Assembly (NCBI RefSeq): GCF_000275865.1 | Contig: NZ_CM001555.1 | Location: 680,827-744,826 of the forward strand | Reading direction: 5' to 3' | DNA length: 64,000 bases | From: Methanofollis liminatans DSM 4140 | GTDB taxonomy: Archaea > Halobacteriota > Methanomicrobia > Methanomicrobiales > Methanofollaceae | Shown: piece by piece, positions 1 to 64,000 of the stretch | How positions within the stretch are numbered: the first letter of the stretch is position 1 | Layout of the letters: the number at the start of each line of letters is the position of its first letter | Position numbers and translations under genes: made by a program | Notes under the pieces: generated by a model | Database searches by the model: none | The model's input: the letters and a program-made list of their open reading frames with translations, nothing else | Told to the model about the DNA's origin: nothing

Positions 1-435
1 GGTCATGGCGAGGCTGTTGCGTGCGATTTTCCTGAGGAGGGTCTGCATTGTGAGGCGTTCATCTCCGGTGAGTCCGGCGCAGATCTCTTCCTCCCACTGC
101 CGGTCGATCCTGACGATCTCGGGTACGATCCGCTCTCCTGCATCGGTGAGAGCGACGAGGACTGCGCGACGGTTCCCCGGGTCGACGGTGCGGCTGACAT
201 ATCCGGCGTCCTCGAGTTTCCTGACGGCCCTGGCAATGGTCGCCTTGTCGACGTGGAAGCGGCGGGCCAGGGTGTCCTGGGTGATCCCCTGTTCGTGCGC
301 GAGGTGGAGGAGAGTGAAGAGTTGCCCTGAGGAGAGGCCGAACTGCCTCATCCGCTCGTCAACGATGATGTGGTGGGTCCGGTGGATGATGGAGACAAGG
401 GCCCCGAGGGGGACCGTCTCGCGCGGCTGGTACAT
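1..435 (-). CDS. MarR-family transcriptional regulator (3' end cut by window)
   Basis: Translating the reverse strand from the ATG at 435 gives 145 open codons that run off the window edge. The protein begins MYQPRETVPLGALVSIIHRT. It has the MarR winged-helix layout: an N-terminal dimerisation helix, a helix-turn-helix (GITQDTLARRFHVDKATIARAV, about residues 54-75), then the wing with YVSRTVDPGNRRAVLVALT and the TDAGE segment typical of the family. These proteins bind short palindromes as dimers and usually repress their own gene or an efflux or stress gene. Two copies of a 14 bp pseudo-palindrome lie 34-62 bp upstream, which fits autoregulation. The gene is divergent from a small zinc-ribbon gene. 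The ligand cannot be guessed. The C-terminus lies outside the window. Confidence 0.85.
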   Translation of the reverse strand, partial: MYQPRETVPLGALVSIIHRTHHIIVDERMRQFGLSSGQLFTLLHLAHEQGITQDTLARRFHVDKATIARAVRKLEDAGYVSRTVDPGNRRAVLVALTDAGERIVPEIVRIDRQWEEEICAGLTGDERLTMQTLLRKIARNSLAMT

Positions 436-468
436 GGGGATCAGGTTTGGCGCCCAGGAGGGATAACA

Positions 469-497
469 GTTGTGTGCGCAACTGTTGTGTGCGCAAC
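469..497. promoter_or_regulatory. Tandem operator, two identical 14 bp pseudo-palindromes
   Basis: GTTGTGTGCGCAAC occurs at 469-482 and again at 484-497, separated by one base, giving a 15 bp period. Each copy has GTTG/CAAC arms, the kind of dyad bound by MarR proteins. The pair sits where transcription of the minus-strand MarR gene should start, about 25 bp from the TATA-like box at 517-526. Binding there would block initiation. Confidence 0.7.
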
Positions 498-516
498 CTT
501 GCCTGCCCTGATCACC

Positions 517-526
517 AGATATATCT
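517..526. promoter_or_regulatory. Symmetric TATA-like box shared by the divergent MarR and zinc-ribbon genes
   Basis: The sequence AGATATATCT is self-complementary, so it can serve as a TATA element on either strand. On the minus strand it would place the MarR start site near 492, inside the tandem operator. On the plus strand it would place a start near 550, next to the GTG at 554. No second box was seen. This is inferred from spacing only. Confidence 0.45.
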
Positions 527-553
527 TCCGGCCGCGACCATCTGCCGTCCGGG

Positions 554-733
554 GTGAATCTGCGATTGACCGATGGCCAGAGAGGACCGCCCGGGCGGGG
601 GCTCGGGCGGCGGGGAGTGCCGCCTGAAGCATGTATCTGCCCCTCGTGCGGCGAGGAAGTGCAAAAGACCCGGGGCGTGCCCTGCCGGGAGATGAAGTGC
701 CCGAAATGCGGGGCGGTGATGGTTGGAAAGTGA
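554..733 (+). CDS. Small zinc-ribbon protein
   Basis: This short frame ends at the TGA at 731-733 and encodes a C-terminal zinc ribbon, CICPSCGEEVQ...CREMKCPKCGAVMVGK, with two Cys-x2-Cys knuckles. An N-terminal Gly/Arg-rich stretch precedes it. Small methanogen proteins with this plan (Gly-rich leader, CPxCG, a GVPC-like linker, CPxCG) are common and functionally uncharacterised. The start is uncertain: GTG at 554 or TTG at 566 are both in frame, and no strong ribosome binding site is visible. The TATA-like box at 517-526 would give an almost leaderless transcript for the GTG. The gene diverges from the MarR gene and could share its operator. Confidence 0.6.
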   Translation: MNLRLTDGQRGPPGRGLGRRGVPPEACICPSCGEEVQKTRGVPCREMKCPKCGAVMVGK

Positions 734-814
734 AAGGGGGCCTGTACCGGTCCGGGGCTGTGAGCGAAGGGTCAAATAAACACTCTTTTTAATCGGTGGA
801 TTCCTCATGTTTGT

Positions 815-2629
815 ATGGATCCATTGCCAGTCAGATCGCGATTTCGTCTTGTGACCCTTTTTTTCACACTGATGCTTTTTCTTTCATCTGCATCGGTATC
901 GGCGTGCACGATCTTTGCGGTGACGCCCGGCGCCTCAGAGGACGGCACCATGTATCTCGGCCACACCAACGACGGCGTCGGCACCGACTGGCGGAACATC
1001 GACGACATCAGCGTGACCTATATCCCCGCGGCCGACCATCCGGCCGGGGCGAAGAGAGCGGTCCTCTTCGATCCAGACAGCGGATCGGACGCCGCCGGCA
1101 ACAAAGGCGGAGACGCTTCTGAGTGGGTTCTCGGCTCCATCGATCAGGTGCCGCACACCTATGGCTACTACACCGCGTCCTACGGGATGATGAACGAGCA
1201 CCAGCTCCTGAGCGCCGAGTGCACCGACTATGCCAGGATCCAGCTCGATGCAGAGGAGGGCAGGAGGATCTTCTACTCCTCGGAGCTCTCCAATGTGGCG
1301 CTTGAACGCTGCAGAACAGCACGGGAAGCCATCGAACTTACCGGCGCCCTCATCGAAACCTATGGCTATTACGGGACCGGCGAGACGCTCATCTTCGCTG
1401 ACCCAGAGGAGGCATGGGTCATCGAGATCTGCTGCAGCCCAACGGGCACGGGCGGTCTCTGGGTCGCAGAGAGGATACCTGACGGCGAGGTCTTTGTCGC
1501 CGGCAACGAGTTTCGGATCCGCACGGTCCGGGAGGGCGACCCTGAGATGCTGTACGCCCGCAATCTCTTCGCCGTCACCGAAGAGTATGGCCTCTGGTCA
1601 CCCTCAGACGGGGCGTTCGACTGGCTGGAGGTGACGAGCTACGGTGAGTACTCTCACCCCTACTATTCGTTGATGCGGGTATGGAGCATCCAGAACAGGC
1701 TTGCCCCCTCGCTGAACCTGAGCCCGTATGTGGAGGGCTCGTATACGGACGCGCTGCCGTTCACGATCGCACCCGACAGGCTGGTGAACCTCACCACCGC
1801 CCTCTCCCTCTTCAGGGACCACTACGAAGGAACCGACTTTGACCTGACCGGAGGGATCGCCGCAGGGCCGTTCGGGAACCCGTACCGCTCCCTCGGCCCC
1901 GCCGATGCGCACACCGATTTCCAGAACGGATCATTCATCGAGGTGCGTGCCGGTGCGAATCCAAGGCCGGTCTCGGCGATCTTCTGCAGTTACAGCTATG
2001 TTGCAGAGGCGCGCTCAGACCTCCCTGACCCGGTCGGCGGCGTGCTCTGGTTCGGTCCTGCAGTCGCATATGAGACGGTGTACGCACCGATCTACGCGGG
2101 ATCTGAAAGTCTCTCGCGCTCATACACGACCGGGGCGAGGACGGTATACGATCCCGATGCCGCCTACTGGACATTTGCTTCTGTCACGAACTGGGCGATG
2201 CTCAGGTACGATGCGATGATCGAGGATATCAGATCAAAGCAGACCGAACTGGAAGCGGGATCGATCGAGCGGGTGCGCCAGACCGACGCTGAAGCGGCAG
2301 ATCTCATCGCAAAGGGGGATGAGGCCGCTGCACGCCGTCTTCTCACAAACGTCACCGTTGCACGGGGAGACGAGATCATCGAGGAATGGCAGAACCTCTC
2401 AGGGACGCTGATCGTGAAGTATGCAAACGGGCTGATCACCGATCCTCTGACCGGGGCGGTGGATGAGCCCGGGTATCCGGCATGGTGGTATCAGGCAGCC
2501 GGTTACCAGTACGGCCCGCGGGTCTATGACCTCGAGGACCTCCGCGCCACCGAAGGCCTGAACTATACGGGAAGAAGCGTGTGGGTCCAGAAGAACGCCT
2601 CGTTTGAGGAGATCCTGGAACTGATCTGA
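815..2629 (+). CDS. Secreted C69-family dipeptidase
   Basis: The 604-residue protein starts with an export signal (residues about 10-30, RLVTLFFTLMLFLSSASVSA) directly followed by CTIFAVTPGASEDGT. In peptidase family C69 (U34, Ntn-hydrolase fold) the catalytic cysteine becomes the N-terminal residue after processing. Here Cys31 sits exactly at the predicted cleavage point. Family motifs such as GHTNDG and YGYYTASYGMMNEHQ follow. The predicted role is removal of dipeptides from peptides outside the membrane. The length is normal for the family. It lies alone downstream of a T-rich promoter region. A lipoprotein serpin is encoded convergently next to it, but no functional link is shown. Confidence 0.88.
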   Translation: MDPLPVRSRFRLVTLFFTLMLFLSSASVSACTIFAVTPGASEDGTMYLGHTNDGVGTDWRNIDDISVTYIPAADHPAGAKRAVLFDPDSGSDAAGNKGGDASEWVLGSIDQVPHTYGYYTASYGMMNEHQLLSAECTDYARIQLDAEEGRRIFYSSELSNVALERCRTAREAIELTGALIETYGYYGTGETLIFADPEEAWVIEICCSPTGTGGLWVAERIPDGEVFVAGNEFRIRTVREGDPEMLYARNLFAVTEEYGLWSPSDGAFDWLEVTSYGEYSHPYYSLMRVWSIQNRLAPSLNLSPYVEGSYTDALPFTIAPDRLVNLTTALSLFRDHYEGTDFDLTGGIAAGPFGNPYRSLGPADAHTDFQNGSFIEVRAGANPRPVSAIFCSYSYVAEARSDLPDPVGGVLWFGPAVAYETVYAPIYAGSESLSRSYTTGARTVYDPDAAYWTFASVTNWAMLRYDAMIEDIRSKQTELEAGSIERVRQTDAEAADLIAKGDEAAARRLLTNVTVARGDEIIEEWQNLSGTLIVKYANGLITDPLTGAVDEPGYPAWWYQAAGYQYGPRVYDLEDLRATEGLNYTGRSVWVQKNASFEEILELI

Positions 2630-2772
2630 CGGGACCCTCTTTTTTGTGTGGCGGCCGGCGTGTTGTCTTTTTTCGCCGGATCATGAGAGCGATGGGTGGT
2701 CGGCACGCCTGCAGCCGTGTGGCCTCCTGCTCCTTTTTTTCGTGGGAAAAAAGGTGGGGCATTCCCTGATGC

Positions 2773-4065
2773 TCAGGGGCTGACCGGGTCCACGACCCGC
2801 CCCATGAAGAGAATTGTTCCGGTGTCGTTGTCCAGGATCGCGAATATGAATGGGTGATCGGCCCTGAAGGTCGGCGTCTCGTCTCCTTCAAGGGAGGTCT
2901 TCAGGTTTATGATCACCCCGGTGGCGGCGGCTGCCTCAGTGCCCTCTTCGTTCACGTCCACAAACGCCTTGTGGACGACCCTGCTGACAAAGAGGTTCTG
3001 TGTGCCGTCCATTCCCGAGAGGTCGGCGGCGTCGGTGAAGGCGGTCGGCATCCCCATCGCCGCAAGCGTCCCGGCCAGCGGGTATGTCGTCTCAAGCGAG
3101 AATTTCGGGAAATAGACGTTCACGCGCCGCTCGGTCAGGGATTGCCGCAGATCGTCAATCTTCTGCGCGTCGAGCGACTCCTCGGCTGCCTCTATTTCGT
3201 CGGGGAGGATGACGAGCATGGAGAGGCCCGTCCCGCTCTCGTGGGTATAGGGCATCTCGAGCACCTGGAGGGTGTTGGTCTCCGCGTAGCCATACACGGC
3301 TTCCTCGTCGGTCCGCTGCATCATCGGGACGAGCACGCTCTCGCCCGGTCCTTTCCTGAACTCCGCCTCGACCGTCTTGTTCTCATCGAACTGCTTCACC
3401 CACGTCCCCTTGAAGTAGATGGCGTTGGTGATCACCAGTCTGGTCAGTGGACTGATGGATCCTTCGGGCAGCAAATCCTTGATCAGGTCGTTCGTCCTCT
3501 CCTCCACCCACCGGTTGATCGTGATGCGCGAAGCCTCGGGCTGGGTGGTGAAGTCGAGGTTGGTGACGTTTGCAGAGTAATAACGTCCGGCCGTTTCGAT
3601 GTAGTCCTGGAGGAAGGGGTAGGTCTCCTCAGCCCACAGGGCGTTTGCCGTCCGCAGGGTGTAGCCGGAATCTTCGCTGTTGATGCCCGCATCGATCGCC
3701 AGAAACCCTTCCCGTCTGGCGGTGTCGTCTACCGGGAGATGGAAGACCGCCCTGATCTCATCGGCGGTTCTGCCGCGGGCGCCCTCGTAGGTGATCGCGA
3801 GGGCAGATGAGATGCTGTAGGGCGAGAAGAAGAGGTTTTCTTCCGCGTACGCCGGATCGTTTCTCAACTCCTGATACAGGTCGAAGGCGAACCGGTTGTT
3901 TCCGGCGGCCACGCTGTCATTTCCCCCGGCCTCCGGGATATCCTCCCCGGCCGGAGGCGTGGGCTCCGGAGATGCCGCATCCTGAACCCCGGTGCATCCG
4001 GCAAGGACTGTGGCGATGACAACCACCGATGCCAGGAGCACGAGGCCGGCACGATTGTGTTTCAT
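2773..4065 (-). CDS. Lipoprotein serpin (serine protease inhibitor)
   Basis: I place the start at the ATG at 4065 (MKHNRAG), because it opens a lipoprotein signal with the lipobox LAGC at residues 21-24. A longer frame begins at 4131 and adds 22 residues lacking signal character. The remaining protein is a full serpin: FAFDLYQELR, NLFFSPYSISSALAITYEGA, the VITNAIYFKGTW shutter region and the C-terminal HPFIFAILD segment. The reactive-centre hinge EEGTEAAAATG (about residues 373-383) matches the inhibitory consensus, small residues at P12-P9 included. Counting from the hinge puts Lys389 at P1, which would suit a trypsin-like target. The protein is probably tethered outside the membrane by its lipid. 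Archaeal serpins are rare. Confidence 0.9.
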   Translation of the reverse strand: MKHNRAGLVLLASVVVIATVLAGCTGVQDAASPEPTPPAGEDIPEAGGNDSVAAGNNRFAFDLYQELRNDPAYAEENLFFSPYSISSALAITYEGARGRTADEIRAVFHLPVDDTARREGFLAIDAGINSEDSGYTLRTANALWAEETYPFLQDYIETAGRYYSANVTNLDFTTQPEASRITINRWVEERTNDLIKDLLPEGSISPLTRLVITNAIYFKGTWVKQFDENKTVEAEFRKGPGESVLVPMMQRTDEEAVYGYAETNTLQVLEMPYTHESGTGLSMLVILPDEIEAAEESLDAQKIDDLRQSLTERRVNVYFPKFSLETTYPLAGTLAAMGMPTAFTDAADLSGMDGTQNLFVSRVVHKAFVDVNEEGTEAAAATGVIINLKTSLEGDETPTFRADHPFIFAILDNDTGTILFMGRVVDPVSP

Positions 4066-4188
4066 GCCCGCTCTTTTGGCGTGCTGATAGATATCTCTGG
4101 CGTTCACTACGAATTTTTTCGAAGGTATCACTTTTGATGCGTCCGTATATCTGGGCGGTTCTGCTGGAAAAAAGATGGGGCCCCGGGA

Positions 4189-4980
4189 TTATGACGATAC
4201 GTGCCGCTTCAGGATCTCCTCGTAGGTGCTCGTACCGGATTGATTGTCGCCGGCTATCACCGAATCGAGCCCCTGCTGGAAGAGCGCCACCACCGAATCG
4301 GGTGTGTTTCGGTTGAATGCATAATACAGGTCATAGCAGTCGAGGGTATAGACCGGTTCCATGAATGAGGCGGATCCGGTGGCTTTTCTGGCGGCGATCA
4401 TTCCTGCCTCCTGTCCATAGCACCAGAGATCGATCCGGCCGTCCTGAAGACTTTTGATGATCACTGCAGGATCCTGATCGGCCAGCATGTTCTTCTGCGG
4501 GACGCCGAGGGCTTTCAACTGTCCGATCGCTGCATCGTTTGTTACGACGCCGATAGTGTAATTCTTCAGGTCTTCAGGTCCGTTTATGGTGATGCTGGAT
4601 GATTTTGGGGCGAAGAGCACCATTTTTTGTGTGGTAAACGGGCCTGCCCATTTGAAATCCGCTTCGCGCCCTGGCAGTCGGGTGATGGAGAAAATAACGG
4701 TATTCGGTGTTGATAGTGCGGTGTTGTAGGCCTCGTCCCATTTCATCATCCGGATCTTCCCGGCAGGGATCGGCGTTCCGGCATCCGCGGCGATCTCCTT
4801 GAGGATGTCCACGGCAATGCCGGTGACGCTGCCGTTATCCATGTAGTTATAGGGGGGATAGTCTTCGGTCACATAGGTCAGCGAGGAGAGATCTGCTCCG
4901 CCGCCTGTCCCGGTACATCCGGCGGAGAGGAAAAAGGCCAGACAGAGGGCGCCGGCCAGCAGCAACAATCCCGATTTCAT
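4189..4980 (-). CDS. Amino-acid-type ABC transporter substrate-binding lipoprotein
   Basis: The 263-residue protein has a lipoprotein signal ending LSAGC (Cys22). A family 3 solute-binding domain follows, seen in YVTEDYPPYNYMDNGSVTGIAVDILKEI and in the second-lobe segment YTIGVVTNDAAIGQLKALG. Such proteins bind amino acids or related polar solutes outside the membrane and pass them to an ABC permease. No permease or ATPase gene lies next to it, so it is an orphan binding protein here. The substrate is not predictable. The gene precedes the left attachment site of the integrated element by about 210 bp. Confidence 0.85.
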   Translation of the reverse strand: MKSGLLLLAGALCLAFFLSAGCTGTGGGADLSSLTYVTEDYPPYNYMDNGSVTGIAVDILKEIAADAGTPIPAGKIRMMKWDEAYNTALSTPNTVIFSITRLPGREADFKWAGPFTTQKMVLFAPKSSSITINGPEDLKNYTIGVVTNDAAIGQLKALGVPQKNMLADQDPAVIIKSLQDGRIDLWCYGQEAGMIAARKATGSASFMEPVYTLDCYDLYYAFNRNTPDSVVALFQQGLDSVIAGDNQSGTSTYEEILKRHVSS

Positions 4981-5193
4981 CGTGGGATCTTATCTGGTTG
5001 GATATTAATGATTTGTCATTTTTATTCGTGATAGATTTGTGTACGGCGGCCTCCCCCAACTCGACTGAGTGCTATCGTCTTTGTGGGGGCCGATCTCCGG
5101 GAGGAGATTGGCGGGCATCAGCACGGGGAACCTTTCCGGTGAAATGACGAGGGAAAACACGTTCGTGCGGAAGAAACTGAAGCAAGAGAACAG

Positions 5194-5208
5194 GATGCTG
5201 CTATGGGG
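5194..5208. repeat. attL core of the integrated element (15 bp direct repeat)
   Basis: GATGCTGCTATGGGG here is identical to 13816-13830, which overlaps the 3' end of the tRNA-Glu gene. The remnant includes the acceptor 3' strand and the start of the T arm, but no tRNA is encoded on this side. The integrase gene starts 62 bp inside this boundary, the usual arrangement for tRNA-targeting archaeal elements. Confidence 0.85.
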
Positions 5209-5270
5209 TATTCAAACAGGACGTTTGTGTTCCAAATAATTATTTACCCTTGTACAACCACTGATCAATC

Positions 5271-6530
5271 ATGGCGCGAGGGGTACGATCAGGGAGTGCG
5301 TTTCACCGGACCGATGCGACGTACACCCGACAGGGCACCGAGATGATTGAGAAGGCCGTGGTCGAGGGGCGGATCACCCGCGATGATGCGGACCTGATCA
5401 CCTTGTTTCTTGCCGAACTATCGGCAGCGGGCCGGGGAATATGCGCGAGCCGGCGGTATAAAATAACGGTCCACGCGTGCGCACTCCGCCGATGGCTCCC
5501 GCCGTTCCGCGAGGCGACCTATGCCGATCTTCTGCGGGCGGTGGAGTCCGTCAAGACGGCGACGAAGGCAAACGGCGAACCATACGCGAAAAACACGATT
5601 GCCGATATTGTCCGAATCCTCCGCCGTCTGTTCATGTGGATGGGTGAAGAGGGGTTCACGGAGATCCCGGCGGAGAAGATCCGGCGAAAGATCCGGCCGC
5701 CGCCCTATCAGCGTGTGACGAAGGGAGTAGATGACGTTTTGACCGAGGATGAGATCCGGCGGTCGATCGAGGCGTGCCGGACCACAAAGGACCGGGCTTT
5801 GATCAGCGTTCTTTATGAAAGCGGAATGCGGATCGGGGAACTCGCAGCCCTCCGGTGGCGCGATATTGAGTTTAACGATTGGAACGCCGCCCTATCGACA
5901 GACGGCAAAACCGGAATCCTTCGGTATATCCCGCTGATCCTCGCACGGGGCGATCTTGCAATGTGGCGCGGCCAGTACCCGGGCGACCCTCGCGGCGACG
6001 CCCTGGTGTTTCTCACCGAGCACACACACCAGCCGCTGCAGTACGCGGGTGTCGTGAAGCAGATCAAGGCGATCACAGTGCGGGCCAGGATTGAGAAAAA
6101 AATCACGCCGCACTTGTTCAGGCACTCGCGGATCACGCACCTGGTGCAGCAAGGCGTGTCGGAATCGGTGATCAAGTTGATGATGTGGGGCAATTTGCGC
6201 ACCGATATGCTTGAAACATATCTTCACCTGCGAAAAGACGATATTTCAAAGGCAATGGCGACATTGAACGGTGTTGAGACGCCGGACACATCAGACGCGG
6301 TTTCGCCCCTCGAACCGAAACAATGCCCGCGGTGCAAGCGGATATGGCCCCCGGATGCCGGGTGGTGCATGGCCTGCGGGCTTGAACTGACCGAGGCCGC
6401 GGCGGACGAAAAGGCGCGGTTGAAGGCCGAGGCCATAGAGTTTGTAGAACTTGCAACCGAGCACCCCGATCTGATGCGGGAGGTTCTCGACGAGATGCGA
6501 TCACGTCGCGCCACATCGGTTGTGAAGTGA
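5271..6530 (+). CDS. Tyrosine recombinase/integrase with C-terminal zinc ribbon
   Basis: This 419-residue phage-type integrase has a SAM-like N-terminal core-binding domain (about residues 40-150) and a catalytic domain. Arg187 lies in ESGMRIGEL, the box II His-x-x-Arg in HLFRH (281-285), a Trp at the third His/Trp position (306) and the nucleophile Tyr317 in LETYLHL. All key residues are present, so it should be active. A zinc ribbon follows the catalytic domain (Cys352, 355, 366 and 369 in CPRC...CMAC), then a charged helical tail. The gene starts 62 bp from attL, and an AT-rich TATA-like stretch at about 5236-5248 precedes the ATG. It presumably recombines the tRNA-Glu 3' end with the element's attP. 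Confidence 0.93.
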   Translation: MARGVRSGSAFHRTDATYTRQGTEMIEKAVVEGRITRDDADLITLFLAELSAAGRGICASRRYKITVHACALRRWLPPFREATYADLLRAVESVKTATKANGEPYAKNTIADIVRILRRLFMWMGEEGFTEIPAEKIRRKIRPPPYQRVTKGVDDVLTEDEIRRSIEACRTTKDRALISVLYESGMRIGELAALRWRDIEFNDWNAALSTDGKTGILRYIPLILARGDLAMWRGQYPGDPRGDALVFLTEHTHQPLQYAGVVKQIKAITVRARIEKKITPHLFRHSRITHLVQQGVSESVIKLMMWGNLRTDMLETYLHLRKDDISKAMATLNGVETPDTSDAVSPLEPKQCPRCKRIWPPDAGWCMACGLELTEAAADEKARLKAEAIEFVELATEHPDLMREVLDEMRSRRATSVVK

Positions 6531-6576
6531 CCGCATCGAGGGAGATCACAGGGCGGTGGGAGATGGTGGGCGGAGA

Positions 6577-7113
6577 TCATTGATTTTCTTTTTTGGCCCG
6601 CTGTGCTGCCTTTCGACACTTTTCATTCGAACAATATTCCGCATCCGAACGGACTGAAACAAATTCCTGCCCGCACCATTTGCAAATTTTATGATGCCTG
6701 CCGGCTTCTCTGACTACTTGCCGTGCTTGGCGAGCCCACTTTTTTTTTAGGGTTCGTAGTTCGGATCGATAGTATGTCTCACATTGTGAAGTAGTGATCA
6801 CGGTGGGGTGGGAGAGAAGTTTTAGGGCTTTTACAGAACGGTATCTATCTCCTAATGTGCTGTGGTTTTCTCCCACGTTATAACCCGGATCTTGCCGAAT
6901 CCACTTTCCATCTGAAAGAAACGCGTGGTTTTCTACAAATATCTTGTAAATAGCCGCCTGATGTTCTACAAGCAACTCACTTTTGAGATCTTGATATTCG
7001 GGGCGGTCAAAATTGTTTTCATAGTTTTTTTTGAGAAGTTCCCGGTAACGTCCGTTACACGCGCGTATCTGCTCGAAGATAAACGAGGAGGGTTGATCGT
7101 CTATATTATTCAA
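6577..7113 (-). CDS. Element protein with C-terminal zinc finger, function unknown
   Basis: The 178-residue protein is mostly charged and helical. It ends in CKWCGQEFVSVRSDAEYC followed by a fourth Cys five residues on (Cys-x2-Cys-x12-Cys-x4-Cys), then a basic tail, AAQRAKK. This looks like a treble-clef or FCS-type finger used for nucleic-acid binding. The base composition is more AT-rich than the flanking genes. It is transcribed against the integrase, and its promoter region faces that of the HTH gene at 7187. I do not recognise the N-terminal two thirds. A role as element repressor or replication accessory is speculation. Confidence 0.7.
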   Translation of the reverse strand: MNNIDDQPSSFIFEQIRACNGRYRELLKKNYENNFDRPEYQDLKSELLVEHQAAIYKIFVENHAFLSDGKWIRQDPGYNVGENHSTLGDRYRSVKALKLLSHPTVITTSQCETYYRSELRTLKKKWARQARQVVREAGRHHKICKWCGQEFVSVRSDAEYCSNEKCRKAAQRAKKENQ

Positions 7114-7186
7114 TGTCCCAGATAATAAATCTCATCTCTCATATAAAGATGTTTCTATTAATCACATCGAAACGCCACTAAATTGT

Positions 7187-7447
7187 ATGGCAATTACAGA
7201 GTTGCTGTACAACGCTGTCGACGCCGGCGCGATCCTGTGTGCCTCACCGCAAACTGTGGGGCGTTGGATTCGTTCTGGTGAACTCAGGGCAGTGAAAATC
7301 GGTCGCCGCTGGAAAATCAGGGAGTCTGATCTGGAGGCATTTATTGAAAAAATGGACCACGACACCGGGAGGGGTAAGCAAGCGCCAACTTCCGCCCCCT
7401 TCCCCGGCCACCGACACGCCCCGCAGATGGGGGTGACGGATGACTGA
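7187..7447 (+). CDS. Excisionase-family helix-turn-helix protein
   Basis: Residues about 10-55 form a MerR/excisionase-type winged HTH: ILCASPQTVGRWIRSGELRAVKIGRRWKIRESDLEAFI. This is the classic pattern in which a helix pair reads DNA and the G-x-K-I-G-R-x-W-x-I wing follows. The protein is 86 residues long with a disordered tail. In integrative elements such proteins steer the integrase toward excision or control copy number. The gene opens a run of tightly overlapping plus-strand genes. A TATA-like sequence, CATATAAAG, lies about 45 bp upstream near 7140. Confidence 0.8.
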   Translation: MAITELLYNAVDAGAILCASPQTVGRWIRSGELRAVKIGRRWKIRESDLEAFIEKMDHDTGRGKQAPTSAPFPGHRHAPQMGVTDD

Positions 7448-7649
7448 TCAATCTGCTCAGCGCGGCAAAGAAACCATCGCCATCGGCCGCCGAATGAAGA
7501 TGAACGGATGCGGCAGGGTGCCGGTCTACAGCCGGGCGGCGTATGAGGCGATCTGCAAGGAAAGCCCGTTGGAGGGTGCAGCCATCGCGGTAATGGAGCG
7601 CCGCGGGATGATCATCATTCGCGAGCGAGAGGCGCAAAAATGCGAGTAG
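7440..7649 (+). CDS. Small element protein, unknown
   Basis: The 69-residue protein overlaps the HTH gene by 8 bp and the next gene by 10 bp, which implies translational coupling. The segment GCGRVPVYSRAAYEAICKE and an Ile/Arg-rich end (RRGMIIIREREAQ) are visible, but I recognise no family. Overlap on both sides and high GC codon use typical of the element support it as real. Confidence 0.6.
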   Translation: MTDQSAQRGKETIAIGRRMKMNGCGRVPVYSRAAYEAICKESPLEGAAIAVMERRGMIIIREREAQKCE

Positions 7650-7984
7650 AGCAGTGCCAGCCACCCGCCCCAGGACAGCAAGCACCGGACAACGCCCACA
7701 TGGGGATTGCCTTAAATATGACAAGGGCGCGCAAATATAAAAACCCTTCTGCGATGTGGTGCGCACCGGGCGGGCTCCCGCTCATCTTCGACGAACTTCT
7801 TCGACGCCTCCAGGGGCACATCGACGACCTGACCGATGACGAGTTCGAGGTCCTCGAATTCCTGTCCCGGCGGGGACTCGGGATGACGCCGCCGCCATTG
7901 TCGAGGCGGGCCGCCGCTCTCCTTGATGCAGATGTGCGAGCCATGCGGTGGATCCTCTACCGCGGCGGGGAGGGGTGCGAATGA
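7640..7984 (+). CDS. Small element protein, unknown
   Basis: The 114-residue protein lies between coupled genes: it overlaps its upstream neighbour by 10 bp, and its TGA shares bases with the next ATG at 7981. The central part (LIFDELLRRLQGHIDDLTDDEFEVLEFL) is acidic and helical and resembles a short helical domain or winged-helix start. No catalytic motif is seen. The true start could be one of the internal Met residues (positions 21 or 27), because the first 20 residues are proline-rich and low in complexity. Confidence 0.55.
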   Translation: MRVEQCQPPAPGQQAPDNAHMGIALNMTRARKYKNPSAMWCAPGGLPLIFDELLRRLQGHIDDLTDDEFEVLEFLSRRGLGMTPPPLSRRAAALLDADVRAMRWILYRGGEGCE

Positions 7985-8880
7985 CCCCCAAGCCGCGATC
8001 CTCTCTGGGGCCGATCCCGCTCATCGACGGGATCAGCCTAACGATCGCCGCCGAGCGCGATCGGTGGATATCGACCTTCACCAGGGGCGAGGAAGTGATC
8101 GCCGAGGAGCGCAGCAAGACGCCGCCGTGGGCCGGGCGATACGCTGCCGGGCGGCTTACCAACGTGGTTTGTACCGCTGTACCGCTGGACAAAAAGACGG
8201 TAAGGGCGGCAATCATCAAGATCTTCGAGGCGATTGAGGGGTCCGACGACGCCCAGGCACTGGTCTCCGAACCAGCTGCACGGGTGATCGGTGAGACGGT
8301 GGCGGTCCGGGTTGAAGTCTGCGACCCCCCGGTCTATCTGATTGACTTAGAGCAGGGGAAGAGCATGGCCTTCACAGCGCGGGATGTCGCAGCCCACGCC
8401 CCGATCGCCCTGAACACGCGATGGCTCTCCGTACACCCCCGGGAACCCCTGGGCGCATCGGGTCGAGACTTCGAGACGGTGATCGACTTTTGGCTCTCGA
8501 TCGCCGAGGAGGTTGAGCCCGCCGGGAGCGTCTCGCCGTGGGAGTCAGTCGTTGAACGTCTCCAGATCAGGATCGCCCCCCTTGAAGCCCCTCAAACTCC
8601 TGATGGCCTTATAAAGGGCGGGATCTACCAGGAGCCAGGCGGCCCCTTGTGGATAAGCGGGCGGCTGGTCGGGGACGTGCTCAAGGACTCGGGCCGGAAT
8701 GAAAACGACGCGGGGTTCTCGAAATACCTCCAGGCCGCCGGGCTCCTGGTATGCCCGTCACAGCCCAAACGACTCGGGAGGATGTTGATCCGCGCCTGGG
8801 GATTCACGCCAGACTTCCGGCCGGATGATCCGAAGGTGTCCGACTTCAGTGATCTGACCGCTGAGGAGGTGGCGCCATGA
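7981..8880 (+). CDS. Conserved-looking element protein upstream of helicase, unknown
   Basis: I start this 299-residue protein at the ATG at 7981, whose ATGA overlaps the previous stop. A start 33 bp upstream is possible but would overlap more. The N-terminal half is a mixed alpha/beta domain (IDGISLTIAAERDRWI, GRYAAGRLTNVVCTAVPLDKKTVRAAI). The C-terminal 90 residues (GIYQEPGGPLWISGRLVGDVLKDSGRNEN...KYLQAAGLLVCPSQPKRLGRMLIRAW) resemble a winged-helix module of the sort found at the end of plasmid replication proteins. That resemblance is my inference. It lies directly before the origin-like repeats and the helicase, so a replication-initiation role deserves testing. Confidence 0.6.
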   Translation: MTPKPRSSLGPIPLIDGISLTIAAERDRWISTFTRGEEVIAEERSKTPPWAGRYAAGRLTNVVCTAVPLDKKTVRAAIIKIFEAIEGSDDAQALVSEPAARVIGETVAVRVEVCDPPVYLIDLEQGKSMAFTARDVAAHAPIALNTRWLSVHPREPLGASGRDFETVIDFWLSIAEEVEPAGSVSPWESVVERLQIRIAPLEAPQTPDGLIKGGIYQEPGGPLWISGRLVGDVLKDSGRNENDAGFSKYLQAAGLLVCPSQPKRLGRMLIRAWGFTPDFRPDDPKVSDFSDLTAEEVAP

Positions 8881-8883
8881 CCT

Positions 8884-8977
8884 GTTACGCGTTACACGTT
8901 ACGCGCCCGCGAGCGATCATGCATGTGCGAAATCGCACATTGTGCATTTCCACCCGTAACACCCGTAACGGTGTAAC
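8884..8977. repeat. Origin- or operator-like cluster: GTTAC iterons around a perfect palindrome
   Basis: GTTAC occurs at 8884, 8891 and 8898 with an exact 7 bp period (GTTACGC, GTTACAC, GTTACGC). Its inverse GTAAC occurs at 8956, 8965 and 8973. Between the two arrays lies a perfect palindrome with ATGTGCGA/TCGCACAT arms and a 2 bp centre (8923-8940). An AT-rich stretch (AAATTTAAGG, about 8979-8988) follows. The arrangement is typical of a plasmid origin or an autoregulated Rep promoter and sits in the only sizeable gap of the replication operon. Confidence 0.6.
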
Positions 8978-9061
8978 AAATTTAAGGGGATCGCGAGATT
9001 CCTCTTTGTGCCGAACGGCTCTTCGTTCCTCTCTCACGTGCGATGGATGGGGGCCGATCCG

Positions 9062-10795
9062 ATGACTGCCGACCTGATCCGGTGGAGGGGTGGCCCCGGG
9101 GCCGGCAAGAGCACGACCCTGATCGAGTTCTGCCGAGCCGAAGTATCAGCGGGCGCAGCGATCGGCGACATCAGCGTGATGACCTTCTCCCGCGCCCAGG
9201 CGTCCGACCTGGCCCGACGCCTTCACGAATTGGTCTTCCTGGACGCCGATCCAAAGACGATCTCGCGGATGTGCGGCACGATCCACGCCTGCGCCCTGCG
9301 TCAGTGCATGGCCGCCGGTCTGATTGAGGACCCGCGGGAGCAGGTGATAACCGTCACCTCCCGGCGGAAGGCCCCGATCTATGAAGAATTTATGGCAGGG
9401 CACGGTCTCGCCTTCGACCCGACGATCGGCGCCGAGGACGACGCCCCCAGCCGTGCTGATCTCCCGGTCGGCAACCAGGTGATCGCCCTCGCCGCGTACC
9501 TGACGGCGACCATGCGCCAGCCCGACGAGTGGCGGGTGGCCGCCACCGCCCTGGGTCTTGCGGCCCAGCCGCAGATCTGGCCGTTTTCTTACTACATAAC
9601 CGCATGGCGGGATTACAAGGCCAAAAACGGGCTCTTCGAGCACGAGGACTATATACGCCTGGCCCTCGTTCACAGACTCCCGCCCCCCGCCTCGATCCTC
9701 GTCGTGGACGAGTACCAAGACGTTTCACCCGCACAGGATGCCCTGATCCGATCGTGGATCGAACACCCTGAGACCAAGCGCGTGTACGTTGCGGGAGACC
9801 CCGATCAGTCGATTTATGGATTCCGGGGATGCAACCCGCGCCTCTTCCTCGCCATCAACGCCGAGGACCGGGGGGCAACCGGCCCATCCTCCCGCCCCGT
9901 CTCGCACCGCTGCCCGGTATCGGTCATGGCCGCCGCCGAGTCGATCCTCAACCGCCCGGCGAACGTCTCCCCGTGCATCCGTCGCGGGCAGGTCCATCAC
10001 GTCCAGCCACCGGATGCCGACGCCCTCGCCCGGCAGGTGGAGGAGGCGATCCGGTACGCCCGGACCCTCCCGGGAGAGCGGCAGCCGGTCTTTGTCCTCT
10101 CGCGCTACCAAAAGACCGGCCAGGCCCTCGCCCGCGCTCTCTCGGCCGCCGGCGTCCCGTGCAGCAGTATCAAGCCCGGCCGGGTGCGGTTCTGGAGCCG
10201 AGTGAGGATCGGCCGGGACCGGGCACACCTCGAAACGACAACGGTCAGCCCATGGACCCTGAAACAGGCGATCACCCGGTATCTCGCGGGGTCTTCTGCC
10301 ATCGACCCGGCCCCGGTCCCGACGATCGAGGCCGAAACCATGATCCTGGCCACCCTCACCGACGCGAAGCGGACCGACGCCCTCGCCGCCCTGCGGCGCT
10401 TGAAGTCAAAGCGTGAGCCGGTCCGCCTGGGCGACGTGTACGCATGGACGGGGGGCCACCTGCGGGACGGGATATTCGACGCCCTGAACCTCCGCCCCTG
10501 GATCGTCCGGGAGATCCGTGCATGTCTCACCCTCGAGCAGCGCCGAGGATACGAGATCCCCCCCGATATGGTGAAGATCGACACGATCCACGCCGCGAAA
10601 GGTCTTGAGGCGGCGGTGGTGCTCCTTCACACCGGATTCCAGAAAAAACGCCTCGATGACCTCACCGACCCGGACCGCCTCGCCGAGGAGCGGCGGGTCT
10701 TTTATGTCGGTGCGACCCGAGCCTCTCACGCCCTCCTCCTCCTGGACTACGGCGAAACGCCGGTCTGTCCGTTCCTTCGAGGGGTGGGGGCATGA
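9062..10795 (+). CDS. SF1 (UvrD/Rep-like) DNA helicase
   Basis: From the ATG at 9062 the protein has 577 residues. In-frame GTG 9008 and ATG 9047 would extend it slightly, and the GTG could be leaderless relative to the AT-rich box near 8980. Superfamily 1A motifs appear in order: Walker A GGPGAGKST (10-18), Walker B VDEYQD, motif III GDPDQSIYGFRG, motif V IHAAKGLEAAVVLL and motif VI ERRVFYVGATRA. It should unwind DNA with ATP, probably 3' to 5', during replication of the element. It is shorter than cellular UvrD, with reduced insertion subdomains. The next gene, a primase, starts in its stop codon, so the two are translationally coupled. Confidence 0.88.
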   Translation: MTADLIRWRGGPGAGKSTTLIEFCRAEVSAGAAIGDISVMTFSRAQASDLARRLHELVFLDADPKTISRMCGTIHACALRQCMAAGLIEDPREQVITVTSRRKAPIYEEFMAGHGLAFDPTIGAEDDAPSRADLPVGNQVIALAAYLTATMRQPDEWRVAATALGLAAQPQIWPFSYYITAWRDYKAKNGLFEHEDYIRLALVHRLPPPASILVVDEYQDVSPAQDALIRSWIEHPETKRVYVAGDPDQSIYGFRGCNPRLFLAINAEDRGATGPSSRPVSHRCPVSVMAAAESILNRPANVSPCIRRGQVHHVQPPDADALARQVEEAIRYARTLPGERQPVFVLSRYQKTGQALARALSAAGVPCSSIKPGRVRFWSRVRIGRDRAHLETTTVSPWTLKQAITRYLAGSSAIDPAPVPTIEAETMILATLTDAKRTDALAALRRLKSKREPVRLGDVYAWTGGHLRDGIFDALNLRPWIVREIRACLTLEQRRGYEIPPDMVKIDTIHAAKGLEAAVVLLHTGFQKKRLDDLTDPDRLAEERRVFYVGATRASHALLLLDYGETPVCPFLRGVGA

Positions 10796-11997
10796 CCGAA
10801 TGGAACGCCCTCATGGAAGACGTCTGTCGTTTCTATGAGCAGCACCTGACCGACGAGCACCGGGCCTTTCTCCTCACCCGGTACGGATTCCAGCCGTGGT
10901 TTGTGGAGCGTTCCCGCCTCGGTTACGCCCCGGCAGACAGTAGTACGGCCCTCCTCCTGCACCTGATGGACCGGGGGTATAGCGGCGAGGAGATCATCGC
11001 TTCCGGCACGGTGGGCCGGTGGACGAAGGGCGGCAAAACCGGCGTTGGCGACCTCTTTCGGGGCCGGCGCGTGTTCCCTTACCTGGATGGTGACGGGACG
11101 CCAGAATACTTCACCGGCAGGCAGACCGACGAGACCCCAGCGTATGGCGACCGGGAGCCGGCGAAGTACGTGAAGCAGATCGTCACGGAGACCGGCCCGA
11201 AAGAACCGATCTTCGGCCGATGGTCGGTCATCGACGGCGAACCGCTGATTATCACGGAGGGGATCAGCGACGCCCTCGCGGTGCTGCAGGACTGCCGGCC
11301 GTGCATCTCGCCGGTGACAACCTCCTTCAAGCGTGTGCGGATCGACGAGGCCGCCGCGTACTGCCGCCGGGCCGGTGCGGTCTATGTGATCATGGACAGC
11401 GAGGAGAGCGGGGCCGGGCCGAAGGGTGCGACAAAGACCGCCCACGCCCTCCTTGCGCATGGGATCGAGCGGGTGTATATCGGGACGCTGCCGCGGCCCG
11501 ATGGGATCGAGAAGGTGGATCTCAACGACTATCTCAGGGGCGGGGGCGACCTTGCCCCGATCCTCGCCGAAGCAATCCCAGCCGGCGAGCACCCGGGGGT
11601 GCAGGAGGAAAGGCGGCAGGAGATCCTTGCCGGGTGTGCCTCCCTCCGGTCCGCCGTCTCTCAGGAACGGTGGAAGAGGAGCGGGAAAAAGAAAGGCAAT
11701 ACGGACGACATCGACGACCTGAAACGCCGCATGCCCTCCCTCTCCGCCTATACCGGCATCGCCCCAGGGAAACGGGGGCCTCACCCGGTCTATGGATCGA
11801 CGCACGGCGACAACTTCGCCGTATCGAGAGACGGCGAGACCTGGACCTCTTTCCACGGCGGGAACGAGACCGGGAAATCAGGGAACCTGTTCAAACTGAT
11901 CGCCCTGGAACAGCGGTTCCTCTCCGATGAGGGGCAGCCCCTCAGGGGCGAGGCGTTCAAACAGACGATCGCATACTGCCGGGAGAGATGGACGTGA
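10792..11997 (+). CDS. TOPRIM-domain primase-like protein (DnaG/TWINKLE type)
   Basis: The 401-residue protein overlaps the helicase stop (ATGA). The middle holds a TOPRIM fold: Glu156 in ITEGISDAL, the acidic pair at 202-204 in VIMDSEESG, and KVDLNDYL near 242-248. These are the metal-binding positions of DnaG-type primases and phage primase-helicases. The N-terminal part (residues 1-140) resembles the DnaG-like RNA-polymerase core. No obvious CHC2 zinc motif is present. The C-terminal 100 residues include a domain with GETWTSFHGGNETGKSGNLFKLI. Together with the upstream helicase it makes a self-sufficient replication module for the element. Confidence 0.78.
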   Translation: MTEWNALMEDVCRFYEQHLTDEHRAFLLTRYGFQPWFVERSRLGYAPADSSTALLLHLMDRGYSGEEIIASGTVGRWTKGGKTGVGDLFRGRRVFPYLDGDGTPEYFTGRQTDETPAYGDREPAKYVKQIVTETGPKEPIFGRWSVIDGEPLIITEGISDALAVLQDCRPCISPVTTSFKRVRIDEAAAYCRRAGAVYVIMDSEESGAGPKGATKTAHALLAHGIERVYIGTLPRPDGIEKVDLNDYLRGGGDLAPILAEAIPAGEHPGVQEERRQEILAGCASLRSAVSQERWKRSGKKKGNTDDIDDLKRRMPSLSAYTGIAPGKRGPHPVYGSTHGDNFAVSRDGETWTSFHGGNETGKSGNLFKLIALEQRFLSDEGQPLRGEAFKQTIAYCRERWT

Positions 11998-12068
11998 TCC
12001 TTAATATTATGTCCTAACAAATATATTAAGAATCGACGATGATCATCGATTGGGCGCAAAAAAGGGGG

Positions 12069-12428
12069 TTATTCCGAGCCCCGGATCCTCATGATCGAGA
12101 AGATCACCAGGGAGAGGATCGAGACCATGACGGCGAGAATCAGAAGCGCCGAGTTCTGCGTCCAGATTTCGACGCCGGTCGTCATATCGGCGTTTGTGGT
12201 CGAGTTCCACTGAGAGCCCGCCGGGATCGTGACGGACGAGTCAATGTTCGACCCGATAACCGGGGCGATGGAGAAAACCGCGACGAGCACGATGAGCCCG
12301 ATCGCCATGCCGATAACGGCGTCGATCATGCCGACCGCGTCGTCGTTCAAGAGGATCGCGTTCTGTTTTTCGATCGCCCGCGCCTTGATGGCGACGAGGG
12401 CAGTTAATACCGTTTTTGCAGTTTCCAC
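12069..12428 (-). CDS. Two-TM membrane protein, possible virion or pilin-like component
   Basis: The start is GTG at 12428, with GGAGG about 13 bases upstream. The 119-residue product has a charged amphipathic N-terminus (ALVAIKARAIEKQNAILLNDDAVG), a first TM helix (about 36-58, IDAVIGMAIGLIVLVAVFS), an exposed loop rich in Ser/Thr/Asn with two NST-like glycosylation sites, and a second TM helix (about 94-112) with a short basic tail. It is transcribed alone and divergently from the HTH gene at 12529. The layout could suit a small membrane capsid or spike protein, a pilin-like subunit or a holin-like protein. I cannot assign a family. Confidence 0.65.
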   Translation of the reverse strand: METAKTVLTALVAIKARAIEKQNAILLNDDAVGMIDAVIGMAIGLIVLVAVFSIAPVIGSNIDSSVTIPAGSQWNSTTNADMTTGVEIWTQNSALLILAVMVSILSLVIFSIMRIRGSE

Positions 12429-12528
12429 TTTGTCGGTGATGCCTCCGATATATTCCTATATAGACATTGTAGTAGATATTTGTTTCTGTGGCATTGTTAT
12501 ATAACACTTGGGAGAAATATACATTTGT

Positions 12529-12969
12529 ATGGAGAAATTACCAAACATCGACATTGAAACCCGGGCAGTCGGGGACGTTATCGCCCACCTCCGCCGTGCC
12601 GGTATGACGACCCCGACGATCGAAAAAGTCCTTCAGAGCGTGGCGTGGGTTTGCGACGTCCGGGCTTTCAAATTTCACGATATTGTGGTGGGCGAGTACG
12701 CCAAGGTCATGGAAGGCACCATCCCCGCCGATGTTGCATTCGATCGGATCCTGCTCACGTTTCGACTCCCCGACCGCGACGTCCACGTGAGTGCTGAGGA
12801 GGCCGAACTAATGCGGGGCTTCCGGGCGGCCGGTTACTCTGTTCGGAAAATTTGTGCCGTGTTCGATCGATCTACCGAGACGGTGCACCGTCTGACTGCC
12901 GATGTGGAGACTCCTGCCAAACAAACACCTGAAACACTCTCGGCCTCATCAGAAGCGATCTATGGTTAG
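12529..12969 (+). CDS. Element HTH protein, putative regulator
   Basis: I start at the ATG at 12529. TTATATAAC at about 12497-12505 lies 25 bp upstream, so a leaderless transcript is likely. The 146-residue protein has a C-terminal segment (LMRGFRAAGYSVRKICAVFDRSTETVHRLTA, about residues 84-114) with the spacing of a resolvase-type or sigma-like helix-turn-helix. The N-terminal half is unassigned. It is divergent from the two-TM gene, and a shared intergenic region of about 100 bp could be its operator. Confidence 0.65.
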   Translation: MEKLPNIDIETRAVGDVIAHLRRAGMTTPTIEKVLQSVAWVCDVRAFKFHDIVVGEYAKVMEGTIPADVAFDRILLTFRLPDRDVHVSAEEAELMRGFRAAGYSVRKICAVFDRSTETVHRLTADVETPAKQTPETLSASSEAIYG

Positions 12970-13027
12970 AAGTCGAAATTTTTTTCCAGCCCGGCCTGAG
13001 AGCGATCGCAAACCTGAAAAGGAAGCG

Positions 13028-13369
13028 ATGGGGTCCCACATGAAAACACATGCACAACAAACAAAGGCCGGCCGGCGCAACTATGGCCAGAACTATCAGC
13101 GCGGCCGCGGGGCCGAGGGGAGAGCAGCTGCGATCCTTCGCCGTGATGGGTGGAGCGTGAACATCTCCCCGGGAAGCCGGGGATCCGCCGACCTGATCGC
13201 CCGGAAGGGTACGCGGGTCCGGCGCATCCAGGTAAAAGCGATCGGCAGCCGCGACATCCGCACTGTAGAGGCCGCCCGGCGGCGGGTGCAGGGCAAACCC
13301 TTCAACGTCTCCCGCGGCCGGGAGGTGTGGCTCTATAGCGCCGGGACATGGTACCGGTTCACTACATAA
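13028..13369 (+). CDS. Hjc/restriction-endonuclease-like nuclease (PD-(D/E)xK fold)
   Basis: The chosen ATG at 13028 has AAAAGGAAG just upstream. The longer frame starting at 12902 overlaps the preceding gene and lacks support. The 113-residue protein matches the archaeal Holliday-junction resolvase or Mrr-like plan: NYQRGRGAEGRAAAILRRDGW with the catalytic Glu, SPGSRGSADLIARKG with the catalytic Asp, then RRIQVKAIGSR providing Gln-x-Lys. Hjc cuts four-way junctions. In an element of this size it could resolve recombination or replication intermediates. Its final residues, WLYSAGTWYRF, look complete. Confidence 0.8.
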   Translation: MGSHMKTHAQQTKAGRRNYGQNYQRGRGAEGRAAAILRRDGWSVNISPGSRGSADLIARKGTRVRRIQVKAIGSRDIRTVEAARRRVQGKPFNVSRGREVWLYSAGTWYRFTT

Positions 13370-13557
13370 TCTCTAATGTGCGGACAATACCAATACCTAT
13401 TTTTGGGTTTTATCTATGGGTATGATGAATCCCATATGGTGTTATGGTGAAGGCCAATAGGGGCAATCTATACTCTTCAAAAATCGCTTATTTCTGATCG
13501 GGGTGATCGCGCCGACAGGGTGATAAAGTCGCGGGTGCGATCGCAGGGTGACGATGA

Positions 13558-13707
13558 TCAGATCCCGGGATCGCCCTGGAATGATCCACACACCGGGCAC
13601 CACCAACCCACACCCACCCAGGCGCGCTTACCTTCGACCTGCCGGCGCACACTGGCCCGGTACATCCGGCCCGCGCACCGCGTGCAATGGGTTTCGTCCT
13701 CTCGCAT
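13558..13707 (-). CDS. Small zinc-ribbon protein of the element
   Basis: The reverse strand from the ATG at 13707 encodes 49 residues, starting MREDETHCTRCAGRMYR and ending with WWCPVCGSFQGDPGI. The two Cys-x2-Cys pairs (8/11 and 37/40) define a zinc ribbon. TTTTTAAATACC, a good archaeal TATA box, lies about 24-35 bp upstream, which places the transcription start at the ATG and suggests a leaderless mRNA. It is the last gene before attR. Such mini-ribbons are frequent in archaeal plasmids and viruses, but none is assigned a function here. Confidence 0.65.
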   Translation of the reverse strand: MREDETHCTRCAGRMYRASVRRQVEGKRAWVGVGWWCPVCGSFQGDPGI

Positions 13708-13815
13708 GGTATACCATTATTTCAGAACGGTATTTAAAAACATCACCCTTATTTTCATGGTGACAGAGGGCCGGAAGGACCCCGTTTCAAAATTGGAACA
13801 CAAACAACCCGTTTA

Positions 13816-13830
13816 GATGCTGCTATGGGG
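13816..13830. repeat. attR core (15 bp direct repeat of attL)
   Basis: The sequence is identical to 5194-5208. It covers the two bases after the tRNA-Glu discriminator, the acceptor 3' strand and the first bases of the T-arm 3' strand, so integration restores a complete tRNA gene on this side. Confidence 0.85.
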
Positions 13831-13892
13831 ATTCGAACCCCAGTCGCAGGAGTGAGAGTCCTGCATGATTGGCCGGTCTACACTATAGCAGC
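13818..13892 (-). tRNA. tRNA-Glu (anticodon CTC)
   Basis: The 75 nt gene on the minus strand folds with acceptor stem GCTGCTA/TAGCAGC and discriminator A. The D arm is GTGTAGACCGGCCAATCAT, the anticodon stem-loop CAGGA-CTCTCAC-TCCTG (anticodon CTC) and the T arm GGGGTTCGAATCCCC. CCA is not encoded. Its 3' end is the integration target of the element at 5.2-13.8 kb. A TATA-like TTAAATACG lies upstream (about 13930-13940). Confidence 0.95.
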
Positions 13893-14061
13893 AATGCGCA
13901 CCTGAGTGCTCTACAATATTGGATATGGACGTATTTAACCATTCCTCTCTGCGCAGCCCGATCAGGCGCCGCCCGCCCCATCGAGATCGGCGACGCGCAG
14001 AACCAGAATGCGGTTCCCTATCCACGATCCTTATGTAGTCAGGCTTACAGATCTATGAGGA

Positions 14062-15174
14062 ATGAGTGGTCTTGAAGATGAGATCAAGGAGATCGAAGAC
14101 GAGCTCCAGCGCACCGTGTACAACAAGGCCACATCCAAGCACATCGGACGCCTGAAAGCCAAGCTCGCCAAGATCAGAGACGAAGCCGTACAGCGGGCGA
14201 TGAAGTCCGCCGGCTCCGGGGAAGGGTATTCGGTCAAGAAGTCGGGCGATGGGACGGTGGTCCTCGTCGGCTTTCCGTCGGTCGGCAAGTCCACGCTCCT
14301 CAACCAGCTCACCGGGCAGGAGAGCGAGGTGGCGGCCTATGCCTTCACCACCCTCACCGTCGTGCCCGGGATCCTGGAGCACAAGGGCGCGAAGATCCAG
14401 ATCCTGGATATCCCCGGGCTCATCGCCGGCGCCGCCATGGGCAAGGGGCGCGGCAAGGAGGTCATCGCCGTGGTGCGGAGCGCCGATCTCATCCTCATCC
14501 TCGGCGACGTCTACAACGGGCGGCATGTCGATGTCCTGATGAGGGAACTCTATGACGCCGGGATCAGGATCAACAAGCCAAAACCCGACATCACCATCAA
14601 AAAGAGCGGCAACGGCGGTATCAGGCTCAACTATGTCGGCGACGAGGCCCTCGACATCGAGGAGGTCAGGTCGATCCTCGCCGAGAACAAGATCATGAAC
14701 GCCGACGTCCTGATCAGGGGCAATGTCTCGCAGGACGATTTCATCGACGCCATGATCGGAAACCGCGTCTATATCCCGGCCTTCATCGCCATCAACAAGG
14801 TCGATCTCGTCGATGCGAAGACCCGGGCCGAGATCGAGGGCGAGCTCACCGAGCGTTTCGGCGAGAAGCCCTATATGATCTCGGCACACTCGGGCTACAA
14901 TGTCGATACGCTCAAGGACGGGATCTACGAGCACCTCGGCTTCATGCGCGTCTACATGAAGCCGCTCGGCGGCCCGGCCGACATGGAGGAGCCGCTGATC
15001 GTCCGCTCAGACTCGACGATCGAGGACGTCTGCCGCCGTCTCCACCGTGACTTCGTGGACAAGTTCAGGTATGCAAAGATCTGGGGTAAATCCGTGAAGC
15101 ACGACGCCCAGCGCGTCGGGCTGCAGCACAAACTCAAAGATCGGGATATCGTGACGATAGTCACGCGGTTCTGA
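14062..15174 (+). CDS. DRG-type Obg-family GTPase with TGS domain
   Basis: The 370-residue protein has an N-terminal helical region (1-60), then a GTPase domain: G1 GFPSVGKS (70-77), a switch with AAYAFTTLT, G3 DIPGL (116-120) and G4 NKVD. A C-terminal TGS domain follows (about 290-370, ending DIVTIVTRF). This is the archaeal homologue of eukaryotic DRG1/2, ribosome-associated GTPases thought to act in translation under stress. The family length is about 360-370, so it is complete. GAGG immediately precedes the ATG. It is monocistronic next to tRNA-Glu. Confidence 0.95.
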   Translation: MSGLEDEIKEIEDELQRTVYNKATSKHIGRLKAKLAKIRDEAVQRAMKSAGSGEGYSVKKSGDGTVVLVGFPSVGKSTLLNQLTGQESEVAAYAFTTLTVVPGILEHKGAKIQILDIPGLIAGAAMGKGRGKEVIAVVRSADLILILGDVYNGRHVDVLMRELYDAGIRINKPKPDITIKKSGNGGIRLNYVGDEALDIEEVRSILAENKIMNADVLIRGNVSQDDFIDAMIGNRVYIPAFIAINKVDLVDAKTRAEIEGELTERFGEKPYMISAHSGYNVDTLKDGIYEHLGFMRVYMKPLGGPADMEEPLIVRSDSTIEDVCRRLHRDFVDKFRYAKIWGKSVKHDAQRVGLQHKLKDRDIVTIVTRF

Positions 15175-15358
15175 ACTCCTCTCGTTGATATTTTTCATGT
15201 ACCGGGGGATGTTCCCCCTCTCTTTCCATCGTTTCAGGCGATGGGGCTTCTCTGCCGTCGGCGCCGGAAGGCTCAGGTCTTCTCTCGCGTTTTTGTGCAT
15301 GCCTCCGAGGGTATTAAGCCAGAGCAGAGATACCTGAGCATGTCCGCCGGGAAAGGGT

Positions 15359-16162
15359 ATGATCGATCCTGACACTGTCGCCGTCGCCTTCGTGCTGACG
15401 CTCATCGCCGGGCTTTCGACCGGTATCGGCAGCCTGATGGTCTTCTTCACGAAAAAAACAAGTACGCGCCTTCTCGCTTTTTCTCTCGGCTTTTCTGCCG
15501 GGGTGATGATCTATGTCTCCTTCACCGAACTCCTGCCGGCGGCGCATGCGTCGGTCGGGGCGTCATGGGGCGGTGTGCCCGGTCCATGGGCGGTCACACT
15601 TGCTTTTTTCGGGGGGATTGCATTCATCGGCCTCATCGATCATCTTGTTCCCTATCCCCAGAACCCCCACGAGGCGCGGCGGGTAGAGGAGGTGGCGGAT
15701 GGGGAGAACACCGGCCTCTATCGCACCGGCATATTCACTGCACTTGCCATCGCCATCCACAACGTCCCTGAGGGGATGGCGACCTTCTACGCTGCCACGG
15801 TGGATCTGCGGATCGGCCTCTCGATCGCTGCGGCCATCGCCATCCACAATATCCCCGAGGGCATCGCCGTATCCGTGCCAGTCTACTGCGCCACCGGCAG
15901 CAGAGCCAGGGCTTTTCTCTATGCTCTCCTCTCGGGTCTTGCCGAACCCGCCGGCGCCCTGATCGCCTTTTTCATCCTCCTTCCCTTCTTCTCGGCGGGC
16001 CTCCTCGGCCTGCTGTTTGCCGCTGTTTCCGGGATCATGGTCTTTGTCGCCCTGGACGAACTCCTCCCCGCGGCACGGGAGTACGGGGAGACGCACTGTG
16101 CGGTCTACGGTCTGATCGCAGGGATGGCGCTGATGGCCGTTGTGCTGCTGGTGACCGTGTAG
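15359..16162 (+). CDS. zupT: ZIP-family metal transporter (ZupT-like)
   Basis: The 267-residue membrane protein has about eight hydrophobic segments and the paired metal-binding signatures of ZIP transporters, AIAIHNVPEGMATF and AIAIHNIPEGIAVS, on neighbouring helices. It should carry zinc and possibly other divalent metals (iron, manganese) into the cytoplasm. A His-poor loop follows TM3 (LVPYPQNPHEARRVEEV). The length is usual for ZupT. The feo iron operon starts 850 bp downstream in the same direction. A leader of about 150 bp precedes the gene, with no riboswitch that I recognise. Confidence 0.92.
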   Translation: MIDPDTVAVAFVLTLIAGLSTGIGSLMVFFTKKTSTRLLAFSLGFSAGVMIYVSFTELLPAAHASVGASWGGVPGPWAVTLAFFGGIAFIGLIDHLVPYPQNPHEARRVEEVADGENTGLYRTGIFTALAIAIHNVPEGMATFYAATVDLRIGLSIAAAIAIHNIPEGIAVSVPVYCATGSRARAFLYALLSGLAEPAGALIAFFILLPFFSAGLLGLLFAAVSGIMVFVALDELLPAAREYGETHCAVYGLIAGMALMAVVLLVTV

Positions 16163-16503
16163 ATGACGAATACGGCTCCGGATCGCTGGAAATGTCTGGC
16201 AGGAGGGTGATCTGATCCAGGATACGCCCCGCTCTTTCCATGGCACATGACACGTACTCCACAATTTCCAGCGATCTCGAATGATCTTCGGACGGGCCGG
16301 CGTTCGATTCCACACATCCGCCGGTTCATCCCATCCTGTTTTTCAGGAGCTGTTGAAACGCTCCACTACAACAACGTTCGAGATCGCCTGAAGGGGCCCT
16401 GGTGAGGGTATGATAGATCTTCCCTTTATCGTGGAACCAGGATATGGGATGGTCTGGACAAAGCCATTAGCCCGGCAGTTTCCGAGAGCAGATGCGGGAT
16501 CAG

Positions 16504-16865
16504 TGCCCCGCAAAACTGCGATTGGGGCAGGGATGGACAACCACGCCGGCACGCCCATCCATCAATTTTTCATCGACCAGTGCGCCGCCCGGGCCTTCCT
16601 CGCATAGCCCGGGCAATCGCATGCGGGGGTCCGGGGGTGCAACCCCCGGTGCGGGGATGGTGGTGTGAGCGTACAGGATATCAGGGTACGCCGGTGCCGG
16701 GGGGCCTGCCGCCCCCCGGTCCCCCCGCCGATTGCGATTGGGGCAGGGATGGACAACCACGCCGGCACGCCCATCCATCATTGTTCATCGACCGATGCTC
16801 CGCCCGGCCCCTCCTCGCATGTCCAGGGCAATCGCATGCAGGGGTCCGGGGGTAAGAACCCCCGG
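16504..16865 (+). repeat. Hairpin-ended intergenic repeat, two units (A 16504-16649, B 16697-16865)
   Basis: The 850 bp gap between zupT and feoA holds two tandem copies of a dispersed repeat. Unit B shows the full plan. A GC hairpin comes first (CCGGGGGGC/GCCCCCCGG arms, 16697-16719), then TCCCCCCGCCGATTGCGATTG and a middle segment containing CATCGACCGATGCTCCGC. It closes with an inverse of the start (CAATCGCATGC...GGGGTCCGGGGG) and a second hairpin (GGGGG-taaga-CCCCC). The two ends are imperfect inverted repeats. Unit A lacks the first hairpin. The rest of the gap (16163-16503) shows no gene I can support. Confidence 0.85.
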
Positions 16866-16904
16866 CACAAAGATGGGGAAAGCGAGTGCATCACGCGCGC
16901 ACCG

Positions 16905-16928
16905 TTCGGAAAGTATAATATTTCCGAA
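16905..16928. promoter_or_regulatory. Palindromic operator enclosing the TATA box of the feo operon
   Basis: Perfect 8 bp arms TTCGGAAA (16905-16912) and TTTCCGAA (16921-16928) flank an 8 bp centre, GTATAATA, that is itself the likely TATA element. A second, shorter dyad TCGGA-cct-TCCGA lies at 16935-16947. Binding by a metal-dependent repressor such as the DtxR-family protein at the end of the operon would occlude TBP. The feoA start is about 85 bp downstream. Confidence 0.7.
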
Positions 16929-17013
16929 TTCTTTTCGGACCTTCCGAGACTCCCTCACACCTTTCGGCTCCGCTTTATCCGGGCCGAAGCGGCCACTATT
17001 CTCTGACAAGAGC

Positions 17014-17253
17014 ATGCAACTGACAGAATGTGGCATCGGTGAAACGGCACGGGTCGTTGCCGTCATGGGCTGCGAGAGGTTCAGGCACCGGCTCGCCCTG
17101 CGGGGGATCGCCCCGGGGCAGATCTGCACGGTCGTATCGGCCGCCTGTGGTCCGATCGTCCTCGCCGTCGACGGCGGCACCGTTGCCCTCGGCCGCGGCA
17201 TGGCCGCACACATCACTGTTGAGAGGAATCCTGATGAAAAAAGCAATTACTGA
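17014..17253 (+). CDS. feoA: FeoA-domain protein 1
   Basis: The 79-residue protein starts at the ATG at 17014 (MQLTECGIGETARVVAVMG). It has the SH3-like FeoA fold: GCERFRHRLALRGIAPG, then a beta-rich end with PIVLAVDGGTVALGRGMAAHI. FeoA is a small cytosolic partner of the FeoB ferrous-iron transporter. The gene is first in the operon, with the palindromic operator upstream, and overlaps the second feoA by 20 bp. Frames extending further upstream run through the repeat and are not credible. Confidence 0.88.
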   Translation: MQLTECGIGETARVVAVMGCERFRHRLALRGIAPGQICTVVSAACGPIVLAVDGGTVALGRGMAAHITVERNPDEKSNY

Positions 17254-17476
17254 TCTTGAATACGGTGAAACCGGAACGATCGTTGAAATTCGTGGTTTTT
17301 GCCAGGCGCTGAACTCCCTTGGCATCAGAACCGGTAAAAACGTGAAAATGATCACGCGCCAGCCGATCAAAGGCCCGGTCGTCGTGATCGCAGGCGACGT
17401 CGAGGTGGCGATGGGCTGCGACCTTGCCGCAGGCGTCGTCGTCGAGATCCGGGGGATGAGCGATGAGTCTGCGTGA
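17234..17476 (+). CDS. feoA: FeoA-domain protein 2
   Basis: The 80-residue second FeoA protein starts at the ATG at 17234 (MKKAITDLEYGETGTIVEIRG) after GAGAGGAATCCTG. It has the same SH3-like plan: LNSLGIRTGKNVKMI, PIKGPVVVIAGDVEVAMG and a VVVEIRG end. It overlaps feoA1 upstream and the FeoB GTPase gene downstream (14 bp), so these genes are translationally coupled. Two divergent FeoA copies next to a split FeoB are seen in several archaea. One may serve the GTPase and the other the channel, but that is inference. Confidence 0.88.
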   Translation: MKKAITDLEYGETGTIVEIRGFCQALNSLGIRTGKNVKMITRQPIKGPVVVIAGDVEVAMGCDLAAGVVVEIRGMSDESA

Positions 17477-18110
17477 CCGTCTCTTCTCCTCCTCCGGCAG
17501 TGCGGTGCCGGACGCCGGGTCCGGCCACGAAGGGGTGCTTCTTCTCATCGGCAACCCGAACGTGGGAAAAAGCGCCCTCTTCAACCGGCTTACCGGGGGC
17601 AGCGCCACCGTCTCGAACTACCCCGGCACCACCGTCGACGTCACGCGCGGCAGCCTCATTGCGGACCACCAGGCCCGGGAAGTGATCGACGTTCCCGGCG
17701 CCTATTCCCTGGAGCCGCGCGACGCCGCCGAGGAGGTGGCGGCCCGCATCGTCGGGGAATATTCCGGTGCCGTTGCACTCGTCGTCCTCGACGCCACCCG
17801 GATCGAGCGGGGCCTCTACCTCCTCCTCCAGGTGCTCGAACGTCGCATGAAAACTGCCGTGGCGATCAACATGATCGACGCCGCCCGCGCGAAAGGTGTC
17901 CTGGTCGACACCGGGGCGCTCCAGCACCTGCTCGGCCTCCCGGTCGTCACCACCGCGGCGACGACCGGCGAGGGGATCAAGGACCTCGTCGGCATCCTTC
18001 ATAAGGCGCAGGTCGCCGATCTCGATGCTGTCAGGGACCGCATTGCCGGTAAAACACCCCCACCCCGGGCAAACCTCCCGGGCTGCGCCGGGTGCGGGAG
18101 GTGCGGATGA
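17463..18110 (+). CDS. feoB: FeoB, stand-alone GTPase domain
   Basis: The 215-residue protein corresponds only to the cytosolic G domain and helical linker of FeoB: G1 GNPNVGKS (30-37), G2 NYPGTTVDVTRG, G3 DVPGAYSL, a NMID motif at G4, and a helical tail. It ends in a Cys cluster, GCAGCGRCG, that could bind metal. In most organisms this domain is fused to the channel. Here the TGA at 18108-18110 overlaps the ATG of the membrane part (18107), so the two halves are made as separate coupled proteins. It should gate ferrous-iron uptake by GTP hydrolysis. Confidence 0.92.
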   Translation: MSLRDRLFSSSGSAVPDAGSGHEGVLLLIGNPNVGKSALFNRLTGGSATVSNYPGTTVDVTRGSLIADHQAREVIDVPGAYSLEPRDAAEEVAARIVGEYSGAVALVVLDATRIERGLYLLLQVLERRMKTAVAINMIDAARAKGVLVDTGALQHLLGLPVVTTAATTGEGIKDLVGILHKAQVADLDAVRDRIAGKTPPPRANLPGCAGCGRCG

Positions 18111-19324
18111 CCGCACTTTCCATGGACGAGCGCTGGAGCCTTGCCGACGCCATCGCCGCCCGGACCGTCAGGACCGGCGTGTTCAGAAGGACGCTCTCCG
18201 ACGTCCTCGGCGACCTCACGATCAGCCCGCTGACCGGGATCCCGGTCGCTTTTGCGGTGCTTTATGCGTTCTGGAGCGTATTTTCATCCTTCGCCGGCGA
18301 CCTGGTCACCGACGGTTTCATGGTCAAACTCTTCGATGCCCACTGGCTCCCCTGGCTCCAGAGCGTCTGGCCAGACCCGCAAAGCATCCTCTACTTCCTC
18401 TTCGTCGGGGATCCGGCGGCCGAGAACTGTTTCGAGGTGTTCGGCGTCCTGACCTCCGGGCTTTTCGTCTCCATCGGCGTCGTCCTCCCGGCGGTCTTCA
18501 TCTTCTATCTCACGATGACCGTGCTGGAGGACTCGGGCTACCTTCCCCGCCTTGCCGTCCTGGCCGACACCCTCCTCCACCGGATCGGCCTCCACGGCTA
18601 TGCGGTCGTCCCGATGATCCTGGGGCTCGGGTGCAATGTCCCGGCGATCACGGCGACGCGGATCCTGGAGACGGACAAACAGCGGTTCATGATGATGACG
18701 CTGATTGCGATCTTCATCCCCTGCGGGGCGCAGCTCGGGATCATGCTCGCCGTGATCCCGGAATTCGTCGGACTGGTGATCCTCACCCTGCTCGTCGGTT
18801 TCGCCCTTTTCGGGTTCGCCTTCAACCGGCTCCTCCCGGGCGAAAACCCCGAGATCCTCATCGATGTCCCGCCGTACCGCCGGCCGATGCTGGAGAACGT
18901 ATCCCGCAAAATGAAGATCAGGACGATGGGCTTCCTGCGCGAGGCCATTCCCTTCGTGCTGCTCGGCGTCCTGCTGGTCAATGTCCTCTACCTTCTCGGC
19001 GTGATCGGCTGGCTGAGCAGCGCCCTTGCACCGCTCTTTGTCCTGTGGTTCGGGGTGCCGCCGGAGACCGTCGGTCCTCTGGTCGCCGCCTTCCTGAGAA
19101 AGGACCTTGCCGTCGCCCAGCTCTCGACGATCCCGATGACGGCGTACCAGATGTTCGCCTCGGTGATCCTGGTCTCGATCTACTTCCCGTGCGTGGCGAC
19201 CTTCGTGATGCTGCTCAAAGAGGGCTGGAAGTTCCTCGGCGGGGCGATGCTTGCCCTGATGATCGTGGTCTTCCTCTACGGGGGGCTGATCCATCTCGCC
19301 GGCATGCTCCTGGGGGTGGCCTGA
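18107..19324 (+). CDS. feoB: FeoB, stand-alone membrane permease domain
   Basis: The 405-residue protein starts with MTALSMDERW at 18107, inside the stop of the GTPase gene. It has about eight TM helices with two Gate domains. The first carries GLGCNVPAITATRIL and the second the GVPPETVGPLVAAFLRKDLAV region. The Cys in GLGCNVP is the conserved pore position proposed for FeoB. With the preceding G-domain protein it makes up a complete ferrous-iron transporter in two pieces. Length and helices agree with the membrane half of FeoB of about 700 residues. Confidence 0.93.
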   Translation: MTALSMDERWSLADAIAARTVRTGVFRRTLSDVLGDLTISPLTGIPVAFAVLYAFWSVFSSFAGDLVTDGFMVKLFDAHWLPWLQSVWPDPQSILYFLFVGDPAAENCFEVFGVLTSGLFVSIGVVLPAVFIFYLTMTVLEDSGYLPRLAVLADTLLHRIGLHGYAVVPMILGLGCNVPAITATRILETDKQRFMMMTLIAIFIPCGAQLGIMLAVIPEFVGLVILTLLVGFALFGFAFNRLLPGENPEILIDVPPYRRPMLENVSRKMKIRTMGFLREAIPFVLLGVLLVNVLYLLGVIGWLSSALAPLFVLWFGVPPETVGPLVAAFLRKDLAVAQLSTIPMTAYQMFASVILVSIYFPCVATFVMLLKEGWKFLGGAMLALMIVVFLYGGLIHLAGMLLGVA

Positions 19325-19325
19325 G

Positions 19326-19781
19326 ATGAGCGGAAGCGTGGTGCTCCGCGCCGTTTCGGTCGTCGCCGGGATCGCCGCCCTCCTCTTCGGACTTGCCGAC
19401 ATCCTGGTCTGGATCGGGGGGAGCGGCCCCTTCGAGATCGGCTTCATCCAGATCGCCGGCGACGACTTCTTCCGCTGGGCATGGGGTGGGGCGGTCGTCG
19501 CCTGCGGCGGCCTCCTCCTGATCGCCGGCGGTCTCCGGGGCGCGGGCCTCGAGGGCAGGGCGCGCGTCCTCCTTGGTGCGGTCCTGGTCTCCCTCATCGC
19601 CGGCTGCGACATCTTCGGGATGATCTGCACCTCCATCCCTGCCGGGGAGGAATCGGAGGCCTTCTTCAACTCGATTTCCGGGTTTATCGGTGGGTTTGCC
19701 CCGCCGTACACGCCGGCCGTCCTCCTCCTCCCCTTCATGGCGGCGATCGCCTTCTTCCTCCTTAAGGAGGAGGCGACATGA
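19326..19781 (+). CDS. Four-TM membrane protein in the feo operon, unknown
   Basis: The 151-residue protein has four hydrophobic segments (about 7-30, 50-72, 82-103, 128-145). Its gene starts 1 bp after feoB and overlaps the regulator gene by 4 bp. No metal-binding signature is evident apart from a Cys pair in AGCDIFGMIC. Operon position suggests an accessory role in iron uptake, perhaps like other small FeoC-like or FeoD-like membrane partners, but no family is recognised. Confidence 0.75.
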   Translation: MSGSVVLRAVSVVAGIAALLFGLADILVWIGGSGPFEIGFIQIAGDDFFRWAWGGAVVACGGLLLIAGGLRGAGLEGRARVLLGAVLVSLIAGCDIFGMICTSIPAGEESEAFFNSISGFIGGFAPPYTPAVLLLPFMAAIAFFLLKEEAT

Positions 19782-20332
19782 GGGACCGTCCAGACCCCGA
19801 TCTTTTATGCGGCGGGCGGTGCAACAGTGATGCGATCGGCGGGCCGTTGGGGCACCGCCGCGGGAGAGCGATGGCGCCGGGAAGATGCTGCGGCCGCGGG
19901 CCGCTGAGCAGGAAAGTGGAGGACTACCTGGAGGCGATCCTCTGCGTGGCGCGGGAGAAGGGGTATGCCCGGACCTCTGACGTCGCAAAGGAGCTCTCTG
20001 TATCCCCGTCCAGCGTCGTCGAGATGTTCCAGAAACTCGGCCATATGGGGCTGGTGACCTACCGGCGCTACGAGGGCGTGACCCTCACCCCCGAGGGCCG
20101 GTCGATCGCCGAGGTGATCGCCTTCAGGCACGAGACCCTGAAAGGTTTTCTCTCCCTGATCGGCGTCTCGGAACGGGTTTCAGAGGAGGACGCCTGTTTC
20201 ATGGAGCACGAGCTCCACAACGAGACGATCGAGCAGGTCAGGGGGCTGGTCGAGTACCTGGAGCGCTCCCCCTCGTTCAAGGCCGAGTTCGAGGCTTTTT
20301 TAAAGACCAGGGAGTTCAAGCAGGGCCGCTGA
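19778..20332 (+). CDS. DtxR-family metal-dependent regulator
   Basis: The 184-residue frame overlaps the preceding stop (ATGA at 19778). From about residue 44 it is a DtxR/MntR protein: SRKVEDYLEAILCVAREKGYARTSDVAKELSVSPSSVVEMFQKLG (winged HTH), then the metal-binding dimerisation domain with FRHETLKGFL, EEDACFMEHELHNETIEQV and a short end. Family ligands are Met, Cys, Glu and His residues in the CFMEHELHN segment. The first 40 residues are atypical and hold five Cys (LLCGG-RC, RCCGRG). An internal ATG at 19871 could be the real start. It probably represses the feo operon with iron through the palindrome at 16905. Its 3' end overlaps trm1 convergently by 17 bp. Confidence 0.88.
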   Translation: MRDRPDPDLLCGGRCNSDAIGGPLGHRRGRAMAPGRCCGRGPLSRKVEDYLEAILCVAREKGYARTSDVAKELSVSPSSVVEMFQKLGHMGLVTYRRYEGVTLTPEGRSIAEVIAFRHETLKGFLSLIGVSERVSEEDACFMEHELHNETIEQVRGLVEYLERSPSFKAEFEAFLKTREFKQGR

Positions 20333-21434
20333 TCGCCGCCTCGATCGTCGCGAGCGGGGCGTCGGTCCTGATCCCGGTGCCCTCGTAATGCGTCCGCGTC
20401 GCCAGGTAGCCATCGGCGCGGAGGCGCTCCAGCACGATATCGATCGCCGGCGGCGAGGCCCTGAGCGCCTTTGCGATCCGGTGGTAGTCATAGAAGGTCG
20501 AGGTGGGGAGTTCGTCCCTGAGGACGGGCAGCAGCCGCCCCAGGTACGACGCCGTGCCGAGCGCCATCTCCGGGAGCAGCGCCTCCATCGCCAGAAGGGT
20601 CTCGGGGTCGTTCACCGCCCCGAGCCAGAGGGGGCCGATCGGTCGCAGGGCCGTGCCGCAGCAGGGGCAGACGCCGGATTCAGAAAGGAGCCCGGCCCTC
20701 TCCTCCCGGTAGAAGCAGCCGGTGCACTGCATCACGTAGCCGATCCGGTCGAGTGCCTGGTCGGCGTTCTTCACCCGCGGGCGCGTCCTGAGGTGGAGGC
20801 GGACGAAGTGCTCGTGGGCAAAGCAGAAGAGCGGTTCGATGCCGCGGTCGTACTTGATCATCTCCCGCGCCACGAAACCGAGGAGGATGCGCAGCCCGAC
20901 CTCGCCGTGGTACTCCGTGTTCATCGGGCGGGCGAAGTAGCGGCGCATCCCGGCCTTTAAGTGGGCGCCGCAGAGCGGGGCGGTGTCGGTCGCCGTGACA
21001 AAGAGAAACCGCTTCGCGCTCCGGCACGAGGCGTCCACGAAGGGCGCGGGCGTCCCGAAGGGGTCGAGGTCCACGGCGTCGAAACGCCTGGTGCTCATCA
21101 GGGCGTTGGCGTCAGAGCAGGTCACCTCGATCGCCCCTTCGATCTGCCCGGCGTTCGCCCGGATCTCGGCCGCCGCCGCCGGGTCGATGTCGTTGATCGT
21201 CACGGCGATCCCGGTCTCGTGAGCGACCCGCAGCCCCCGCACCCCGGTCGCCCCCATCGCGTCGAGGTAGTCTGAAGGGCGCACGGCGGCGAGGAAGAGC
21301 ACCGTCCCGTCCCGGTTCGCCTCCATCTTCCGGTTGTAGAAGATCGGGGCCGATCCCGGTGGAAATGCCGCTCCCTCATCCTGAACAGGTGCAAAAAATG
21401 TTGTCTTCCCCTCGGTGACCGGCAGGCGCTCCAT
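20316..21434 (-). CDS. trm1: tRNA (guanine26-N2)-dimethyltransferase Trm1
   Basis: I use the ATG at 21434 (MERLPVTEGKTTFFAP). An in-frame start 90 bp upstream adds 30 residues lacking homology character. The 372-residue protein is typical Trm1: GATGVRGLRVAHE (AdoMet site), NDIDPAAA, the catalytic DLDPFGTPAPFVD, and a zinc-binding CTGCF...CPCC insertion, then a winged-helix tail. It methylates G26 of most tRNAs twice. The gene ends within the dtxR coding end (convergent overlap) and points away from tRNA-Arg. Confidence 0.95.
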   Translation of the reverse strand: MERLPVTEGKTTFFAPVQDEGAAFPPGSAPIFYNRKMEANRDGTVLFLAAVRPSDYLDAMGATGVRGLRVAHETGIAVTINDIDPAAAAEIRANAGQIEGAIEVTCSDANALMSTRRFDAVDLDPFGTPAPFVDASCRSAKRFLFVTATDTAPLCGAHLKAGMRRYFARPMNTEYHGEVGLRILLGFVAREMIKYDRGIEPLFCFAHEHFVRLHLRTRPRVKNADQALDRIGYVMQCTGCFYREERAGLLSESGVCPCCGTALRPIGPLWLGAVNDPETLLAMEALLPEMALGTASYLGRLLPVLRDELPTSTFYDYHRIAKALRASPPAIDIVLERLRADGYLATRTHYEGTGIRTDAPLATIEAAISGPA

Positions 21435-21500
21435 CGTGCCAGAAAGGTGGCCTCTCACAAACCTTAATACCATCTCAACGACCACATTACTAGAGTCCCG

Positions 21501-21575
21501 GGGCTTGTGGCCTAGCCAGGACATGGCGTCAGCCTCCTAAGCTGAACGCCGGGGGTTCAAATCCCCCCAAGCCCG
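21501..21575 (+). tRNA. tRNA-Arg (anticodon CCT)
   Basis: The 75 nt gene has acceptor stem GGGCTTG/CAAGCCC and discriminator G. The anticodon stem-loop is TCAGC-CTCCTAA-GCTGA (anticodon CCT) and the T arm GGGGGTTCAAATCCCCC. CCA is not encoded, and there is no intron. It lies in the gap between the divergent trm1 and DUF3160 genes. Confidence 0.95.
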
Positions 21576-21642
21576 TCCTTTTTGTTACGAAAATCTTCGC
21601 AGTCATCCGCATCTTTATCCGCAGTCATGCCCATGGGGGGAT

Positions 21643-23850
21643 ATGGAGTGGACAGTGCTGGTCCTGGGTGTTGCCGCCGTGGTCCTGCTGACGGCCGGGT
21701 GTACCGGCGGCGGCGAAGAACCGCCTGAGAACGATTCCCCCCTCACGGCAGGCGGCAGCGCGGTGAGCGCGTATTACCGATCCCTTCCCCTCAACCTCAC
21801 CCCGGCCTCGCCGTCCTATCGCCTCCCCCTCGACCCGGAGAGCGTCTGGAACTGGGGGGCGGTGGCCGCCGGCCTCTCCCTGGACCGGAATGCAACTGCT
21901 CTCCTCGAACAGAACGGGTTTGTGGCGATCGAGAACCCCTTCAACCCGCGGGAGACCGACATGGTCAGGCCGTACACCGTCCTGAAAGAGCGCGGCATCC
22001 CGGTCTTCGTCACCGCCGATTCGGTCCTTCACCTCTACCACATCCAGTTCGACGAGACGATGCGGACGATCGAGGAGGAGCAGTTCTACGACGATCTCTG
22101 GACCCTCGACGCCGCCCTCTTCAACGCCTCGGTCGAGACCATGGCCGCTGCCGATGGGCAGGCACTGGAGGCGGCCCGGCGAAACGCCGCCTACTTCGCC
22201 GTGGCCCTCGCCCTTCTGGCGCCGTCCGCGGACGGGGAGAATACGGGCTTTACCCCTGACGATGCGGCGCGCTATCTGCCTCCATCCTCCCTCCCGTCCG
22301 CCGCCGTCGACGAACTCGCCCTGATCCGGGGACGCGCCGGTGTGGCGGAGAGCCCGATCTTCACGTATGCCGAGGACTATTCGCAGTACCTCCCGCGAGG
22401 CCACTATACGCGATCAATGCGGCTGAAAAATTATTTCCTGGCGATGATGTGGCACGGGCGGATGACCTTCCTTCTCACCGGCGGTGACGAGGGCTCGATC
22501 GTCAGCGCAGAGGAGGCAGCGGTCCAGACGGCGGCCGCCGCCCAGATCGCCGCGGCGCTCGATGCCGACCCGTCACTGATGGCGCGCTGGAACCGGATCT
22601 ACGAGGTCACTGCCTTCTATGCCGGTTACTCCGACGACCTCGGCCCGCGCCACTACATCGAGGCGATGAAAAAGGCGCCCGGCGGGGTGAACCGCACCCT
22701 CACCGCGGACGAAACCGCCCTCCTCCAGGCCGAACTCCGCACCCGCCCGCCCCCGGCGATCTACAGCGGCACCGGCTACCGTGCAGTCGGCAACGAGAAA
22801 GAGGGGCAAAAGGCCCTCGACGCCACCATAGGCTTCCGGTTCATGGGCCAGCGGTTCGTTCCCGACTCGTACGTCTTTTCTGGGCTGGTCTCGCCCTACA
22901 CCGGCGCCTTCACCGGGACCGGTGCGCCGTTCACCCTTGTACAGGGCGAGCGGGCGATCCCGACCGGCCTCGACCTCATGTCCCTCCTCGGATCAGAGCG
23001 GGCCGCCGCCCTCCTGGACGCGGGCGGGGACAGCCGGTACCTCCACTATGACGAGGTCTATGGGAGGCTGGAGGGGGAGTTTGCCGCCGTGAACGAGAGC
23101 GGGTGGAACAGGAACCTCTACTGGGGCTGGCTCTATACCCTCCGCCCGCTCCTCGCCACCTTCGGGGACGGCTACCCGGCCTTCATGCAGACCCCTGCAT
23201 GGCAGGAGAAGGAACTGACCACCGCCCTTGCCTCGTGGACCGAGCTGCGCCACGACACGATCCTCTATGCGAAGCAGAGTTACACCTTCGGCCGGGCGAT
23301 CTCGGTCAAACCTGAGGAGCAGGCGGTCCCGGGGTATGTGGAGCCGGTGCCTGAGTTCTACACCCGTCTCCACGCCCTCACCGCGATGACGCGGGAAGGG
23401 CTTGCCTCCCTCGAAGCCCTCGATCCGGTCTCGGAGCGGCGCCTGCAGACGCTCGATGTGGCCCTCGATCGCCTCGCCGCCATCTCGGTGCAGGAGCTGG
23501 AGGGCAGCCCCCTCACCGCCGCCGATCACGCCTTCATCAGGGGTGTCGGCAGTCTCCTCGACGGCACCCTGACCGGCGTCGACGACCGGGCAAAGACGAC
23601 GGCGATCGTGGCCGACGTCCACACCGATCCGTACCACGACCTCGTCCTGGAGGAGGGGGTGGGCTATACCGGCCTCGTCGTCGCCGCCTGTCCGGCGCCC
23701 GACGGGTCGGTCACCCTCGCCGCCGGCCCGGTCTTCTCGTACTACGAGTTCACCGTCCCCCTCTCGGGCCGCCTCACCGACGAGGTCTGGCAGGGGCGCC
23801 TCCGCCAGGACCCGCCGGCCCGCCCGTGGTGGACTGCCAGCCAATCTTGA
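21643..23850 (+). CDS. DUF3160-family lipoprotein
   Basis: The 735-residue exported protein begins with a lipoprotein signal, VVLLTAGC (Cys about 20). The body matches the DUF3160 family: LLEQNGFVAIENP, a segment YTVLKERGIPVFVTADSVLHLYHI, HYTRSMRLKNYFLAMMWHGRM, and the C-terminal VADVHTDPYHDLVLEEGVGY. The family is widespread in bacteria and archaea and has no known activity. The extracellular position and many conserved aromatic and acidic residues suggest glycan or peptide binding, but this is unproven. It is monocistronic and precedes the UbiA gene in the same direction. Confidence 0.85.
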   Translation: MEWTVLVLGVAAVVLLTAGCTGGGEEPPENDSPLTAGGSAVSAYYRSLPLNLTPASPSYRLPLDPESVWNWGAVAAGLSLDRNATALLEQNGFVAIENPFNPRETDMVRPYTVLKERGIPVFVTADSVLHLYHIQFDETMRTIEEEQFYDDLWTLDAALFNASVETMAAADGQALEAARRNAAYFAVALALLAPSADGENTGFTPDDAARYLPPSSLPSAAVDELALIRGRAGVAESPIFTYAEDYSQYLPRGHYTRSMRLKNYFLAMMWHGRMTFLLTGGDEGSIVSAEEAAVQTAAAAQIAAALDADPSLMARWNRIYEVTAFYAGYSDDLGPRHYIEAMKKAPGGVNRTLTADETALLQAELRTRPPPAIYSGTGYRAVGNEKEGQKALDATIGFRFMGQRFVPDSYVFSGLVSPYTGAFTGTGAPFTLVQGERAIPTGLDLMSLLGSERAAALLDAGGDSRYLHYDEVYGRLEGEFAAVNESGWNRNLYWGWLYTLRPLLATFGDGYPAFMQTPAWQEKELTTALASWTELRHDTILYAKQSYTFGRAISVKPEEQAVPGYVEPVPEFYTRLHALTAMTREGLASLEALDPVSERRLQTLDVALDRLAAISVQELEGSPLTAADHAFIRGVGSLLDGTLTGVDDRAKTTAIVADVHTDPYHDLVLEEGVGYTGLVVAACPAPDGSVTLAAGPVFSYYEFTVPLSGRLTDEVWQGRLRQDPPARPWWTASQS

Positions 23851-23878
23851 AATACCCCGCCGTCGCATTTTTTTCCAG

Positions 23879-24715
23879 ATGTACGGCTATCTCACCATCA
23901 CCCGGCCGGTCAACAGCATCATCGCCGGGCTTGCCGGCGTGCTCGGCTCCCTCATCGCCACCGGCACCCTCGTCCCGGAGGCCGCCGTACTCGTCGGGAT
24001 CGTCGCCTTTGTCACGGCGGCCGGCAACGTCGTCAACGACTACTGCGACGCCGGGATAGACGCCGTCAACCGGCCCGAGAGGCCGATCCCGGCGGGCACG
24101 GTCTCCATGCGTGGGGCGCTCATCTACGCGGCGCTGCTCTTTGCCGCCGGCAACCTCCTCGCCCTCCTCACAAACCCGCTCTGCCTTGCGATCGCCCTCT
24201 TCAACTCGGCGCTTCTTGTCCTCTACGCCGTCCGGCTGAAGGCGACGCCGTTTCTCGGCAACCTCGCCGTCGCCTACCTCTCGGCCTCGATCTTCCTCTT
24301 CGGCGGGGCCTTCGCCGGGATGGACGGCCTTCTTGCCACCCTGCCGGTGGCCGGCGTCACCTTCCTTGCGATGACGGCACGGGAGGTCCTCAAGGACGCC
24401 GAGGATATCGAAGGGGACCGCGCCGGCGGGGCGCGGACCCTGCCGATGATCGTCGGCGTGGACCGGAGCGTCGGCATCGCCTTCGCCTTCGCCCTCGCCG
24501 CCGCCCTTCTCTCCATGCTCCCGGTCTTCCGGTGGTGGGGCCTGCCCTATCTGGCGGCGATCGGCCTGCTCAATGCCGGGGTGCTCTACCGCTCCCTCGC
24601 GGTGCGGGGGTGCACGACGCCCGCCTGCATCCGCCGCTCCGGCGTCACCGCCACCCTGAAGAAGGGGATGTTCCTCTCCCTCCTGATCTTCACAGCCGCG
24701 GCGCTCCTTTCCTAA
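23879..24715 (+). CDS. UbiA-family geranylgeranylglyceryl-phosphate geranylgeranyltransferase (DGGGP synthase)
   Basis: The 278-residue membrane protein has about eight TM helices and the two aspartate-rich prenyl-diphosphate motifs of UbiA enzymes: NDYCDAGIDAVNRPERPIP (near 55-73) and DAEDIEGDRAGGARTLP (near 178-194). In archaea this subgroup attaches the second geranylgeranyl chain to GGGP in membrane ether-lipid synthesis. The length is normal. The gene follows the DUF3160 gene by 28 bp. A quinone-type UbiA is possible by motif alone, but this subgroup's sequence and the archaeal setting favour lipid synthesis. Confidence 0.9.
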   Translation: MYGYLTITRPVNSIIAGLAGVLGSLIATGTLVPEAAVLVGIVAFVTAAGNVVNDYCDAGIDAVNRPERPIPAGTVSMRGALIYAALLFAAGNLLALLTNPLCLAIALFNSALLVLYAVRLKATPFLGNLAVAYLSASIFLFGGAFAGMDGLLATLPVAGVTFLAMTAREVLKDAEDIEGDRAGGARTLPMIVGVDRSVGIAFAFALAAALLSMLPVFRWWGLPYLAAIGLLNAGVLYRSLAVRGCTTPACIRRSGVTATLKKGMFLSLLIFTAAALLS

Positions 24716-24755
24716 ATTTTTTAATGGTGGGGGTGCATGATCCTAGTGGTATTAT

Positions 24756-25178
24756 ATGAAGGTCTATCAGAGCGGAGACACCTATATCGCCCCAAAAGGT
24801 TCTTTTTTTGACGGGAATGTCCACATACCCGGGGACTTTATCGTCCCGCCTGAGACCCACATCTGGGGATCGCTCGATGTCGACGGCCGGCTCGAACTGG
24901 GCGCCCTCTCCACGGTCGGCAAGGATGTGCGGTGCAAGTCCGGCGTCATCGGGCGGAGCGTCAGGATCAAAGGGGCCCTTTCGGTCGGGGAAAACGTCAC
25001 CATCTCGGACAACGTCATCGTAAAATCGGTCGCTGCCGGGGGCGACATCATTCTGCGCCCGGGGATCAAGGTCGGCGAGGTGAAGAGCGACGCCACGATC
25101 TATGTCTACGGCAGGATCCTGAGCACCCGGCTCATCGGCAGAAATGTGAAGGTCATCGGGAATCAGGCAAACCAATAA
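24756..25178 (+). CDS. Bactofilin-like beta-helix protein
   Basis: The 140-residue protein is a run of short beta-helix turns (GSLDVDGRLELGALSTVGKDV, GVIGRSVRIKGALSVGENV, GGDIILRPGIKVGEVKSDATI). It resembles bactofilin or polymer-forming cytoskeletal proteins, which make filaments without nucleotide. It ends ILSTRLIGRNVKVIGN. It overlaps the convergent DUF116 gene by 26 bp at the 3' ends. Methanogens often carry such small acyltransferase-free beta-helix proteins, and their roles are unknown. Confidence 0.75.
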   Translation: MKVYQSGDTYIAPKGSFFDGNVHIPGDFIVPPETHIWGSLDVDGRLELGALSTVGKDVRCKSGVIGRSVRIKGALSVGENVTISDNVIVKSVAAGGDIILRPGIKVGEVKSDATIYVYGRILSTRLIGRNVKVIGNQANQ

Positions 25179-25824
25179 CCGCGATATCCCGCAGTTCGTG
25201 CCAGTCGAGGAGGGTCTCGACGCACCCGTCCTTCAGGGTGACGACCCCCATCCCGACAACACCGGCGCGGTCGCAGAGTTCGAGCCCCTCTTTTATCTCC
25301 ATCAGGCATCCGACGCCGACGATCGCCTCGGGCCGGTATTTTTTCATCATTCTCTTGATCAGGGTGGAGCCAGGAGCGATGAAGACGCGGTATCCCATCG
25401 CCTCATAACTATCGATCTCCCGGCCGATATCGCACCGGCCGCAGCGGCGGCAGACGAGCCCCTCGGGGGTGAGGTGCGCCGGGCACGCGGCCGACCGCAG
25501 GCACTGGGGCAGGTATATCGCCCGCTTTTCGACCGGGATCTCCTCGAACTGCTTCAAGTTCATCGTGTTGTGCAGCCGGATCGAGAACTTGATGAGGTCC
25601 TGGTCTTCAAACCCGAAGAACTTGCAGATCCCCCTGACCATCCCTTCGAGGAAGACCATCCCGCTCTTGATGAGCCGCGGAAAATAGACTTTCCCCCGCT
25701 GGATGGAGAGCGTCATGATGAAGATGAGGGCGAGGGATGCGACGAACATGCCGAGGATCAAAAAGACCGTCACCTCGCCGATGAGGAACATCGCCTGCGT
25801 CCAGAGCGGGGAGTCGAGGAACAT
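25153..25824 (-). CDS. DUF116 membrane protein
   Basis: The 223-residue protein has an N-terminal TM hairpin (about 8-38, VTVFLILGMFVASLALIFIMTL). The DUF116 domain follows, with FFGFEDQDLIKFSIRLHN, the Cys set LPQCLRSAACPA-x-LTPEGLVCRRCGRCDIG, and GSTLIKRMMKKYRPEAIVGVGCLMEIKEG. The cysteines suggest an Fe-S cluster or zinc site. The family is common in methanogens and anaerobes and has no assigned function. It lies upstream of nothing in its own direction and overlaps the beta-helix gene convergently. Confidence 0.85.
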   Translation of the reverse strand: MFLDSPLWTQAMFLIGEVTVFLILGMFVASLALIFIMTLSIQRGKVYFPRLIKSGMVFLEGMVRGICKFFGFEDQDLIKFSIRLHNTMNLKQFEEIPVEKRAIYLPQCLRSAACPAHLTPEGLVCRRCGRCDIGREIDSYEAMGYRVFIAPGSTLIKRMMKKYRPEAIVGVGCLMEIKEGLELCDRAGVVGMGVVTLKDGCVETLLDWHELRDIAVIGLPDSR

Positions 25825-25848
25825 TGCTACACTATTCGGTGGGCCCGT

Positions 25849-26874
25849 TTATATATGCCGGGGTCGGGGCATGGAGTCGTATGGCGGCAGGAGGACCCCG
25901 GTTTCCGTAATGATCCCTGATACGAGGTCGAGCGGGGTGGCGTCGAAGGCATAGTTCGTGCACCCGACGCCGTCCGGGACGGTCTGCTTCCCGTTGAAGG
26001 CGGCGACCTCCTCCCGGCCCCGCTCCTCGATCGTCACGTCGGTCTCGGATCGCCCCGGGTCGAAGGTCGAGAGTGGGGCGGCCACGTAGAAGGGGATGCC
26101 GTGGTGCCGGGCGCAGACGGCGTGCATGTAGGTGCCGATCTTGTTGAAGACGGCGTCGTCGGTGATCCGGTCGGCGCCGACGACGACGCAGTCGATCTCG
26201 CCGCGCCGCATCAGGAAGGCCGCCGTCGCGTCGGTGATCACCCGCACGGGAATACCGTCGGCGGCGAGTTCCCAGGCGGTGAGGCGTGCGCCCTGCAGCA
26301 GGGGCCTGGTCTCGCAGGCGGTGACCGAGACCGTCTTTCCGGCCGCGACCGCCGACCTGATCACCCCGAGGGCCGTCCCCCAGGTGGCGCAGGCGAGGGC
26401 GCCGGCGTTGCAGTGGGTGAGCACCCGGGCGTTCTCGGGGAGGAGGGCGGCGCCGTGCGCCCCGATCCGGCGGCAGGTCTCCTCGTCCTCCTCTGCGACG
26501 GCGTCAGCGACGGCGACCGCCGCCTCCCTCCCGGCCTCGATAGAGCCGGCTCCTCTGACCGCCGCGAGCACCCGGTCGATCCCCCAGCCCAGGTTCACCG
26601 CCGTCGGGCGCGTGCCCCGCAGGTAGTCCGCGGCCGCCGAGACCTCTGCCAGAAAGGCGTCGAGATCCTGTTCTTCGCTCTGGATCGCCGCAAGGGCGAC
26701 GCCGTACGCCCCGGCGATCCCGAGGGCCGGAGCGCCCCTGACTTCCAGGCGGCGGATCGCCCCTGCCAGCCGCTCGATATCGGTGCACTCCACGATCTCA
26801 AGGCGTTCGGGCAGGAGGGTCTGGTCGATGAAGCGGATCGCCCCATCCACCCGCTCGATCGTCCGCGGGATCAT
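25849..26874 (-). CDS. mtnA: S-methyl-5-thioribose-1-phosphate isomerase family (MtnA-like)
   Basis: The 341-residue protein has the IF2B/MtnA fold with the diagnostic RGAPALGIAGAYG, GTRPTAVNLGWGID, the catalytic Cys in THCNAGALA and the catalytic Asp in VVGADRITDD, then NKIGTYMHAV. These residues isomerise methylthioribose 1-phosphate to the ribulose form in methionine salvage. In methanogens the same enzyme can act on 5-deoxyribose 1-phosphate. The ribose-1,5-bisphosphate isomerase branch is less likely from the RGAPA and NxxRP signatures. It is coupled to the upstream HdrA-like gene (ATGA overlap 26871-26874). Confidence 0.9.
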   Translation of the reverse strand: MIPRTIERVDGAIRFIDQTLLPERLEIVECTDIERLAGAIRRLEVRGAPALGIAGAYGVALAAIQSEEQDLDAFLAEVSAAADYLRGTRPTAVNLGWGIDRVLAAVRGAGSIEAGREAAVAVADAVAEEDEETCRRIGAHGAALLPENARVLTHCNAGALACATWGTALGVIRSAVAAGKTVSVTACETRPLLQGARLTAWELAADGIPVRVITDATAAFLMRRGEIDCVVVGADRITDDAVFNKIGTYMHAVCARHHGIPFYVAAPLSTFDPGRSETDVTIEERGREEVAAFNGKQTVPDGVGCTNYAFDATPLDLVSGIITETGVLLPPYDSMPRPRHI

Positions 26875-28154
26875 GGACCGGCCCGCAGGGCGTCGGTGTA
26901 CGCCCGCATCGCCGCCGCCCCGCCCATCGCCACGGAGTCAGGGATATCCTTTGGCGCCACCGCGGTGCCGGCCACGTAGATCCCCGGCCTGATCGTCGCC
27001 ACGGTGTTCATCTTCTCGTCCTGCGTCTGGACGAACCCGGTCTTCTCAAGCGTTATCCCGAGGCGTTCGGCGAGTTCCTCCATCCCTGCCGGCGGCTCCA
27101 TCCCGACCGAGAGGACGACGAGGCCCGGGTGGAGGGTCTCCACCTCGCCGGTCTCCGAGTTCTCCACCTGCAACTCGATGCCGCCGTTCTTCTGCGCGAT
27201 CTCGCCGGGCAGCCCGCGCAGGAAGCGGACGCCCATCTCCTCGGCGCGGTTGAAGTATTCCTCGTAGCCCTTGCCATAGGCCCTGAGGTCGATGTACAGC
27301 ACCGTCACGGCGATCTCGGGGTGGTGCTCCCTGATCAGGATCGCGTTTTTCACCGCCGCCATGCAGCAGACGCAGGAGCAGTACGGCCGGTCGACCTGCA
27401 TGTCCCGCGAGCCGACGCACTGGAGGAAGACGACGCTTTCCGGGAGGGTGCCGTCGGAGAGGCGCCTCATCTCCCCGGCCGTCGGGCCGCTCGCGTTGAT
27501 CATCCGCTCGAACTCCAGGCTGGTGATCACGTCGGGAATGCTGAGGTACCTGAGGTTTCCCTTCTTTCGCGGGTCGAAGGTGCCGTAGCCGGTGGTGATC
27601 ACGAGGCTCGCCGCTTTCACGCTGAATTCCTCTTCACGGTCCTCATCGTCGTGGAGGACGGCCTCGCGGCCGCAGGCCTCGTAGCAGAGCCCGCAGTCGA
27701 TGCAGTGCTCTGCATCCCTGATCGTGATATTCGGGACCGACTGGGGCATCGGGCGGTAGATCGCCTTTCTCACCCCGATCCCGGCGTCGAAACGGTTGTA
27801 GACCTCGACCGGGCAGACCTCGGTGCAGTCGCCGCAGCCGTTGCACCGCTCCTCGTCCACGTACCTGGGGTAGCGGCGCATCCTGACCGTGAAGTCGCCG
27901 ACCTCGCCCTCGACCCCGGTCACCTCGGTGCAGGTGTGGACGGTGATCAGGGGGTGGCGCTCCACCTCGACCATCTTCGGGGAGAGGATGCACATCGAGC
28001 AGTCGTTTGTCGGGAAGGTCTTGTCGAGCATCGCCATGTGCCCGCCGATCGTCGGTTCTTTCTCGACGAGATGGACCCGGACACCGTGCTGCGCGATGTC
28101 GAGCGCCGCCTGGATGCCGGCGATCCCGCCGCCGACGACGACCACCTCAGCCAC
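26871..28154 (-). CDS. HdrA-like FAD/iron-sulfur protein (short form)
   Basis: The start is the GTG at 28154, with GGGAGGT 8 bases upstream. A longer frame to 28304 runs through the neighbouring gene and is rejected. The 427-residue protein opens with the FAD dinucleotide fold VVVGGGIAGIQAAL. It carries the HdrA Cys motif NDCSMCILSPKM, two 4Fe-4S ferredoxin motifs (CNGCGDCTEVCP and CIDCGLCYEACG), FLQCVGSRD and YCSCVCCMAAVKNA. True HdrA of heterodisulfide reductase is about 650 residues or more. Here the N-terminal extra domain and the C-terminal ferredoxin part are missing. It may be an electron-bifurcating or redox paralogue. No hdrB or hdrC lies nearby. Confidence 0.85.
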   Translation of the reverse strand: MAEVVVVGGGIAGIQAALDIAQHGVRVHLVEKEPTIGGHMAMLDKTFPTNDCSMCILSPKMVEVERHPLITVHTCTEVTGVEGEVGDFTVRMRRYPRYVDEERCNGCGDCTEVCPVEVYNRFDAGIGVRKAIYRPMPQSVPNITIRDAEHCIDCGLCYEACGREAVLHDDEDREEEFSVKAASLVITTGYGTFDPRKKGNLRYLSIPDVITSLEFERMINASGPTAGEMRRLSDGTLPESVVFLQCVGSRDMQVDRPYCSCVCCMAAVKNAILIREHHPEIAVTVLYIDLRAYGKGYEEYFNRAEEMGVRFLRGLPGEIAQKNGGIELQVENSETGEVETLHPGLVVLSVGMEPPAGMEELAERLGITLEKTGFVQTQDEKMNTVATIRPGIYVAGTAVAPKDIPDSVAMGGAAAMRAYTDALRAGP

Positions 28155-28638
28155 GCCTGTACCTCCCGGCCATCTCGATATAGACCCGGGCGTTCTCCCT
28201 GATCCCTTCGCGCCCGGCCTCGTCGACCTGCCTGACGATCTTGCCCGGGACGCCGAGCACCACCGAACCCGGCGGGACGACCTTCCCCTCGGTGACCACC
28301 GCACCTGCGCCGATGATCGAGCCCTCGCCGACGACCGCCCCGTTCATCACGATCGCTCCCATGCCGACGAGCACCTCGTCGGAGATGGTGCAGCCGTGGA
28401 TGATCGCCCCGTGCCCGACCGAGACCATATCCCCGACGATCGTCGGGTGGCCGGCAGAGCCGTGGACGGTGGCGTTGTCCTGGATGTTGGAGCCGGCGCC
28501 GATGACGATCCGGTCGCGGTCGCCCCGCACCACGGCGCCGAACCAGACGCCGGATCTGTCGCCGATGGTGACGTCCCCGACGAGCGTGGCGTTTTCCGCA
28601 ATGAAGACCTCATCGCCGATGCGCAGATTGTGGTTCAT
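28147..28638 (-). CDS. Gamma-carbonic-anhydrase-like hexapeptide protein
   Basis: The 163-residue left-handed beta-helix protein carries metal-ligand histidines in HGSAGHPTIVGDMVSVGHGAIIHGC, the typical three-His pattern of the gamma-CA (CamH/YrdA) group. It starts with NATLVGDVTIGDRSGVWFGAVVRGD and ends in a C-terminal helix. CamH members lack the proton-shuttle loop of Cam and may be weak or specialised anhydrases. It overlaps the HdrA-like gene by 8 bp. Its start is only 30 bp from the divergent coaD, so both must use very short leaders. Confidence 0.88.
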   Translation of the reverse strand: MNHNLRIGDEVFIAENATLVGDVTIGDRSGVWFGAVVRGDRDRIVIGAGSNIQDNATVHGSAGHPTIVGDMVSVGHGAIIHGCTISDEVLVGMGAIVMNGAVVGEGSIIGAGAVVTEGKVVPPGSVVLGVPGKIVRQVDEAGREGIRENARVYIEMAGRYRRG

Positions 28639-28668
28639 ACTAATAGTACTGGTACCCCATGACTATGG

Positions 28669-29127
28669 ATGAAGATTATGGTGGGGGGCACCTTCTCCCC
28701 CCTTCATGCCGGCCATAAGAAACTGATATCGCGCTCGTTCGAACTTGCGGGGCCGGAAGGAAAGGTGGTGATCGGCCTCTCCTCAGACGCCTTCGCGGGC
28801 AGGAAGAGCCACCCGGTGATGCAGTACGAGCAGAGGCGGGCGGCGCTGGAGCGGTATGTGAGGAGCCTCCCCCCCGGCGCCGCCTGGGAGATCGAGGAGC
28901 TGAACGACCGCTACGGCTCGGCGCTCGAAGCAAACTTCGATATCCTGGTCGTCTCTGAAGAGACCCTGCCGGTCGCCCTGGAGATCAACAGACTCCGCCG
29001 GGCGAAGGGAAAAAAGATGGTGGAGATCTACCAGATCGCCTGCGTGCTCGCCGAGGACGGACGGTGGATCTCCTCGACGCGGATCATCAGGGGCGAGATC
29101 GACGAGGCCGGGCACCTGATCGGGTGA
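28669..29127 (+). CDS. coaD: Archaeal phosphopantetheine adenylyltransferase
   Basis: The 152-residue nucleotidyltransferase has the HxGH site in GGTFSPLHAGHKKLISR and the downstream ISSTRIIRGEID, matching the ISSTxIR signature. It makes dephospho-CoA from 4'-phosphopantetheine. The length is the archaeal and eukaryotic PPAT length rather than bacterial. It is divergent from the gamma-CA gene, with a 30 bp shared promoter region. Downstream is a repeat-filled gap shared with the convergent trmO. Confidence 0.92.
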   Translation: MKIMVGGTFSPLHAGHKKLISRSFELAGPEGKVVIGLSSDAFAGRKSHPVMQYEQRRAALERYVRSLPPGAAWEIEELNDRYGSALEANFDILVVSEETLPVALEINRLRRAKGKKMVEIYQIACVLAEDGRWISSTRIIRGEIDEAGHLIG

Positions 29128-29170
29128 GAGAGGTGCTCGCCTGCGCCTTCATGCGCGGAGTGTGTGAGGA

Positions 29171-29555
29171 GCAGGAACCGGCAAAATCACACCGGCACGA
29201 CCACCCGGAATTTTTCATTGAGGACCACGCCGCTCCGCCCGTCCCCCGCATTTCCAGGGCAATCGCACGCGGGGGTCTGGAGGTGCAACCCCCGGGCGGT
29301 GTCCGCTCCACCCTCGGGGATACTTCCGCATCCAGGCGCTGAGAGCATGAGGGTTCCTGAATGCCTGAGCAGACACCAGCCGGGGGGCTGGCTGCCCCCC
29401 GACACACCCCCCGCCGGTGCGATTGAGGGCAGGAACCCATAAAAGCGCCCCGGCACGACCATCCAGAATTTTTCATTGAGGACTACACCGCTCGGCCCGT
29501 CATCTCACTTCCAGGGCCAATCACACGCGGCGGCCCAAGGGGTAAGAGCCCCCGG
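29171..29555 (+). repeat. Hairpin-ended intergenic repeat, two units (C 29171-29296, D 29380-29555)
   Basis: The gap between coaD and trmO (430 bp) is almost wholly repeat. Unit D has the leading hairpin CCGGGGGGC-tggct-GCCCCCC, a middle with TTTTTCATTGAGG and a closing GGGG-taaga-CCCCGG. Unit C lacks the leading hairpin but has the middle and the closing hairpin with AACCCCCGG. The linker between them contains GAGGGTTCCTGAATGCCTGAGCAG, a variant of the linker seen in the 30 kb and 42 kb clusters. No gene is supported here. Confidence 0.85.
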
Positions 29556-29557
29556 CC

Positions 29558-30100
29558 TCACACCCCCCTTAACTCTCCCATGATCCGCTCCATCCACTCG
29601 GGGACAGAAACACCGTCCCGCGGGTAGGACTCACCCACATAGGGTTTGAGGTCCAGGACCGGGCTTCTGTCGATGGCGTCCAGGCCGGAGACGGTCAATG
29701 TGGTGCCGTCCTTCTCCCACAACCTGACCACCGTCATCAGCACCGGGTTGGGGCGGGCCGGGCTGCAGGTGGAGAAGATGCCTTTCAATGGATAATCGGT
29801 GCGGCCGACCGGGTGAACGCGTCTTAAGGACCGGGCCTCGTCGGTGATCCCGTGACCCCAGTAGAGCACCACGATGTGGGAGTAGTCTTCGATGCCGTCG
29901 AGGAGATCGGAGAGGTCTTCCCTGATGACGATCTTCGAACGCGCATCAGACGCCTGGTTGAACTTCTTCAACGCGGCCTTCGGCACCTCGTTCACCTTCA
30001 GGCCGTCGCCGTCCGCGACGAGCAGCGGTGCTGCAAGGTCGTTCCTGACGATCCCGATGGGTGTGAGCGTGATCGCCTTTGAGGAGGGTGAGTGTTCCAT
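29558..30100 (-). CDS. TrmO-like tRNA N6-methyltransferase (UPF0066/TsaA)
   Basis: The start at the ATG at 30100 has AGGAGA about 12 bases upstream. A longer frame to 30163 adds 21 residues without homology. The 180-residue protein is UPF0066: TPIGIVRND near the start, GIEDYSHIVVLYWGHGI, and the signature GIFSTCSPARPNPVLMTVVRL. The bacterial homologue TrmO methylates N6 of t6A37 in threonine tRNAs with AdoMet. The gene stands alone between two repeat clusters. Archaeal members may differ in substrate. Confidence 0.88.
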   Translation of the reverse strand: MEHSPSSKAITLTPIGIVRNDLAAPLLVADGDGLKVNEVPKAALKKFNQASDARSKIVIREDLSDLLDGIEDYSHIVVLYWGHGITDEARSLRRVHPVGRTDYPLKGIFSTCSPARPNPVLMTVVRLWEKDGTTLTVSGLDAIDRSPVLDLKPYVGESYPRDGVSVPEWMERIMGELRGV

Positions 30101-30359
30101 GTTTTTTTTATCTCCTGGTGCTCGATGCGGCTTTTTTGCCCGCTGGATGGGGAAAGCAATCACTCAATTGCTCCGGTCGTGTGATAGGTGTTGCGGAGTG
30201 TGCAATCCCGGTGCGGCAACGCAATGCCGCCTGCATGTGAGATCGGCGCTGGAGAGGTAGGCGGGGAGTGTTTCAGGACGCTTGCATCGATGAAAGGGTG
30301 GTTGATCTGCGTGCCGGGGTTCAGGTGTGTGGGGGATGGGAAATCTGGTTACGCCCCTG

Positions 30360-30915
30360 CCGGGGGGCTGGCTGCCCCGTAAAACTGCGATAGGGGAAGG
30401 GACGGGCAAACCACTCCGGCTCATCCACCCATCATTTTTCATCGAGAGATGCTCCGCCCCCCCCGTCCCCGCGTATCCACGGCAATCGCGCGTGGGGGTC
30501 CGTGGGTGCAACCCCCGGCAGATGAGAACTTTGCTATTCGTTCTATCATCTCTTCACGTTGAGGACGTGCGGGTTCTGGAAAATCGAGCAGCCCCTGCCG
30601 GGGGGCCTGCTGCCCCCCGGTCCCCCTGCCGATTGCGATTGGGGCAAGGACGGGAAAACCACGCTGGCACACGCATCCATCATTGTTCATCGACAGATGC
30701 TCCGCCCGGTCCCTCAGGATTTTTTCATCGACAGATGCACCGCTCCTCCCGTTTCCTCATATCAGGGGCAATCCTCGCGCGGGGGTCCGGGGGTGAAACC
30801 CCCGGCGCGGTGTCCTCTCCACCCCGAGTAATTATCGCATCTTCGCACCTGGAGGGCGAGAGTTCTAGAAAATCGAGTAGCCCCCTGCTGGGGGGCCTGC
30901 CGTCCTCCTGTGCCA
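30360..30915 (+). repeat. Hairpin-ended intergenic repeat, two units and a fragment (E 30360-30518, F 30598-30805, F' about 30885-30915)
   Basis: The 955 bp gap between trmO and pyrI holds these copies. Unit F is longer because TTCATCGACAGATGC plus neighbouring bases is duplicated inside it (about 30685 and 30725). Each unit ends with GGGGGTCCGTGGGTGCAACCCCC or GGGGGTCCGGGGGTGAAACCCCC type hairpins. The linkers between units contain a conserved TTCTGGAAAATCGAGCAG or TTCTAGAAAATCGAGTAG string just before the next leading hairpin. Outside the repeats, 30101-30359 and 30916-31055 show no supportable gene. Confidence 0.85.
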
Positions 30916-31055
30916 CGCCAACCTGTGATCAGGGCGTGCCTGGTGCAGCTCCCGGGGCCCTCGTCTGTCTGATCCAGGCCCTATCGCGAGGAGGCCACCC
31001 AGGTAAACAAAACGAAGCACCAGATTTTACCGGACCGGAAAAAAAGAGGAATCTT

Positions 31056-31517
31056 TCAGATAATATGCCCGGCGATGTCCTCGGTGAGGTACCAGTCGCA
31101 GTAGAGGCAGTGGAGCCCCTTCTCTGTCACCTCGAACCGGCTCTGGATTGGCTCTCTCGTATTGGTGATGCAGCCCGGGTTCGGGCACCTGACGACGCCG
31201 TGGAGGATCTCCGGGATATCGACGCCCTTCTTCTCAAAGACCTGGTAGTTCCTGATGATGTTGATCGTGGCGTTCGGGGCGATCAGGGCGATCCGGTCCA
31301 CCTCCTCCTTCCGCAGTTCCCGGTTCTCGATCTTGACGATGTCTTTTCTCTCAGACTTGCGGCTCACCACATTCGTGGCGACGGAGAGACGCTCCTCGGT
31401 CGTCCCGGTGATCCCGAGGATCCGCAGGACGTTGAAGGCCTCGCCGGCCGTGATATGGTCGATCACCGTCCCGTTCTTGATCGGGCTGATCTGCAGGCAT
31501 TTCGGCTCGCTGCTCAT
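31056..31517 (-). CDS. pyrI: Aspartate carbamoyltransferase regulatory chain
   Basis: The 153-residue PyrI has the allosteric N-terminal domain (LQISPIKNGTVIDHITAGEAFNVLRIL) and the C-terminal zinc domain with four Cys (CPNPGC-x-ITNTREPIQ...LHCLYC). It binds CTP and ATP and tunes PyrB for pyrimidine synthesis. It overlaps pyrB by 4 bp and is last in a six-gene minus-strand run starting with the DHH gene. Confidence 0.96.
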   Translation of the reverse strand: MSSEPKCLQISPIKNGTVIDHITAGEAFNVLRILGITGTTEERLSVATNVVSRKSERKDIVKIENRELRKEEVDRIALIAPNATINIIRNYQVFEKKGVDIPEILHGVVRCPNPGCITNTREPIQSRFEVTEKGLHCLYCDWYLTEDIAGHII

Positions 31518-32410
31518 CCCATCACCCCCAGCAGGAGGGCCATCCTGATCGGGATCCCGTTTCTCGCCTGCTCGAAGTAGCGGGCGTGCGGGAGGGCGTC
31601 GACGCCCGGATCGATCTCGTCCACCCTTGGGAGGGGGTGGAGGACGATCATCTGTTCCCGCGCCCGCTCCAGCAGTTCGGGGGTCACGCGGTAGCTGGAG
31701 GCGACCGCATAGTACGAGGCGGTGTCAGGGAAGCGCTCGCGCTGGATCCGGGTGACGTACATCACGTCCAGGCTGGCGGTGAACTCCTCGATGTCTTCGT
31801 GCCTGACCACCTCGACGCCGCGGTCTTTGAGCCCCTCCATCACGTTCGGGGGCATCTCCAGGCTCTGCGGGGCCAGGGTGTGGAGGGTGACGTTGAACTC
31901 GGTGAGGGCGTAGGCGAGGGAGTGGGCGGTCCGTCCGTAGCGGAGGTCGCCGAGCAGCCCGACGTCGATCCCGTCGAGGGGCATCGCCTGCCTGATCGTG
32001 TAGAGGTCGATGAGGGTCTGGGACGGGTGCTGCCCGGCGCCGTCGCCGGCGTTGAGCACCGGGACCGAGGAGAACTCGGCAGCAAGCCTGGCCGCCCCTT
32101 CTTTGGGGTGACGGAGCACGATGGCGTCGGCGTAGCCGCTCACCACTCTGATCGTGTCTGCAAGGGTCTCGCCTTTCACGACCGAACTCGCCTCGACCCC
32201 GCCCATGTCGATGGAGGTCCCGCCGAGACGGGCCATCGCCGCCTCAAAGGACATCCTGGTCCGCGTGGACGGTTCGAAGAAGAGCACGCCCAGGATCCGG
32301 TCGTCCAGGGCGTGCCGGTCGTAGGTGCCGGCGTCGATCGCTTCGGCACGGTCGAGGAGGGCCTCGATATCCCTCTTCTCGAAATCCTTGATTGAGATGA
32401 TATGACGCAT
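31514..32410 (-). CDS. pyrB: Aspartate carbamoyltransferase catalytic chain
   Basis: The 298-residue PyrB has the carbamoyl-phosphate motif FFEPSTRTRMSFEAA, the GDGAGQHPSQTLIDLYTI region, and LGDLRYGRTAHSLA. HPLPRVDEI near the end completes the active site. It condenses carbamoyl phosphate and aspartate. Together with PyrI it should form the regulated c6r6 enzyme. It starts one base after the end of the methyltransferase gene. Confidence 0.97.
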   Translation of the reverse strand: MRHIISIKDFEKRDIEALLDRAEAIDAGTYDRHALDDRILGVLFFEPSTRTRMSFEAAMARLGGTSIDMGGVEASSVVKGETLADTIRVVSGYADAIVLRHPKEGAARLAAEFSSVPVLNAGDGAGQHPSQTLIDLYTIRQAMPLDGIDVGLLGDLRYGRTAHSLAYALTEFNVTLHTLAPQSLEMPPNVMEGLKDRGVEVVRHEDIEEFTASLDVMYVTRIQRERFPDTASYYAVASSYRVTPELLERAREQMIVLHPLPRVDEIDPGVDALPHARYFEQARNGIPIRMALLLGVMG

Positions 32411-32411
32411 C

Positions 32412-33137
32412 TTACCGCCTTGCGATGGTGATATAGCCCGAATGCCCGACCCGGGTCGAGGGGCGGGTGCCGCGGCTCCCCCGCGTCATCTCCCGCTCCA
32501 TGCATTCGTAGGTGTGCACCTCGGAAAAGAGGTTTGCGGCCGCGTCGTAGGCGGCCGACATCTGCTCGATGAAGGGCGTGTAGCAGGCGAGGTAGCCGCC
32601 CGGCCTGACAAGCCGGTAGGCGTGGGCGATATGCTCCTCCCGCACCCCGAGGTCGAGGTGGACGACATCGTACTCCCCGTCGGCCTCGAGGACGTCGCAG
32701 GCCCGCACCTCGACGTTCTCGAGCCCGGCGTCCCTGATGTTCTTCTCGGCCTTCTTCGCAAACTCCGGGCGGACCTCGCAGGTGACCACCTGGCGGGCGA
32801 TGCCGCCGAAGTAGATCGCCGCAATCCCGCTGCCGGTGCCGGCGTCGAGGACATCGTCGTTCCGGTTCATGCCGGTGTAGGCGATGACCATGCCGATGTC
32901 CTTCGGGAGCATGGGGGCGCCGGTCCTGGAGGCATGCGCAAAAAAGTCGGTCGCACGGGGGCGGCGGACCACGAACTCCTTCCCCAGGTGGGTGGCGATG
33001 ATACCGCCGTAGTCCATGCCGATGAGGCTGGCGAGGTCGAGCATGCCGAGGTCGGTGGAGAGGGTGCCCTCCCCGGCGCGGACATAATATTCTCTCGTCC
33101 CGAGGACGAGGACCAGGCGCTCTCCCTCCTCGATCAT
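32412..33137 (-). CDS. trmI: tRNA (adenine58-N1)-methyltransferase TrmI-like
   Basis: The 241-residue protein has an N-terminal beta domain, then a Rossmann methyltransferase: VLDAGTGSGIAAIYFG (AdoMet), TCEVRPEFAKKAEKNI and VVHLDLGV. The family methylates A58, and in some archaea A57 and A58, in the T loop of tRNA. The segment PKDIGMVIAYTGMNRNDDV is typical of TrmI. It overlaps the NAC gene by 4 bp. Confidence 0.92.
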   Translation of the reverse strand: MIEEGERLVLVLGTREYYVRAGEGTLSTDLGMLDLASLIGMDYGGIIATHLGKEFVVRRPRATDFFAHASRTGAPMLPKDIGMVIAYTGMNRNDDVLDAGTGSGIAAIYFGGIARQVVTCEVRPEFAKKAEKNIRDAGLENVEVRACDVLEADGEYDVVHLDLGVREEHIAHAYRLVRPGGYLACYTPFIEQMSAAYDAAANLFSEVHTYECMEREMTRGSRGTRPSTRVGHSGYITIARR

Positions 33138-33478
33138 GCAGCGGTCAGACGCAGGATCGCCTCGGCAATGTCGCCGCCGGTGGCCTTCAGCGCCCCCCGT
33201 GCGGCGTCTGCCGATGCGCCGGTCTGCTCCATCACGAGCCTGACGTCGTCTTCAGGGATCTCGATGGCGGCGGGCTCGAACCGCGCCTCGCCGGTGATCT
33301 GGTAGGTGGTGACCCCCTGCATGATGGTGGCGACGACCTCGGCCCCGTCGAAGACGTAATTGCCTGAGCCGGTCTCGATGACGATCCGGCGGACGTCCTC
33401 GATCGTCTCCATCTCCATGCCGAGCTGCTTCATCATCTGCTTCATCTTTTTCGGGTTGATTTTACCGCCTGGAAACAC
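33134..33478 (-). CDS. nac: Nascent polypeptide-associated complex protein
   Basis: The 114-residue archaeal NAC (alpha type) begins MFPGGKINPKKMKQMMKQLGM. Its NAC beta-barrel includes VETIEDV-like VRRIVIETGSGNYVFDGAEV and ends in a UBA domain (VRLVMEQTGASADAARGALKATGGDIAEAIL). It binds nascent chains at the ribosome exit. It is flanked by the PUA gene (2 bp gap) and trmI in a run of RNA-related genes. Confidence 0.95.
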   Translation of the reverse strand: MFPGGKINPKKMKQMMKQLGMEMETIEDVRRIVIETGSGNYVFDGAEVVATIMQGVTTYQITGEARFEPAAIEIPEDDVRLVMEQTGASADAARGALKATGGDIAEAILRLTAA

Positions 33479-33480
33479 GC

Positions 33481-33957
33481 TTACTTTCCTCCTTTTCTAA
33501 CATTTACCGCTACTCCGTAATTAAATGCCAGCATTTCCGCACCCGAGAGCACGGCCTCGCCGGTGGCGATCACCTCGTCGCCGTCCCTGACCAGGATCAC
33601 CTCGTCGCCCGGCCTGATCTCGGGGTCGGCGGCGGCGATATGCTTTGCAAAGGCGTTCTTGCCCTGGGCGATATACTCTGCGACTTCCTCAGCGATCCTG
33701 ACCCGGTAGGCCGGGGCCGGCATCGCAGCCGCAAGGCGGCGGGCGCCCTCGATCCCGAGGGTGAAGCGCCCGTCCTGGGCCCGCAGGGTGACGATCCGCT
33801 CCTCGCCGATCATCACCTGACGGACGCGGCGGGTTTTGGAGCGCACGTACCTGCAGCCCGGCGGGAAGAGGGCTGCGCCCGCTCCCCTGCCGAACTGGAA
33901 GTCAGCGATTGCCCTGACCTGCCGCTCCGCGCTGTCTTTTGATGCTCCTGTCAACAC
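33481..33957 (-). CDS. PUA-domain RNA-binding protein
   Basis: The protein ends in a PUA domain (about the last 80 residues: RVRIAEEVAEYIAQGKNAFAKHI, RPGDEVILVRDGDEVIATGEAVLS). A start segment, ADFQFGRGAGAALFPPG, is typical of archaeal PUA proteins related to archaeosine transglycosylase. The start is unclear. GTG 33957 or TTG 33954 lie inside the end of the DHH gene, and an earlier in-frame ATG at 34014 overlaps it by 113 bp. From 33957 the product is 158 residues. It probably helps tRNA or rRNA modification or translation. Confidence 0.8.
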   Translation of the reverse strand: MLTGASKDSAERQVRAIADFQFGRGAGAALFPPGCRYVRSKTRRVRQVMIGEERIVTLRAQDGRFTLGIEGARRLAAAMPAPAYRVRIAEEVAEYIAQGKNAFAKHIAAADPEIRPGDEVILVRDGDEVIATGEAVLSGAEMLAFNYGVAVNVRKGGK

Positions 33958-35296
33958 GCTGAACAAACTCCTCTTCTGCTGTTTTTGGAATATATGCTCC
34001 GGCTGCGACGGCATGGCCGCCTGCCGCGCCGCCGAAGGAGCCTGAGGCCTCGATGAGCGCCTCCTGGAGATCGATGCCGCTGCCGACCATCCGTTCGGTC
34101 GCCCGCATCGAGACCTTGGTAAGGTCGGGATCGTCGGGGAGCGTGCACATCACCAGGATCGGTTTTTCCCGGTTGAGCCTTGACAGGGCCATCCCGGCCC
34201 CGATGCCGACGATCGTGTCGGGGAACCTATCGCCGACATGGATGTACTGGACGGCGTCGAGCTCGGTCACCCCGGTCTCCAGGATATGGTTCAGGAGTTC
34301 CCTGATCACCGCCCGGTGGTGGGTGAGCATGTGCCCGGCCTCGCGCACAGCCTCGCCCCGGTCGCCGGCGCAGATGGCGCTCCCGACCTCGGGGCGCGCC
34401 CAGCGCCCGCAGGCGTTGAGCAGGGTCGAATACTCGGCGGCGTTGCGCAGCGCCGTCTTCTCGGTCTCGTCCGGGAAGAGATAGACCTCGGCGCAGAGCC
34501 GGTCGGCCCGGCCGCCGTGGGCGACCACCTGCTCGGCAAGGGCCGAGGCGATCGCCTGCCGCTCCTCCCCTGAAAGGTCTTCCCAGACCCGCCACTGCCC
34601 TTTGCGCGTCCGTTCGGGGATGCCGAGGCGGGCGAGCAGCCGGCGGGTGCCGGGCAGGCTGTTCGTGATCCCCTCGATAAAGGGGTCGTCGCTGTAGGCG
34701 AGGCAGTTTGCAAGAGGCCGCGTCGAGATGCCGTAGCAGTTGAGGTCCTTTCTCGCCTCGACGTTCCCGTACTCGAGCCCGTCGTCGACGATCTGCCGCG
34801 CCGGCCCGACGAGCCCGCAGTCCTCCCGCGCCATCATGTCGCCGACGTTCCCGATCACGGCGAGCTTTGCAAGGTCCCGGTTGTCGGCGTCGATCGCCTG
34901 CGCCACCAGGTATGCGGCGCCGGCGGCGGAGAACTTCGCGTGGCCGTACGGCAGGGCGTTGACCTGCAGGTACGGGGTCTCCACGTCCTGCGTGACATGG
35001 TGGTCGACGATCACCACGCGGTCATCTTTCAGCCCGTGCGCCTCCAGGAGGTTCTGCTGCCCGGCGCCGAGATCGGCGAAGACCTTGAGGGTGTCGTCCT
35101 GCGGGACGCGGTGCATCATCAGGGGCTCGAGCTGCCGCACGAAGACCGGCACCGCCTCGATCCCGGCGCGCGTGATCGCCTGCATCAGGATGGAGAGGCT
35201 GGTGATCCCGTCGGCGTCGATATGCGAGATGACCGTCACCCGTTCGGCCTCGCAGATGCGCCCGGCCGCCGCCCTGACGTCGCCCTCAAGACTCAT
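33902..35296 (-). CDS. DHH-family phosphoesterase/exonuclease (RecJ-like, GAN type)
   Basis: The 464-residue protein has the DHH motifs ISHIDADGITS, FADLGAGQ and VIVDHHVTQ, then a DHHA1 domain with GSFGGAAGGHAVAAGAYI. It resembles archaeal RecJ-like proteins that act with GINS and the CMG helicase or degrade RNA and ssDNA. It opens the run PUA, NAC, TrmI, PyrB, PyrI and diverges from nnr by 82 bp. Which of the several archaeal RecJ homologues it is cannot be told from sequence alone. Confidence 0.9.
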   Translation of the reverse strand: MSLEGDVRAAAGRICEAERVTVISHIDADGITSLSILMQAITRAGIEAVPVFVRQLEPLMMHRVPQDDTLKVFADLGAGQQNLLEAHGLKDDRVVIVDHHVTQDVETPYLQVNALPYGHAKFSAAGAAYLVAQAIDADNRDLAKLAVIGNVGDMMAREDCGLVGPARQIVDDGLEYGNVEARKDLNCYGISTRPLANCLAYSDDPFIEGITNSLPGTRRLLARLGIPERTRKGQWRVWEDLSGEERQAIASALAEQVVAHGGRADRLCAEVYLFPDETEKTALRNAAEYSTLLNACGRWARPEVGSAICAGDRGEAVREAGHMLTHHRAVIRELLNHILETGVTELDAVQYIHVGDRFPDTIVGIGAGMALSRLNREKPILVMCTLPDDPDLTKVSMRATERMVGSGIDLQEALIEASGSFGGAAGGHAVAAGAYIPKTAEEEFVQRVDRSIKRQRGAAGQGNR

Positions 35297-35378
35297 TCCC
35301 TTTCAGGTCGGCACCTGATCTGATATAACCGACCCATCGGTCAAAAACTATCTATCGCTCTGATGCATAGGTGCGGAT

Positions 35379-36785
35379 ATGCAGGATCTTCTCTCCCCGG
35401 ACCTGGTGGAACTCGCCGCCTTCTGCGAGGCCGGCGTCATCTCCCCTGAGCGGATGCGCGCCGTGGACCAAAACGCCATCGCCCTCGGCATCCCGGGCAT
35501 CCGGCTGATGGAGGCGGCCGGTCTCGCCCTTGCCTGTGCGGTGCGGGAGTCCGCCCCCGAACGGGTGCTCGTCCTCTGCGGCCGCGGGAACAACGGCGGG
35601 GACGGCCTGGTCGCCGCCCGCCATCTCCAGGACCTGACGGTCGACGTCGTCGTCCCGGCGTGCGGCTCTGCCACCCCTGAGTTCCTCGCCCAGATGGCGG
35701 CCCTGCACCACTGCGCCGTCGCCGTCCACGAGGTGGCGGTGCCGGCCGGGGTGGAGGCGCTCGCCCCCCTCTTCGAGCGGGCCGACGCCATCGTCGACGC
35801 CATGCTCGGCACCGGGGTCCATGGCGCGCCCAGGGACCCCCTCGCCGCGATGATCGGGCTCGCGAACAGGAGCGCCGCCCGGATCGTCGCCGCCGACGTC
35901 CCGACGCCCGGGACCAGATCCGACCTCGTCCTTGCCTTCCACCGTCCCAAGGCGCCCGGGGTGCGGGCGGCCGGGATCGGGATCCCCCTCGCCGCCGAGG
36001 TCTTTGCCGGGCCGGGCGACCTCCTCTGCCTGCGGCCGAAATCGCCCGGAGCGCACAAGGGGGCGGGCGGCGAGGTGCTCGTCGTCGGCGGCGGGCCGTA
36101 CCAGGGTGCGCCGTTCCTTGCCGGGATGGCGGCGCTGCGGGCCGGGGCCGACCTCGTCAGGGTCGCCTCGCCGGCGTACGTCCCCTGCCCCGACCTGATC
36201 CACGTCCCGCTCGCCGGGGCCGTCGTGGGCGAGGAGCACCTGGAGGTCCTCATTCCCATGGCCGAACGGGCCGACGTCGTCCTCTGCGGCAACGGTCTCG
36301 GGACCCGGAGCCATGCGGTGGTGGAGGCGCTCGCCCGGGTGGCGCCCCGCCTCGTCCTCGATGCCGACGCCCTCCGCATCCCCCTCCCAGCCGGGGCGGC
36401 GACGATCTACACCCCTCATGCCGCCGAGTTTGTCCGGATGACCGGCCGCTCCCTCGCCGGCGGTCTTGCTGAACGCGCCCGCACCGTGCGCGACGCTGTC
36501 CCCGCGGGGGCGGCCGTCCTCCTCAAGGGCGCGACCGACATCGTCTCGGACGGGGAGCGGGTCAGGTTCAACCGCACCGGCTGCCCCGCGATGACCGTCG
36601 GCGGCACCGGCGACGTCCTCGCCGGGGTGGCCGCCGCCCTCTTCTGCAGGCTTTCCGCCTTCGATGCGGCGTGTGCCGCGGCGTACGCGAACGGCCGCGC
36701 CGGCGAGGCGGCGGCGGCAGGAAGGGACGCCGGGATGACCGCAACAGAGATGCTCCCCCATATCCCAGAAGTACTCTATGGTTGA
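35379..36785 (+). CDS. nnr: Bifunctional NAD(P)H-hydrate epimerase/ADP-dependent dehydratase
   Basis: The 468-residue fusion repairs damaged NAD(P)H. The N-terminal epimerase half (1-210) has GIPGIRLMEAAGLALA and CGRGNNGGDGLVAARHL. The C-terminal dehydratase half (about 225-468) has KGAGGEVLVVGGGPYQGAP, TPHAAEF and GGTGDVLAGVAAALF with the catalytic Asp. It overlaps moaC by 8 bp. Length and order are standard. Confidence 0.95.
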   Translation: MQDLLSPDLVELAAFCEAGVISPERMRAVDQNAIALGIPGIRLMEAAGLALACAVRESAPERVLVLCGRGNNGGDGLVAARHLQDLTVDVVVPACGSATPEFLAQMAALHHCAVAVHEVAVPAGVEALAPLFERADAIVDAMLGTGVHGAPRDPLAAMIGLANRSAARIVAADVPTPGTRSDLVLAFHRPKAPGVRAAGIGIPLAAEVFAGPGDLLCLRPKSPGAHKGAGGEVLVVGGGPYQGAPFLAGMAALRAGADLVRVASPAYVPCPDLIHVPLAGAVVGEEHLEVLIPMAERADVVLCGNGLGTRSHAVVEALARVAPRLVLDADALRIPLPAGAATIYTPHAAEFVRMTGRSLAGGLAERARTVRDAVPAGAAVLLKGATDIVSDGERVRFNRTGCPAMTVGGTGDVLAGVAAALFCRLSAFDAACAAAYANGRAGEAAAAGRDAGMTATEMLPHIPEVLYG

Positions 36786-37248
36786 GTTCACCCATATCGC
36801 CGACGACCGCGCTCGCATGGTCGACGTCTCGGCAAAGCCCGATGTCGTCAGGGAAGCGGTCGCCGCCGGCAGGATTTATCTGCGGCCCGAGACCCTGGAG
36901 GCGATCCGGTCCGGGACGACGATCAAGGGGAACGTCCTGGCCACCGCCCGCGTCGCCGCCACCCTCGCGGTGAAGGACACTCCTAGGATCATCCCGATGT
37001 GCCATCCCCTCGCCCTGGGCGGGGTGGAGGTGGAGTTCGACGAGGCCGAGGGCGCCATCGAGGCCGTGGTCCGCGTCCGCTCGTACGGCAAGACCGGGGT
37101 CGAGATGGAGGCCCTGACCGGCGTCTCTGCGGCGCTCCTCACCGTCTGGGACATGGTGAAGTCGGCTGAGAAGGATGCGGACGGTCAGTACCCGCACACC
37201 CGCATCGAGGGCATCCGCGTGATCGAGAAACGGAAGGGCGCGCTCTGA
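36778..37248 (+). CDS. moaC: Cyclic pyranopterin monophosphate synthase
   Basis: The 156-residue MoaC has the signature MCHPLALGGVEVEF and the catalytic region ALLTVWDMVKSAEKDADGQYP. It converts the GTP-derived 3',8-cyclo intermediate to cPMP in molybdopterin synthesis, needed for tungsten or molybdenum enzymes such as formylmethanofuran dehydrogenase. It is translationally coupled to nnr. MoaA is not in the window. Confidence 0.96.
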   Translation: MVEFTHIADDRARMVDVSAKPDVVREAVAAGRIYLRPETLEAIRSGTTIKGNVLATARVAATLAVKDTPRIIPMCHPLALGGVEVEFDEAEGAIEAVVRVRSYGKTGVEMEALTGVSAALLTVWDMVKSAEKDADGQYPHTRIEGIRVIEKRKGAL

Positions 37249-37353
37249 CCGAGCGATTAATATCTCTCTGGAACATACCAATACAGACCTGCGGGATCAG
37301 TCCCGTGAAGGAATGTGGCGCGAAACCAGCGCTGAACCTGAAGGTGATTATCA

Positions 37354-37944
37354 ATGGCAAAGTCAATGTATGCCTACGTTCGCGAGGCATGGAGAAACCC
37401 GGCTGAAACCGGGGTCAAGTCCCTCCTCTGGGAGCGGATGCAGGTATGGCGGCGCGAAGGCTCGGTTGTCCGCCTCGACCGCCCGACCCGTATCGACCGT
37501 GCGCACACCCTCGGCTACAAGGCGAAGCAGGGCGTCATCGTCGTGCGGGCCAGCGTCCGCCGCGGCGGTCGCAGGAAGTCCAGATACGTGCGCGGTCGCA
37601 GGACCGCACGGATGGGCATGCGCCGGATCACCGCCGGCAAGAGCATCCAGCGGATCGCCGAGGAGCGCGCCTCGAAGAAGTACCCGAACATGGAAGTGCT
37701 CAACTCCTACTGGGTCGGTCAGGACGGCCGTCACAAGTGGTACGAGGTCATCCTGGTCGACGGCAGCCACCCTTCGGTGATGAGCGACCCCCAGCTCTCC
37801 TGGATCGGCAACGCCAACCAGCGCGGCCGGGCCGAGCGCGGCAAGACGATGGCCGGTCGCAAGGGTCGCGGTCAGCGGCACAAGGGCATCGGCACCGAGA
37901 AGACCCGCCCGAGCATCCGCTCGAACGCGAACCGCGGAAAGTAA
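37354..37944 (+). CDS. rpl15e: Ribosomal protein L15e
   Basis: The 196-residue basic protein begins [16 protein letters not shown] and carries [14 protein letters not shown]-like and [27 protein letters not shown] segments that identify eL15. It starts the run of RNA-processing and ribosome genes that continues with rnp3. Many Arg and Lys residues near the C-terminus ([19 protein letters not shown]) contact 23S rRNA. Confidence 0.97.
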
Positions 37945-37974
37945 CCATCTCCCCATTTTTTCCGGAGTGCACCG

Positions 37975-38610
37975 ATGGCGTATGCTGATGCCTGTGTGCA
38001 TCCCTATCCTGCCGGCGATACCTCGCTTCCACGCATGGCCCTGGAGGCGCGGGAACTCGGGTTTGCGACGATCGTCTCGACCGGAGGGGCTGGAGAGTTT
38101 TTCGGCGTCCGTGCTGTGCAGGGTGTCGTGATCGGCGCCCGGACGTTCAAGGACGTGGTGAAGGCGGTGCGGCGGGCGCCTGAGGCCGCCCTGGTGGCGG
38201 TGTGCGCGGGCGACGAGAGTTTCACCCGTTCGGCCGTCTCCCTGGGGGGGGTGCACATCTTGAAGGGGGTCCATCAGGGGCCGAAGAACGCCTTCGACCA
38301 TGTGGCGGCCAGGACGGCCGGCGAGCGCGGCGTTGCCGTGGAAATCGATCTCGCCCCTATCGTCGCCCTGCGGGGCCGCGACCGGCAGCGGGTGCTCGCC
38401 TGTTATGCCGACGTCCTCTTTCTCCACCGCCGCTACGGCTTTCCCCTCTGCATCGCGAGCAATGCCCGCTCGGTCCTCGACCAGCGGAGCGTCCGCGAGG
38501 CCATCGGGCTCTGCTCGCTCTTTGGTATGGATGGGGACGAGGCCGGGGCCGCCCTCTCCTCGGTGGAGGGGCTGCTCAACAGGCCCGAGACGGTCAGGGT
38601 GGTCGAGTGA
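37975..38610 (+). CDS. rnp3: RNase P protein component 3 (Rpp30)
   Basis: The 211-residue TIM-barrel protein of the Rpp30/PHP-like family has AYADACVHPYP at the start, EARELGFATIVSTG and ASNARSVLDQRSVREAIGLCSLFGMD near the end. It pairs with Rnp2 (next gene, GTGA overlap at 38607) in the archaeal RNase P that trims tRNA 5' leaders. The length is in the usual range. Confidence 0.93.
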   Translation: MAYADACVHPYPAGDTSLPRMALEARELGFATIVSTGGAGEFFGVRAVQGVVIGARTFKDVVKAVRRAPEAALVAVCAGDESFTRSAVSLGGVHILKGVHQGPKNAFDHVAARTAGERGVAVEIDLAPIVALRGRDRQRVLACYADVLFLHRRYGFPLCIASNARSVLDQRSVREAIGLCSLFGMDGDEAGAALSSVEGLLNRPETVRVVE

Positions 38611-39089
38611 GGCCCAGACCCAAGGCCCTGCGGCAGAAGAGGCGTTACCTTCTCGTCAGGGTGCTGCCCCCATGGCAGGAGATCGAGCAGAAGGCCCTGT
38701 ACCTCGCGGTCTCCGGGGCGGTGACCTCTCTCTTCGGCGATGCCCACGCGGCCGAGATCCAGCCCGCCGTCGTCTTTTCTGATCGGGGGTGCGCGATCCT
38801 CCGGTGCCGGCGGGGGTGCGAGGGCGACCTTTCTGTGGCCTGCGCCACCGTCACCGCCGCGGGCGATCTCCGGGTCGCATTGCGGACCGTCGCCGTTTCA
38901 GGGACGATCGCCGCGCTCAAAGGGCGGATGGACGGGTGGATCCATGCCCTGCCGCCCGAGCAGGCGCTGTACGGTGAAAAGGAGGTTCGCTCCTTTCGGT
39001 ACGGGCGGCATAAGGTTGATGTACTACAAGAAGGTATTAAAAAACAGAGCATAGTCTTTTTGACAGATTGTGAACGTGAGGAGATCTAA
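38607..39089 (+). CDS. rnp2: RNase P protein component 2 (Pop5/Rpp14)
   Basis: The start is a GTG that overlaps the stop of rnp3, giving 160 residues. A 296-residue frame reaching back to 38202 is only antisense-phase read-through of rnp3. The protein begins MRPRPKALRQKRRYLLVRVLP, shows the Pop5 fold (ALYLAVSGAVTSLFGDAHAAEI, RCRRGCEGDLSVACATV) and ends with a proteasome-adjacent acidic tail. Its stop shares a base with the psmA ATG. Confidence 0.92.
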   Translation: MRPRPKALRQKRRYLLVRVLPPWQEIEQKALYLAVSGAVTSLFGDAHAAEIQPAVVFSDRGCAILRCRRGCEGDLSVACATVTAAGDLRVALRTVAVSGTIAALKGRMDGWIHALPPEQALYGEKEVRSFRYGRHKVDVLQEGIKKQSIVFLTDCEREEI

Positions 39090-39835
39090 TGCAACCACAA
39101 TATCAGATGGGATATGACCGGGCGATCACGGTCTTCAGCCCGGACGGGCGCCTGTACCAGGTCGAGTACGCACGGGAAGCGGTGAAGAGGGGGACGACCG
39201 CCGTCGGGATCAAGTGCAGCGAAGGGGTGATCCTCCTCGTCGACAAGCGCGTATCGTCGCGCCTCCTTGAACCTGCTTCTATCGAGAAGATCTACCAGAT
39301 CGACGAGCATATCGGCGTCGCCTCATCGGGGCTCGTCGGTGACGCCCGCCTCCTTGTGGACCGTGCACGGGTCGAGGCCCAGATCAACCGGGTCTCGTAC
39401 GACGAGCCGATCGAGGTGGAGAGCCTTGCCAAGAAGATCTGCGACCATATGCAGGTCTACACGCAGTTTGGCGGGGCCCGGCCGTACGGCACCGCCCTCC
39501 TGATCGCAGGCATCTATGAGGGCGAGGCCCGCCTCTTCGAGACCGATCCGTCGGGCACGCTCCTCGAGTACAAGGCGACCGGGATCGGCATCGGCCGGCC
39601 GGCCGTGATGAAGATCTTCGAGGAGGAGTACCGCTACGAGATGACGATCCCCGAGGCGATCCATCTCGGCCTGCGTGCCCTGCACGCGGCGACCGAAGGG
39701 AAATTCGATGTCCAGACCGTCGAGATCGGCGTCATCGAGATGAAAAACCCGATCTTCCGCAAGATGGAGGCCGACGAAGTGAAGTCTTTCGTCGACAAGG
39801 TCGAATTCGAGACGCCTGAAGGCGAAAAGGAGTGA
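39089..39835 (+). CDS. psmA: Proteasome alpha subunit
   Basis: The 248-residue alpha subunit has the family signature YDRAITVFSPDGRLYQVEYAREA, RGTTAVGIKC and GVASSGLVGDARLLVDRAR. It keeps an N-terminal gate helix and has no catalytic Thr, as expected. It makes the outer rings of the 20S proteasome. The beta subunit is not in the window. It is flanked by rnp2 and sdo1, the classic archaeal order. Confidence 0.98.
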   Translation: MQPQYQMGYDRAITVFSPDGRLYQVEYAREAVKRGTTAVGIKCSEGVILLVDKRVSSRLLEPASIEKIYQIDEHIGVASSGLVGDARLLVDRARVEAQINRVSYDEPIEVESLAKKICDHMQVYTQFGGARPYGTALLIAGIYEGEARLFETDPSGTLLEYKATGIGIGRPAVMKIFEEEYRYEMTIPEAIHLGLRALHAATEGKFDVQTVEIGVIEMKNPIFRKMEADEVKSFVDKVEFETPEGEKE

Positions 39836-40545
39836 TGGGTTTGATCCCGCTGGACCGGGCGGTGATGGCCCGTCTTGAGAGCCACGGCGAGCGCTTTGAG
39901 ATCGCGGTCGACCCCGAGCTTGCGATGAAAGTGCGGCAGGGCGAGGAGATCGCGATCGAGGATGTCGTTGCGGCTGACTCGGTCTTCGAGAACTTCGCCC
40001 ACGGGGAGCGGGCGTCTGAGGAGGCCCTCATGAAGGTCTTCGGGACGACCGATTTCGAGCCGGCCGCACGCCGGATCCTCGCGAAAGGCGAGATCCACCT
40101 GACGGCCGACCAGCGGCGACGGATGATCGAGGATAAGCGCCGGAAGGTGATCACCTTCATCTCCAGGCACGCGATCAACCCGCAGACCAAACTCCCGCAC
40201 CCGCCGCAGCGGATCGAGCTGGCGATGGAGGAGGCGCGGGTGAACATCGACCCCTTCAAGCACGTCGACGAACTGGTGAAGGAGACGGTGAAGGCGCTCA
40301 GGCCGATCCTGCCGATCAGGTTCGAGGAGCTTCGGCTTGCCGTGAAGATCCCGGCCGATCACGCCCCCCGCGCCTATGGCGAGATGCAGGGTGCGGCGAC
40401 GATCGAGCGGGAGGAGTGGCTGGGCGACGGTTCGTGGGTCTGCGTCTGCCGGATTCCTGCAGGTATTCAGAGCGATTTCTACGCCCTGGTCAACCGTCTC
40501 TCGAAGGGCGACGGGCAGGTAAAGATCCTTGATCAAGTATATTAA
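39835..40545 (+). CDS. sdo1: Ribosome maturation factor SBDS
   Basis: The protein of 236 residues from the ATG at 39835 (a GTG three bases earlier is also possible) has the SBDS layout: VMARLESHGERFEIAVDPE, DFEPAARRILAKGEIHLTADQRR, KVITFISRHAINPQTKLPHPPQRIE and a C-terminal ferredoxin-like domain. With EF-2 it removes aIF6 from the large subunit. In many archaea the exosome genes rrp4, rrp41 and rrp42 follow directly, but only 44 bp separate it from rpl37ae here. Confidence 0.96.
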   Translation: MGLIPLDRAVMARLESHGERFEIAVDPELAMKVRQGEEIAIEDVVAADSVFENFAHGERASEEALMKVFGTTDFEPAARRILAKGEIHLTADQRRRMIEDKRRKVITFISRHAINPQTKLPHPPQRIELAMEEARVNIDPFKHVDELVKETVKALRPILPIRFEELRLAVKIPADHAPRAYGEMQGAATIEREEWLGDGSWVCVCRIPAGIQSDFYALVNRLSKGDGQVKILDQVY

Positions 40546-40589
40546 GCGGGACGTTCAACCTAGATAAGCATAATTAGGGGTATTATATT

Positions 40590-40883
40590 ATGGCGAGGCG
40601 TAAACAGCAGAAGGCAAAAGGCAAAGTCACCGGGAGTGCGGGAAGGTTCGGGCCGAGGTACGGCAGGTTCATCCGCAAGAGAGTGCTCGAGGTGGAGAAG
40701 ATCGAGAAGGCCGCCCACACCTGCCCCCGCTGTGACCACGTGGCCGTTCGCCGCGTCGGCACCGGCATCTGGCAGTGCCGGAAGTGCGACTTCAAGTTTG
40801 CAGGCGGCGCCTATGCGCCCCAGACTCCCTCCCTCCGTGTCGCACTCAGGACCATTGAGCGTGCGATTGAGTCTCAGGAGTAA
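40590..40883 (+). CDS. rpl37ae: Ribosomal protein L37Ae
   Basis: The 97-residue eL43 has a zinc ribbon, [22 protein letters not shown], preceded by a basic N-terminus ([21 protein letters not shown]). AT-rich GGTATTATATT just upstream may act as an internal promoter. RpoP follows after 5 bp. Confidence 0.96.
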
Positions 40884-40888
40884 GCGGC

Positions 40889-41023
40889 GTGGCAAGTACG
40901 TACAAGTGTGCACGGTGCAAGCAGAAGGTGGAGATCGACAAGAATGTCAGGTGCCCCTACTGCGGACACCGCATCCTCTTTAAGGAAAGGGGCGCTGCGA
41001 TCAAAGAGCTGAAGGCTCGATGA
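40889..41023 (+). CDS. rpoP: DNA-directed RNA polymerase subunit P (Rpb12)
   Basis: The 44-residue protein starts at a GTG: (M)[19 protein letters not shown], then [24 protein letters not shown]. The two Cys-x2-Cys pairs and the CPYCGxRILxK signature are those of RpoP. It is part of the archaeal RNA polymerase assembly platform with D, L and N. It ends within the start of the Brix gene (ATGA overlap at 41020). Confidence 0.95.
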
Positions 41024-41415
41024 CCGTCGTCACCACCTCCAGAAAAGCAGCGGACGATTTGCGGGCGCTTGCGCGGCACCTCGCCTTTGCCACCGGCGCC
41101 CGCTATCTGGCCCGCGGAAAGACCGGATTTGCGGCTCTTTCCGACGAGGCCGTCATACTTTTTACGCGTGAGCACGGGACGATCCGTCTTGTGGTGGTGG
41201 ACGAGGGCGGAGAGGTTGCCCTCGATCGTCCGGTCCGGTTGGTGCAGATCGCCGTTCGGGAGGGTCCCATCGACCGCACCCTGCGGATCGCCGACCAATC
41301 GGTTTATGAGGTCCTGAAAAGATATTGTGATGCAGAACCGGCAGAAGCCGGGGCTCCGTCCATCGTCTTTGACGGGCAGCAGAAGAAACAGATCGTGCTG
41401 GAGCTGGCGCAGTGA
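41020..41415 (+). CDS. Brix-domain protein (archaeal Imp4-like)
   Basis: The 131-residue protein begins [22 protein letters not shown], the archaeal Brix start (TTSRKP-like). It continues with [19 protein letters not shown] and [12 protein letters not shown]. Brix proteins act in rRNA processing and ribosome assembly. Its place after rpoP and before pcc1 is the conserved order in Euryarchaeota. Confidence 0.85.
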
Positions 41416-41657
41416 TGCATGAGGCGGTCTTTCGCTTTGCGACGCCGCACGCCGCCGTCCTCTACCGCGCCCTCGCCCCTGAGGCCGGTGAGGTCGAGGG
41501 CTCCCGTTCACGCGAGGAGGTCGCCCTCTTGGGCCCTGAGACACTGGTGCTCAGGGTGCAGGCGGCCGACGTCCATGCCCTGCGGGCGGCGCTGAACATG
41601 TGGCTCCGGCTGGTCAATGTGGCAGATGAACTCCAGGAGATGATCAGGCATGAGTAG
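41415..41657 (+). CDS. pcc1: KEOPS complex subunit Pcc1
   Basis: The 80-residue protein starts at the ATG at 41415, overlapping the Brix stop (a GTG three bases before is possible). FRFATPHAAVLYRALAPEAG and LVLRVQAADVHALRAALNMWLRLVNVADEL match the Pcc1 fold, which dimerises KEOPS for t6A37 tRNA modification. Other KEOPS genes are not in the window. Confidence 0.88.
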   Translation: MHEAVFRFATPHAAVLYRALAPEAGEVEGSRSREEVALLGPETLVLRVQAADVHALRAALNMWLRLVNVADELQEMIRHE

Positions 41658-42009
41658 TGTTTCACCCAGAGTGCAGCAGCAGCTTGCGATGCTGCAGCAG
41701 ATCCAGCAGCAGCTCCAGACCGTGATGGGGCAGAAGGCCCAGTACGAGATGGCAGTGAAGGAGACGAACCGCGCCGTCGAGGAACTGAAAGAGGTCGCCG
41801 ACGACGCACCCGTCTATGTGAATGTCGGCACCGTGATGATGCAGAAGGATAAGGAGAAGGTGCTCGCCGAGCTCGGCGAGAAGGCCGAGACCCTGGACCT
41901 GCGCATCAAGTCACTCGACAAGCAGGCGAAGGCCCTGCAGGCGAAGTTCGAGCAGTTGCAGGCCCAGATCAAGCAGGCGGTCGGCGGCGGCGCTCCGCAG
42001 GCTTCATAA
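41650..42009 (+). CDS. pfdB: Prefoldin beta subunit
   Basis: The 119-residue coiled-coil protein has two long helices around a beta hairpin: RVQQQLAMLQQIQQQLQTVM, then VADDAPVYVNVGTVMMQKDKEKVL, ending QLQAQIKQAV. It forms the jellyfish-shaped prefoldin hexamer with alpha subunits and hands substrates to the thermosome. It overlaps pcc1 by 8 bp and closes the operon. T-rich AATCTTTTTTTCC at 42009-42021 may terminate it. Confidence 0.96.
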   Translation: MSSVSPRVQQQLAMLQQIQQQLQTVMGQKAQYEMAVKETNRAVEELKEVADDAPVYVNVGTVMMQKDKEKVLAELGEKAETLDLRIKSLDKQAKALQAKFEQLQAQIKQAVGGGAPQAS

Positions 42010-42091
42010 ATCTTTTTTTCCGAATGGTCCTTTGTGTTCTCCGGGGCCTTTGGGCCGCCGGTAAGGATGCGTTCTCCCTGGCGTGAGGCAT

Positions 42092-42409
42092 TTATATAGA
42101 GACAATCTCTTTGCCGATACGGCGAGCAATGCGGGGCTTGAGTGCACTTTTTTCGACCAGATCTACCTTTCGTCCCTGGATTTCGGTCAGGTGGCCTTCG
42201 AGCCTGAGAAAATCGAAGAATCCCGGCACCTCGGAGAACTCGACCAGGATATCCGCGTCGCTCCCTTCGTGCTCCTCGCCCCACTGGCACGATCCGAAGA
42301 GGCCGATGGACCTGATATGGTAGGTTTTTTCGAGATGTTCCCTGTTCGCCCGGAGGATGCCGACGATCCGTGCGCATTCCCCGCCGCACTGCACTGTCGC
42401 CGAGTCCAT
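42092..42409 (-). CDS. MNT-type nucleotidyltransferase (orphan antitoxin-like)
   Basis: The 105-residue minimal nucleotidyltransferase has the Gly-Ser and acidic pair motif LFGSCQWGEEHEGSDADILVEF, followed by a third acidic site in GRKVDLVE. In MNT-HEPN pairs this protein AMPylates and silences a HEPN RNase. No HEPN gene follows on this strand, so it is an orphan or acts in trans. ATATAATAG upstream near 42422-42430 suggests a leaderless start. Confidence 0.82.
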   Translation of the reverse strand: MDSATVQCGGECARIVGILRANREHLEKTYHIRSIGLFGSCQWGEEHEGSDADILVEFSEVPGFFDFLRLEGHLTEIQGRKVDLVEKSALKPRIARRIGKEIVSI

Positions 42410-42559
42410 ACTTGATCGGACTATTATATCCCTCTCTTTTGTATAGATATCTCCGAAGGCTGACGCAAGATCGTGGGTGGCGTGTCACCTTACTTTCATG
42501 GCAGCGAGAGGTTCCCCCACAGGGGTCTTCGATCAACCGCCTTCCCTGCATCCCCGCGT

Positions 42560-43195
42560 CGGGGGTTGCACCCCCGGACCCCCGCGCATGATTGCCGTGG
42601 ATATGCGGGAACAGGGCGCACGGAGCAGTTGTCGATGAAAAAATCCTGATGGTCCGGTTGGCATGGCTTTCCCGTCCCTGTCCCTATCGTATGTGCGGGG
42701 GGATCGGGGGGCGGCCAGCCCCCCGGGAGGAGGCTGCTCGACTTTCTGGAACTCGCACCCTCCATGTGCGAAGAGACGACAGAACGAATGGCGAAGTCCG
42801 CCTCTGCCCGGTGGTTGCACCCCCGGACCCCCGCATGCGATTGTCCCTGGATCTGCGGGGATGGGCCGGGGGGAGCAGTTGTCGATGAACAATGATGGAT
42901 GAGCGTGCCGGAGTGGTTTTCCCGTCCCTGCCCCAATCGCATGTGCGGGGGGACCGGGGGGCAGCAGGCCCCCCGGCAGAGGCAGCTCGATTACCCGTAC
43001 ACGCACACATCACCATCCCCTCGCCCCGGTGGTTGCACCCCCGGACCCCCGCGCGAGGATTGCCCCTGACATGAGGGAACGGGAGGAGCGGAGCATCTGG
43101 CGATGAAAAAATCCTGATGGTCAAGGCTGGCGTGCTTGCCCGTCCCCGCCCCGATCTCATGTGCGGGGACGGGCCGGGGGGCAGCAGGCCCCCCG
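42560..43195 (-). repeat. Hairpin-ended intergenic repeat, three units in reverse orientation (G 42560-42726, H 42808-42976, I 43026-43195)
   Basis: The 957 bp gap between the orphan MNT and the LeuA/CimA gene is filled by three copies in tandem, opposite in orientation to those at 16-31 kb. Each starts with GGGGGTTGCACCCCC or GGTGGTTGCACCCCCGG, then ACCCCCGCGCATGATTG. The middle has GTCGATGAAAAAATCC or GTCGATGAACAATG, and the copy ends GGGGGGC-agcag-GCCCCCC. The G-H linker (TGCTCGACTTTCTGGAACTC) is the reverse complement of the linker in the 30 kb cluster. 43196-43366 and 42410-42559 hold no supportable gene. Confidence 0.87.
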
Positions 43196-43366
43196 AGGGG
43201 AGGCGTACCGGATTTCCCGTCCCCCCTCCTCCAGGTGCGAAGGGCACGAAGCCCCTCCCCTCACCGGGAAATGCACGCCTGCAGGGCCCATGCCGGGAGA
43301 TGATGGCGGGATCACCCGCGTGAAAGGGGGAAGACCCGGAAAAAAGGTTTTGACCGGGAAGAAGCG

Positions 43367-44860
43367 TTACTCCTTCTTCTCGCTCCCCTGCACCCGCTGG
43401 AGCAGGTTGATGGCGTTCACCATCGCCTCGACCGAGGCGATGATGATGTCGTCGGAGGAGGCCGAGGCGTCGAAGATGCGGCCCGAGGCGTCCTCCACGG
43501 CGATCGTGACGTGGCCGATGGCGTCGGTCCCGCCGGAGATCGACTCCACCGAGAACTCCTTTAAGTGGACCGGCCTGGGCAGGCAGCCCAGGATCGCCTT
43601 CATGGCGGCGTCCACCGGGCCGTTGCCGGTGCTGCACGCAACTTTCTCGATGCCGTCCACGGTCAGGTTCACCGAGGCGGTGGGCATCACGTGGTTGCCG
43701 GTGAGGATGGCGATGTCCCGCAGCTCGACTGCATGGACGACGCCGGCCATTCCCATCGCCTCTTCGGCGATCGCGTACAGGTCGGCGTCGGTGATCCGCC
43801 GGCCGCGGCCCGCGATCGCCTTCATCTTCTCCATGATCTCGTCGAGCTGGGCCTCGTCCGGGTTCATGTGGGCGTCGGCGAGCGTCTGCCTGACGGCATG
43901 GCGGCCGGCGTGTTTGCCGAGTTTCAGCCGCCGCCGGTGGCCGACCATCTCCGGGGTCATGATCCCGGGCTCGAAGGTATCGGAGCGCTCCAGGACGCCG
44001 TGGGAGTGGATCCCGCTCTCGTGCGAGAAGGCGTTCTCGCCGACGATCGGCTGGTAGGGCAGGATGCTGATGCCGGCATGGCGCGAGACGAGCCGCGAGG
44101 TCTCGACCAGGCGGGGGGTGTCGATCCCGGTCTCGATCCCGTAGATCGCTTCCAGCGCCATCACCGTCTGGGCGAGGTCGGCGTTGCCGGCCCGTTCGCC
44201 CATGCCGTTCACGGTCACCTGGACCTGGGCGGCGCCGGCCTCGACGGCGGCCAGGGTGTTGGCGACCGCGAGCCCGAAGTCGTTGTGGCAGTGGACGTCG
44301 ATGGGGGCGTTTACCTCCCTGACGACGCGGGCGATCAGCTCCTTCATCGCCGAGGGCGTCATCACGCCCACGGTGTCAGGGATGTTCACCGTCGTCGCCC
44401 CGGCGGCGACGGCCGCCCGGCAGACCTGGATTAAATAGTCCGTGTCGGTCCTGGTGGCGTCCATTGCCGAGAAGAGGCAGCGGTCGAAGTGCTCGCGGGC
44501 ATAGGCGACGATCGCCCCGGTGGCCTCGATCACCTCCTGGCGCGTCTTTTTGATCGTGTGCTCCCGCTGGATGTCCGAGGTCGGGATGAAGACGTGGATC
44601 ATGTCGGCGCCGCTCTCGATGCAGGCGTCGACGTCGTCCTTTCTCATCCGCGAGAGCCCGCAGATCCGGGCCCCGGTCTCTGCGGCGGCGATCGCCTTCA
44701 CCGCCGCCAGCTCGTCGGTTGAAGAGGCGGGGAATCCGGCTTCGATGGTGCCGACCCGTATCGCAGCGATCTGGCGGGCGATCTCTACCTTCTGATCGAT
44801 GGTGAAGGAGACGCCCGGCGTTTGTTCGCCGTCGCGCAGGGTGGTGTCGAAAAGAGCTAT
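43367..44860 (-). CDS. 2-isopropylmalate/citramalate synthase family enzyme (start unresolved)
   Basis: The HMGL-like TIM barrel and LeuA regulatory domain are complete: [62 protein letters not shown] and [10 protein letters not shown], plus a C-terminal allosteric domain. It joins a 2-oxo acid and acetyl-CoA for leucine or isoleucine synthesis. LeuA, CimA and the methanogen homocitrate synthase cannot be separated here. The start is a problem: the frame has no ATG, GTG or TTG ahead of the catalytic LFDTTLRDG. The nearest ATG (44872-44874) is out of frame and stops after five codons. GTG 44701 would delete the active-site motif. I mark the end at the in-frame ATA at 44860. A one-base indel or a rare start is implied. 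Confidence 0.85.
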
Positions 44861-45036
44861 GTTCTTACGTGCATTTCCGGGGACAAAGAAAACGATTCCC
44901 CCTCGTTCCGGTTGTGTCTGCGTTGGTGTGAGACATACTCAAAAAACGATGTCGCAGTATAAAAAGATGCCTCCTCCGGCATCCGACGCCACCAATACCT
45001 TTAATAACTCCCTTAACCCACCTATGTAACGCAATA

Positions 45037-45141
45037 CCCGCCTTAACTCAGACTGGTAGAGTGCGCGGCTGTAGTTTGGTTTGCCGTTTCGGTAACCGCG
45101 CGGCTACCGCGATGTCCCCGGTTCGACTCCGGGAGGCGGGA
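45037..45141 (+). tRNA. tRNA-Tyr (anticodon GTA) with a 31 nt intron
   Basis: The acceptor stem is CCCGCCT/AGGCGGG with discriminator A. The first base is C, as in archaeal tRNA-Tyr. Anticodon GTA is at 45071-45073. An intron (about 45075-45105) sits at the canonical position between nucleotides 37 and 38 and contains GGTT...AACC and CCG/CGG pairing. After splicing the loop reads CTGTAGA with a CGCGG/CCGCG stem. CCA is not encoded. It is followed by tRNA-Asp after 10 bp, so the two are probably cotranscribed. Confidence 0.93.
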
Positions 45142-45151
45142 TCTGCAACGA

Positions 45152-45224
45152 GCCCAGGTAGTGTAGAGGCCTATCATGATGCCCTGTCACGGCATCGACA
45201 CGGATTCGAATTCCGTCCTGGGCG
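45152..45224 (+). tRNA. tRNA-Asp (anticodon GTC)
   Basis: The 73 nt gene has acceptor GCCCAGG/CCTGGGC, discriminator G, anticodon stem-loop GATGCC-CTGTCAC-GGCATC (anticodon GTC) and T arm CGGATTCGAATTCCG. CCA is not encoded and there is no intron. T-rich TACTTTCTTTTTG after the gene is a likely terminator. Confidence 0.95.
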
Positions 45225-45284
45225 CTACTTTCTTTTTGAACGTTGATTGAATGAGCACAGGGCTTTAAAAAAAGGTTTTTTCTT

Positions 45285-46820
45285 TCAGACGGCCCGGATC
45301 TCCACCCTGCGGCCGAGACACTTTTCGATCGCCGGCAGGGCGTCGCGCACTCCCCATATTTCGAGGTCGCACCCGCCCGGGCTCTCGACCTCGATGACCA
45401 CGCTTTCCCCCTCTCTCCTCAGGGCGGCGTCGTTTACGAGACCCAGCTGGCTGCGGTCCAGGTTCTCTGCGATCCGCAGCAGGGCCGAGAGGGTCCGCAC
45501 GGCCTTTGCCCCCTCGGGATCGAGTCCTGCGGCGATGAGCGCCTTTTCAGACGGGGCTTTTTTGCGGTGGAAGCATGCGGTCTCGCCGATGATCAGGGTT
45601 TCCCGCCGGGAAAACCCGGACATCCCGGCGTTCTCGACGATGTAGCGGGAGTGGTGCTGGTGGTTGCGAAAGGCGATGACCTTTCCTGTGTCATGGAGGA
45701 GGGCGGCGTATTCGAGCAGTTCCCGCATCTCTTCGCCGAGGGCGTGGACGCCTGATGCCGCCCCGGTGTCGAAGAGGCGCAGGGCCAGTCTGGCCACCTG
45801 GTGGGCGTGCCCCTCGTCGGCGCGGCAGGCACGCATCAGGTGCACGACGCTCTGGCGGCGGACCGGGACCGGGCTGCCCTGCAAAAAACCCTCGAAGCCG
45901 CTGAGGTAATCGACCAGCAGCCCGTCGATCACCCCGCGGTCGGAGATCCTGATCGCGGGGAGGCCGATCCCGGCCATCAGCACCTCCAGGATCACGCCGC
46001 CGCCGACGATGATGTCGGCGCGGCCCGGGTTGATCGCCGGGATCTGCCGCCGCTCCTCCAGGCTCATCGGATAGAGCCTCCTGAGGGCGGCGCAGAGGTC
46101 GGCGTAGGCGAGGAGGCTCCTGTCCCCGGCGATCGCCGCCAGCGTCTCGATCGTTCCCGAGCTCCCGAAGGCGAGGTCGGTCCCGATGTCGCCGAAGCCG
46201 TCGAGGGCCGGGCGGACGGCGGCGAGCACATGGGCCCGCATCGCCTCGTAGGTCTCCAGGTCGATCCGGCCGTCCTCATCCGGCGGGAAGAGGGCCGAGA
46301 GCCGGATCGCCCCGAGTTTCAGGCTTGCCCGGTGGCGGGGGGCGTGGTGGCCGCCGACCGAGATCTCGGTCGAGCCGCCGCCGATGTCGATGAAGACCGC
46401 TTCCCTCCCGCCGGTATCCCCGCCCGATGCGACGCCGAGGTGGATGAGCCGCGCCTCTTCGAGCCCCGAGATCACCCTGAGGTCCACGCCGGCCCCCTCC
46501 TTCATCGATGCCAGGAACTCGTCCTGGTTCTCCGCCTCCCGCGTCGCCGAGGTGGCGACCGCCACGGTCTCGTCTGCCCCGAAGCCCCGCGCCGCCTCCA
46601 TGAGGTTTTTGCAGGCGAGGACCGTGCGCTCCATCGCCGCAGGCTGGAGGCGTCCGCTCTCGAACTCCCCTTCGCCCAGGCGGACGGTCACCTTCTGCCT
46701 GGTGAGCACGGTGTAGGAGCCGTTCTCGTTGAGCCTGACGATCAGCAGGCGGACCGAGTTGGTGCCGAGATCGATGAAGGCGGCGACCCTGCCCCCCGGC
46801 GGCACCGCCGCCCGGCTCAT
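45285..46820 (-). CDS. ppx: Ppx/GppA exopolyphosphatase with HD-like domain
   Basis: From the ATG at 46820, which overlaps the ppk stop, the protein has 511 residues. The ASKHA phosphatase domain shows AAFIDLGTNSVRLLIVRL, the catalytic Glu in SGLEEARLIHLGV and EAVFIDIGGGSTEIS. A C-terminal HD-type helical domain has LLEYAALLHDTGKVI. It should degrade polyphosphate chains, and perhaps pppGpp as in bacteria. Coupling to ppk gives synthesis and degradation in one transcript. Confidence 0.94.
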   Translation of the reverse strand: MSRAAVPPGGRVAAFIDLGTNSVRLLIVRLNENGSYTVLTRQKVTVRLGEGEFESGRLQPAAMERTVLACKNLMEAARGFGADETVAVATSATREAENQDEFLASMKEGAGVDLRVISGLEEARLIHLGVASGGDTGGREAVFIDIGGGSTEISVGGHHAPRHRASLKLGAIRLSALFPPDEDGRIDLETYEAMRAHVLAAVRPALDGFGDIGTDLAFGSSGTIETLAAIAGDRSLLAYADLCAALRRLYPMSLEERRQIPAINPGRADIIVGGGVILEVLMAGIGLPAIRISDRGVIDGLLVDYLSGFEGFLQGSPVPVRRQSVVHLMRACRADEGHAHQVARLALRLFDTGAASGVHALGEEMRELLEYAALLHDTGKVIAFRNHQHHSRYIVENAGMSGFSRRETLIIGETACFHRKKAPSEKALIAAGLDPEGAKAVRTLSALLRIAENLDRSQLGLVNDAALRREGESVVIEVESPGGCDLEIWGVRDALPAIEKCLGRRVEIRAV

Positions 46821-48862
46821 GGCCCCTCCCCGCCCGGCCGGTGGGCGATCATCCACGCCTGGGCGCTGCAGGTGCCGGTCTCTGGGCGCTCGTACGACCC
46901 GTCCGGGCGGAGCCGTCTTGCCTTCACGTCGTCCTCCAGGTGGACGGCGAGGAGGCGGAGGAGCCCGGCCCTGATCGCCGGGTCCTCCACCGGGAAGAGC
47001 ACCTCCACCCTTCGGTCGAGGTTTCTGGGCATCAGGTCGGCGCTGCCCAGGAGGACCTCGCCGCTGCCGAAGGCGTAGATCCGGGCGTGCTCCAGGAACC
47101 GCCCGACGATCGAGGTGACGGCGATCCGCTCAGAGACGCCCGGGATGCCCGGGCGCAGGCAGCAGATCCCGCGCACCTGCAGGTCGACCTGGACGCCGGC
47201 CTCTGAGGCGCGGTACAGGGCGTCGATGCACTCCCGGTCCACCAGGGCGTTCATCTTGAAGATGATCCGGCCGTCCCCGTGCGCCCGCTGCCGTTCGATC
47301 TCCCCTTCGATCCGCGCGAGGACCTCTTTGCGCATCGAGACCGGAGCGGCCAGGATCTTCCGGTAGTCGGCCTTGCGCGAGACGCCGGTGAGGACGTTGA
47401 AGAGGTCGGAGACGTCGGCGGCGATCGCCGGGTCAGTGGTGAAGAGCCCGATGTCGGTGTAGACCCTGGCGCTCTGGGCGTTGTAGTTGCCGGTGCCGAG
47501 ATGGACGTACCTGACGATCCCGTCCTTCTCCTTTCGTACGATCAGGCAGACCTTCGCATGGACCTTGAGGCCGGTGAGCCCGTAGACGACATGGACGCCG
47601 ACACCTTCCAGGGCCCGGGCCCAGCCGATGTTGTTCTCCTCGTCGAACCGCGCCTTCAACTCGATGATCGCGGTCACCTGCTTGCCGTTCTGCCGCGCCT
47701 CCATCAGGGCGGCGACGATCGGGGAGTTGGGGCCGACCCGGTAGAGGGTCTGCTTGATCGCGAGCACCGCGGGGTCGTGCGCCGCCTCGCGCAGGACGGC
47801 GACGACCGGGGCGAAGCTGTCGTACGGGTGGTAGAGGAGGAGGTCCCGGCCCGAGAGGGCGGGGATGACCGGGGTGCCCCGGGTGAACTCAGGCGGCACC
47901 GCCGGGAGGAAGGGGGGGTCCTTCAGGTCGGGCCGGTCGATCCCGGCGATCTCCATCAGGTCGGCCATGCCGAGGGGGCCGCCGGTGGTGTAGACCTGGA
48001 TCGGCGGGATGCCGAGGTGCGAGGCGAGGCGCTCCCGGATCCACCCGGGCATCGAGGTGGTGACGGCGAGGCGCGCCGGTGCGCCCCGGCGGCGGAGTTC
48101 CATCCCCTCCTCGACGGCGGTGAGCAGGTCTGAGGCTTCGTCCTCCTCGATCTCCATGTCGGCGTCGCGGGTGACCCTGAAGGCGTGACACTCCTCCACC
48201 TCCATGCCGACGAAGAGGAGGTCTAAGTTTGCGGCCACCACCTCCTCGATGAAGACGAGGTGGTGGCCGTCCATCCCCGGCACCCTGAGGAGGCGCGGGA
48301 TGAGGTCGGTCGGCACTTTCACCCGCGCCAGCGCCCGCTCGCCGGTGGCCGGATTTCTGACGGCGACGGCGAGGTTGAGGGAGAGGTTCGAGATCGCCGG
48401 GAAGGGGTGGCAGGGGTCGATGACCATCGGGGTGAGGACCGGGAAGACCTCCTCGAAGAAGCGTTTCCTGATCGCCTCCTGTGCCGCGGCCGGGAGGTCT
48501 TCTGCCCGGTGGACGACGATCCCCTCCGCCTCCAGGGCCGGGAGGAGTTCCTCTTCCCAGCACCGCTGCCGCTCCTGGAGGAGGGGGACGAGGCGCTCGC
48601 GGATCGCCTGCATCTGCTCCTTCGGGCTCATGCCGTCGGGCGGGGCCTCGAGGGCGCCGCAGGCGATCTGCCGCCGCAGCCCGGCCACGCGGATCATGAA
48701 GAACTCGTCGAGGTTCGAGGAGAAGATCGAGAGGAATTTCACCCGTTCCAGGAGGGGGTGGGTGCGGTCGAAGGCCTCTTCGAGGACGCGCCGGTCAAAC
48801 TCGATCCAGGAGAGCTCGCGGTTGATGTACAGCGCCGGGTCGCCGGGGGTGAATGCCGCCAT
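46817..48862 (-). CDS. ppk: Polyphosphate kinase 1
   Basis: The start at the ATG at 48862 (MAAFTPGDPALYINRELSWIEFDRRVL) drops 22 unlikely residues of a longer frame. The 681-residue PPK1 has the N-terminal INRELSWxxFN region, the phosphorylated-His segments (VHAKVCLIVRKEK, RYVHLGTGNYN) and a C-terminal phospholipase-D-like domain with RVEVLFPV. It makes polyphosphate from ATP. PPK1 is scattered in methanogens. Its ATGA overlap couples it to ppx. It diverges from the HEAT-repeat gene by 64 bp. Confidence 0.95.
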   Translation of the reverse strand: MAAFTPGDPALYINRELSWIEFDRRVLEEAFDRTHPLLERVKFLSIFSSNLDEFFMIRVAGLRRQIACGALEAPPDGMSPKEQMQAIRERLVPLLQERQRCWEEELLPALEAEGIVVHRAEDLPAAAQEAIRKRFFEEVFPVLTPMVIDPCHPFPAISNLSLNLAVAVRNPATGERALARVKVPTDLIPRLLRVPGMDGHHLVFIEEVVAANLDLLFVGMEVEECHAFRVTRDADMEIEEDEASDLLTAVEEGMELRRRGAPARLAVTTSMPGWIRERLASHLGIPPIQVYTTGGPLGMADLMEIAGIDRPDLKDPPFLPAVPPEFTRGTPVIPALSGRDLLLYHPYDSFAPVVAVLREAAHDPAVLAIKQTLYRVGPNSPIVAALMEARQNGKQVTAIIELKARFDEENNIGWARALEGVGVHVVYGLTGLKVHAKVCLIVRKEKDGIVRYVHLGTGNYNAQSARVYTDIGLFTTDPAIAADVSDLFNVLTGVSRKADYRKILAAPVSMRKEVLARIEGEIERQRAHGDGRIIFKMNALVDRECIDALYRASEAGVQVDLQVRGICCLRPGIPGVSERIAVTSIVGRFLEHARIYAFGSGEVLLGSADLMPRNLDRRVEVLFPVEDPAIRAGLLRLLAVHLEDDVKARRLRPDGSYERPETGTCSAQAWMIAHRPGGEGP

Positions 48863-48926
48863 GCTGATCACACTCTCTCGTTTTTTTTCCACAAGTAGTT
48901 TGAGGGAGGAGGGCGAGATCGGATGC

Positions 48927-49490
48927 ATGAATCAGGAGAAGATTGGGGAGGAGGCGCTCACCCTCGCCCTCGGCGGTGCCGACGACGCCCGGATCAGGCG
49001 GATGTCCTCGCTCCTCCTTGGCAGGACCGGGGATGCGGCGGCGGCCCTTCCGCTGGTTGCGGCGCTCGGCGATCCCGATAAGGGGGTGCGGGAGGAGGCG
49101 GCGGCGGCGCTTGCGGCCCTCGGGCCGGTTGCGGTCGTTCCCCTGATCCCTGCCCTCCGTGACCCTGCGTGGCGGACCCGCTACCGGGCGGCCGAGGCCC
49201 TCGGGCGGATCGGCGACCGGCGGGCCGTGGGAGCGCTCGTGCGTGCGCTCTCAGACGAGAAAGACCATGTCCGCTATATGAGCGCGAAGGCGCTCGGCCT
49301 GATCGCCGACCCTGCGGCCGGGGACGCCCTCGTCCGGGTGCTCGGGGATCCGAACCCGCCGGCACGGAAGGCGGCGGCATGGGCCCTCGGCGAGATCGGC
49401 GAGTATGAGGCGGCCCTGCGGGCGGCGCTCGATGGCGAGCCCTCGGGTGCGGTGCGCCGGGCGATCAGGGACGCACTCGGGCAGGGGTGA
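48927..49490 (+). CDS. HEAT-repeat protein
   Basis: The start is the ATG at 48927, and the long open frame behind it is antisense to ppk. The 187-residue protein consists of about five HEAT or PBS-lyase-like repeats of about 31 residues (PLVAALGDPDKGVREEAAAAL, PLIPALRDPAWRTRYRAAEAL, ALVRALSDEKDHVRYMSAKAL, ALVRVLGDPNPPARKAAAWAL). Such scaffolds bind proteins or, in methanogens, accompany sensors. The SLOG/SLATT-like gene begins 7 bp after it, so the two may be one operon. Confidence 0.85.
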   Translation: MNQEKIGEEALTLALGGADDARIRRMSSLLLGRTGDAAAALPLVAALGDPDKGVREEAAAALAALGPVAVVPLIPALRDPAWRTRYRAAEALGRIGDRRAVGALVRALSDEKDHVRYMSAKALGLIADPAAGDALVRVLGDPNPPARKAAAWALGEIGEYEAALRAALDGEPSGAVRRAIRDALGQG

Positions 49491-49497
49491 GGCGCCT

Positions 49498-50793
49498 GTG
49501 GACCCGCTCGCCCTGCAGATCGATGTCGCCGTCGGCACGGCCGGGACCGGCGATCCTGCCGGTGTGACCGGGCGTATCGATGCGGTCCTTGCCCATACGC
49601 CCCACACGCTCGCTATCCGGGCGGTGTCTGTCGAGGAGGTCGACGGCTGCGATCTTGTCGTCGTTTTTCCCGACGCACCTGCCGGTCTGATCGCCGCCGC
49701 ACGCTTCTCGGGCATCCCGGTCTTCCGGGTCATGGGTGGCGGCGGCGTTGTCGAGGGGCACGGTGCCGAGGGTTTTCTGGCGACGCTGCGTTCGCTCGAC
49801 GCCTACAATGCCGAACGGGTGGACGCCAAACGGATTGGCCGGCAGGTGGACGAGCGCACCGCGGCGCTTCAGGCCGAGCTCCGCGCCGCCGGTCTGGACG
49901 CCGCTCTGCTCGAACCGGTCGCCGCCTCGCTTCTCCCCCATTATGTGCGGACCAGGATCCTCGCCGACCGCTACGGTCTCCTCCACCTCGGCGCCGGGAC
50001 GTCGGTCTATGCCCTTTCGGCGATGGCGATTGCGGCGGTCACGGTGCAGGCGCTCCTTTTTCCCGATCTCCTCTCCCTCATCTGGGTTGAGGTGGGAGCG
50101 ATCGCCGCCATCCTGCTGCTGCTGATCGCCGCCCGCACGCTGGACTGGCACCGCAAGTGGCTCGACTACCGGTTTCTTGCCGAACGGATCAGGTCGGCGA
50201 TCTTCCTCTGTTTTGTCTGTGTCCGCTGCTCGGTGCCGGGCAACCACCCGGGGATCACCCTCACCCACCATGCCGACGACTGGATGTCCCGGGCCTTTGA
50301 GGGGCTGCTTGACGTCCGCCCGCTGGAGTACTGCTCTCTTGCGATCCCGCTCGAACCCCTGAAGCATTTCCTGCTCTCGACCTGGATCGACCGGCAGATC
50401 GATTTCTATGCGGCCACCGAAAGGCACAACCGCCGGTGGTACGACCTCCTCCTCCACGCCGGGGAGTTCTTCTTCATCGCCACCCTCATCGCCGCCGCCG
50501 CCCATGCATCAGGGGCCGTGCACCACGACGGCGCCCTGCTCGCCGCCGCCACCATCGTGCTGCCGGCGGTGGCGGCCTCTCTCTCGGCGATCCGGGTCCA
50601 GCGGGAGTACCGCCACAATGCCGAGCGGGCGGCGGCGATGCTCCATCATCTCTCGTCGATCACGCTCCGCATCCGCCGGGCCGAGAGGATGGACGAACTC
50701 TGTGATCTCCTGGAGGAGGCGAACGAGGTGATGCTTCGAGAGCAGCAGGAGTGGCGGGTGGTCTTCCGGTTCCGGGAGCTGGAGGGGGTGTGA
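49498..50793 (+). CDS. Putative SLOG-like sensor fused to SLATT-type membrane domain
   Basis: The start is the GTG at 49498 (MDPLALQIDVAVGTAGTGDPAG), 7 bp after the HEAT gene. A longer frame overlaps that gene. The 431-residue protein has a Rossmann-like N-terminal domain (about 1-100: CDLVVVFPDAPAGLIAAARF, GIPVFRVMGGGG) that resembles SLOG nucleotide sensors. A TM hairpin follows (about 163-188 and 191-213), directly followed by DWHRKWLDYRFLAERIRSAIFL, the pattern of SLATT/DUF4231 two-TM effectors. A second TM pair (about 347-398) and a helical tail complete it. SLATT proteins are proposed pore-forming effectors of nucleotide-sensing defence. No cyclase lies nearby. The family call is by eye. 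Confidence 0.55.
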   Translation: MDPLALQIDVAVGTAGTGDPAGVTGRIDAVLAHTPHTLAIRAVSVEEVDGCDLVVVFPDAPAGLIAAARFSGIPVFRVMGGGGVVEGHGAEGFLATLRSLDAYNAERVDAKRIGRQVDERTAALQAELRAAGLDAALLEPVAASLLPHYVRTRILADRYGLLHLGAGTSVYALSAMAIAAVTVQALLFPDLLSLIWVEVGAIAAILLLLIAARTLDWHRKWLDYRFLAERIRSAIFLCFVCVRCSVPGNHPGITLTHHADDWMSRAFEGLLDVRPLEYCSLAIPLEPLKHFLLSTWIDRQIDFYAATERHNRRWYDLLLHAGEFFFIATLIAAAAHASGAVHHDGALLAAATIVLPAVAASLSAIRVQREYRHNAERAAAMLHHLSSITLRIRRAERMDELCDLLEEANEVMLREQQEWRVVFRFRELEGV

Positions 50794-50796
50794 AAG

Positions 50797-50846
50797 TGTC
50801 GATTGTAATCGACACTTTAATCATGTATTGTCGATTATACTCGACA
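50797..50846. promoter_or_regulatory. Twin 18 bp palindromic operators before the AAA ATPase
   Basis: TGTCGATTGTAATCGACA (50797-50814) and TGTCGATTATACTCGACA (50829-50846) are identical at 16 of 18 positions and 32 bp apart centre to centre, about three helical turns. The first extends to a perfect 26 bp palindrome (50793-50818, 12 bp arms) that begins at the stop codon of the preceding gene. The second ends one base before the ATG of the ATPase. They look like binding sites for one dimeric regulator controlling the ATPase gene. Confidence 0.75.
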
Positions 50847-50847
50847 G

Positions 50848-52131
50848 ATGGATCACAGGCTCCGGATTGCTCTCGAAAGTCAAAACCCCTGGTGGTTTGA
50901 AAAAGCGTTTGAAACCGGTGTTGAGCGCCTATCGTATTTCCCCCAGATCGAGGCTACGATGGAGGCGAGGGAGGTGCTTCTTCTCTTCGGTGCCCGGAGA
51001 ACCGGAAAATCCACGCTCGTATACCAGATCATCAGGTCTCTTCTCGAACGAGGGGTGGCCCGCGAGGCGATCCTTTTCATGAACCTGGATGAGCCGTTCT
51101 TCTTTTCCATGGCAGACGATCCCGCCCTGATCACCGGCATCGTCGAGGATCATATCGCCCGTCACCCCCATGTCGAGCGGTTTTACCTCTGCATCGATGA
51201 GATCCAGAATTATTCATACTGGGCCCAGGCGATCAAGACCATATACGACACAAAGAGCACGGTGAAGTGCATCCTGACCGGGTCCACATCGTCGCTGCTC
51301 CAGCGAGAGAGCAGCCGCCTTTCAGGCAGATATTTCTCCTGTACCGTCTATCCTCTGTCTTTTGAGGAATACCTCCGCTTTTGCGGGGTCGCACACCCGA
51401 CCGTTGTCGAGCGCCGGCAGCATCTCGAGGACTATCTGAAATTCGGTGGGTTTCCAAGGGTGGTCCTGGAAGAGCAGGAGGGCCTGAAGATCCAGATCCT
51501 CAAAAATTATTATGAGACGATATACCTCAAGGATATCATCTTTCCAAACAGGCTGAGGAACAACAGCGACCTCGTCGATCTGCTTTATTATCTGATCTCC
51601 AATGTCGGCACCACGCTTTCCTACAACCGCATCGCCGATGGCCTTCAGATCTCGACCGATACCGTGAAGGAATATATCGAGTATGCAGAAGACGCCTTTC
51701 TTCTGTACACCGTGATGAAATTTGATTACTCGGTAAAAAAACAGGTTGCAAACCCGAAAAAGATCTATGCTCTCGATACGGGGCTTGTCAATGCCGTCGC
51801 CTTCACCTTTTCGGAAAACGCGGGAAAACTCCTGGAGAACCTCGTATATATCGCCCTGAGGAGAAAACACGGCGGGATCTATTATCATAAAGACCAGTAT
51901 GAGTGCGACTTTCTGGTGAAGTCGGGCAGAACGATCGTCCAGGCCGTCCAGGTGACATGGTCCCTGAAGGAGGAGAGCACGCGGAAGAGGGAGATCCGCG
52001 GGCTGGTTGAGGCGATGGATGCCTATACCCTTGACGAAGGCGTCATTGTCACGGCGTCGGAATCTGAAGAACTGGTCGTCGATGGGAGGGCGATTCACGT
52101 CGTCCCTCTCTATGAGTGGCTGGACGCATGA
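50848..52131 (+). CDS. AAA ATPase with DUF4143 nuclease-like C-terminus
   Basis: The 427-residue protein has Walker A GARRTGKST (48-56), Walker B FYLCIDEIQNY and sensor region ILTGSTSSLLQRESSRLSGR. The linker YPLSFEEYLRF and a C-terminal DUF4143 domain with a PD-(D/E)xK-like end follow (YYHKDQYECDFLVKSGRTIVQAVQVTW). These proteins occur as many dispersed copies in archaea, possibly mobile or TA-like, with unknown function. The twin palindromes just before the ATG point to tight control. Confidence 0.9.
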   Translation: MDHRLRIALESQNPWWFEKAFETGVERLSYFPQIEATMEAREVLLLFGARRTGKSTLVYQIIRSLLERGVAREAILFMNLDEPFFFSMADDPALITGIVEDHIARHPHVERFYLCIDEIQNYSYWAQAIKTIYDTKSTVKCILTGSTSSLLQRESSRLSGRYFSCTVYPLSFEEYLRFCGVAHPTVVERRQHLEDYLKFGGFPRVVLEEQEGLKIQILKNYYETIYLKDIIFPNRLRNNSDLVDLLYYLISNVGTTLSYNRIADGLQISTDTVKEYIEYAEDAFLLYTVMKFDYSVKKQVANPKKIYALDTGLVNAVAFTFSENAGKLLENLVYIALRRKHGGIYYHKDQYECDFLVKSGRTIVQAVQVTWSLKEESTRKREIRGLVEAMDAYTLDEGVIVTASESEELVVDGRAIHVVPLYEWLDA

Positions 52132-52337
52132 GGGGTGTAGCCATGCAGAGATGGGGGATTGTCTGGAGCGGGATGGCGGACGCACGGCAGAATATATATA
52201 GCGTCTCAGGGATCATACGCGGCGTACACAACCCGGGAGGCACAGCGCCGGATGGTGCGGGCGGAAAAAGATCTACGGAGCGTACCTGGCGAAGATTTCG
52301 AGTGGGCATGTCTCTGTAAATATTTCGAAGAGGAGGA

Positions 52338-52667
52338 ATGGATAGGTATACCGGCAGCACGGCCCCTTCTCCCGACCTGATGGCGGCCCTCCGCGCCTTT
52401 GCGGCGGATGTGCGCTCCCGCTTCCGGGTCGACCGGATCGTCCTGTTTGGTTCGGCGGCGAGGGGGTCCATGCACGAAGGGAGCGATATCGACCTGATCG
52501 TGATCGGGGATTTTTCCGAACGCTTCCACCGGCGCATCGCCGCCCTGCTCGACCTCACCGATCTCCCGGTCGAGCCCCTCTGCTATACGCCGGCAGAGTT
52601 CGAGCGCCTCGTGGAGGAGAAGAACCCGTTCATCCTCGAGGCGCTCTTAGAGGGCGTCGACCTGTAA
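52338..52667 (+). CDS. MNT-type nucleotidyltransferase
   Basis: The 109-residue protein has GAGG directly before the ATG. It carries the nucleotidyltransferase core IVLFGSAARGSMHEGSDIDLIVIGDF and a third acidic segment toward its end. It lacks a visible HEPN partner downstream. The next gene is another MNT protein on the same strand. The 206 bp before it hold an AATATATATAGCG promoter-like stretch at about 52188. Confidence 0.82.
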   Translation: MDRYTGSTAPSPDLMAALRAFAADVRSRFRVDRIVLFGSAARGSMHEGSDIDLIVIGDFSERFHRRIAALLDLTDLPVEPLCYTPAEFERLVEEKNPFILEALLEGVDL

Positions 52668-52722
52668 AAAATCGCCCCGGGAACAGGGGTGATGACGAAA
52701 CCGTTCCTCTGCCGAAAGGCTG

Positions 52723-53073
52723 ATGATGGGTCAGGTTACAGCAAGAGGAATGTATACCCTGACCGAGAAGATCTGTGAGACCATCGTTCGTGTACTGACG
52801 CAGAACGATGCCGAGCGGATCGCAGTCTTCGGCTCCTATGCGCGGGGGGAGGCCGGCCCGGAGAGCGACATCGATATCCTGGTCAGGTTCGGCCGCACAA
52901 AAAGTCTTATCGAGATCGTGCGTATCGAGGACGAACTCAAGGCTGCCCTCCATAGAAACGTCGATCTCGTCACGGAAAAGGCGGTCAGCCCCTATCTTGC
53001 CGATGCCATACGTCGTGATGAAGTGGTGATTTATGAAGCCGGAAGATCCTGCGTACCTCCATCATATCCTTGA
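52723..53073 (+). CDS. MntA-like nucleotidyltransferase (antitoxin) next to broken HEPN gene
   Basis: The 116-residue protein has IAVFGSYARGEAGPESDIDILVRF, matching the G-S-x10-D-x-D motif, and ends NVDLVTEKAV...DEVVIYEAGRSCVPPSYP. The last 11 residues look foreign. In related pairs the protein stops at IYE and the HEPN ATG overlaps it. Here reading continues for 36 bases past that point because of the frame relation to the HEPN start at 53033. Confidence 0.82.
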   Translation: MMGQVTARGMYTLTEKICETIVRVLTQNDAERIAVFGSYARGEAGPESDIDILVRFGRTKSLIEIVRIEDELKAALHRNVDLVTEKAVSPYLADAIRRDEVVIYEAGRSCVPPSYP

Positions 53074-53278
53074 TGCCAGCATTGAGGATTTTTCGAGGGG
53101 CATTTCGTCGGCAGCAGAACTCAACAAACCCGGCGTGCCGGAATCAGCGAGGCTTCACGGAACGTTTCGCCGCACCTGTGTAGTAAATATCGGCTTTGCA
53201 AAACCCCTCATTTTTTCTGGGTGCGAACGTGACCCAGTCGCCGGGATGAAGACAGGTCCGGGAAGGCAAAATAAATGA
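53033..53278 (+). pseudogene. Decayed HEPN (DUF86/HepT-like) toxin remnant
   Basis: The frame starts MKPEDPAYLHHILDASIEDFSRGIS, the typical N-terminus of HepT RNases that pair with MNT antitoxins. It then loses all similarity after about 27 residues. The RNase motif (Arg-x4-6-His) expected near residue 75-100 is absent. The rest (NKPGVPESARLHGTFRRTCVV...) is not HEPN. The reading frame continues into the start of the downstream repeat, so the gene was probably cut by an insertion or deletion. Confidence 0.65.
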
Positions 53279-53291
53279 GCCTCGCCTCTGC

Positions 53292-53457
53292 CCGGGGGTT
53301 GCACCCCCGGACCCCCGCGCATGATTGCCCCTGGATATGCGAGGAGGGGCCGGGAGGAGCAGGTGTCGATGAAAAATGCTGGCTGTGCGTGCCGGAGTGG
53401 TTTGCCCGTCCCTACCTCTATCAGATGTGCGGGGGGGGTCGGGGAGCGGCTAGCCCT
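53292..53457 (-). repeat. Hairpin-ended intergenic repeat, single unit (J), reverse orientation
   Basis: It has the same plan as units G-I: CCGGGGGTTGCACCCCCGG, ACCCCCGCGCATGATTG, then GAGGAGCAGGTGTCGATGAAAAATG in the middle and a weakened end hairpin (GGGGAGCGGCTAGCCC). Its terminus covers the stop codon of the HicB-like gene at 53450-53452, so the insertion may define that gene's 3' end. Confidence 0.8.
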
Positions 53458-53641
53458 GGTTCTCGTCGCTTTCGAATGCATCGCTGCCAAATGTCTCGAT
53501 GTGGAAGCGTATCGCGGATTTTATTTCGGCGAGCGCCTCTTCGTAGGTCTCCCCCTCTGCGACGACAACACCTCTCAGGCCAGGCGGATAGGCGACATAA
53601 CCGTCAGGATGTTTTTCAACGATTATTTTTATGGTCTTCAT
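53450..53641 (-). CDS. HicB-like antitoxin
   Basis: The 63-residue protein has the HicB core KIIVEKHPDGYVAYPPGLRGVVVAEGETYEEALAEIKSAI, a partial RNase-H-like fold that lacks a DNA-binding tail. It overlaps UPF0175 by 26 bp. No HicA is adjacent, but a HicBA pair lies 0.9 kb away on the same strand. Its stop lies inside repeat J. Confidence 0.75.
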   Translation of the reverse strand: MKTIKIIVEKHPDGYVAYPPGLRGVVVAEGETYEEALAEIKSAIRFHIETFGSDAFESDENQG

Positions 53642-53924
53642 GCCCTGTCCTGCTGCAGTCGTTTGTATTTGGGCGCTCCAGGTACTTTTTGAGCGTGTTC
53701 AGGTCCTGCTCTGCATCTTCTGCCGAATAATCCAGGGCTACGCCCTTCTCGTCCAGCAGCATGACCATCTCCCATTTGTTTCTCGCCCCGGCCACTTCTG
53801 CTGCCTTTCCAAGCGATAATCGCCCCTCACGATAGAGCTCGACGGCAAGGATCCGGCGGATGAAGCGTTCCAGCACTCGTATTGCCTGGAGCACCGATTC
53901 CGGGAGTGTGATCGTAGCTGCCAT
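53616..53924 (-). CDS. UPF0175-family antitoxin-like protein
   Basis: From the ATG at 53924 (MAATITLPESVLQAIRVLERFI) the protein has 102 residues. A longer frame to 54380 runs antisense through the MNT gene and is rejected. The core VELYREGRLSLGKAAEVAGARNKWEMVMLLDEKGVALDY is diagnostic of UPF0175, a DNA-binding antitoxin usually paired with a DUF3368 (PIN) toxin. No PIN gene follows. A HicB-like gene overlaps instead, and its last 18 residues (RPNTNDCSRTGHEDHKNNR) look added. Confidence 0.8.
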   Translation of the reverse strand: MAATITLPESVLQAIRVLERFIRRILAVELYREGRLSLGKAAEVAGARNKWEMVMLLDEKGVALDYSAEDAEQDLNTLKKYLERPNTNDCSRTGHEDHKNNR

Positions 53925-54084
53925 GGGGAACCTCACGTCATGGAGTGACGTGCGCAAGCAAAATAGTATCGTGGCCCGGCGGGGTATTGAGGCACGCTTC
54001 GGTAGATGGACGTCATTCCCTGGATGTTCGTCCTGCAGCTGATCGTCCGGTATTATTAATGGGTGTGGCAATACTCTCAGGTAT

Positions 54085-54390
54085 ATGGCTGGAACCGGAT
54101 CGGTTGAACCTGTGATCGATCTGCTCAGGGCGATCAAACCCCTGCTGAAGAAAAAATACGGCGTTGTCGATATCGGCGTCTTCGGCTCGTATGCCCGGGG
54201 CGAAGAGGTCGAAGGGAGCGATCTCGATATTCTCGTCGATCTGGCCGAGCCCATCGGGTGGGACGTTGTCGACCTCAAGGAGGAGCTGGAGCATATCCTT
54301 GGGAGGCGCGTGGACCTCGTCCTGAAAGGGGGGGTTGTGGGGCGAAAACGTCTCTTCAAGGCGATATCAGAGGATATCATCTATGCCTGA
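54085..54390 (+). CDS. MntA-like nucleotidyltransferase (antitoxin)
   Basis: The 101-residue protein has LLRAIKPLLKKKYGVVDIGVFGSYARGEEVEGSDLDILVDLAEP, EHILGRRVDLVLKGGV and ends AISEDIIYA. All acidic residues of the active site are present. It overlaps a short HEPN-like start (54383), again a broken partner. GGTATATGGC before the ATG suggests a leaderless mRNA. Confidence 0.85.
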   Translation: MAGTGSVEPVIDLLRAIKPLLKKKYGVVDIGVFGSYARGEEVEGSDLDILVDLAEPIGWDVVDLKEELEHILGRRVDLVLKGGVVGRKRLFKAISEDIIYA

Positions 54391-54487
54391 GCGGAGATTC
54401 GCCTTCTTCATCAAATGCCCGGGAACGATAGGTCTACTTTTTCCCTGGACACATCCCCATCACGGCATCTGTCATACGGGAGAATGA
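54383..54487 (+). pseudogene. HEPN (HepT-like) toxin remnant, 34 residues
   Basis: The ATG overlaps the MNT stop as in intact MNT-HEPN pairs, and the start MPERRFAFFI resembles HepT N-termini. The frame then turns to unrelated sequence and ends at a TGA after 34 codons. With 53033 this is the second decayed HEPN partner within 1.4 kb. Confidence 0.5.
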
Positions 54488-54549
54488 TTGCAATGGTTAC
54501 TCCGCGTGACGACATCTCCGAGACCGGGGTGGTGCGGGAGATCCTGGAG

Positions 54550-54774
54550 TTACAGGAGCGTCCGAAACTCGTCGACAGAGAGCCCGGCCTGAAATAGAAT
54601 CGTCTGAAGTGTCTTTGGAGCAAGGGTCTTCCCGGCGTGTACCGGAATCGTGACGATGGCACCGCGCCCGGCATGATAGAGGTAGTGGTGGCTGCCTCGC
54701 ACTCCAACTTCCTCAAAACCCGCTTTTTTAAGGGCCCTGATCGCTCTCTCCCCGGTGATTCTTGGAAGTTTCAT
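54550..54774 (-). CDS. hicA: HicA mRNA interferase toxin
   Basis: The 74-residue dsRBD-like protein has MKLPRITGERAIRALKKAGFEEV, then GSHHYLYHAGRGAIVTIPVHAGKTLAPKTLQTILFQAGLS. The catalytic His is in GSHHYLY. It cleaves mRNA when free of HicB. Its ATG overlaps the stop of the upstream hicB by 4 bp. Confidence 0.92.
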   Translation of the reverse strand: MKLPRITGERAIRALKKAGFEEVGVRGSHHYLYHAGRGAIVTIPVHAGKTLAPKTLQTILFQAGLSVDEFRTLL

Positions 54775-55001
54775 ACTGCATTGATTGTATTGAGAGATAC
54801 GGAAACCTCAACGGGAATGGGCCGTCCCAGTTTTCTGGCTACCTCAAGGTAGCCCGCGATCGCCTCCTCGATGTTTGCCAGCGCTTCTTCCCAGGTGGAC
54901 CCCTCACTGATGCAGCCGGGGAGCGATGGAACCGTTACGGTGTAGCCTCCGTCCTCGTTCTGCTCCATGAGTACTGTGTAGCGCAGACGATTCTCTGACA
55001 A
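54771..55001 (-). CDS. hicB: HicB antitoxin
   Basis: I choose the TTG at 55001 because GGAGG stands 6 bases before it. The upstream ATG at 55034 lies ahead of that site and adds PYTILPWRD, which is not family-like. The 76-residue product reads (M)SENRLRYTVLMEQNEDGGYTVTVPSLPGCISEG, then a helix with WEEALANIEEAIAGYLEVAR. It neutralises HicA and usually represses the operon. Antitoxin-first order is common in HicBA. Confidence 0.88.
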   Translation of the reverse strand: MSENRLRYTVLMEQNEDGGYTVTVPSLPGCISEGSTWEEALANIEEAIAGYLEVARKLGRPIPVEVSVSLNTINAV

Positions 55002-55099
55002 TATATCCCTCCATGGGAGAATGGTATATGGCATTATATAGGGGTTCCGCAGGGGGGCATCTTCTCCTCGCCCGGAGTGCCATCCGGGGGGGACGATCG

Positions 55100-56764
55100 T
55101 TATCCCCCGGCGACCGCCTCATAGAAGGTGCGCAGTTCTCCCACCTCGTCCTCGCCGCAGGGGGTGCCGGCATACCGCACCCGTTCGTACAGGCGGGCGA
55201 ACGCCCCCGCGGCGTCCGCGGCCGGCGTCTCCGCGAGGGCGGCGGCGACCTCGCGCGGGGTCTTCGCGCGCGGGTTTTTGATCCCGAAGCGCCTCCCCGC
55301 GGCGACGGCGAAGCGCTCCCAGAGGAGGGCGGCTTCGTCCAGGGGGGAGAGCGGGCCGACAGGCTCAGGGGGCTCCGGGATCTCTTCCTCCTCTTGCTCT
55401 TCCTCCACCACCGCGGGGGGCTGCACCGCGGGCTCCGGGGGCGCCGGCCGCCGGGAGCGGCGGAGGTACGCAAGCCCGGCGATCAGCCCGAACGAGACGG
55501 CGGCGAGGGCGGTGAGAACCGTCTTGATCAGCCCGAAGGGGTCGACGATCGCCACCTCCAGCTCCTGGCTCTCAGAGGGCTCCAGCGGGAAGCCCTCGCC
55601 GGCGAAGACCGTCTTGATCGTATACTGCCCGGGCTCCAGGGGGACCTCGATCTGGTACGCCCCGTTCTCCGCGGTTTTTCCCCAGGCGGTGGCGTTCCCG
55701 TCGACGAAGACCGCCACCTCGGCGCCGGGGACGCCGCGGCCGAGGGCCGTCAGCCTGCCGGTGCAGGCCGCAAGCCCTGCCGAGGCGTTCGCCTTTGCCG
55801 CGAGGGTGAGGTCTGAGGGCGAGGAGAGCACCGAGAACTGCGCCAGGTCTGAGACCGACCTGCCTGACTGCACATAGGCGAGGTGCGTTCCGGCCCGGTT
55901 CCTCCCCACCGTATAGACGAACTCGTAGCGCCCGCTCTCTGCGGTGGTGACGTTGGCGGCGAGGCGGCTGTCGATGTAGAGGTCCACCCCGGCGCCGTCC
56001 TCGCCGGTGGCGAGGAGGCCGCGGACCTGGACCGACTCGCCGTACCGCGCCTCCTCGGGCGTGAGGAAGATCGAGATCGCCGGCGGCGGCAGCACCGGGG
56101 CCGAGGCGCTCACCTCCTGGACCTGGACCTCTGCCACCTCCTCGACGATCTCCTTGTAGCCGTCCACGCTCTCCTCGTAGGCGGTGGTGTCGGCCTCGTA
56201 CTTCTGGCCGATATCGGTCAGCTGCTCCTTCTGGCCGGCGTACGAGGTGTAGGCCTGGGAGAGCTCGTCCCGCAGGGCCTCGCCCTCGTAGATGATCGAG
56301 TAGAGCTTGCCGGGGTCGTCCTTGTTCCTGTACTCGATCTGGAGCTCCTTGATCTCCTCGAAGCGCTGCGTCCCGTTCACCAGGGTGCGCAGCGCCTCCA
56401 CGTTCTCCCGGCTCCGGCTGGAGAAGTCCTGGACGTCGGTCTCCGAGAGGTCCAGGGAGACGACCAGGTTGCTCATCGACTGCGTCATCTCGGCGTAGCG
56501 TTCGAGGTCTCTCTGGGCGCTCTCCCAGTCCTTCACCTTCACCGAGAGGACGATCGTCCCGGACTGCGAGAGGAGGTCCTGCATCAGGGGGAGGACCGAC
56601 TCCGCCTTATCGGCGTTCATCTTCGCCGCCACCGAGAGGTCGCGCTCGGCCACCGTGGCGGCGGCGTCCGCTGCCGTCCAGAGCATGGGGCTCGCCGCCT
56701 GGGCTGCGAGCAGGACGATGCAGAGGGCGGCGAGCCCGGCCAGGAGGAGGTGCGCCCCTCTCAT
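55100..56764 (-). CDS. Secreted, membrane-anchored coiled-coil/Ig-like protein with cytosolic tail
   Basis: The 554-residue protein begins with a signal (LLLAGLAALCIVLLAAQAA). A long helical region follows (about 30-220, rich in Glu, Gln, Asp and Ser). Next come two Ig- or carboxypeptidase-regulatory-like beta domains (about 232-310, GESVQVRGLLATGEDGAGVDLYID; and about 320-405, GVPGAEVAVFVDGNATAWGKT). A TM helix (about 412-435), a Pro/Glu linker and a C-terminal helical domain of the DUF4129-like kind (LWERFAVAAGRRFGIKNPRAKTPREVA) complete it. DUF4129 proteins occur next to transglutaminase-like and MoxR systems. None is seen here. It is coupled to the small membrane gene upstream. Confidence 0.75.
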   Translation of the reverse strand: MRGAHLLLAGLAALCIVLLAAQAASPMLWTAADAAATVAERDLSVAAKMNADKAESVLPLMQDLLSQSGTIVLSVKVKDWESAQRDLERYAEMTQSMSNLVVSLDLSETDVQDFSSRSRENVEALRTLVNGTQRFEEIKELQIEYRNKDDPGKLYSIIYEGEALRDELSQAYTSYAGQKEQLTDIGQKYEADTTAYEESVDGYKEIVEEVAEVQVQEVSASAPVLPPPAISIFLTPEEARYGESVQVRGLLATGEDGAGVDLYIDSRLAANVTTAESGRYEFVYTVGRNRAGTHLAYVQSGRSVSDLAQFSVLSSPSDLTLAAKANASAGLAACTGRLTALGRGVPGAEVAVFVDGNATAWGKTAENGAYQIEVPLEPGQYTIKTVFAGEGFPLEPSESQELEVAIVDPFGLIKTVLTALAAVSFGLIAGLAYLRRSRRPAPPEPAVQPPAVVEEEQEEEEIPEPPEPVGPLSPLDEAALLWERFAVAAGRRFGIKNPRAKTPREVAAALAETPAADAAGAFARLYERVRYAGTPCGEDEVGELRTFYEAVAGG

Positions 56765-57027
56765 GTGGCGACGATCTCCATGATCTTCATCACGACGATA
56801 TACCCGAAGACCGCCACGCCGGCGGCGATGAGGTATTTCATCCGTCTCATGTACGTCGGCTGCGCGAACGGGGTGTCGATGAGCACCGCCACCACCAACA
56901 GGCCGATCAGGGCGAGGACGAAATAGACCTGGAGGTCCAGGGTGCGGTTCAAGAGCATGAACGCCCCCACCACCGCCGCCCAGGCGGCGAGCGCGCCGGC
57001 CGCCGCATATTTCGCCCTGGTCATCAC
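56761..57027 (-). CDS. Small three-TM membrane protein
   Basis: The 88-residue protein has three hydrophobic segments (about 7-27, 31-50, 64-84). No motif is seen. Its gene ends within the start of the coiled-coil/Ig-like gene (ATGA overlap), so the two products are made together and may form a complex. The ATG at 57027 is followed by a second at 57024. Confidence 0.7.
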   Translation of the reverse strand: MMTRAKYAAAGALAAWAAVVGAFMLLNRTLDLQVYFVLALIGLLVVAVLIDTPFAQPTYMRRMKYLIAAGVAVFGYIVVMKIMEIVAT

Positions 57028-57436
57028 TCCTATAGGTCGCCCCCCATGAGGATATATCTTTTGAAGAATGTCTGAATAGTCGGTGCCGCCGCCGTGCTGC
57101 CGGATGCCGACATCATAACCTTTTTATGGGCCCCGGCGGTTTGCAGCGCCTGCCGGCGCCGCCCCCTCCGCGCGATCTCTCATGGGGATCTTTTCTTATA
57201 TTTCACTTTTGCCCGGGGACGCTCTTTCGTATATATGGCTTCTGTTTTACGTTCGCGGGGTGAAACCGTATGGTTATATACTTTCGAACCAATTTACTCA
57301 TCACTTTAAATAACTGTTCCCCCCACGGAACCTCCCCGCACCTCAAGAATTCAGGGAAATTGTAGGATCCCCTGTGCTTGTGGGAAAAGGGCGGCGGTGA
57401 GGAGGGGCGGTTGGGAAGTGTCGCGTGGACCCAATC
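57028..57436. other. Intergenic region of about 400 bp with several TATA-like elements, no gene supported
   Basis: This gap separates the divergent small membrane gene and the first glycosyltransferase. It contains TTTTTATGG (57120s), TATATATGG (57230s), TTATATAC (57274-57281) and TTTAAATAAC (57304-57313). Small open frames inside have no homology features. A long leader or a noncoding RNA is possible. Confidence 0.5.
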
Positions 57437-58495
57437 ATGTCTCAGGAAGTACAGGTGCGCTGCCGGGACGGATCTTCCGGTATGCAGGAAAGAGGAGTTC
57501 ACCCGGGGTATGCTCCTCTCAGGGGCCGGGTGCTCACGGACGATCCGGCCTCCCTCGCCACGCTGACCGGGTGTGCCGAAGGGCAGACGATCGCCGCGAT
57601 GCCGGCCTACAACGAGGAGCAGTACATCGCGAAGACGATCGTCGGCGCATACCGCTACGTCGACCTGGTCCTCGTGATCGACGACGGCTCCTCCGACGCC
57701 ACCGTCGAGATTGCGCAGGCCCTCGGCGCCCTCGTGATCAGGCACCGGACGAACCTGGGCTACGGCGGGGCGCTGCGGACGATCTTCTCGGTCTCCCGCA
57801 CCCTGGGCGCCGGCGCCCTGGTGATCCTCGACTCCGACGGCCAGCACAGCCCCGATGATCTCCCTGCCCTCCTGAACGGCCTTGAGGAGGGCTCGGACGT
57901 GGTGATCGGCTCCCGCTTCCTGGACGGCTCGAAGGGCGACATTCCTGCCTACCGCAAGGTCGGCATGAAGGTCCTCGACACCGCCACGCAGTTTGCCGGC
58001 GGCGACCTGAAGGTTTCGGACTCCCAGAGCGGCTTTCGGGCATACGGCCGGCGGGCGATCGGGGCCGTGCACGTCACCGGCGAGGGGATGTCCGCGGGAT
58101 CCGAGATCCTGATCCAGGCGGCCGACGCCGGCCTTGCGATCTCGGAGGTGCCGATCACGGTGCGCTACGACATCGAGGGGACGTCCTCGGAGAACCCGGT
58201 CTCGCACGGGGTCGGGGTGCTGATGAACATCGTGCGGCTGATCAGTCTGCGCCGGCCGCTGGTGTTTTTCGGGATCCCGGGGGCGCTCTTTACGGGTGTT
58301 GGGCTGGCGGCTGAACTCTATGCGTTTTCGGAGTTTTACCAGGCCGGGCAGTTTCATTATATTGTGTTTACCGGGGGGATCTTCTCGTTGATGCTGGGGT
58401 TGCTGCTCGTGACGACGGGGTTGATTTTGTACTCGCTGGTGGAGATTATGGGTTCGCAAAAGCAGTGTTCTGGAGGGAATAGTAATGGGTTATAG
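57437..58495 (+). CDS. GT2 glycosyltransferase (DPM1-like) with two C-terminal TM helices
   Basis: The start is uncertain. ATG 57437 is used, GTG 57425 and ATG 57482 are alternatives, and the first 50 residues lack family features. From AAMPAYNEEQYIAKTIVGAYRYVD on, it is a DPM1-type GT-A enzyme: VLVIDDGSSD, HRTNLGYGGALRTIF, ILDSDGQHSPDD (metal site), IGSRFLDGSK, QSGFRAYGR, ISEVPITVRYDIEGTSSENP. Two TM helices follow at the end. It should move a sugar onto a lipid such as dolichyl phosphate, for S-layer glycosylation or a glycan. The next gene overlaps it by 11 bp. Confidence 0.88.
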   Translation: MSQEVQVRCRDGSSGMQERGVHPGYAPLRGRVLTDDPASLATLTGCAEGQTIAAMPAYNEEQYIAKTIVGAYRYVDLVLVIDDGSSDATVEIAQALGALVIRHRTNLGYGGALRTIFSVSRTLGAGALVILDSDGQHSPDDLPALLNGLEEGSDVVIGSRFLDGSKGDIPAYRKVGMKVLDTATQFAGGDLKVSDSQSGFRAYGRRAIGAVHVTGEGMSAGSEILIQAADAGLAISEVPITVRYDIEGTSSENPVSHGVGVLMNIVRLISLRRPLVFFGIPGALFTGVGLAAELYAFSEFYQAGQFHYIVFTGGIFSLMLGLLLVTTGLILYSLVEIMGSQKQCSGGNSNGL

Positions 58496-59468
58496 AGGTC
58501 GACGCGCTCCTAAATCTTCACGTGATGGGGATCCAAAGATCTCAGTGGTCATCCCTGTCCTGAACGATCAGACCAGAATAAAAGACTGTCTGAAAGCGGT
58601 CTTTAATCAGACTCTCCCTCCATATGAGGTCATTGTAGTTGATGGTCATTCCACCGATAATACCGTCAAAAATGCCCTTAAGTTCCCGGTACGTGTTGTC
58701 TTTGAGGACTTCGGGACTGTCGGCGGTGCACGCCAGGTGGGTGTCGAAGAGGCGCAGGGCGAGTATATCGCTTTTACCGACTCAGATTGCATTCCTCAGA
58801 AAGACTGGCTTGAAAACCTTGTCCGGGAATTTGATGACGGCATCGTGGGCGTTGGGGGAGGCATAAAAAACATCGGCACCGGGCTCTGGGAGGAGTCCAT
58901 CTCCCTTGCCCTCGACACCTTCCTTGGGAGCGCGAACTCGGTCCAGGACCGCGTTCTCAAAGGGAAGAGGATTGTAAAGAGCATCAGCGGGTGCAACAGC
59001 ATGTACCGCAAGCGGGATATTCTGGAGGCCGGAGGCTTTGATGTTCACCTCTCCATTAACGAGGACACCGAAATGAACAGGCGCCTCCAGAGTCTCGGTC
59101 GCATCTTCTATACTCCTGATGCCCTCATCCACCACAATCAGGCACGATCACTCCCGGCCTTTGTCCGGCGGATGGTGTTTTTCGGCTATGGGCGGGGTGT
59201 CAACAGGCTCTGGGATCTTCAGGTCGTCCCACCGATCGCGGCTGTCGGGATCCTTTTGATGGCGTTCATCGCTCCTCTGATATCCGTTGCCATGCTTGTG
59301 GTTTATGCATTGATCGTTATCGGTTATACTCTGGCGATCTCTACGAAGTCTAGAAAATTTGGTTATCTGGTCTCAGTTCCGATCGTATTTATTCTTGAAC
59401 ATACTGCCTATATGTTCGGGTTCTGGAAGGGCACGATTGAAAGCGTTACCGCCGGGAGCAATTCATGA
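58485..59468 (+). CDS. GT2 glycosyltransferase
   Basis: The 327-residue GT-A enzyme has VVIPVLNDQTRIKDCLKAVFNQT, VDGHSTDNT, FTDSDCIPQKDWLENL (DxD-like metal site), INEDTEMNRRLQ (catalytic acid region) and two or three C-terminal TM helices. It probably transfers a sugar in the same surface-glycan pathway as its neighbours. It overlaps the GT2 gene before it by 11 bp and the radical SAM gene after it by 4 bp. Confidence 0.9.
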   Translation: MGYRGRRAPKSSRDGDPKISVVIPVLNDQTRIKDCLKAVFNQTLPPYEVIVVDGHSTDNTVKNALKFPVRVVFEDFGTVGGARQVGVEEAQGEYIAFTDSDCIPQKDWLENLVREFDDGIVGVGGGIKNIGTGLWEESISLALDTFLGSANSVQDRVLKGKRIVKSISGCNSMYRKRDILEAGGFDVHLSINEDTEMNRRLQSLGRIFYTPDALIHHNQARSLPAFVRRMVFFGYGRGVNRLWDLQVVPPIAAVGILLMAFIAPLISVAMLVVYALIVIGYTLAISTKSRKFGYLVSVPIVFILEHTAYMFGFWKGTIESVTAGSNS

Positions 59469-60907
59469 GGATATATCTTCTCAATCCTCCATACTTCCCC
59501 CATTTTGGAAGGAGCGCACGCTGGCAGGACACGGGGAGAGCAGGCACCCTCTATTACCCGATCTGGCTGTCCTACGCGACCGCTCTCCTTGAGCAGGAGC
59601 ATGAGACGCGGCTTGTTGATGCACCTGCATGGGACTGGAAGATAGAGGATGTCATAGATGATATCGGTACGTTTAAACCAGATATTCTGGTCATTGATTC
59701 AAGTTTTCCCAGCTTGAATAATGATATCGGTGTTGCAAGGGCTGTAAAGGCAGTCTGCCCTGCAATCACGACCGTCCTTGTCGGTCCCCCGGCGTCCCAG
59801 TACGCAACACAGATCCTGGGGCACGCGGCCATTGATATTGTCGCCCGGTTGGAGTATGACTTTACGTTGCAGGCCCTGGCGAGGGTTCTTGAGTGCTCGA
59901 AAGATCTTTCTTCTGTAGATGGCATTTCTTTCCGGATAAATGAGGAGATCATCCATAATCCAGATAGAGCGTTTTCAACATCGGCAGACCTCGATACGAT
60001 CCCGTTTGTATCGAAAGTCTACAAAAAATATCTCCATATCGAGGACTATTTCCTTGGGCAATCCCTGTACCCGGAGGTCCAGATCTTCACCGGGAGAGGC
60101 TGTCCGAACCAGTGCACCTTCTGCGCCTGGCCCCAGACTCTCACGGGGCGGAGATACCGGGTGAGGAGTATTTCCAGCGTTCTGGATGAGTTTGCCTGGA
60201 TTGAAGCCAACCTGAAGGTCAAGGAAGTCTTCTTCGAGGATGATACCTTCACCATCAGCAAGGACCGGGTCCTGGAGTTCTGTAAGGGCTATCAGCAACG
60301 CGGTCTTTCGGTCACCTGGTCATGCAACGCCCGTGCAAACTCCCTTGACCTCGAGACGATGCAAGCGATGAAGAAGGCGAACTGCCGCCTGCTTATCGCA
60401 GGCTATGAATCCGGGGTTGACTCCATACTTCAGGCGATCAAGAAAGGGATCACGACCGATCAGATCAGAACATTTGCAGAGAATGCCCGGAAGGCCGGGT
60501 TGCTTGTACATGGTGATTTCATCATAGGTCTTCCCGGCGAAACAAAAGAAACGATCGAGCAGACTAAGAAGCTCATCCGGGAGGTGAAGCCCGACATCCT
60601 GCAGGTTGCCGTGGCATCGCCCTTCCCTGGGACGGAGTTTTACGTCTGGTGCAGGGACAACGGCTATCTTCTCACCGATGATCCCAACGAGTATCTTGAT
60701 GGTGAGGGCCATCAGAAGGCTATCATCTCTTATCCTGCCCTGAGCAACGAGGAGATGGTGCGTGAGGCAAATGAGATCTTGCGGGGGTATTATCTTTCGC
60801 CGGGATATGTGCCGCTTGCCATGAGGCAGATATTCAGGAAGAACGCAGTAGATGAATTGAAGAGGCTCTGGTTTTCTGCAAAGATGTTTTTAGGATATGT
60901 TTTGTAA
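59465..60907 (+). CDS. B12-binding radical SAM protein
   Basis: The 480-residue protein has an N-terminal cobalamin-binding Rossmann domain (about 1-150, ILVIDSSFPSLNND, TTVLVGPPASQ). A radical SAM barrel follows, with GRGCPNQCTFCAWPQ (Cys-x3-Cys-x2-Cys; 4Fe-4S), then EVFFEDDTF and HGDFIIGLPGET. It belongs to the BchE-like class, which does methylations, ring formation or related C-C chemistry. Clustered with glycosyltransferases, it may modify a sugar or lipid carrier. The substrate is unknown. Confidence 0.9.
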   Translation: MRIYLLNPPYFPHFGRSARWQDTGRAGTLYYPIWLSYATALLEQEHETRLVDAPAWDWKIEDVIDDIGTFKPDILVIDSSFPSLNNDIGVARAVKAVCPAITTVLVGPPASQYATQILGHAAIDIVARLEYDFTLQALARVLECSKDLSSVDGISFRINEEIIHNPDRAFSTSADLDTIPFVSKVYKKYLHIEDYFLGQSLYPEVQIFTGRGCPNQCTFCAWPQTLTGRRYRVRSISSVLDEFAWIEANLKVKEVFFEDDTFTISKDRVLEFCKGYQQRGLSVTWSCNARANSLDLETMQAMKKANCRLLIAGYESGVDSILQAIKKGITTDQIRTFAENARKAGLLVHGDFIIGLPGETKETIEQTKKLIREVKPDILQVAVASPFPGTEFYVWCRDNGYLLTDDPNEYLDGEGHQKAIISYPALSNEEMVREANEILRGYYLSPGYVPLAMRQIFRKNAVDELKRLWFSAKMFLGYVL

Positions 60908-60988
60908 AAAAGGTGTAGGATCTGAAGATCCCTTTAACGCTCTTATCTGTCACTTGAACAGAACTCAACTTAATAGGAGAGATGGTAT

Positions 60989-62047
60989 ATGGATGAATTC
61001 TTAGATAGGATCAAAGACTGCAATAAAATTGCATTATTAGTCCCAAATTTCGCCTCATATAGCGGCGACGCACGTGTTGTAGAATTACAGGCTAAGGATC
61101 TTCGAAGCCTTGGGAAAGATGTTGATATTATAACATTTCATCAAGAAATTGATTCAGATCTATCTGTTATTGAGATTGGGATGCCAAAATACCTCTTTTG
61201 GCAAAGGATTTACCGTTTGATCTTTCCAATTGATTTTATTAAAATTAACAATGTTCTGAAGGATCTTAAGGACTACGATCTAATCATCAGTCATCTCTAT
61301 CCTATGAATTGGCTTGCAGATCTTGCCAAAAAGCACCATGGAACAAAGTATATTTATTGGTATCACGGTATCCCGACACCAAGTCTTCAGCCTTATCTAT
61401 ACGAACGGATTTATTTGAAACTCTTTATATGGGCGACCAAGATTACGATACAGAATGCAGATCTTGTTGTTTCCGTCAGCAAATCCGCTCGTGACGAAGT
61501 TAAAGGATACACTGGTTTAGATAGTATTGTAATATACAATAAAACAGATCTGTTAAGGTTTAATAAACAAGTCGATGGAACAAAAATTCGAGAGAGGTAT
61601 AATCTTGGTGATGCTCCTGTAATTTTAAATGTTGGAAGGGTTTGTCCTCCAAAAGGCGCCGATCTCTTGATCAGGGCATTTAATCTCTTAAAGAAGAGAG
61701 TTCCCGAAGCAAAACTCATCATCATAGGGAAACCAACCTATCCATATTATATGGAGGAGTTGAAGAAGATGGCCGACAGTTCAGTAATTTTTGCTGGTTT
61801 TGTGTCGGATGAAGAATTGCCATATTATTATGCTGCATGTGATGTCTATGCTACAGGCTCACTCTGGGAAGCAAATAATGTTCCAGTGCTTGAAGCTCAA
61901 GCATCTGGAAAGCCAATTGTCGCATTTGATTTCAATTTCTTTGCCGAAGAACTTGGGGATAATGACATTCTAGTAGATAGAGGGAATGTTGAGAAGTTTG
62001 CTGAGGCATGTATACTCAAATTGCGCGAACTTGGGAGAGTCGCATGA
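60989..62047 (+). CDS. GT4 (group 1) glycosyltransferase
   Basis: The 352-residue GT-B enzyme has NVGRVCPPKGADLLIRAFNLLKK, ARAKLIIIG-like PEAKLIIIGKPTYPYY, ADSSVIFAGFVSDEELPYYYAACDVYATGSLWEANNVPVLEAQASGKPIVAFD, with the acidic E-x7-E region. Codon use and composition are markedly AT-rich compared with the rest of the window, which suggests recent transfer of this part of the cluster. The stop overlaps the next ATG. Confidence 0.92.
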   Translation: MDEFLDRIKDCNKIALLVPNFASYSGDARVVELQAKDLRSLGKDVDIITFHQEIDSDLSVIEIGMPKYLFWQRIYRLIFPIDFIKINNVLKDLKDYDLIISHLYPMNWLADLAKKHHGTKYIYWYHGIPTPSLQPYLYERIYLKLFIWATKITIQNADLVVSVSKSARDEVKGYTGLDSIVIYNKTDLLRFNKQVDGTKIRERYNLGDAPVILNVGRVCPPKGADLLIRAFNLLKKRVPEAKLIIIGKPTYPYYMEELKKMADSSVIFAGFVSDEELPYYYAACDVYATGSLWEANNVPVLEAQASGKPIVAFDFNFFAEELGDNDILVDRGNVEKFAEACILKLRELGRVA

Positions 62048-63075
62048 GTGAGCAGGAACTTGAATATTGTATTCATGATCTTCTCTCCTTCCGTGTACAG
62101 AAGAAATCACAGCCCTGGATTCACTCCTCGATTCGCGAAGAATACCAAAATTTTCTCTCAAATGCGAGTTCAGATCCCGCCCTCACTGTAACTATCGGTG
62201 ATTTTCATCCTGACTGCACTGGTTGTACTATCCTTGACAATATTTTCCATATCAAAAAGGACTACATCTATTGTGAGGACTCATATAAACGAGCACAATG
62301 GAAATTTGAGTTGACTGGTCTTGAAAGGGGGCATACGCAGTTAAAAATTTCTGGGAACTACTTTGCTAAATACATAATTCCCGGATTCCTCATCGATCCC
62401 ATAATAACATATAAACTAAATGAGTTGGGCTGTTCATTGGTTCATGGTTCTGCTGTGTGTAACAACCATGGGACTCATCTTTTCACCGCTCAAGGCGGTG
62501 GGGGCAAAACGTCTACAGCGCTCTATGCCACTGAGCGTGGTTGTCAGTTTATGGGTGATAACTTTATTATTGTGCGTAAGGGACACGCTATGCCGTACTT
62601 ATCGCCTCTGAATATCTTCTCATTTAACATGCTTCCCTATCTGGAGCGAAATATACCTTGGCAAATAAGGTTAGGTTATCACATGAGGAATATGCTCTTC
62701 CCATTAACTGGTCTACAAATGGTGACTAAGATCAATCCAACTGATATCGATATTTATTCTCCTTCTATACCGTCTCCTTTGCGTACAATTTGTATGCTTG
62801 TACCGCATGAGAGGTTTAGTTCTTCAAAAATCGATATTAATGAGTTGGTTCGACGAATGGCTTTTAATCTAAGAGTTGATTTTTCTTTTTTCACCAAATA
62901 TATCATGCAATATTCATTTATCTATCCCCAAAGTTCTCTTGCAAAGTATTGGGATACATACGAAGAAAACCTAATGTGCAACCTGCAGAATATCTCTGAC
63001 AGTAGTTACAGGATTGAAGTTCCTCAAAAATATGATCTGAACGTATTCGAAAAGATTTGGGAACTGATCGAATGA
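62044..63075 (+). CDS. HPr-kinase-like protein 1 with CxxC
   Basis: From the ATG at 62044, overlapping the GT4 stop, the protein has 343 residues. The middle resembles HprK and related P-loop kinases: LVHGSAVCNNHGTHLFTAQGGGGKTSTALYATERGCQFMGDN, with P-loop 151-157 and a GDN turn at 171-173. Upstream, PDCTGC (Cys58/61) forms a CxxC pair. HprK-like proteins phosphorylate serine or small substrates. Relatives act in lasso-peptide and glycan clusters. AT-rich and in tandem with a paralogue at 63137, its partner or substrate is unknown. Confidence 0.78.
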   Translation: MSEQELEYCIHDLLSFRVQKKSQPWIHSSIREEYQNFLSNASSDPALTVTIGDFHPDCTGCTILDNIFHIKKDYIYCEDSYKRAQWKFELTGLERGHTQLKISGNYFAKYIIPGFLIDPIITYKLNELGCSLVHGSAVCNNHGTHLFTAQGGGGKTSTALYATERGCQFMGDNFIIVRKGHAMPYLSPLNIFSFNMLPYLERNIPWQIRLGYHMRNMLFPLTGLQMVTKINPTDIDIYSPSIPSPLRTICMLVPHERFSSSKIDINELVRRMAFNLRVDFSFFTKYIMQYSFIYPQSSLAKYWDTYEENLMCNLQNISDSSYRIEVPQKYDLNVFEKIWELIE

Positions 63076-63136
63076 AAATTCCATTCTCTTGTTGTTTTGG
63101 TTCAAAGATAGTTTATGAAAATGGAGATGTTAGAAG

Positions 63137-64000
63137 ATGAAACAGATACTATCTTACAACATTCACAACATCCTTAAATTCCAGATTATTCGGGATGCTA
63201 CATGTGGTTGGAGAGACCGTATCAACTTGAAATTTTCTTATTTTGAGGTTGATAAAGTCGAAGATCCAGATATTACTCTCAATATTGGAAAGTTTACGCC
63301 TTCATGTACATCCTGCTACTCGGTCGATCATAAGTATTATATAAAGCAAAATTACCTCTACAGCAAAGAGTCAGAGGGTGTAGCAGAGTGGGAGCTTCAG
63401 ATCAACGGGCTCGAAGATGGTCCTGCTATTCTCCACTATGATGGAAAAATCAGAGGAATATCTTCGCTACTGAACCGGGATTTCCTAGCTCAAAACTTTC
63501 TCTTAAAGATCATCGAATATAAACTATATCAGAAGGGATACTATTTAGCTCACGCTGGTGGTGTCAGTAAAAACGGTAAGGGGTATATCCTCGCTGGTAG
63601 AGGAGGCTCTTTTAAGACGACCCTTTGCATGGATCTGATCCGCAAGAAGGGCTGTAACCTGCTTGGGGATGATCGGGTCCTCATTGGGAATGGTTCAGCA
63701 TACAGTTTTCCGATGAGTTTACCAGTTTTCTCCTATATGCTCCAAAATCTTGATCATGAAAATGCTTGGGCGTTCTCGCATAAGTTGGATTTACTCAGGC
63801 AATTGAGAAATAACAGTCTATCCGTTGACACTAATGTCTGTGAGCACAAACCTGTAAATATCTCAGGACTTTCCTTTATTAGTCGGGTGAATATATCCGA
63901 ACCTAGAATGCAACAGGTGTCAGGGGAAGACACTTTTCAAAAGCTTATCATGAATAATAGACTAGAGGACTATATCGACATTTCATTTCTTCGGATTACA
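63137..64000 (+). CDS. HPr-kinase-like protein 2 (cut by window end)
   Basis: The 288 codons from the ATG at 63137 stay open to the window edge. The order of features matches protein 1: CxxC (Cys57/60 in PSCTSC), YYLAHAGGVSKNGKGYILAGRGGSFKTTLCMDLIRKKGCNLLGDD, with a P-loop at 154-162 and GDD at 177-179. The sequence is only moderately like protein 1, so the duplication is old or the pair was acquired together. It is equally AT-rich. The C-terminus lies outside. Confidence 0.78.
   Translation, partial: MKQILSYNIHNILKFQIIRDATCGWRDRINLKFSYFEVDKVEDPDITLNIGKFTPSCTSCYSVDHKYYIKQNYLYSKESEGVAEWELQINGLEDGPAILHYDGKIRGISSLLNRDFLAQNFLLKIIEYKLYQKGYYLAHAGGVSKNGKGYILAGRGGSFKTTLCMDLIRKKGCNLLGDDRVLIGNGSAYSFPMSLPVFSYMLQNLDHENAWAFSHKLDLLRQLRNNSLSVDTNVCEHKPVNISGLSFISRVNISEPRMQQVSGEDTFQKLIMNNRLEDYIDISFLRIT

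Follow-up and report, generated by a model that had tools for sequence, protein, structure and literature searches.

An intact integrative replicon with a coat-like gene at tRNA-Glu(CTC) of Methanofollis liminatans DSM 4140: a probable plasmid-virus hybrid

A mobile element with exact boundaries is integrated at the 3' end of a tRNA-Glu(CTC) gene in the genome of Methanofollis liminatans DSM 4140. It is probably an intact 8.6-kb integrative replicon of hybrid plasmid and virus character, which would replicate itself as a circle and whose coat-like protein, encoded by the gene at 12069, would be displayed in the membrane or in particles made with the help of another element. Such a hybrid is preferred to a whole virus because the element combines its own insertion and DNA-copying genes with a single coat-like gene. 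The preliminary description of this DNA had proposed an integrative plasmid or a small virus; plasmid-type replication plus one virus-derived gene is now favoured, and the small-virus part has lost ground, since a packaging-type ATPase, adhesins and the other genes of a virus-like cluster discussed below are absent. Positions refer to the window, which is the whole 64-kb stretch of DNA analysed, and genes are named by their lower coordinate (Table 1).

Boundaries, target site and genes for integration

The 15-bp direct repeat that delimits the element occurs exactly twice in the 64-kb window; no third copy was found there even with one mismatch allowed, and the expectation from shuffling is 0. 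With the repeat counted once, the length of the mobile unit is 8,622 bp. The 3' ends of tRNA genes are the preferred target of archaeal integrases (PMC8371274). In a congener (G010), the left flank of the window (5136-5193) joins an uninterrupted tRNA-Glu directly, representing an unoccupied site, and in a close relative (G011), with flanking DNA 91-97% identical, the tRNA is present without the element and is followed downstream by about 2.9 kb of other genes. The two 22-bp inverted arms near the ends are complementary at 19 of 22 positions (86%), with a perfect core of 13 bp, and rejoining the ends in silico places them on either side of the 15-bp core. Three independent observations thus agree on the boundaries: the empty site in G010, the absence of the element from G011 and the inverted arms around the core.

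The preliminary description was correct in reporting identical repeats, an intact tyrosine integrase (419 aa, its start at 5271 lying 62 bp inward from the left repeat) and integration in tRNA-Glu(CTC) with exact boundaries, on which the empty site, the sister elements and the Pfam matches agree; the comparison with an empty tRNA-Glu in relatives, which it had suggested, has the outcome given above for the two genomes. The G+C content of the element (60.0%) shows no difference from that of the flanks (59.7 and 62.3%), and CRISPR spacers gave only short scattered matches to the element. The intact genes, the identical repeats and the absence from close relatives are compatible with recent activity.

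Table 1. Features of the integrated element and locations of sister helicase-primase modules
Feature	Sequence	Position	Strand	Evidence or remark
attL core, 15-bp direct repeat GATGCTGCTATGGGG	window	5194-5208	.	repeat search; empty site in G010
Inverted-repeat arm, probable integrase-binding site	window	5214-5235	.	partner 13793-13814
Tyrosine integrase, 419 aa, zinc-ribbon-like C-terminal tail	window	5271-6530	+	PF00589 5e-23; XerA-like; phrog_1
178-aa protein, C-terminal zinc-finger-like motif	window	6577-7113	-	convergent to integrase; weak PHROG matches
Excisionase-like HTH_17 protein	window	7187-7447	+	PF12728 4e-14; TIGR01764
69-aa protein	window	7440-7649	+	no Pfam family
114-aa protein	window	7640-7984	+	no family (Pfam, PHROG and further profile searches)
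Conserved 299-aa protein, putative replication initiator	window	7981-8880	+	conserved beside helicase
Candidate replication origin	window	8884-8977	.	three GTTAC and three inverted GTAAC round palindrome TGTGCGAAATCGCACA (8924-8939)
UvrD/PcrA-like SF1 helicase	window	9008-10795	+	PF00580 2e-19; PF13361; phrog_1967 2e-48
DnaG-like primase (DNAG_N + TOPRIM)	window	10792-11997	+	PF08275, PF13362; relatives on haloarchaeal plasmids
Two-helix hydrophobic protein, 119 aa, family like spindle-virus coat proteins (His1 ORF21/VP21)	window	12069-12428	-	homologues; His1 comparison
HTH protein, probable regulator	window	12532-12969	+	weak HTH_38/HTH_23; divergent from coat-like gene
PD-(D/E)XK / Hjc-like nuclease, weak assignment	window	13040-13369	+	PF11645 1e-4, Hjc 0.04; both below cut-off
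49-aa zinc-ribbon protein, right end	window	13558-13707	-	83% identical in G002 element A
Inverted-repeat arm, partner of 5214-5235	window	13793-13814	.	complementarity
attR core, within tRNA-Glu	window	13816-13830	.	repeat search
tRNA-Glu(CTC), integration target, intact	window	13816-13893	-	right repeat copy is the tRNA 3' end
Sister module	same genome	986660-989589		DNA search
Sister module	G011	122867-125749		DNA search
Sister module	G002	1836204-1839157		DNA search

Matches above the Pfam curated cut-offs were obtained for the integrase, the HTH_17 excisionase-like protein, the UvrD-like helicase and the primase (both DNAG_N and TOPRIM). Three weaker homologues of the integrase are encoded elsewhere in the same genome. 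In the proposed scheme, the integrase would recombine the 15-bp core at the 3' end of the tRNA, which, judging from the empty-site comparison, stays whole, and excision would probably be helped by the HTH_17 protein. The genes at 6577, 7440, 7640, 7981 and 12069 had been described as lacking a recognisable family. This holds for 7440 and 7640, and the weak PHROG matches of 6577 are of zinc-finger type only; 7981 represents a conserved, undescribed family and 12069 a small one with a likeness to the coat proteins of spindle viruses. The zinc-ribbon gene at the right end was missed in the earlier reading.

Replication module and the replicon family

The 7981 protein has counterparts of 43-50% identity adjoining the helicase in four related loci and of about 30% identity in a fifth (G119); it matched no Pfam family, and a PDB profile search gave nothing credible. 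Six of the window's 31 copies of GTTAC/GTAAC fall within 94 bp, around a 16-bp palindrome, between this gene and the helicase. The corresponding region is repeat-rich in related elements too, with repeats resembling GTTACACCC in L128 and TGTCACACC in L114, and palindromes such as GCACGAAAACGTGC in L038B and L113. We infer that the segment 8884-8977 may be the replication origin and 7981 its initiator, a role suggested by the position of the gene and the neighbouring repeats. From this anatomy, the excised circle would be copied from the repeat-rich origin by the putative initiator, the element's own UvrD-like helicase and DnaG-like primase, and the host polymerase. The replication module, previously called self-contained, does include a primase, a helicase and a probable initiator, but the element has no DNA polymerase gene.

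The arrangement of a 7981-type gene, a repeat-rich intergenic region, a UvrD-like helicase and a DnaG-like primase, in that order, is used here to define the hel-prim family, which the window element fits. When 232 genomes of the class were searched at the DNA level, the helicase-primase module was located at a second place in the same genome and also in G011, G002, G009, G098 and others. A complete sister element of 13,407 bp is present in a tRNA-Thr(CGT) gene of G119, bounded by 20-bp repeats (L128, 248-267 and 13655-13674), the right copy lying at the end of the tRNA. Its gene order is integrase, 7981-type gene, helicase, primase, three genes and a zinc ribbon adjoining the tRNA, the last in the same place as the zinc-ribbon gene of the window element; one of the three genes after the primase is common to the virus-like cluster. 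A 701-aa protein of this element and a 924-aa protein of L062 look alike by eye; no significant similarity was found and the pairing was discarded. The gene content and order indicate that the window element belongs to a family of integrative replicons of the Methanomicrobiales.

Related primases are also carried by small haloarchaeal plasmids, whose hosts are Halobacteria: Halomarina (10.8 kb), Halorubrum p13 (14 kb), pFA-1 (18.3 kb) and phalar02 (23.7 kb). Their primases are 31-34% identical to the window primase over 70-97% of its length, and a site-specific integrase is annotated in three of the four. Unlike in the window element, the primase region is embedded in a single very large ORF in at least three of them, and their annotation, on which the comparison relied, names no coat-like gene.

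The coat-like protein and a virus-like gene cluster

Apart from G002, homologues of the 12069 protein were found in just two MAG contigs, one from a Methanomicrobiales MAG (L062/L077) and one from a Methanoregula MAG (L063/L078). The gene is under purifying selection, with a dN/dS of about 0.14 between the window and G002 elements. The family resembles His1 ORF21, which we take to be the coat protein VP21: a single BLASTP pairing with the L063 member gave 9e-6, hhalign gave an E-value of 4e-4 at a probability of only 36%, and a region with S-x-W-N-S and (I/L)-W motifs is common to both. In segment-preserving shuffles, which kept helix and loop composition, z values of 5.9 and 6.5 (0/300) were obtained for the L063 and L062 members, and only 2.6 for the window protein. 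On this moderate evidence, homology of the coat-like family to spindle-virus coat proteins is considered likely, if unproven. Both an mcp and a lipid-modified capsid protein have been reported for His1 (PMC4728574, PMC4284463).

Other searches gave no further relatives. A tblastn search of phage records with the coat-like protein returned no match, scans of viral contigs revealed no relatives of the primase, the coat-like family (two alignments), the cluster ATPase or the 7981 family, and a PDB profile search with 12069 found nothing credible. Its AlphaFold model has three helices and is poor (pLDDT 64), and fold searches with this model returned nothing. The sequence similarity of SSV1 VP1 and VP3 to 12069 was not significant, and they were not retained as homologues. 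A pilin is less likely, as a second hydrophobic helix is conserved at the C-terminus.

The G002 homologue lies in a second complete element (element A) of 8,083 bp with 18-bp terminal repeats. It has a different replication gene, of the D5/DUF5906 type, and shares with the window element the excisionase (82% identical), the zinc ribbon and the coat-like gene with its divergent HTH gene. In the L062 and L063 contigs, the coat-like gene is part of a syntenic virus-like cluster of at least 11 genes, comprising PKD/DUF2341 adhesin-type proteins, a membrane-anchored protein of 278/274 aa, several unknowns, a P-loop ATPase and a second two-helix protein adjoining the coat-like protein. The ATPase matches PHROGs named DnaA-like and aligns with SSV1 B251 (hhalign probability 93%, E 3e-7) and more weakly with His1 ORF16. 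Neither of the two elements of about 8 kb has the ATPase or the adhesin genes: no B251-type ATPase was detected in the window element with Pfam and PHROGs, nor any in the whole genome, and no ORF for an attachment or adhesin protein is present in 5194-13830. None of the 12 genomes of the genus contains the cluster ATPase or the 272-aa gene of the cluster.

Nature of the element and comparison with known systems

These absences, in the element and across the genus, make an autonomous virus unlikely. A very small virus forming particles from the 12069 protein alone would account for the combination of coat-like protein, integrase, replication genes and identical terminal repeats, yet there is no ATPase, adhesin or minor virion protein, the related clusters keep about 11 genes, and His1 and SSV1 have genomes of 14.5 and 15.5 kb; this reading is considered highly improbable. 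A satellite of a spindle-shaped virus, replicating by itself, contributing its own coat variant and packaged by a helper related to the L062/L063 clusters, is unlikely, although the best placed of the alternatives. The coat-like gene has been kept in two independent complete elements without the ATPase and adhesins, and pSSVx with SSV2 offers a parallel (PMC9608457), but pSSVx has the ATPase, the reverse of the window element, and the lack of the cluster ATPase and the 272-aa gene from the 12 genomes argues against a resident helper. It is a slightly more doubtful proposition that the element represents a new type of archaeal satellite, which would supply its own coat variant and exploit a spindle-shaped methanogen virus to obtain the remaining particle components, perhaps yielding smaller particles or interfering with the helper.

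The lone virion-type gene, divergent from an HTH regulator, could also be the remnant of a decayed provirus, or a coat gene captured by a replicon that now has a role within the host, such as the exclusion of related viruses; in the G119 elements, too, just one gene of the virion cluster (278 aa) accompanies the helicase-primase replication module. Random decay is, however, made unlikely by the second complete element with the same gene-poor layout, and the genes of both are intact; decay or capture is regarded as improbable, a little more so than the new satellite type. In the preferred reading of a plasmid-virus hybrid, 12069 would be one virus-derived gene. Its product, a coat-like membrane protein of the spindle-virus type, would most likely be presented in the membrane or in particles assembled with the help of another element, and not in a particle built by the window element alone.

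Among known systems, the fusellovirus satellite plasmid-virus pSSVx similarly joins a plasmid-type replicon to one or more spindle-virus genes without a full virion set (PMC4027180, PMC9608457). It carries homologues of B251 and A154, whereas the window element has a coat-like gene, no B251-type ATPase and no known helper. The B251-type ATPase is a core gene of SSVs (PMC9608457) and, with the coat protein, makes up the shared minimum genes of the Nipumfusiviridae (PMC12451623). SSV1 and other Fuselloviridae are integrative, as is the window element, and have two small two-helix coat proteins (VP1 and VP3); B251 of SSV1 resembles the ATPase of the L062/L063 clusters, which the window element lacks. 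His1 (Halspiviridae), whose two-helix ORF21 resembles the 12069 family, differs in that its 14.5-kb genome is linear and encodes PolB and a complete set of virion proteins. Methanosarcina spindle-shaped virus 1 (Eurekaviridae) has two copies of the coat protein (PMC12451623), a likeness by description to the two adjacent two-helix genes in L062 and L063; it was not until the 2025 ICTV round that a methanogen spindle-shaped virus first gained classified status (PMC12451623). The element described here offers a complete Methanomicrobiales replicon that lends itself to testing, together with a replication module that recurs across its family and contains a candidate origin. Through its coat-like gene, replicons of plasmid type are connected with a virus-like cluster, so far undescribed, from the same archaeal order. 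Should the coat-like protein enter particles, the element would form part of a plasmid-virus satellite system in methanogens, similar to that of pSSVx and SSV2 in Sulfolobus.

Flanks of the integration site and related elements

Left of the element integrated in tRNA-Glu(CTC), the window holds an ORF (2773-4131) judged by eye to be serpin-like. Permease-like, flavin-reductase-like and methyltransferase-like genes, likewise recognised by eye, were observed beside the same tRNA-Glu in the related genome G011 (locus L037, 6230-8917), where no second repeat was seen; the three genes are absent from the corresponding place in the window.

Besides the element in tRNA-Glu(CTC), the genome of the window carries another member of its replication family (L041, G000:C1 982657-989589), from which the coat-like gene is missing, and an array of 12-bp tandem repeats (CCCCGGAAGTCA) adjoining another integrase (L039 7948-8151). 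A tandem pair of elements was observed in the related genome G002 (L038 2690-17161), the first of which (8,083 bp, bounded by 18-bp repeats at 2690 and 10773) has the coat-like gene; the second, adjoining it, bears the replication module of the 7981 protein, helicase and primase.

The coat-like gene and the virus-like cluster

Between the coat-like gene and its divergently oriented HTH neighbour lie the palindrome GTTATATAAC, which may serve as an operator, and a TATA-like sequence. In two MAG contigs, adhesins and a B251-like ATPase are clustered with two two-helix coat-like genes lying side by side.

Coordinates of the intergenic region and the virus-like clusters
Feature	Location	Accession
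Intergenic region, coat-like gene to divergent HTH gene	window 12429-12531	
Syntenic virus-like cluster, Methanomicrobiales MAG	L062 1-16255	JAGVUK010000141.1
Syntenic virus-like cluster, Methanomicrobiales (Methanoregula) MAG	L063 1-8064	JAQWDG010000066.1

One chromosome of the related genome G119 carries three related elements (L128 248-13674, L129 and L130). Common to all three is a 278-aa membrane protein, the C-terminal part of which matches the virus-like cluster and the outer domain of which differs, a pattern suggestive of an ectodomain exchange.

Relatives of the cluster were absent from the phage and viral-contig collections searched, and it possibly represents a spindle-shaped virus lineage not yet described.
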